DNA from: a virus
Strand: one strand, 5' to 3'
IMG/VR virus record: IMGVR_UViG_3300049846_001329
Location: 1 to 20,385 of that record
DNA: 20,385 nucleotides
Part shown: positions 1 through 20,385 of the stretch, piece after piece
How positions within the stretch are numbered: the first letter of the stretch is position 1
Layout of the letters: every line of letters begins with the position of its first letter
Position numbers and translations under genes: made by a program
Notes under the pieces: model-generated
The model's database searches: none
Told to the model about the DNA's origin: nothing
What the model saw: the letters and a program-made list of their open reading frames with translations, nothing else

Positions 1-1019
1 AAAGCAATTTAGATAATATACTTGACCTTGAATTATCTTATACGACTTCAACAAATGTAATTCAGGATTTATTTTCAAACCCATCGAACAGAGATTATGA
101 TAAAGATATTATTCTTTGGGACGTTGACGGCGGCGGCCGTGATACGATGAATGATATTTATAATTGGATAACAGGAGCGACCCCAGGCTCATTCCCTGGA
201 ATGTATAATTTTAATTTAACGAACGCGGAAATAGCGAAAAGGTTTTTTAACGGATTGCCGGCGTCATTAATAGACTCACTACCTCAGGGGTTAGATGAAA
301 GATTTTTGGCTTATAATTCAGCCGTTCAATCTCAACAATATAGTAACTCAGCCACGATTGACCCTGTTATATTTGACATAGATAATGTGTTACCAGGATT
401 TGATACTGCATCTGAATATGATAGTACAACTTCTACATTCACAGCTGGTGCGACAGGCTGGTATAGTTTTTCGTGCAATATAAAAGGTAAATGCAGAAAC
501 GATGTTTTAAATTGGTGGACAGATGTAATATTTGGATTTTATGGAGTTGTAAATTCAGCGGCCGAGTTCGGATTTAATAACTCGCCGGTTATACCGTTCA
601 TTAATGCCGATCCTTTTGGAGTTAATTATATTCCATTTCAAATAACAGGCAATGCGAATATATATTTAAGTTCAGGAGATCAGCTCACATTTAGATTAAG
701 GATGAGCGCGGCACATTTCGGTACTGAGCTATATTATGATATTAATCCTAATTCAACTGTATCATTAACATCTTCGCCTGAATATCATTACTCTTATGCA
801 TCGGTTGACCCAAATAATTATTCGCCGGTTCGTTACGAGTTTACTCATTATATAACCGATTCTGATTGGAGGGCTATATTAGAAAATCCGAAAGGTTATT
901 TTACGGTTTCATTAGAAGGCGGCGAAGAGTTAAGGGGCTTTATAGAGAACATAAAAAGAAATGATATTTCAGGAAAGGCTCAGGTAACATTAAATGCTAA
1001 AAAAAATAAAATAAAATAA
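1..1019 (+). CDS. Virion-surface protein with C1q-like jelly-roll domain, 5' partial
   Basis: The frame is open from base 3, so the first ATG inside the window (147) is probably internal and the gene begins upstream; at least 338 residues are visible. Bases about 360-780 encode a segment resembling the C1q/TNF-like jelly roll: a Phe-Asp start, YDSTTSTFTAGATGWYSFS, and later an IYLSSGDQLTFRLRM strand. Such domains are common at trimeric phage receptor-binding or decoration proteins. The last roughly 65 residues form a separate charged region (YEFTHYITDSDW ... LEGGEELRGFIE) that I cannot name. The next gene overlaps by one base (TAATG), so the two are probably translated together. Location next to other virion genes suggests a tail-tip or baseplate-associated protein; the exact position in the virion is inference. 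Confidence 0.6.
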   Translation, partial: SNLDNILDLELSYTTSTNVIQDLFSNPSNRDYDKDIILWDVDGGGRDTMNDIYNWITGATPGSFPGMYNFNLTNAEIAKRFFNGLPASLIDSLPQGLDERFLAYNSAVQSQQYSNSATIDPVIFDIDNVLPGFDTASEYDSTTSTFTAGATGWYSFSCNIKGKCRNDVLNWWTDVIFGFYGVVNSAAEFGFNNSPVIPFINADPFGVNYIPFQITGNANIYLSSGDQLTFRLRMSAAHFGTELYYDINPNSTVSLTSSPEYHYSYASVDPNNYSPVRYEFTHYITDSDWRAILENPKGYFTVSLEGGEELRGFIENIKRNDISGKAQVTLNAKKNKIK

Positions 1020-3010
1020 TGGGACTTACTATAATTCCTAACCAACCGGTAAATCTTCTACCAACTCCGGAAGATGCTTGTAATATAGGCGATAATAAAA
1101 AATATTGCACATTATATAATAACTCCGATGAGGCTTATTTACAATGGAAATCAGAGCCGTGCGGAAATGATTTAATGTGTGATCCTACATGGAGGGGTGG
1201 TATAAATTTAATAAGTAACGGAGCCTTCGATGAAGGTATAAGCGGGTGGACTGTTGATTCTACTTTTTCGTGGGACGGCGGCGGGCAAAAAATGCAATGC
1301 GGGGGCGGGGCTGCGTTTTGGTTTTTTCCATTGAACACGCTTTTAACATCTGTTAATTATAGTATTTCTTTTACAGTTTCTGGCAGAACGGCTGGTACTA
1401 TAAGATTTAGGCTTGGTGGTATAAATGGCACGGCCGGAACATTGCGATCAACCAATTCTACATTTACAGAAACAGTAACATTTAATTTAGCATCTACTCA
1501 ATATCAATTTTTAGAATTTGATTGTTCAAGTACATTCGATGGAAAGATTGACGACGTTATAATAGCCCCCGATAGCGGCTGTTCTGTTTTGGGGGCTGAT
1601 TGGGGTTATTCAAGTAGCGGCCTTGTGCATACTATTGGGAATACTGATCCTACATATATCTCAATATTATTGTCTGGATATACAGGATACCAGCAAATAA
1701 TAATCCATATAACAGGAATGACAACAGGGAGTTTGTATGCCGGCGATGGAGCTACAAAATTTGAATTATCAGATGGAACAACCGCTATGAATAAAAACGG
1801 TACATATACTTTTTATACTACTAAGGCGGCGGACTTCGATTTATATTTAACACCTACTGAGGATTTCGATGGAACAGTATCTGAAACTCACGTATATGAA
1901 TTAAGAAGAGATTATACAATAGCTGCGAACGATTCTTTTTCTGGTGTATTTTTATCTGATCTGACTTCCTATATTTCATACTATGAAGACAGGGCAATAT
2001 TAAAAATACCGGCAAATACTTTTGAAGATGAATGTATAAAATTATCTATTGTTGACCCTTGCGCGGACCTTTTCGGAGGTGTTACAAATGCCGAACTTGT
2101 AATTGATACCACATTTAGTACACCTGGAGTATGGACAAACTATACATTAGGGGCCTCTAATCTTGTAACAGGTGGTGAATATAAAATGACAACAATAAAT
2201 ACTCCGTCTAATAATCAAACATTTGTTTATTCAGATTTTGCCACTGGTATAACTCCAGGCTTTTATGTATTTAGGATTGAATTTAGTGTAACTGCATTTG
2301 AATCTGCTTCAAGTACGGCGTATATAGCAGTAGGATTTGGTGATAATTTGGGATACGGATTAGATCCTATTTATACACTAAACAACCCTCAGCCTAATAC
2401 TACCTATACGGTATTTGTGATAGGAGAGGTTTTAAATTATCATACAGGGGTTGAAATAATGATTAGTGCATTAAGCGACTCTACAAATAATCATCATAAT
2501 AACATTACTTCATTCTCATTAAAATATGCAGACGTAAACTCGGTAACAAGCATCTATGGTTATGAGTCTAATTGCCTTGCGTTTAAATCTTCGTGGGATT
2601 GCGCTAAACTTATAAAGGCTTACAAAGAATCAATAGGTCACTCTTACGGATTTTATTTCCCTGACGATTCGGGTACAATTTTTAAATTAACACAAAGAAA
2701 CAGGTTTATAAAATTCAACCCAACGTATAATATTGAATCAGAAGACGCAAGATATACGGACGGGTATCGAAAATACACATACGGTGAAAAGGAAAAATTT
2801 TATGACGCAAAGTTTGATTATTGCGATGAAACGGCTCACGATGCAATAAGCACAGAAATATTAATGGATAAATTTATAATTGACGGGGCGCAATATTTTG
2901 TAAAGCCAGAAGATTATAAACCGCTCTGGGATAAAGATGAAGGGCAAAATTTAGCGCAAGCGAGAATACAATTAAGAAAATCATTATCTACAACTTATAG
3001 CAACCGATGA
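1019..3010 (+). CDS. Large virion protein with carbohydrate-binding-like modules
   Basis: A 663-residue protein. Residues about 62-186 start with LISNGAFDEGISGWTV and continue with repeated beta-strand patterns ending in IDDVIIAPD; this is the usual look of a galactose-binding-like or CBM-type jelly roll. A second similar stretch begins near residue 355 (STPGVWTNYTLG). The C-terminal 150 residues are richer in charged and aromatic residues and contain paired Cys near residues 520-530. Start is fixed by the TAATG overlap with the previous gene; its own end overlaps the glycosyltransferase by ATGA. Both overlaps place it in a translationally coupled structural operon. A host-glycan-binding tail or fibre role is the likely reading, but no phage homologue can be named from sequence alone. 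Confidence 0.55.
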   Translation: MGLTIIPNQPVNLLPTPEDACNIGDNKKYCTLYNNSDEAYLQWKSEPCGNDLMCDPTWRGGINLISNGAFDEGISGWTVDSTFSWDGGGQKMQCGGGAAFWFFPLNTLLTSVNYSISFTVSGRTAGTIRFRLGGINGTAGTLRSTNSTFTETVTFNLASTQYQFLEFDCSSTFDGKIDDVIIAPDSGCSVLGADWGYSSSGLVHTIGNTDPTYISILLSGYTGYQQIIIHITGMTTGSLYAGDGATKFELSDGTTAMNKNGTYTFYTTKAADFDLYLTPTEDFDGTVSETHVYELRRDYTIAANDSFSGVFLSDLTSYISYYEDRAILKIPANTFEDECIKLSIVDPCADLFGGVTNAELVIDTTFSTPGVWTNYTLGASNLVTGGEYKMTTINTPSNNQTFVYSDFATGITPGFYVFRIEFSVTAFESASSTAYIAVGFGDNLGYGLDPIYTLNNPQPNTTYTVFVIGEVLNYHTGVEIMISALSDSTNNHHNNITSFSLKYADVNSVTSIYGYESNCLAFKSSWDCAKLIKAYKESIGHSYGFYFPDDSGTIFKLTQRNRFIKFNPTYNIESEDARYTDGYRKYTYGEKEKFYDAKFDYCDETAHDAISTEILMDKFIIDGAQYFVKPEDYKPLWDKDEGQNLAQARIQLRKSLSTTYSNR

Positions 3011-3870
3011 AAGTAGCTGACAAAGGAATATTATTAATAGCACTTAGCAACCCCTGGTATTCTAAGTGGGCTTATAATTTAGCTGTTGCAATAAAACTAA
3101 AAAGCCCATCATTACATATTGCTATTGTAAAAGATGAATCTTTTAATATCCTCGAAGAAGATGAGAGAAATATTTTTGATATAACAATAGACTGTAAAGA
3201 AGATTGGATAACCGGACCGCATGGCGTGGATTATTTAAAATGTAAGTTACATTTAGACGAAATAACCCCCTTTAAAAAAACATTATACATTGATGTAGAT
3301 ATGGTATTGACCATTGAAAAGAATATATCAGATATTTTCGATGAGCTTTCGGGTATTGAATTTACAATAGCTAATAGGGGGTTATGTACGGGCAATAGGC
3401 GTACTGAATGGATGGATTTGACAGAAGCTAAAAAATACGATGTAGATAATCTTTATGATATCTCATCGGAGTTTATTTATTTTGAAGAGGGATGTAGTGT
3501 ATTTAAAAAAGCCGTTGAAATATACAATGAGAACAGGGTAGTGGTCGATGACTTTGATAAAGCTAAGCCGGACGAACCATACCTTGCGTTATCAATGGGG
3601 GTTAATAATATTCACCCACATATAAGCCCGTATGCACCAACATATTGGCAGCTATTCTACGCTAATAAATTTCACGAAAGAGAATTTATATATAGTCATT
3701 ATGCTATGAGTTTTGGCGGGATAGGTATAAATAAGCCCGCATTAGATTTAATGACGGCATTAAATAATCACTTCTTTTACGCATCGGGGATGGACAAACA
3801 ACCCTATCCTATAATAAACAAAAAAGATATATTCAGAGCCTTTAAAGAAAACAGAAGGCAATTAAGATGA
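3007..3870 (+). CDS. Glycosyltransferase with GT-A-like fold
   Basis: A 287-residue protein. The N-terminus (ILLIALSNPWYSKWAYNLAVAIK) is a Rossmann-like opening, and residues 93-99 read LYIDVDM, where D96-x-D98 is the metal- and sugar-nucleotide-binding DxD motif of GT-A enzymes such as family GT8. It should transfer a sugar from a nucleotide donor; acceptor and sugar are unknown. There is no signal peptide or membrane segment, so it should act in the cytoplasm. It overlaps both neighbours by ATGA, lying between a surface protein and the portal gene, which suggests that it is expressed with virion genes and may glycosylate a virion protein or alter host surface glycan. That last part is inference. 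Confidence 0.7.
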   Translation: MKVADKGILLIALSNPWYSKWAYNLAVAIKLKSPSLHIAIVKDESFNILEEDERNIFDITIDCKEDWITGPHGVDYLKCKLHLDEITPFKKTLYIDVDMVLTIEKNISDIFDELSGIEFTIANRGLCTGNRRTEWMDLTEAKKYDVDNLYDISSEFIYFEEGCSVFKKAVEIYNENRVVVDDFDKAKPDEPYLALSMGVNNIHPHISPYAPTYWQLFYANKFHEREFIYSHYAMSFGGIGINKPALDLMTALNNHFFYASGMDKQPYPIINKKDIFRAFKENRRQLR

Positions 3871-5789
3871 AACCTACGGACTCAAAATTTAAACAATGGA
3901 TAAAAGGCACTATACGCCATCCATTTTACCAACCCTCAATAGATAAGTATGATGAAATGCTTGTTCATTACATCGGAAAATATCCTGCCAAACTTATAGA
4001 GGAAAGGCGGCCTTCGGAATCAGAAACCGTACAGAAGTATAGAAAAAAAGTTTATGAATGTAAAACACTTGGTTTTTTTGGGAAGGTGTTAAGTTCTTTG
4101 CAGAAAATAAGAAAAGCACATGACTATAATATAAAATTTAAAAAGATAGAAGGCGGCAAAATAAAAGAAGATGAAACATTAGAATATTATATTACAAAGA
4201 AGTTTCCTAAATTCTATTCATTTGATAATTGGTTCTGGTCAGTATGTTTTGGTAGTTACTGTTCGGATTCTAACGCCGTTAGTGTTATCTTTATTATGAA
4301 TCCCGAAAGGCAGGAAAATGAATATGCAAAGCCTTTCCCTATTATATTTAACTCCGATCAGATTTTAGATTATAAAAATGATGAATATTACTTTTTAAAA
4401 TCTACTGAGATAAGTTATTTTAGTGTTAATAATAGGACGTATGAGGGTGAAGTTTATTACTACATAGATAATGAATATTATTATAAGTACGAACAGGTAA
4501 GTAACAAGGGCGAGTTTTCAATAACTGAGCTTCCTCACAATCTTGGTTATTTGCCGGTGGTGAAATTACACGGCGTTATAGAAAAAGATATAATGGGGCA
4601 AACTCTTACAAGGTCAAGGCTTTCTCCATTAATACCAGAATTTAATGAAGCTGTCAGGGAGTATTCGGATTTACAGGCTGGTGTAATTCAATCTATGTTT
4701 CCGACTTATTGGTATTATTCTTCTATAAAATGCTCGACCTGTAATGGAGTAGGTTCGATACCTAACAAGTCTGGCGCGCCTGTTAAGTGTAAGACGTGCA
4801 GCGGTAAAGGCGATTTTCCTTTTAACCCATTCGAGCATATTTCAATGGCCGTCAAACAGACCTCGGTTGGTGAAAATCCAGCTCCAACTCCGCCAGGTGG
4901 GATTATAGAGAAGGATACTAATATAATTACGATACAAGATAAGAGGGTACAAGATCATATTTATAACGGGCTTGCTGCTTTAAACATGGAGCACCTGGCA
5001 CTTGTCCCTCTTTCAACATCAGGAACTTCAAAAGAGTGGGATCGGCAAGAGGCCAATAATTTTGTTTACTCAGTTGCAGAAGACGTGGTAAGGATATTAG
5101 ATGAACATATCGAGGTGTTTAATGATTTAAGGTTTTCAGTAATAATACCCGACAAAAATAAGAGAGATGATATGCTGCCTGAAATAAATACTCCGTATAA
5201 ATTCGATTTAACAAGTGACCAACAGATTGCAGAAGATATAGGAAAATTGAGACTGAATAAATTTAATCAAAGTATTATTACGGCCGCCGAAGTAGAATAT
5301 GTTAATAGAAAATTTGTTACCGATCCTGAGCTAAGAGATATTGTCAATGCAATGCACGAGCTTGACCCGCTATCTGGGAAATCAGAAGAAGATATAATTT
5401 TAGGTTTTAGTAACGGCGTTATATCTAAGATTAGTTATATTATTCATGCTAATATTAAGGGGCTTATTGAAACGGCAAAAGAGGAAAATAACAATTTTAT
5501 GAGTCTTAAATTAAATGAAAGGAAAGAAATTATTGAATCTCTTGCTGAAAACATTTTAAATCAAATGAGTTCAAGGGGTCAGGTTATGGATATGATAAGT
5601 CCGCCGGACGAATTAGAAAGCGAAAATAATATCGATTCAGACTCTGCTCAGGCCGCCGATAATTTAGGTAAGCTCCCTCTTGCAATTCAGCAATTAGCAT
5701 TAGCAGCTACAAGGGCCGAAGATTCCGGGAATATAAAATTAAAAAACCAGATTGAAGAAAAGATAAAAGAATTACTGACAACAATTTAA
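3867..5789 (+). CDS. Portal protein with DnaJ-like zinc-binding insert
   Basis: A 640-residue protein of the right size and place for a portal: directly upstream of a MuF-like minor head protein and then scaffold and capsid genes. A long middle region with aromatic strands (residues 115-235) is followed by a helical stretch (LSPLIPEFNEAVREYSDLQAG) and a long helical C-terminus, which suits the portal wing, stem and crown. Residues 289-315 carry two CxxCxGxG units, C289-C292 and C308-C311, separated by 15 residues. This is the DnaJ cysteine-rich pattern and predicts one tetrahedral zinc site. Portals form the dodecameric ring through which DNA enters and leaves. Start overlaps the glycosyltransferase stop by ATGA. 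Family assignment rests on context, size and composition rather than on a diagnostic motif. Confidence 0.7.
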   Translation: MKPTDSKFKQWIKGTIRHPFYQPSIDKYDEMLVHYIGKYPAKLIEERRPSESETVQKYRKKVYECKTLGFFGKVLSSLQKIRKAHDYNIKFKKIEGGKIKEDETLEYYITKKFPKFYSFDNWFWSVCFGSYCSDSNAVSVIFIMNPERQENEYAKPFPIIFNSDQILDYKNDEYYFLKSTEISYFSVNNRTYEGEVYYYIDNEYYYKYEQVSNKGEFSITELPHNLGYLPVVKLHGVIEKDIMGQTLTRSRLSPLIPEFNEAVREYSDLQAGVIQSMFPTYWYYSSIKCSTCNGVGSIPNKSGAPVKCKTCSGKGDFPFNPFEHISMAVKQTSVGENPAPTPPGGIIEKDTNIITIQDKRVQDHIYNGLAALNMEHLALVPLSTSGTSKEWDRQEANNFVYSVAEDVVRILDEHIEVFNDLRFSVIIPDKNKRDDMLPEINTPYKFDLTSDQQIAEDIGKLRLNKFNQSIITAAEVEYVNRKFVTDPELRDIVNAMHELDPLSGKSEEDIILGFSNGVISKISYIIHANIKGLIETAKEENNNFMSLKLNERKEIIESLAENILNQMSSRGQVMDMISPPDELESENNIDSDSAQAADNLGKLPLAIQQLALAATRAEDSGNIKLKNQIEEKIKELLTTI

Positions 5790-5792
5790 TAA

Positions 5793-6659
5793 ATGAAATT
5801 AGATAACATTCAAAATTCTTTAGATTTTATAAACTTATCTATTAACGACTTCTTAAGTGATATTCCGGAAATAGAAAAACAGACCTTTAATAAGTTATTA
5901 GAGATAACGAAAGATTTAGAAATTCAAAATGGTAAAATAAAAAACAATGTAAAAAATCTGAAACTAATTGGAGAGATAAAAAAAGAGCTGGACAAAATTA
6001 TACTATCTAAGCCATATTTAAAAAAGGTAGCAAAATTTACAAAGGCTTTCGATAAGGTTTCCGATCTACAAAAAGAATACTTCAGCTCGATTGGTGTAGA
6101 GTTTGGTACAATAAAAACCCTGGATGAATTAAAAAAAATAAACATTGATAATACAATAGAGCTACTAACAGAATCAGGTATTGATTATAATTATACAAGT
6201 AAAATAAGAAATATACTCCAAACAAATATAACATCAGGCGGTTCTTATTCTGATTTAATATCTCAATTAAAAGAAACAGAAGGGAAATTATTAAAATATG
6301 CATCCACAATAGCTACCACATCTTTAAACACTTATAGCAGGGCGTATAATCAGACAGTTGCAAGCGATCTTGGTTTTAAATGGTATATGTACGTAGGCAC
6401 AAATGTATTAAAGACTCGCCCATTTTGTAGGGCAATGACTGAAAAGAAATATTTTCATGAATCGGAAATACCGGATATAATAACAGGAAATATAGATGGG
6501 GAAATAATATCACTTGCAGGATTAAATGAAGCTACCACAATAGATAATTTTACCCAGCTTGCCGGCGGTTGGAATTGTGGGCATGGCATTTATCCTATTC
6601 CAGATGCCTTTGTGCCAAAGGAAATAAGAGATAAATTACATGACCTGGTTAATGAATGA
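5793..6659 (+). CDS. Minor head protein, phage Mu F / SPP1 gp7-like
   Basis: A 288-residue protein whose first 165 residues are mostly charged helices. The C-terminal 100 residues match the MuF pattern: a helix with TSLNTYSRAYNQTVA, then TRPFC (208-212), and finally GGWNCGHGIYPIP (258-270), equivalent to the tRp.C/H ... GWnCrC..p core of that family. MuF-type proteins are head-morphogenesis proteins encoded just after the portal and packaged in small numbers in the capsid, as is the case here. The gene starts three bases after the portal stop. Its 3' end faces a convergent small gene on the other strand, with a hairpin between them. Confidence 0.75.
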   Translation: MKLDNIQNSLDFINLSINDFLSDIPEIEKQTFNKLLEITKDLEIQNGKIKNNVKNLKLIGEIKKELDKIILSKPYLKKVAKFTKAFDKVSDLQKEYFSSIGVEFGTIKTLDELKKINIDNTIELLTESGIDYNYTSKIRNILQTNITSGGSYSDLISQLKETEGKLLKYASTIATTSLNTYSRAYNQTVASDLGFKWYMYVGTNVLKTRPFCRAMTEKKYFHESEIPDIITGNIDGEIISLAGLNEATTIDNFTQLAGGWNCGHGIYPIPDAFVPKEIRDKLHDLVNE

Positions 6660-6665
6660 AATACT

Positions 6666-6699
6666 ATTCACTAACTATAAAAAAACATAGTTAATGAAT
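6666..6699. terminator. Hairpin between convergent genes, possible bidirectional terminator
   Basis: ATTCACTAACTAT (6666-6678) pairs with ATAGTTAATGAAT (6687-6699) around an eight-base A-rich loop. Read on the minus strand the single imperfect position becomes a G-U wobble, so the 13-bp stem is better for leftward RNA. It sits between the stop of the minor head gene and the stop of the leftward 35-codon gene. No long U tract follows on either side, so termination strength is uncertain. Confidence 0.4.
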
Positions 6700-6704
6700 G
6701 ATAT

Positions 6705-6812
6705 TTAATACAAAATCTTATATATATTTATAGCTATTATAACAGTAATACAGGTGTAAATTATTACAACCAGAGCTAATGTTAGCGGGTTTATTTTTTC
6801 ATCTTCTTTCAT
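6705..6812 (-). CDS. 35-residue single-span membrane peptide
   Basis: The translation starts MKEDEKINPL and continues as one hydrophobic helix (TLALVVIIYTCITVIIAINI) before a short tail ending YKILY. The charged N-terminus and about 20 apolar residues predict a single membrane span. It starts seven bases after the stop of the 71-residue gene, on the same strand, which supports an operon of three genes. Function unknown; small phage membrane peptides of this kind include toxins, lysis modulators and superinfection-exclusion proteins, and nothing here chooses among them. The short length leaves some chance that it is not translated. Confidence 0.45.
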   Translation of the reverse strand: MKEDEKINPLTLALVVIIYTCITVIIAINIYKILY

Positions 6813-6818
6813 GTTTTT

Positions 6819-7034
6819 TTAATTTACGAAATCTACGGGGGTGCATTTATCTTTTTTAATTAACAATTCTTTTGAAGTATTAATATCTCTTTTCATTAAC
6901 AGGTCGCTTTCCGGCAAGGGGTCAATGATCTGATATATTGAGAATTCGATATCGTCATATAGATACGCGCTGCTAAATTCATTATGTATTATAATGACCA
7001 ACTGGGCAATATAAAAATGATACACATCTTTCAT
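6819..7034 (-). CDS. Unknown 71-residue protein of the antisense cassette
   Basis: I do not recognise a family. The N-terminal half (MKDVYHFYIAQLVIIIHNEF) is hydrophobic and aromatic, without being clearly a membrane helix; the C-terminal half is charged (LLMKRDINTSKELLIKKDK) and ends VDFVN. Its ATG overlaps the stop of the upstream 58-codon gene (ATGA at 7034-7031), strong evidence that both are real and translated together. The gene lies antisense to the direction of all structural genes around it. Confidence 0.55.
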   Translation of the reverse strand: MKDVYHFYIAQLVIIIHNEFSSAYLYDDIEFSIYQIIDPLPESDLLMKRDINTSKELLIKKDKCTPVDFVN

Positions 7035-7207
7035 TTTTTACTATTTAAGTTTTCCCAGCTTTCAATAATTGAGTTCACTACCATACTATAATTAATACTT
7101 GCTTTATTTGCGCCTATCTTTTTCCTCTCTCTATCTACTATTATCTTAATCTCAGGGCAAAACTTTATTAAGTGAGTAGTACATTTATGAATCCTGGGAC
7201 GTGGCAT
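7031..7207 (-). CDS. Ribbon-helix-helix-like small DNA-binding protein
   Basis: A 58-residue protein beginning MPRPRIHKCTTHLIKF. The order of elements fits the ribbon-helix-helix (Arc/MetJ/CopG) fold: a basic N-terminal arm, a short strand (TTHLIKF), helix A (PEIKIIVDRERKKIG), a turn (ANKAS) and helix B (INYSMVVNSIIESWENL). Dimers of this fold bind inverted repeats through the strand and usually repress their own operon. Just upstream of the start lies a perfect 19-base inverted repeat (7212-7230), where an autorepressor would bind. The stop overlaps the next start by ATGA. The fold assignment is by pattern only; a non-DNA-binding small helical protein is the alternative. Confidence 0.55.
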   Translation of the reverse strand: MPRPRIHKCTTHLIKFCPEIKIIVDRERKKIGANKASINYSMVVNSIIESWENLNSKK

Positions 7208-7211
7208 TATT

Positions 7212-7230
7212 ATTTGTAATTATTACAAAT
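7212..7230. promoter_or_regulatory. Perfect inverted repeat, candidate operator
   Basis: ATTTGTAAT-T-ATTACAAAT, nine-base arms and one central base, no mismatch. It starts five bases upstream of the ATG of the leftward RHH-like gene and directly downstream of a candidate leftward -7 box. Further half sites (TTACAA) lie at 7246-7257. Position over a transcription start is typical of a repressor site. Confidence 0.5.
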
Positions 7231-7257
7231 CTAAAGTATATTATTTTACAATTACAA
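7231..7257 (-). promoter_or_regulatory. Candidate promoter of the antisense cassette
   Basis: On the minus strand TACTTTAG (7238-7231) matches the Bacteroidota -7 box TAnnTTTG with one mismatch; a TTG lies 16 bases further upstream (7257-7255), shorter than the usual spacing of about 20. Transcription would start inside the inverted repeat at 7212-7230. Weak match, supported mainly by position. Confidence 0.3.
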
Positions 7258-7264
7258 TAAAGTT

Positions 7265-7272
7265 TACTTTTG
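7265..7272 (+). promoter_or_regulatory. Candidate -7 box for the scaffold/capsid operon
   Basis: TACTTTTG is an exact match to TAnnTTTG, 15 bases before the ATG at 7288. No clear TTTG is present about 20 bases upstream, where the sequence is only T-rich (7241-7247). It would give the head genes a promoter of their own downstream of the antisense cassette, with a very short leader. Confidence 0.4.
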
Positions 7273-7287
7273 TTATAAACAGATACT

Positions 7288-8181
7288 ATGCCTAAAAAAT
7301 TAACAGATTTTATAATTTCGCTGGCAAAGGCCGCCGGAATTCCAGACTCAAATGAGCAGATAATTAAAATAAAAGAAGCATTAAAAGATATTGATCCTGA
7401 GATCGATCCTGTTTTTGAAAATGTAATTCATACTAATTTAATGAATGAGGCGGCGGCAAAAAACAATCCAAACCTAAACTCTTATTTTGAAGGTCAGTTA
7501 AAAAGTAAACTTTGGGCGCAAGCATTAGGGCCGATGGATGACAATATACTTGAAGCCGCAAAGAACCTTGAGATTGAAGATTTAGAATCTCTGAAATCAG
7601 AGAAGGATACCAGGAAAAGACTTTCACTATTGACAGAAAAGTTAAAAGATAATTTCGAAAAGAAAGGCAAAAGTAAAACAGAAAAAATTGAGATCGAAGC
7701 CGAAAGGGCTGCGCTCAATGCTAAAATAAAGCAACTAACTGAGGAAGTCGAAAATGTTCGTAAAGAAGAGCATGGAAAGCTAATGAACGAATTAAAGGAA
7801 ATAAACCTTAACTCCATGCTTTCTTCTTATCAATACGGACTTCCAAAAGAGATACCGCAGGATGTGGTAATTGAAACTGCAAAGACTTTAGTAAACCGAA
7901 AGCTAAAAGAGTCAAAAATGCAAGTCAATTATTCGCCTGATTCTAAGCAGCTCGACCTGGTTAATGAAACCGGACAAATTCCATATAATAACAATGCGCC
8001 CGTATTGTTCAAGGAGTTTGTCGATAAGGTTTTAGCCGAAGGTAATTTATTACAAGTTTCCGGTGGTTCACGCGAGGTGAACACAACAAAAAAAGAAACA
8101 ACACAACCGATAGTTGACTCAGGGCAATCATCTATAAGTGAGCTTATGAACTCTCAACTTTCGGCATTTAAAAAATCATAA
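7288..8181 (+). CDS. Probable capsid scaffolding protein
   Basis: A 297-residue acidic and lysine-rich protein with long predicted coiled coil at residues about 95-180 (ESLKSEKDTRKRLSLLTEKL, then KTEKIEIEAERAALNAKIKQ and LTEEVENVRKEE). It has a low-complexity linker rich in T, S and Q and a short helical C-terminus (SISELMNSQLSAFKKS), where scaffolds contact the coat protein. It lies seven bases upstream of the capsid gene, the usual place for a scaffold. No protease motif is seen, so there is no sign of a fused maturation protease. Assignment is by context, size and coiled coil; no family name can be given. Confidence 0.65.
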   Translation: MPKKLTDFIISLAKAAGIPDSNEQIIKIKEALKDIDPEIDPVFENVIHTNLMNEAAAKNNPNLNSYFEGQLKSKLWAQALGPMDDNILEAAKNLEIEDLESLKSEKDTRKRLSLLTEKLKDNFEKKGKSKTEKIEIEAERAALNAKIKQLTEEVENVRKEEHGKLMNELKEINLNSMLSSYQYGLPKEIPQDVVIETAKTLVNRKLKESKMQVNYSPDSKQLDLVNETGQIPYNNNAPVLFKEFVDKVLAEGNLLQVSGGSREVNTTKKETTQPIVDSGQSSISELMNSQLSAFKKS

Positions 8182-8188
8182 ATAAAAC

Positions 8189-9313
8189 ATGGCATCAGGT
8201 TATGCAGCCTATATAATTAACGATATTGTAAAGGCGACCGGCCCGAACGCTCAACCTAATTTCAAGGTAGATGCTCGCGGCCTTACTAAACTGCTCTATC
8301 AGGGCAATGGATCTAATCCGATAAGAAACACAATTGAAACCGGTGAAAAAAGAGAGATCAGATATTTCTACCGGCAGCGTGCTAATAAATCTCAGGTATT
8401 AACGTCTGCTTCGAATGACTCGCATCAATGCGACTATATTCAAACTCCGGCAAGGCTTGAAACTACATTAACTGCTACAAATACTGTTAAGATAGCATAC
8501 CACCTCCCTTATTCACTCATGACGAATTATGAGCACGAGGCGAATATGCCGGCTAAAATTGGCAGCTATGGTAGTGCAACTCAGGAATTGCTTGACCTTA
8601 TAAAAGGGGCGGCCAATGGTTTACTTGAGAAGATGAATGAAACTCTTTGGACTTCTATCACATGGGGTGTAAACTCAGTAGCTGGAAACAACTCCGCTAC
8701 TACTGTTGACTTTCCTCAAAATGCAGCCCTTCAAAAAGTTACTGCCGGTATGCCAAAGATTATTTCTGACTATAAAAGAAATGGCTTGTCAGGTATGCCC
8801 AATATCGTAACGGGTGCTGGAATTCCTTTTCAATGGTTGTCATTTAGCAATGCTATGGGTGCGGCCGCTGCAAACGGATTTGATAACAGGATAGCAACCG
8901 CATGGGGTGACTGGTTTTTAGATCAGGATGCTTCGAGTGCAGACGGCCTCTATACTTTTGAGCCTGGTTCAATCCAAATAGTTGAATATTTAGAAAACCT
9001 TTTCCGCCCTGGCAGACTTGGTGTTTCTGAATTTTTCACTATTGCGTTACCTACTGTTGACCCTTTAGGCAATTCAGTAGCTGTGCCGTTTGATTGTCAG
9101 ATACGAGAGGTCGATTGCCCGACTACTCTTTATGACTCATATTCCGGCAGCTCTGGTACATACGATCGCGGGCTTTCTTTGATTATGTGGAAAAACTTCG
9201 GATTGTTCCAGCTTCCCCCTAACTCATACAGAGGTGAAGATCAGCAATACGGAGTTAACGGATCAATGCGCTATACTATCACTAACGCTGCGGCTACGTT
9301 CCCAACCAGCTAA
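8189..9313 (+). CDS. Major capsid protein
   Basis: A 374-residue protein directly after the scaffold-like gene. It reads as a well-folded mixed protein with no membrane segment and no low-complexity region, and includes a long central helix (SATQELLDLIKGAANGLLEK), an Ala/Gly-rich segment (FSNAMGAAAANGFDNRIATA) and a C-terminal beta-rich domain (LSLIMWKNFGLFQLPPNSYR). Compared with its neighbours it uses more GC-ending codons, fitting high expression. Length and gene order fit an HK97-fold coat protein. Its stop overlaps the next start by TAATG. Identification rests on order and character, not on a signature motif. Confidence 0.7.
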   Translation: MASGYAAYIINDIVKATGPNAQPNFKVDARGLTKLLYQGNGSNPIRNTIETGEKREIRYFYRQRANKSQVLTSASNDSHQCDYIQTPARLETTLTATNTVKIAYHLPYSLMTNYEHEANMPAKIGSYGSATQELLDLIKGAANGLLEKMNETLWTSITWGVNSVAGNNSATTVDFPQNAALQKVTAGMPKIISDYKRNGLSGMPNIVTGAGIPFQWLSFSNAMGAAAANGFDNRIATAWGDWFLDQDASSADGLYTFEPGSIQIVEYLENLFRPGRLGVSEFFTIALPTVDPLGNSVAVPFDCQIREVDCPTTLYDSYSGSSGTYDRGLSLIMWKNFGLFQLPPNSYRGEDQQYGVNGSMRYTITNAAATFPTS

Positions 9314-10383
9314 TGAGTACAACAGCATTTGACTGTTTAAGTAATGCGGTAAATGTTTTGGGTTGCAGCTCGACTGCAACCCGCATTTATCTCAACTCAT
9401 TGCCAGGAATAAACTTAGAATCTATTGAGGGTATCTCAGATAGAGAGCAGGGTAATTATCTCGGTGTTATATCTGATGTTAAATCCAGAAGTTATCGAAA
9501 GTTTATTTCTGATGTTACCATTGATTTTTCAAAGCGATATAAATTAAGGCAGATTTATAGCTCTATTGATATGGGTAAGAATTTAGATTTACCTGTATCT
9601 GTTACCGCTCCCGCGTCTAATACTTATAGGGGCACTTATATTAATTTAGATTTTCCATCAACATTAGATGGGCAATATAAAAGATCTGCATTACAAAGCC
9701 TTCATATAAACAAGGCTTATTTTTATTGTCATAGTTCTGCTAATTCGTTAGATATACATTTATCTGTTTTTGACTATGATACCAATGAAAACCTTGCTAC
9801 ATTTTCATTAACAGGTGCATCAGATAGTTGGGTTGAAGCTACCAACTCAGTAAGTGGTATAAATGATTTTGGGCTTAATGTTTCAGGGCGCAGGATTGCA
9901 ATATTAATAAGTAATGATGCTGGAGCTTATACAAATATTTCATGTTATAAAACTACCACTGAAGATTCAACCCTCAATCTAATAGATGTGCATGGTATTA
10001 ATTTTACAGCGGCAGGATCGCCAAGCAAAACAAGGCCGCTATCTTCAAACTCAACATTTGATAATAATTCAAATGGCATTAGTTTAGTGTTTGGTGTTCG
10101 ATGCAGTTATGAAAATATAATTTGCAATAACCTTGACTTGTTTGTGACTCCATGGCTTTATTTACTTGGTTCTGAATTGATGCTTGAGAGAATGTATTCA
10201 CCTCGAAAAAATCAATGGACAATGAATAAAAAAGATGCAATGGAGTTAAAGGGATTATATGATGCTGAATATGAAAAAGCCAGAAAACAAATAATTGAAA
10301 ACATAACGCTCGATGAATCAGATCCGTGTATAGAATGCGGGGCTGCATATAATTTAAAAGAATCGCCCTTTTTCTCTATATAA
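9313..10383 (+). CDS. Unknown virion protein of the neck region
   Basis: A 356-residue protein, coupled to the capsid gene by TAATG and directly abutting the next gene. The N-terminal 75 residues are soluble and contain LGCSSTATRIYLNSLPGI, which looks like a head-tail adaptor opening. The middle (about 85-260) is Ser/Thr/Asn-rich beta structure, likely an inserted or decorating domain exposed on the virion. The C-terminal part is helical (KKDAMELKGLYDAEYEKARK) and ends in a CxxC pair (C339, C342) followed by KESPFFSI. I infer a connector or adaptor with a surface domain; a capsid decoration protein is the main alternative. Confidence 0.5.
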   Translation: MSTTAFDCLSNAVNVLGCSSTATRIYLNSLPGINLESIEGISDREQGNYLGVISDVKSRSYRKFISDVTIDFSKRYKLRQIYSSIDMGKNLDLPVSVTAPASNTYRGTYINLDFPSTLDGQYKRSALQSLHINKAYFYCHSSANSLDIHLSVFDYDTNENLATFSLTGASDSWVEATNSVSGINDFGLNVSGRRIAILISNDAGAYTNISCYKTTTEDSTLNLIDVHGINFTAAGSPSKTRPLSSNSTFDNNSNGISLVFGVRCSYENIICNNLDLFVTPWLYLLGSELMLERMYSPRKNQWTMNKKDAMELKGLYDAEYEKARKQIIENITLDESDPCIECGAAYNLKESPFFSI

Positions 10384-10845
10384 ATGTTTTCAGTAAAAAT
10401 AAAAAAACCAAAACCTATTTCGTTTAATCTTTCAAAAGAAGATTTAGATAAATATTTAAGGGCATTGGTGGTAGGTATGGCTCCTATTATAAAAGACAGG
10501 ATTCACGTACAAGGATTAAAGTCGGATGAAACACCCATAGGAACTTATTCAAATTCATACTTGGCCCATAGAAAAAAAAGGGGGAAAGGTGATGACTCAA
10601 AGGTAGTATTCTCATTTACCAGGCAAATGCAAAATGATTTTGGGGCCGTTGGCAATGATCCTATAAAAACAAATAATGGTTACGGGCTTGGATTTAAAAA
10701 TGATATTAATTATAATAAAGCCGATTGGCTGCAAAATGGGAAAAGAGGTTTTGGCCGCGTTTATGATTTAACTCCAAGCGAAAAGAAATTCTTATTAGAA
10801 AAAGCCGAAGAAGTGGCCAAACAACTATTTGTAAATATTAAATAA
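10384..10845 (+). CDS. Head-tail joining protein, HK97 gp10 / virion morphogenesis-like
   Basis: A 153-residue protein. Helix (LSKEDLDKYLRALVVGMAPIIKDRI), then the segment SDETPIGTYSNSYLAHRKKRG, then SFTRQMQNDFGAV and an aromatic C-terminus (YDLTPSEKKFLLEKAEE). This resembles the small neck or tail-completion proteins of siphoviruses, in which a helix is followed by a G.Y...Y...K loop and a short beta core. It sits between the putative adaptor and the tail-terminator candidate, again the expected place. The stop overlaps the next ATG (TAATG). Confidence 0.5.
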   Translation: MFSVKIKKPKPISFNLSKEDLDKYLRALVVGMAPIIKDRIHVQGLKSDETPIGTYSNSYLAHRKKRGKGDDSKVVFSFTRQMQNDFGAVGNDPIKTNNGYGLGFKNDINYNKADWLQNGKRGFGRVYDLTPSEKKFLLEKAEEVAKQLFVNIK

Positions 10846-11432
10846 TGCCATACATAGATAAAATAGTTGATCTATTAAATGATTCTTTGGCTGCAAACCA
10901 GCTAAAAGGAAAAGCATTTAGTAAGGGTCAATTTTTTGGATTATGCAAGCAGCTAAAAAAAGATTCAGGGGATTCGATAGAGCCGGTAATATATTCCATT
11001 TCCGGCCATGAAATAGACCCATTTGTAAATGATACTTATCCATTTCAAATTTATCATAGAATATTAAATACTACTTACGCTTTTAATAAGTTTGAGTTTG
11101 GAGATGGCAATGATATAATAACAGAAACGACAACAATGGCCGCCGTTGTATTTGCAATAACGGACGAGGTAAAAGAAACAGAGTCCGACCTTGCATTTTT
11201 AATAGCAACTGGGCTTTCATCTAATTTATCATTATCCGACCTGGATGGCATAAAAATAGCGAGAGCGACAATAACCCCCGTTTCAGCAAACCTAAATAGC
11301 GAGGCGGTATTTAAGCAGGAATATGGCGGGGATATAGAATATAAATTAAATCCTAAAGATATTTATTTTAGCATAAATTATACAATAGTAACAGAGGCTG
11401 ATAAGAATTGTATTATTTGCGAATCTTGTTAG
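10845..11432 (+). CDS. Possible tail terminator with a C-terminal Cys cluster
   Basis: A 195-residue protein without a recognised family. It has an N-terminal helix (IDKIVDLLNDSLAANQL) and a beta-rich core with an alternating pattern (TMAAVVFAITDEV, then ITPVSANLNS and YFSINYTIVTEA). It ends CIICESC, with C189, C192 and C195 spaced CxxCxxC at the extreme C-terminus. Its place, after a gp10-like protein and before a tail-tube candidate, and its length fit a tail terminator. The Cys cluster is unusual for that role and may bind metal or form disulfides between subunits. Confidence 0.45.
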   Translation: MPYIDKIVDLLNDSLAANQLKGKAFSKGQFFGLCKQLKKDSGDSIEPVIYSISGHEIDPFVNDTYPFQIYHRILNTTYAFNKFEFGDGNDIITETTTMAAVVFAITDEVKETESDLAFLIATGLSSNLSLSDLDGIKIARATITPVSANLNSEAVFKQEYGGDIEYKLNPKDIYFSINYTIVTEADKNCIICESC

Positions 11433-11447
11433 TTTTTATTATTTTTG
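11416..11447 (+). promoter_or_regulatory. Bacteroidota-type promoter for the tail gene
   Basis: TTTG (11416-11419), 20 bases, then TATTTTTG (11440-11447): both boxes exact, spacing as in the Bacteroidota -33/-7 consensus. The -33 box lies within the last codons of the previous gene. It gives a leader of about 90 bases before the ATG at 11546. This is the best promoter match in the window. Confidence 0.6.
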
Positions 11448-11472
11448 TATTTAATTAATTACGGGCAACTCG

Positions 11473-11515
11473 GCAAGTTTATACTTGCATCATTTCGGCT
11501 CTAATCGGAAAGAGC
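11473..11515 (+). promoter_or_regulatory. Structured 5' leader with two hairpins
   Basis: GCAAGT (11473-11478) pairs with ACTTGC (11483-11488) around TTAT; GCTCT (11498-11502) pairs with AGAGC (11511-11515) around an eight-base loop. Both lie between the promoter and the tail gene and are followed by an A-rich start region. They may stabilise the message or regulate its translation. It matches no riboswitch I know. Confidence 0.4.
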
Positions 11516-11545
11516 AAAAAATAATTAAGGAAATGAAAAAAGAAA

Positions 11546-12115
11546 ATGGGTTATTACATACCTTCCTCGAACTGTTCGGGGACAACCGTACCAGATTACG
11601 ATTGTAATGATTGCCCCTCGATAGAATACGGGCGAATACGTTCGGTTGCTTTCGTTAAAAAATCCTACTACTCTACTCTTTATGCTTCTCCAACATCTAC
11701 TTCTGTTTGGATGACAGGAATCCAAAACGGTTCTATTATCGTTTTGGCCAGAACATCCGGAAGCTATGATGGAGGAACTACTCAGGAGCTTGTAGGATTT
11801 GGTGACGATGCTACCATGAATGGCAATACTACGCATACTGCCGAGGTAATGGATGCAAACTATAAAAATAATTGCGACTTCTGGAATGCCATAAAGAATT
11901 CGTCTGAATACTCTTTAGTATATCGCACAAGTTCGCTTGTTCATTTTGTTTCATCCACCGGCGCAACCGTAACAATTACTCCTAATAATCCTGTTGCAGA
12001 TGATATCAACTCTGTTGTAGGATGGAAGGCTAAATTGAAATGGACAAATGCTGATTCTCCTTGCTCATTCTCAGTACCTACCGGAATATTCACTAATTGC
12101 ATAGTACATTCATAA
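11546..12115 (+). CDS. Probable major tail (tube) protein
   Basis: A 189-residue, mostly beta protein (SVAFVKKSYYSTLYASPTST, then GSIIVLARTSGSYDG and VGWKAKLKWTN), size and composition typical of a tube subunit. It starts with a Cys-containing arm: C10, C20 and C23, the last two in DCNDCP. It alone has a strong promoter with a structured leader, and a hairpin directly follows its stop. A strongly expressed single-gene unit is what a major structural protein would need. A decoration protein is the alternative; no tape-measure gene follows, which weakens the tube assignment. Confidence 0.5.
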   Translation: MGYYIPSSNCSGTTVPDYDCNDCPSIEYGRIRSVAFVKKSYYSTLYASPTSTSVWMTGIQNGSIIVLARTSGSYDGGTTQELVGFGDDATMNGNTTHTAEVMDANYKNNCDFWNAIKNSSEYSLVYRTSSLVHFVSSTGATVTITPNNPVADDINSVVGWKAKLKWTNADSPCSFSVPTGIFTNCIVHS

Positions 12116-12147
12116 TACTTTTTTAGAGCCGTAACTCTTAAAAGTAT
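12115..12147 (+). terminator. Hairpin after the tail gene
   Basis: ATACTTTT (12115-12122) pairs with AAAAGTAT (12140-12147), and inside it AGAG (12125-12128) with CTCT (12135-12138), with a small internal bulge. It begins at the last base of the tail-gene stop codon. A run of U does not follow, so it may be a partial terminator or an mRNA 3' stabiliser. Confidence 0.45.
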
Positions 12148-12166
12148 TTGCTAAATAATTTATGAT

Positions 12167-12916
12167 ATGAATTATAAATTAGGGAAACAGCCGGCGACCT
12201 ATGATAGGCGAACATTAAAATTTGCCAAGTATGTAGATCGGTCGCTTTTGCCAGATATACCTGATGTAATCGGTCACGACAAACTATTTGATGATAATAG
12301 CGGGTGGGGTATGCTTGCAAATGACAGATACGGTTGCTGCGTTATTAGCTCTATGATGCACCAGACTATGCTATGGAATAAGGCCGCAAAAAATAAAGAG
12401 GTGCAATTTACCGATGAACTTTGTATTGATACATATCACAAAGTCAATAATTCTACAGAGGATAATGGTACTAATATGTTAACGGCTCTTAAATATCGAA
12501 ACAAGCACGGTATTGTCGACTCGGACGGAAATATATATAAGATAGGAGCCTTCGCATACCTGAACACTCACAATATAGATGAGATAAAGGCGGCCGTTTA
12601 TTTATTTGGCCTTGTCGATATCGGGTTCTATGTTCCTGATTATTGTATGGATCAGTTTGCGGGCGGTCGCCCCTGGGTCGTTACCGGTGAAGGAGAAAAC
12701 CAGGGCGGGCATTGCGTACCAATTGTAGGTTTTGATAAAATGTTCAATACCGTTACATGGGGGAGAGAACAAAAGATGGATATTGAGTTTTTTGCAAAGT
12801 ATGCAGATGAGGCGTACGCAATAATCTCAGAAGATTATTTGAACGGTAACAAAGAAACTCCGGAAGGTTTCGACTTAGAAACCCTCAAACAGGATTTACT
12901 AATATTACAGGCTTAA
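12167..12916 (+). CDS. Papain-like cysteine peptidase-fold protein
   Basis: A 249-residue protein. GWGMLANDRYGCCVISS (46-62) holds the expected nucleophile Cys (C58, helix start after Gly), GGHCVPIVGFD (180-190) the catalytic His182, and VTWGREQ (196-202) the segment where papain-like enzymes carry N-S-W-G. The third catalytic residue is therefore not conserved in its usual form; N194, two residues upstream, may serve. No signal peptide. Phage proteins of this type have been annotated as peptidases, but the substrate is unknown. Followed at once by holin-like genes, it may cleave peptidoglycan peptides or be carried in the tail. An inactive binding fold is possible. Confidence 0.55.
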   Translation: MNYKLGKQPATYDRRTLKFAKYVDRSLLPDIPDVIGHDKLFDDNSGWGMLANDRYGCCVISSMMHQTMLWNKAAKNKEVQFTDELCIDTYHKVNNSTEDNGTNMLTALKYRNKHGIVDSDGNIYKIGAFAYLNTHNIDEIKAAVYLFGLVDIGFYVPDYCMDQFAGGRPWVVTGEGENQGGHCVPIVGFDKMFNTVTWGREQKMDIEFFAKYADEAYAIISEDYLNGNKETPEGFDLETLKQDLLILQA

Positions 12917-12923
12917 ATGAATT

Positions 12924-13205
12924 ATGCTATTAATAATACTTCAAGATATTTTAAACGAAAGCATTTGGTCGAAGCTGCTCGATCACGGATTAACAATACT
13001 TTTATTGGCGGTTGCGGTCTATGTATTATGGAAAAGAGATCAAACCATGCAAGCAAAACAAGATTCTATTAATGAAAGAATGAACAATTATTTAGAAGAA
13101 GATCGAAAAGAAATGCTTACCGTTATTCAAAATAATACGGAGGCGTTCAAAAAATTCTCAGATACTTTGGAAAGTATTTTAAATCATAAACAGTTAAACA
13201 GTTAA
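12924..13205 (+). CDS. Single-span membrane protein with coiled coil, holin-like
   Basis: A 93-residue protein: a short N-terminus, one transmembrane helix (LTILLLAVAVYVLWKRD, about residues 23-39), then a charged helical tail (SINERMNNYLEEDRKEMLTV) likely to form a coiled coil. This layout is like BhlA-type small phage holins. It lies just before a second holin-like gene and after the peptidase. A role in membrane permeabilisation or in regulating its timing is likely; a tail or membrane accessory protein is the alternative. Confidence 0.5.
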   Translation: MLLIILQDILNESIWSKLLDHGLTILLLAVAVYVLWKRDQTMQAKQDSINERMNNYLEEDRKEMLTVIQNNTEAFKKFSDTLESILNHKQLNS

Positions 13206-13217
13206 AAAAAAATAAAA

Positions 13218-13442
13218 ATGGAAAACATTAAAAATTGGTTACTATCAAAAACTATTTGGGGTATCATTGCAATGATTGTCCCAAATGCTCAGGAAATCTA
13301 CGCAGCTATTGTTAGCCAACTAAACTCCGGCGACTTTGTACAAATAATTCAGGCCGTAATATCTATACTTGGCGTTGTACTCGCTATTTATGGAAGGTTT
13401 TCTGCAAAGAAGAAGTTATCTTTTAAGATAGATAAGTTATAA
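13218..13442 (+). CDS. Small holin-like protein
   Basis: A 74-residue protein with two hydrophobic segments: TIWGIIAMIVPNA (13-25) and VISILGVVLAIYGRF (47-61), followed by a Lys-rich tail (SAKKKLSFKIDKL). Ending the second segment in AIYGRFSAKKK is typical of a set of short phage holins in which a GR..AKK stretch follows the last span. It would form the pore that lets the wall-degrading enzyme act. It lies 12 bases after the previous membrane gene. Confidence 0.6.
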   Translation: MENIKNWLLSKTIWGIIAMIVPNAQEIYAAIVSQLNSGDFVQIIQAVISILGVVLAIYGRFSAKKKLSFKIDKL

Positions 13443-13476
13443 TGAAATGCGTTATATATCTTATGAAAGGGAGAAA

Positions 13477-13617
13477 ATGGAAGGACTGAAAAAAATAATA
13501 AAAAGGTTTAAGGCGTATTTATCTGTAACGACAGATAAGGACAAAGATAATAAGCCTACGAAATTTAAAAGGGTAACAAAAGTAAAAATGAGTAAAAAGA
13601 AAAAGGGCGGCAAATAA
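13477..13617 (+). CDS. 46-residue Lys-rich basic protein
   Basis: Starts MEGLKKIIKRFKAYLSV, an amphipathic basic helix, and ends in MSKKKKGGK. Sixteen of 46 residues are Lys and two Arg. I know no family. The last codons form the 5' arm of the terminator below. An upstream ATG at 13442 in another frame stops after 15 codons and is not used here. A small nucleic-acid-binding or membrane-active peptide would suit the composition; short length lowers certainty. Confidence 0.4.
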   Translation: MEGLKKIIKRFKAYLSVTTDKDKDNKPTKFKRVTKVKMSKKKKGGK

Positions 13618-13632
13618 GCAGCCCTTTTATTG
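13601..13632 (+). terminator. Rho-independent terminator
   Basis: AAAAGGGC (13601-13608) pairs with GCCCTTTT (13621-13628) around a 12-base loop, followed by a T-rich run (TTTTATTGTT). The 5' arm lies in the last codons of the 46-residue gene and the loop contains its stop. This is the clearest terminator in the window and separates the holin group from the DUF5675 gene. Confidence 0.6.
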
Positions 13633-13634
13633 TT

Positions 13635-14129
13635 ATGCTTATAACTCTAATGCGTCAAAAGTGGGATAATGTTAGTACACTTGGCCGGCTCTATTTTGAT
13701 AATGAGGATGTAATGTATTGCGACCATGAAGGGAAAATGTTACCAGCCTATTCCCTCGAAGATGTTGACCGTAATTTATATGATTACATGAAAGAAAGCG
13801 AAATATTATCGGTTAAGATTCCTGGTAAAACGGCAATTCCATACGGAAGATATAAGATTGAATTAACATATTCACCGAGGTTTAAAAAAATATTACCATT
13901 ATTAATTGCAGTAAAAGGATTTAGCGGGGTTAGGATTCACAATGGATCCTTTGCAAAAGATACGGACGGATGTATATTAGGTGGATTTAAATGGCATAAG
14001 TTATTTGAGAATGACGGAAGCAGTCAATTTATGATTTCAAAGTCGAAAGATTGGATGAGTGATTTTATGAATATGATTAATTATAGGGTAAGTAAGAAAG
14101 AAGAAATATTCATTGAGATAGTCAAATGA
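13635..14129 (+). CDS. DUF5675-family protein, likely peptidoglycan-related
   Basis: A 164-residue protein with the family's order of motifs: MLITLMRQKW ... STLGRLYFD, then YSLEDVDR, KIPGKTAIPYGRYKIELTYS (61-80), and IHNGSFAKDTDGCILGG (101-117). The last motif, with H102 and C113, recalls the active site of L,D-transpeptidases (H ... GC), so a wall-active enzyme is plausible; the activity of DUF5675 proteins is not something I can assert. It sits beside holin-like genes, which supports a part in lysis. It starts seven bases after the terminator stem and its end overlaps the next gene by ATGA. Confidence 0.6.
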   Translation: MLITLMRQKWDNVSTLGRLYFDNEDVMYCDHEGKMLPAYSLEDVDRNLYDYMKESEILSVKIPGKTAIPYGRYKIELTYSPRFKKILPLLIAVKGFSGVRIHNGSFAKDTDGCILGGFKWHKLFENDGSSQFMISKSKDWMSDFMNMINYRVSKKEEIFIEIVK

Positions 14130-14446
14130 AAATTGCTTTATTATTTATTTTCATTAGTATCGTGTTTGATTTTCCTGACAGCTCCAGGAATATAAAAACC
14201 TGGATAAAAGAAATTGAGCCTAAATATAAAATAGAATCTGAGAAAGAAAATATAAACCTTAATTTAAAAAATCAGCCGGACGATCTAAACATACGGCTAA
14301 ACATAGCAAACATTCAAATATCTTTTAAAGATAGTCTATTGACCGATAGTTTATTTATGTATCAATATCAGTTGATAGAAGATAACAAAATAATAAGGAT
14401 GCAAACCCTCGGATTAATAATATTATGCTTAATTATTATCTTTTAA
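14126..14446 (+). CDS. Membrane protein anchored at both ends, spanin-like layout
   Basis: A 106-residue protein: N-terminal hydrophobic stretch (MKIALLFIFISIVFDF), a polar, charged middle with likely helix (EKENINLNLKNQPDDLNIRL), and a C-terminal hydrophobic helix (MQTLGLIILCLIIIF). One-gene spanins, which join inner and outer membranes in Gram-negative hosts, have a lipoprotein signal and a C-terminal span. Here the C-terminal span fits, but no lipobox Cys follows the N-terminal stretch, so canonical outer-membrane lipidation is not supported. Coupling by ATGA to the DUF5675 gene favours a lysis role. No family recognised. Confidence 0.45.
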   Translation: MKIALLFIFISIVFDFPDSSRNIKTWIKEIEPKYKIESEKENINLNLKNQPDDLNIRLNIANIQISFKDSLLTDSLFMYQYQLIEDNKIIRMQTLGLIILCLIIIF

Positions 14447-14455
14447 TTTATCGAA

Positions 14456-14770
14456 ATGGTAATAGAGGTAAAGAGAATATTTTACAGAAATTGGGATGAA
14501 GATGATCCCAAATTGACCGAGGTAAGATATTCTACGGTTAAAAGAGACTGGTGTATAAATCTCTTCTCTGTTATTTCGTTTGGAAGATGCGAAAGGAATA
14601 AAGACTTTTTAGAGCTTAGGATTTCAGAAGACGAACATAGATACTTTATAGATTATGATTACGATGAATTTAAAAAGTTATATATTGCATCCAAGTTATT
14701 ATATTATGCTGAAATCCTGCCCGAAGATTTTGAACAGGATGAAAAATTAAATACAAAAAAAGATGAATGA
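14456..14770 (+). CDS. Unknown 104-residue acidic protein
   Basis: No family recognised. N-terminus MVIEVKRIFYRNWDEDDP, a mixed core with aromatic strands (DWCINLFSVISFGRCERN, then HRYFIDYDYDEFKKLYIA) and an acidic tail (LPEDFEQDEKLNTKKDE). It has no signal peptide or clear membrane span. Its end overlaps the phosphoesterase start by eight bases, so the two are likely translated together. Confidence 0.5.
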   Translation: MVIEVKRIFYRNWDEDDPKLTEVRYSTVKRDWCINLFSVISFGRCERNKDFLELRISEDEHRYFIDYDYDEFKKLYIASKLLYYAEILPEDFEQDEKLNTKKDE

Positions 14771-15974
14771 TAAAAATCATTTCTTTAAACTTTTAGATGA
14801 ATATAATAAAAAGGGGTATTTACCTGACGGTAAAAAAATAGGAAGATCGAGGGTAAAAGATTATTTTAATCAAAATAATTATGAATTTTATGATCATTTA
14901 GGAAAAAGGGTAACTGATTTTACTAAATGGTATCAAAATTGGTATCATTCCAGGGCCGAGGTTAATATACCCCGCCTTGATAAAATAGTAAATGATCTTC
15001 ATTTGCACGAGAAGATAAAAAACAGGCTCAATAGAAGAAAAGAGGTTACCTCTATTGAGCAACTATCTAATGAGTTTGATGTAGGGGTTGGTAAAATAAA
15101 ACACGCCATTGAGCAGCTTCAGTCGCTTGGCCATACCGTAGAATTAAAAGGTGGGCAGGTTATGATAAATTCAGATATCCCAAAATCTGAAGAAACGAAA
15201 CTAAACATTTCGAAACTATCGACAGGGGTATATAAATTTGGTTTGCTTGGTGATAATCATTTATGTTCACGGTATGAAAGGCTCGATGTTCTTAATGCTT
15301 TATATGATTACTATAAAGAACAGGGTATAACTATTGTATATAATACCGGAAACTGGATTGATGGAGAGGCTAAATTTAATAAACACGACCTACATACTCA
15401 CGGCATGGATAATCAGATAAGATATTTTTTAGATACCTACCCTAAAAGAGATGGAATACAAACCAGGTATATAACCGGCGATGATCATGAGGGGTGGTAC
15501 ACTCAAAGAGAGGGTATAAACGTAGGCAAATATACCCAGATACTTTCTGAGGAACATGGAAGAAAAGATTTGTTTTTTTTAGGGCACATGGAGCATGACG
15601 AAATAATAAAAACAAAGAAGGGGCAAACCAGGGTAAGAATATTACACCCTGGCGGCGGTTCATCTTACGCAACATCTTACAGCGTACAAAAAATAGTTGA
15701 AAGTTATACAGGCGGTGATAAGCCAGATGTTTTGTTCGTAGGTCACTATCATAAATCTGAATATACTTATTATAGAGGCGTGCATATTGTTCAGTCTGGT
15801 ACAACCGAAGATCAAACACCCTTTATGAGAAAGAAGAAACTATCTGCTCATTTAGGCGGGTGGGTAATAGAATTTTCTAATGATGACAAGGGCGCAATTA
15901 CTAAATTCAAATGTGAGTTTATTCCTTTCTATGATAAAGAATATTATAAAACAGGTTGGGAGTATAAATGGTAA
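14763..15974 (+). CDS. HTH-metallophosphoesterase fusion
   Basis: A 403-residue protein. Residues 90-135 (SIEQLSNEFDVGVGKIKHAI, then QLQSLGHTVELKGGQV) look like a winged helix-turn-helix. From 157 the calcineurin-like phosphoesterase core follows: GDNH (163-166), GNWIDG (196-201), GDDHE (239-243), H295 in HPGGG, and GHYH (327-330). These match DxH, GDxxD, GNHD/E, H and GHxH, except that Asp and Asn have changed places between motifs II and III (N197, D241). It should bind two metals and cleave a phosphomonoester or phosphodiester; the substrate may be a nucleic acid given the HTH, which is inference. The N-terminal 60 residues are uncharacterised. Overlaps both neighbours. Confidence 0.7.
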   Translation: MNDKNHFFKLLDEYNKKGYLPDGKKIGRSRVKDYFNQNNYEFYDHLGKRVTDFTKWYQNWYHSRAEVNIPRLDKIVNDLHLHEKIKNRLNRRKEVTSIEQLSNEFDVGVGKIKHAIEQLQSLGHTVELKGGQVMINSDIPKSEETKLNISKLSTGVYKFGLLGDNHLCSRYERLDVLNALYDYYKEQGITIVYNTGNWIDGEAKFNKHDLHTHGMDNQIRYFLDTYPKRDGIQTRYITGDDHEGWYTQREGINVGKYTQILSEEHGRKDLFFLGHMEHDEIIKTKKGQTRVRILHPGGGSSYATSYSVQKIVESYTGGDKPDVLFVGHYHKSEYTYYRGVHIVQSGTTEDQTPFMRKKKLSAHLGGWVIEFSNDDKGAITKFKCEFIPFYDKEYYKTGWEYKW

Positions 15975-17155
15975 GTATGATTAATAAATATATTAAGTAT
16001 CTATACATGACAATAATTTCATGTATAGTTTATTCAAATATATATGCATCTCATATTGTCGGGGTAGAAGTTAATTACTCATGTTTGTATAGTGGGCCGT
16101 TCGGGGATAGCCTGAAAATTGAGCTTTTAGTTTACAGGGATTGCGCCGGTATATCTTTGCCTGCTTCATTACAGGTTACAACTCAAACAGGATTTATTCA
16201 AGGGTCAATTAATTTGCCGTTAATAGGATGTTATCCGATCCCATCAAATTGCGGCGGTGTTTCGACCTGTTACGGCGGTAATGATTACGGAGTTGAAAAA
16301 TGTATTTACTCAGGTAAATTATATTTTGAACATTCTACAAGTTGGGTTATAAGAGTTTATTTTTGTTGTAGAAATAGCTCTGTTACAACTGTTACCAATA
16401 ATGGCAACAATACTTTTTATATTGAAAACTATCTTAATAATCAAAATGGATGCAACAATAGTGCGCAGTTAATTAACGACCCAGTTAATATAGTATGCAT
16501 AGGTGTTCAGGATACGATCAATATAGGTGCTACTGATTTAGACGGGGATTCTTTAGTTTACCAATTAGTTAGACCTATGGTTTACCCTGGCAATTATGTT
16601 AGTTATTTGCCGCCGTATTCTTATAATAATTTTTTAAATGGAGGGGTTATATTACAAGGGTCTAATATTATTATTAACCCTCAATTCCAGGAAATATCTT
16701 TATATGCAGTAAAGATATTTGAGTATAGAAATGGAGTTTTAGTAGGCACTTCAATACATGACTTTCAAATATATGCAAGCCCTAATTGCAATTGTGTTAT
16801 GCTTCCGGTTACATGGGGATTTATAACCGCTGAAAAAGAATCTAATTGTAATGTAGTACACTTTGGTACATTTTCAGAAATTAACTCTCAATATTTTATA
16901 CTTGAGAAGTCATTCAATGGTTATGAGTTTATGCCGGTTAGTAAGATACTGGCCTGCGGAAATTGCGACTATAAAAACGAATACAATATGTTTGACTATT
17001 TACCAAATCCTGCCGGCCTAATTTATTATAGGATTAAGCAGGTTGATTATGATGGAAAATACTCTCTCTCAGATGTGGTTATAGTAGAAAATAATCCACC
17101 AAAATACAATTCGTTGTTTTTTAAATGGAATATTTTAGGACAGGAGCTAAAATAA
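15968..17155 (+). CDS. Secreted Bacteroidota-type surface protein with T9SS-like C-terminus (truncated)
   Basis: A 395-residue protein with a signal peptide (MINKYIKYLYMTIISCIVYS, cut probably after IYA at 27). The mature N-terminus SHIVGVEVNYSC and LLVYRDCAG (53-61) are typical of large secreted proteins of Bacteroidota, as is ATDLDGDSLVYQL (188-200). Residues about 285-375 form the Ig-like domain that usually precedes a type IX secretion sorting domain (YFILEKSFNGYEFMPVSK, then IYYRIKQVDYDGKYSLSDVV). The sorting domain itself is reduced to a stub ending WNILGQELK, so normal surface anchoring is doubtful. Many Cys suggest disulfides and an exported protein. It overlaps the upstream gene by seven bases; its 3' end overlaps the convergent helicase-methyltransferase by nine. 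Probably a host-derived accessory (moron) gene. Confidence 0.65.
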   Translation: MVSMINKYIKYLYMTIISCIVYSNIYASHIVGVEVNYSCLYSGPFGDSLKIELLVYRDCAGISLPASLQVTTQTGFIQGSINLPLIGCYPIPSNCGGVSTCYGGNDYGVEKCIYSGKLYFEHSTSWVIRVYFCCRNSSVTTVTNNGNNTFYIENYLNNQNGCNNSAQLINDPVNIVCIGVQDTINIGATDLDGDSLVYQLVRPMVYPGNYVSYLPPYSYNNFLNGGVILQGSNIIINPQFQEISLYAVKIFEYRNGVLVGTSIHDFQIYASPNCNCVMLPVTWGFITAEKESNCNVVHFGTFSEINSQYFILEKSFNGYEFMPVSKILACGNCDYKNEYNMFDYLPNPAGLIYYRIKQVDYDGKYSLSDVVIVENNPPKYNSLFFKWNILGQELK

Positions 17156-19333
17156 CTCCATTTGTTTTTTTTCTTCAATGGCTGTCATTATATTCTTTTT
17201 TGCTAAATCAAAATAAGACTCTTTTAATTCGAATCCAATTCCTTTGCGCCCCATCTTTACGGCCGAATATACTTCGCTACCAATTCCCATGAATGGGCTA
17301 AATACCACATCTCCCTTATTACTATAAAGATGAATAAGCCTTTCAATGGTATCTAATTGCAATGGACAAATATGCTTTTCATCATTTTCATCTCGCCCAT
17401 TTCTGAATCCTTGTAATGTATTCCCGTAATCAATATCCATCCATACGGGAGATGCATATTTCTGCCAAAGGTCAACGGGTAATTCCGTATTCTTTACAGG
17501 ATCATTACGAGTGCCGTCTTTTCTAAATATTAAAACATAGTCGGGTATTCCAACCCTGGACATGGTAGAATCTTTTTTAACTTGCTTATGAAGAAGCCCA
17601 AGGGCCTTAGTTCTTTGCATTTCAATAACAGGATCCTTCCATATTGTTATTCTGGATGCATAAATAAAGCCGCTATCTTCAAAACATTTTAGAATCATTC
17701 CCGAGAAATCCCTTAAGCCTATAAATCCTTCTTTACCCTTTTGTATTGGCAAATCCATACAGTGAACACATACATTGCGCCCTTGTTTCATTGCGCGGTG
17801 TAGTTCTTTTACAAGGAAAGAAAATTGAATCATAAATTCATTGTAGTCTTTTGAATTCCCCATATCTTCAACATGAGAAGAATAAGTATAAAGTTCAGCG
17901 AACGGAGGCGAAAAAATAGATAGCCCTATACTTTCGTCTTCTATTTCAGATATTAACTGAACACAATCGCCGCGCTTAATTTTATACCAATCATTTACTA
18001 TTTCGGTATTATCATAGTCTTTTGTTTTCATAATATTTCCTTTTAGTGTTTCGTTTACTGCGTGACTCATTTCGTCTTGCATGATATTAAATTGTTTTTG
18101 TTTATTCTCTATTGACTGCTTTACGTTAGCCATTGTATCGGTAGTAATTAAATAAATATTTACTTCGTTATTTTGGCCGAATCGGTATGACCTTCTAATT
18201 GCCTGGTATAATCCTTCAAATGAAAAATCTAAAGATGCAAAAATCTGATTGCGGCAATTCTGATAATTCATTCCAAAGGATGCGATCTTTGTTTTACTAA
18301 TAAGGATACGAAACTCATTATTTGCAAATCCTAATAAATGTTTTTCTTTCCATTCATTAGAATCTGCGCCCTTGACTTCAATTGATTCGGGTAAAAGTTT
18401 CTTTAATAGTTCACCCTCTTCATTTTGCTTAATCCAGATTATAAAGTTTTCATCGGGTCTGGAGTTTACTATTTCTACAACTTTATTTAATCGTAGTTCT
18501 TTTGTAATCCTTAACTCATGGTTAAAATTAGTAGCGGAAATAATTGCATCATTAAATAATTGACCATTATCTCTTTTGGGTGTTATTATTTTTTCTTCAA
18601 TCAGATTTAGAGAAGGCAAATCATACCCATCCATATGAAATCCTATATCTTCTGGCTTATTTAGCATGATTGACCATGACCCAACGAATCTATAAAATAA
18701 TTTTAATGCATGGCCTTTTATTCTCCATTTAGCTGTTTCGCCGCCATCATGAACAAAGTACATAGCAAGCATTTGATTACGGCTCATTACATCTAAAAAC
18801 TCAGAATGATTTCCTAATTCCATCGGATCGTTAGGGGATGGAGTCGCCGTGCATGCTAATTTATATGGAGTACGAGAGAATAGATCAAGTATCTTTTTCT
18901 TTGTTTCGCCCTCAAAGTTTTTTAAAATACTACTCTCATCTAACACTACACCAGAAAATAAAGAAGTATCTATATTATCAAGTTGTTCATAGTTTGAAAT
19001 CTGAATAGGCGATATCCCGTCATATTTTTTAACTACAATTCCAAACTTTTCACCCTCTCTTATTGTTTGGCCAGATACGGCCAGGGGTGCAAGTATTAAT
19101 ACGGGTTTCCCGGTGTGCTTATTTACTTGATTTGCCCATTCAATCTGCATCAATGTTTTACCCAGTCCGCAGTCTGCAAAGATCGCATACTTACCGGCTT
19201 TCAATGCCCGCTTAACTATGAATTTTTGAAAGTCAAACATCTTATTGTTAAGATCGGATTCGATAATATCAAATCCGCTTAATATATGGCTCTTTTGTTT
19301 GCTCTCTAAAAAAAAATTATATTCTTTATTCAT
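17147..19333 (-). CDS. SNF2-like helicase fused to N4/N6 DNA methyltransferase
   Basis: A 728-residue fusion. N-terminal half: superfamily 2 ATPase with Walker A ADCGLGKTL (53-61), DESS (132-135), CTATPSPND (161-169), and motif VI QAIRRSYRFGQ (377-387). C-terminal half: DNA methyltransferase with FSPPF (motif IV, 474-478) preceding FSPFMGIGSE (motif I, SAM binding, 678-687), so the permuted beta-type order; FSPPF does not decide between N4-cytosine and N6-adenine. No restriction endonuclease domain is seen. Known phage enzymes of this kind protect phage DNA or alter host restriction; the helicase may move the methylase along DNA. The start overlaps the preceding small gene's stop by ATGA. All key motifs look intact. 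Confidence 0.8.
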   Translation of the reverse strand: MNKEYNFFLESKQKSHILSGFDIIESDLNNKMFDFQKFIVKRALKAGKYAIFADCGLGKTLMQIEWANQVNKHTGKPVLILAPLAVSGQTIREGEKFGIVVKKYDGISPIQISNYEQLDNIDTSLFSGVVLDESSILKNFEGETKKKILDLFSRTPYKLACTATPSPNDPMELGNHSEFLDVMSRNQMLAMYFVHDGGETAKWRIKGHALKLFYRFVGSWSIMLNKPEDIGFHMDGYDLPSLNLIEEKIITPKRDNGQLFNDAIISATNFNHELRITKELRLNKVVEIVNSRPDENFIIWIKQNEEGELLKKLLPESIEVKGADSNEWKEKHLLGFANNEFRILISKTKIASFGMNYQNCRNQIFASLDFSFEGLYQAIRRSYRFGQNNEVNIYLITTDTMANVKQSIENKQKQFNIMQDEMSHAVNETLKGNIMKTKDYDNTEIVNDWYKIKRGDCVQLISEIEDESIGLSIFSPPFAELYTYSSHVEDMGNSKDYNEFMIQFSFLVKELHRAMKQGRNVCVHCMDLPIQKGKEGFIGLRDFSGMILKCFEDSGFIYASRITIWKDPVIEMQRTKALGLLHKQVKKDSTMSRVGIPDYVLIFRKDGTRNDPVKNTELPVDLWQKYASPVWMDIDYGNTLQGFRNGRDENDEKHICPLQLDTIERLIHLYSNKGDVVFSPFMGIGSEVYSAVKMGRKGIGFELKESYFDLAKKNIMTAIEEKKQMELF

Positions 19334-19566
19334 CTTATTTCTACTTTAGAATTATAAACACTTATTCTAAGTGGCGACCCTATAAAACCAAGTCCTCTAT
19401 CTTTGGTCACAATCTTTATATTATAAAGGCCGGTATCTTCTTTATATATATTGTATTGCTTCTTTCCTGTTTTAGCATCTATTAGCCCCTGGCAAAACAT
19501 CTGCTTAATTACAGCTTTGTCGCTTTGTGTTAAATGGTTGCCGCTTATTACTTTTATTGTTTTCAT
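19330..19566 (-). CDS. Small protein coupled to the helicase-methyltransferase
   Basis: Residues MKTIKVISGNHLTQSDKAVI and a mixed core (YNIYKEDTGLYNIKIVTKDR), 78 residues, no family recognised. A longer version starts at 19614, 16 codons upstream, but that extension (MQQNVLYNVKMHIFVLM) runs through palindromic, promoter-like DNA, so I prefer the ATG at 19566. Its stop overlaps the start of the helicase-methyltransferase (ATGA), showing an operon. It may be a small regulator or partner of that enzyme; this is inference from position. Confidence 0.55.
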   Translation of the reverse strand: MKTIKVISGNHLTQSDKAVIKQMFCQGLIDAKTGKKQYNIYKEDTGLYNIKIVTKDRGLGFIGSPLRISVYNSKVEIR

Positions 19567-19571
19567 GAGGA

Positions 19572-19579
19572 CAAATATA
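19572..19579 (-). promoter_or_regulatory. Candidate leftward -7 box
   Basis: TATATTTG on the minus strand (19579-19572) matches TAnnTTTG exactly. A TTG lies 17 bases upstream (19599-19597). If used, transcription would begin almost at the ATG at 19566, so the message would be nearly leaderless; this makes the call tentative. Confidence 0.3.
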
Positions 19580-19590
19580 TGCATTTTTAC

Positions 19591-19651
19591 ATTGTACAAT
19601 ACATTTTGTTGCATTTTTAATGCATTTATTTTATTGTGCTGATAATCAGCA
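19591..19651. promoter_or_regulatory. Cluster of three inverted repeats
   Basis: ATTGTACAAT (19591-19600), TGCATT-TTT-AATGCA (19610-19624) and TGCTGAT-A-ATCAGCA (19637-19651) are perfect and lie within 61 bases between divergent genes. They are likely binding sites for dimeric regulators of early transcription; none is a site I can name. Confidence 0.45.
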
Positions 19652-19687
19652 TATTACAATTATGAAGAAAAAATTTAACACTTTTTA

Positions 19688-19720
19688 TTTGGTTTGCCCT
19701 ATTTTAGTGCAGTATATTTA
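19688..19720 (+). promoter_or_regulatory. Candidate rightward promoter of early small genes
   Basis: TTTG (19688-19691), 21 bases, then TATATTTA (19713-19720), one mismatch to TAnnTTTG. It gives a leader of about 25 bases before the ATG at 19753. Confidence 0.4.
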
Positions 19721-19730
19721 CACCATAATT

Positions 19731-19953
19731 CAAAACATAAACCAAAACAAAAATGAAAGCATCAAAAGTAAACCAGTCTAAAAAAATTCAAAGCCTTATT
19801 ATTAAAATTGAATCCGCAAGCAATGTAATGGAATATACTTACGCATGCAGTGAACTCCTAATGTTGGTTGGCGAAAAGAAATTTAACCAAATCGTAAAGT
19901 AAATATATAACCTGTAAATATAAACCATAAAAACCAAAACAAAAATGAAAGCA
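19731..19953 (+). repeat. Duplicated translation-start element
   Basis: ACCAAAACAAAAATGAAAGC occurs at 19741-19760 and 19933-19952, with the match extending three further bases in total. It covers the A-rich leader, the ATG and the first codons (MKA) of two adjacent small genes. It is probably a favoured start-region sequence copied with the gene. Confidence 0.6.
19753..19902 (+). CDS. Unknown 49-residue helical protein
   Basis: Translation MKASKVNQSKKIQSLIIKIE, then a helical segment with YTYACSELLMLVGEKKF and the end NQIVK. It looks all-helical and soluble. No family recognised. A candidate promoter ends 33 bases upstream, and the start-region element is the same as that of the next gene, which supports translation of both. 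It could be an early regulator; nothing in the sequence shows which. Confidence 0.5.
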   Translation: MKASKVNQSKKIQSLIIKIESASNVMEYTYACSELLMLVGEKKFNQIVK

Positions 19954-20202
19954 AATAAAAATGCAAGGCCATCAGAGTTTAAGTTTTCAAAACAAGGTGC
20001 TCTAACAATAGGAGATACTGTTAAAACATACAACGAAAAAAAAGCAGTTGTTTTATATACAATGGACAACGGCGCATGGATTGAAACCGATAAGGGCCGT
20101 TTTCACTTTACAATGGTTAGAAAAGTAACTGAGCGTAAAAGGTTCGGAGGAACTCCAAACAACGCAGCAAGGGGTGAATTTGAAAAAAATAGTTTATACT
20201 AA
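19945..20202 (+). CDS. Unknown 85-residue basic protein, small beta-barrel-like
   Basis: After a basic arm (MKANKNARPSEFKFSKQG), residues 20-60 alternate like a small SH3/KOW-type barrel (IGDTVKTYNEKKAVVLYTMD, then WIETDKGRFHFTMVRKV), and the end is basic and polar (TERKRFGGTPNNAARGEF). A nucleic-acid-binding early protein is a reasonable guess only. It shares the duplicated start element of the gene upstream. Confidence 0.5.
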   Translation: MKANKNARPSEFKFSKQGALTIGDTVKTYNEKKAVVLYTMDNGAWIETDKGRFHFTMVRKVTERKRFGGTPNNAARGEFEKNSLY

Positions 20203-20222
20203 TCAATAATGTATAAAATAAA

Positions 20223-20385
20223 ATGAGCAACGGTCGATACCAGGAAGAACCAGACCAGGATGAAAAGCAAAGTAAAAGAGATTATGATTTTGATAACTCA
20301 GATATTTTAAGAGAACTAAAACAAGATCGAGATGAACAAAATAAAAAAACATACAGAGAATTAAGAAATGAGAAATTTGAACTCA
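20223..20385 (+). CDS. Charged protein, 3' partial
   Basis: Begins MSNGRYQEEPDQDEKQSKRD and stays highly charged and helical (LRELKQDRDEQNKKTYRELR) for the 54 codons visible, then leaves the window. It starts 20 bases after the previous stop with an A-rich leader. Probably coiled coil; function cannot be inferred. Confidence 0.45.
   Translation, partial: MSNGRYQEEPDQDEKQSKRDYDFDNSDILRELKQDRDEQNKKTYRELRNEKFEL

Follow-up and report, generated by a model that had tools for sequence, protein, structure and literature searches.

The question raised by this locus is whether an open reading frame (ORF) made of modules known from type IX secretion system (T9SS) surface proteins, but carried by a virus, encodes a working cargo of that system. 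The window, meaning the whole stretch of DNA that was analysed, comprises 20,385 bases and is an entire virus record of IMG/VR. An earlier note had presented the ORF as a phage-borne surface protein of the T9SS kind. The reading considered probable here is that it is an accessory gene that stems from a T9SS surface protein and whose product is exported by Sec but, with a clipped tail, probably stays in the periplasm and is not efficiently passed to the T9SS. The ORF and its parts are arranged in the following order.

15968..17155, + strand: whole ORF of 395 AA, a phage-borne protein of T9SS surface-protein modules (ORF list and homology)
15968..16048, + strand: signal peptide, AA 1-27, presumed cut NIYA|SHIVG (sequence, conserved cleavage site, hydrophobic stretch)
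16049..16792, + strand: SHIVG module, AA 28-275, predicted to form two beta-sandwich domains and containing CCRN and DLDGDS motifs (homology, AlphaFold)
16793..17086, + strand: fibronectin-III-like (FN3) module, AA 276-373, of the type that precedes T9SS sorting domains in Bacteroidota (homology, FN3 fold on relative L006)
17087..17152, + strand: C-terminal tail, clipped (AA 374-395), of which the remainder is in register with strand one (NxLGQE) of a short tail (alignment, stop distance, L006 model)

The ORF is a real, intact gene. It begins with ATG, has no internal stops in the listed translation, and its GC content of 0.327 and its codon usage match those of the record's other genes. An alternative ATG start is present at 15977. 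The start sits within the last codons of the upstream gene (7-nt overlap), and the stop falls in the 3' end of a convergent gene (9-nt overlap). These and other genes of the record provide the context.

3867..5789, + strand: portal protein (phrog_7376, E 7.1e-18), with prophage relatives in Bacteroidota
5793..6659, + strand: head morphogenesis protein (phrog_595, E 5.4e-9; relative in prophage L237, E 1e-38)
13635..14129, + strand: DUF5675 protein; the same gene follows the head and tail genes in prophage L237
14763..15974, + strand: helix-turn-helix (HTH) and metallophosphoesterase-like protein, the upstream gene
17147..19333, - strand: SNF2-like helicase fused to an N6/N4 DNA methylase, the convergent gene

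As judged from its portal and head genes and from its synteny with Bacteroidota prophages, the record is a phage, and its host group is most likely Bacteroidota. Relatives of the portal were found in 4 of 395 Bacteroidia genomes, and the L237 prophage keeps the order portal, head gene, gene 8 and DUF5675 seen in the window. After DUF5675 it carries different genes and, as seen by eye, an integrase-like gene, which fits a site for accessory genes. In the window, the ORF is positioned after the DUF5675 gene and holin-like genes, and the helicase-methylase that follows is of the phage type according to PHROG. The earlier claim that the gene is phage-borne is thus borne out by the upstream overlap, the shared GC content and codon usage, the portal and head genes and the prophage synteny. 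Misassembly with bacterial DNA, which the earlier note had named as the finding that would overturn it, was rejected because of this overlap, the phage-like codon usage and the presence of phage genes on both sides.

A close relative of the phage was not found, and the clipping described below is known from this one record. Neither pattern scans with the portal and the phosphoesterase nor tblastn searches of 50,697 phage records with the portal and with the protein in capsid position (8189-9313) gave a match. The sole relative of the upstream HTH and metallophosphoesterase-like protein in these records belongs to a haloarchaeal tailed virus (26% identity, E 2e-23). Two further observations concern the first part of the record. 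The portal has a CxxCxGxG zinc-like insert at AA ~285-317 that resembles the DnaJ central domain (Pfam E 0.0012, below the cut-off), and a protein of glycosyltransferase-like appearance, by eye, is encoded at 3007-3870, where two putative tail genes precede it and the portal gene follows.

The N-terminal half of the protein resembles host surface proteins. Single-protein pattern scans with the target as query found no viral or genome relatives; this is attributed to the limits of the pattern method, as alignment-based searches later found some. With these, 10 of the 12 Bacteroidota genomes compared gave matches to the SHIVG module, as many as 20 in a single genome, with a best E-value of 3.8e-38 and 39% identity to host surface proteins. 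The SHIVGVEVNYSC and YRDC motifs named in the earlier note were both found and lie within this module of about 250 AA. Its pattern is 'SHIVG...YRDC...CCRN...DxDGDS', and the alignment of target and homologues has the A|SH start, YRDC, CCRN, DxDGDSL and EYRNG in common, so that the target carries the motifs of the SHIVG-module surface proteins of Bacteroidota. The signal peptide was also correctly recognised in the earlier note: the N-terminus shows a basic n-region and a hydrophobic segment, and its presumed cut, NIYA|SHIVG, aligns with A|SH or A|TH of the host homologues. By inspection and by this conserved site, the protein has the Sec signal peptide of a T9SS type A substrate.

The host relatives of the SHIVG module are long exported proteins, and one on a Hymenobacter plasmid is annotated with a gliding-motility-associated (type B) C-terminal domain. 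The same N-terminal module occurs in the type B protein P0001 on L004. Among other viral contigs, the module was found in two, L224 and L225, the former from a 476 kb record with a terminase. Their proteins share the N-terminal module with the target but have about 1000 AA and, by inspection, tails resembling the type B domain, whereas the target continues with the FN3 module and a clipped short tail. L225 also encodes a second exported protein (1797-2858) with a C-terminus that looks type A-like by eye. An AlphaFold model of the module built from 12 sequences (pLDDT 85.6, pTM 0.85) predicts two beta-sandwiches, the second of which is nearest to the cadherin-like part of the SraP adhesin and to cadherins. 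The Ig/cadherin-like sandwich is a common fold. The fold matches were rejected as a clue to function, as Foldseek and VIA-align gave generic Ig/cadherin matches with a best Z of 6.4, and the predicted likeness to SraP and cadherins says nothing on function.

The second module was described in the earlier note as the Ig-like domain that normally precedes a T9SS sorting signal, and AA ~276-373 do match an Ig/FN3-like domain found in this position in bacterial T9SS proteins. Judged by sequence comparison, the matches of both modules are far beyond chance. Plasmid matches to the FN3 module come from Hymenobacter, Flammeovirga, Aureispira and Bernardetia, and most bear the annotation 'T9SS type A sorting domain-containing'. 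Genome searches confirmed 540 stretches; of the best 80, those whose titles name an organism come from Bacteroidota. The module is also carried by 145 IMG/VR viral contigs, and at least 13 of 50 sampled records of these contigs have a strong terminase match. The FN3 fold is a generic one, and in the model of the phage relative L006 it is similar to a domain from the tail tip of phage T1 (Z 10.8).

In most of the phage protein clusters compared for this module, the chain ends in a short tail of about 35 AA with the pattern NxxGQEV...G..I..Y.DGS..K, always at the extreme C-terminus. It was found at the end of 34 of 48 phage clusters (67 phage ORFs clustered at 80% identity); examples among L006-L085 are L006:4732-5142 and L072:8001-8357. 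On the bacterial side, 2 of about 79 best hits (L125 and L165) end in the short tail and nearly all others in a full type A-like domain. A Fisher test of this difference gives p ~3e-17, with an effect size that is no more than indicative because one phage-weighted query was used to rank both sets by similarity. The profile of the short tail was found in 15 of 198 Bacteroidia genomes, where it often ends proteins with signal-peptide-like starts, sometimes without the FN3 module.

Pfam and NCBIfam gave no T9SS match for the short tails that were sampled. In the L006 model, the complete tail is predicted as three strands with a pLDDT of ~90; no structure of a T9SS C-terminal domain is among the matches listed for the short-tail model, which excludes nothing since the VIA rows cover residues 1-100 only. 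The occurrence of the T9SS sortase PorU in 15 of the 15 genomes with the short tail was dropped as evidence: it is uninformative because nearly all genomes of the class carry PorU (184 of 198). From its position, its neighbours and its phylum, the tail is taken to be a putative T9SS signal.

The target deviates from its phage relatives at this point. Its chain ends in 'NNPPKYNSLFFKWNILGQELK'; in alignment A8 the residues WNILGQELK are in register with strand one of the short tail, and then the chain stops. One strand of three is present, and the other two (kG..I..Y.DGS..K) are missing. The six residues NILGQE do not score significantly against the short-tail profile by themselves; it is their register and position that make the case. 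The distance from the YYR motif to the stop is 43 residues, compared to 60-112 in 65 phage relatives. Loss of the tail by a frameshift was rejected, as no other + frame downstream encodes its continuation. The phage proteins with FN3 module and short tail (e.g. L006, L008, L072) share with the target the module and the first strand in register, but have other N-terminal passengers and a complete tail. The target, which has the FN3 module and only the first strand, therefore falls outside this group of exported proteins.

None of the established sorting domains takes the place of the tail, and no Pfam, NCBIfam or PHROG model matches the C-terminus. The type A sorting domain (PF18962/TIGR04183, motifs A-E) is absent, with no Pfam or NCBIfam match on the protein and no Pfam match on its last 120 AA. 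The type B domain of ~100 AA (PF13585/TIGR04131) has no match in Pfam or NCBIfam, and the type C domain (NF033708, ChiA) has none either. The target resembles the type A and type B surface proteins of Bacteroidota in its signal peptide; it shares with type B proteins the N-terminal module alone, and its FN3 module is of the kind usually found before type A domains. Unlike these proteins, it is phage-encoded, combines two modules in one short protein and has neither domain. Transport of T9SS substrates across the outer membrane requires both a Sec signal and a C-terminal domain (PMC12618676, PMC10202324). Given this need and the clipped tail, export of the target across the outer membrane is doubtful and, on the sequence, probably impaired.

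Taken as a phage accessory gene of the moron type that lies at the distal end of the late genes, the ORF would encode a protein that is exported by Sec and descends from a T9SS surface protein of Bacteroidota. Cleavage of the signal peptide would release a mature protein of two cadherin/Ig-like sandwiches and one FN3 domain into the periplasm of the infected cell. Its ancestor presumably bore the short three-strand sorting tail, and the coding sequence may have been cut where the convergent helicase-methylase gene ends, so that the first strand alone was kept. With the tail cut short, the protein most likely reaches the periplasm and would be poorly handed over to the T9SS, unless the stub suffices. 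Any effect of benefit to the phage, such as altered adhesion, receptor masking or phage exclusion, would then be exerted at the envelope of the infected cell or lysogen and not by the virion; receptor masking or phage exclusion by this protein is conjecture.

The rival reading closest to the earlier note is that the protein is working T9SS cargo, displayed on or released from the host surface and altering adhesion or receptors. The remaining stub might suffice for the T9SS together with the FN3 module; both modules derive from T9SS cargo, the phage relatives have full tails, and phage T9SS cargo has precedents (Cryophage, PMC7468147; BACON contigs, PMC6949934). Nevertheless, surface display is unlikely. 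There is no complete sorting domain, and all 65 measured phage relatives have at least 17 more residues after YYR than the target. In addition, motifs D and E of the type A domain, which contact PorM and PorV, are at its C-terminal end (PMC10202324).

A somewhat less likely explanation is that recombination bringing in the helicase-methylase removed the sorting tail and left a decaying, functionless remnant. The coincidence of the clipped end with the 3' end of the convergent gene fits this, as does the occurrence of both T9SS cargo genes and DNA methylases in Cryophage metagenomic islands (PMC7468147). However, the frame of 395 AA is intact and its start overlaps the upstream gene, and the codon usage and the conserved Cys, CCRN and DxDGD motifs are retained. 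It is improbable that the protein is part of the virion, e.g. a tail-tip or fibre decoration. Virions often contain Ig and FN3 domains, the gene belongs to the late cluster, and the likeness of the L006 FN3 model to the T1 tail tip points in the same direction, but this fold is generic. Moreover, the signal peptide has a conserved cleavage site, no PHROG structural family matches at E <= 1, and the gene lies beyond the lysis-like genes and not among the tail genes. An envelope lipoprotein anchored via Cys19, for which the T9SS tail would be unneeded and its loss harmless, is very improbable: the weak lipobox-like IISC ending at AA 19 fits the lipobox pattern (IIS|C) on inspection, but just ~8 hydrophobic residues precede the Cys, the residues following it are hydrophobic, and cleavage in this family is at A|SHIVG.

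The favoured reading, a Sec-exported accessory protein that is probably periplasmic, has to be seen against what is already known of phage-encoded T9SS cargo. The statement in the earlier note that such cargo is rarely discussed is fair, but as a general idea it has been reported. Three variable genes of Cryophage, a 76-kb Bacteroidetes phage, carry type A sorting domains, and the authors suggested that the phage hijacks the T9SS of its host and, possibly, excludes superinfecting phages (PMC7468147). Proteins with T9SS sorting domains have likewise been noted in BACON contigs of the crAss-like kind (PMC6949934). The target is a variant of this theme. Cryophage resembles the phage of the window as a Bacteroidetes phage with accessory genes for T9SS-type exported proteins alongside variable DNA methylases (PMC7468147). 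Its cargo, however, consists of enzymes and a PA14 protein with type A sorting domains, whereas the target combines the SHIVG and FN3 modules in a Bacteroidota phage genome without a complete, recognised sorting domain.

New here are the scale on which viral contigs carry the FN3 module and the short tail for which Pfam and NCBIfam have no model; this wider set of phage proteins is a more interesting outcome than the target alone. In the literature compared, no description of the short tail was met, and it may still have been described. We tentatively propose, while rating it as somewhat short of probable, that the three-strand tail is an undescribed class of T9SS sorting signal, widely used by Bacteroidota phages for variable exported proteins, with the phage of the window as a natural truncation. 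If phages routinely place exported proteins in Bacteroidota envelopes, infected cells may differ from uninfected ones in adhesion, gliding or susceptibility to phages, and the large number of cargo variants would provide surface changes that can be tested. A tail this compact would also be a simple probe of T9SS substrate recognition, an open question of the field (PMC10202324), for which the clipped tail of the window is a ready-made truncation control.

Two observations were made on other viral contigs. At L068:1455-8372, five ORFs with signal-peptide-like starts, at least one of them with the short tail, lie in a row as a tandem array of exported proteins. In the records of L027 (G224:C1:45246-47021) and L034 (G229:C1:9187-10962), the terminase matches cross 7-8 TGA and 3-4 TAG codons, for which an insertion, an intron, a frameshift or an altered code could account.
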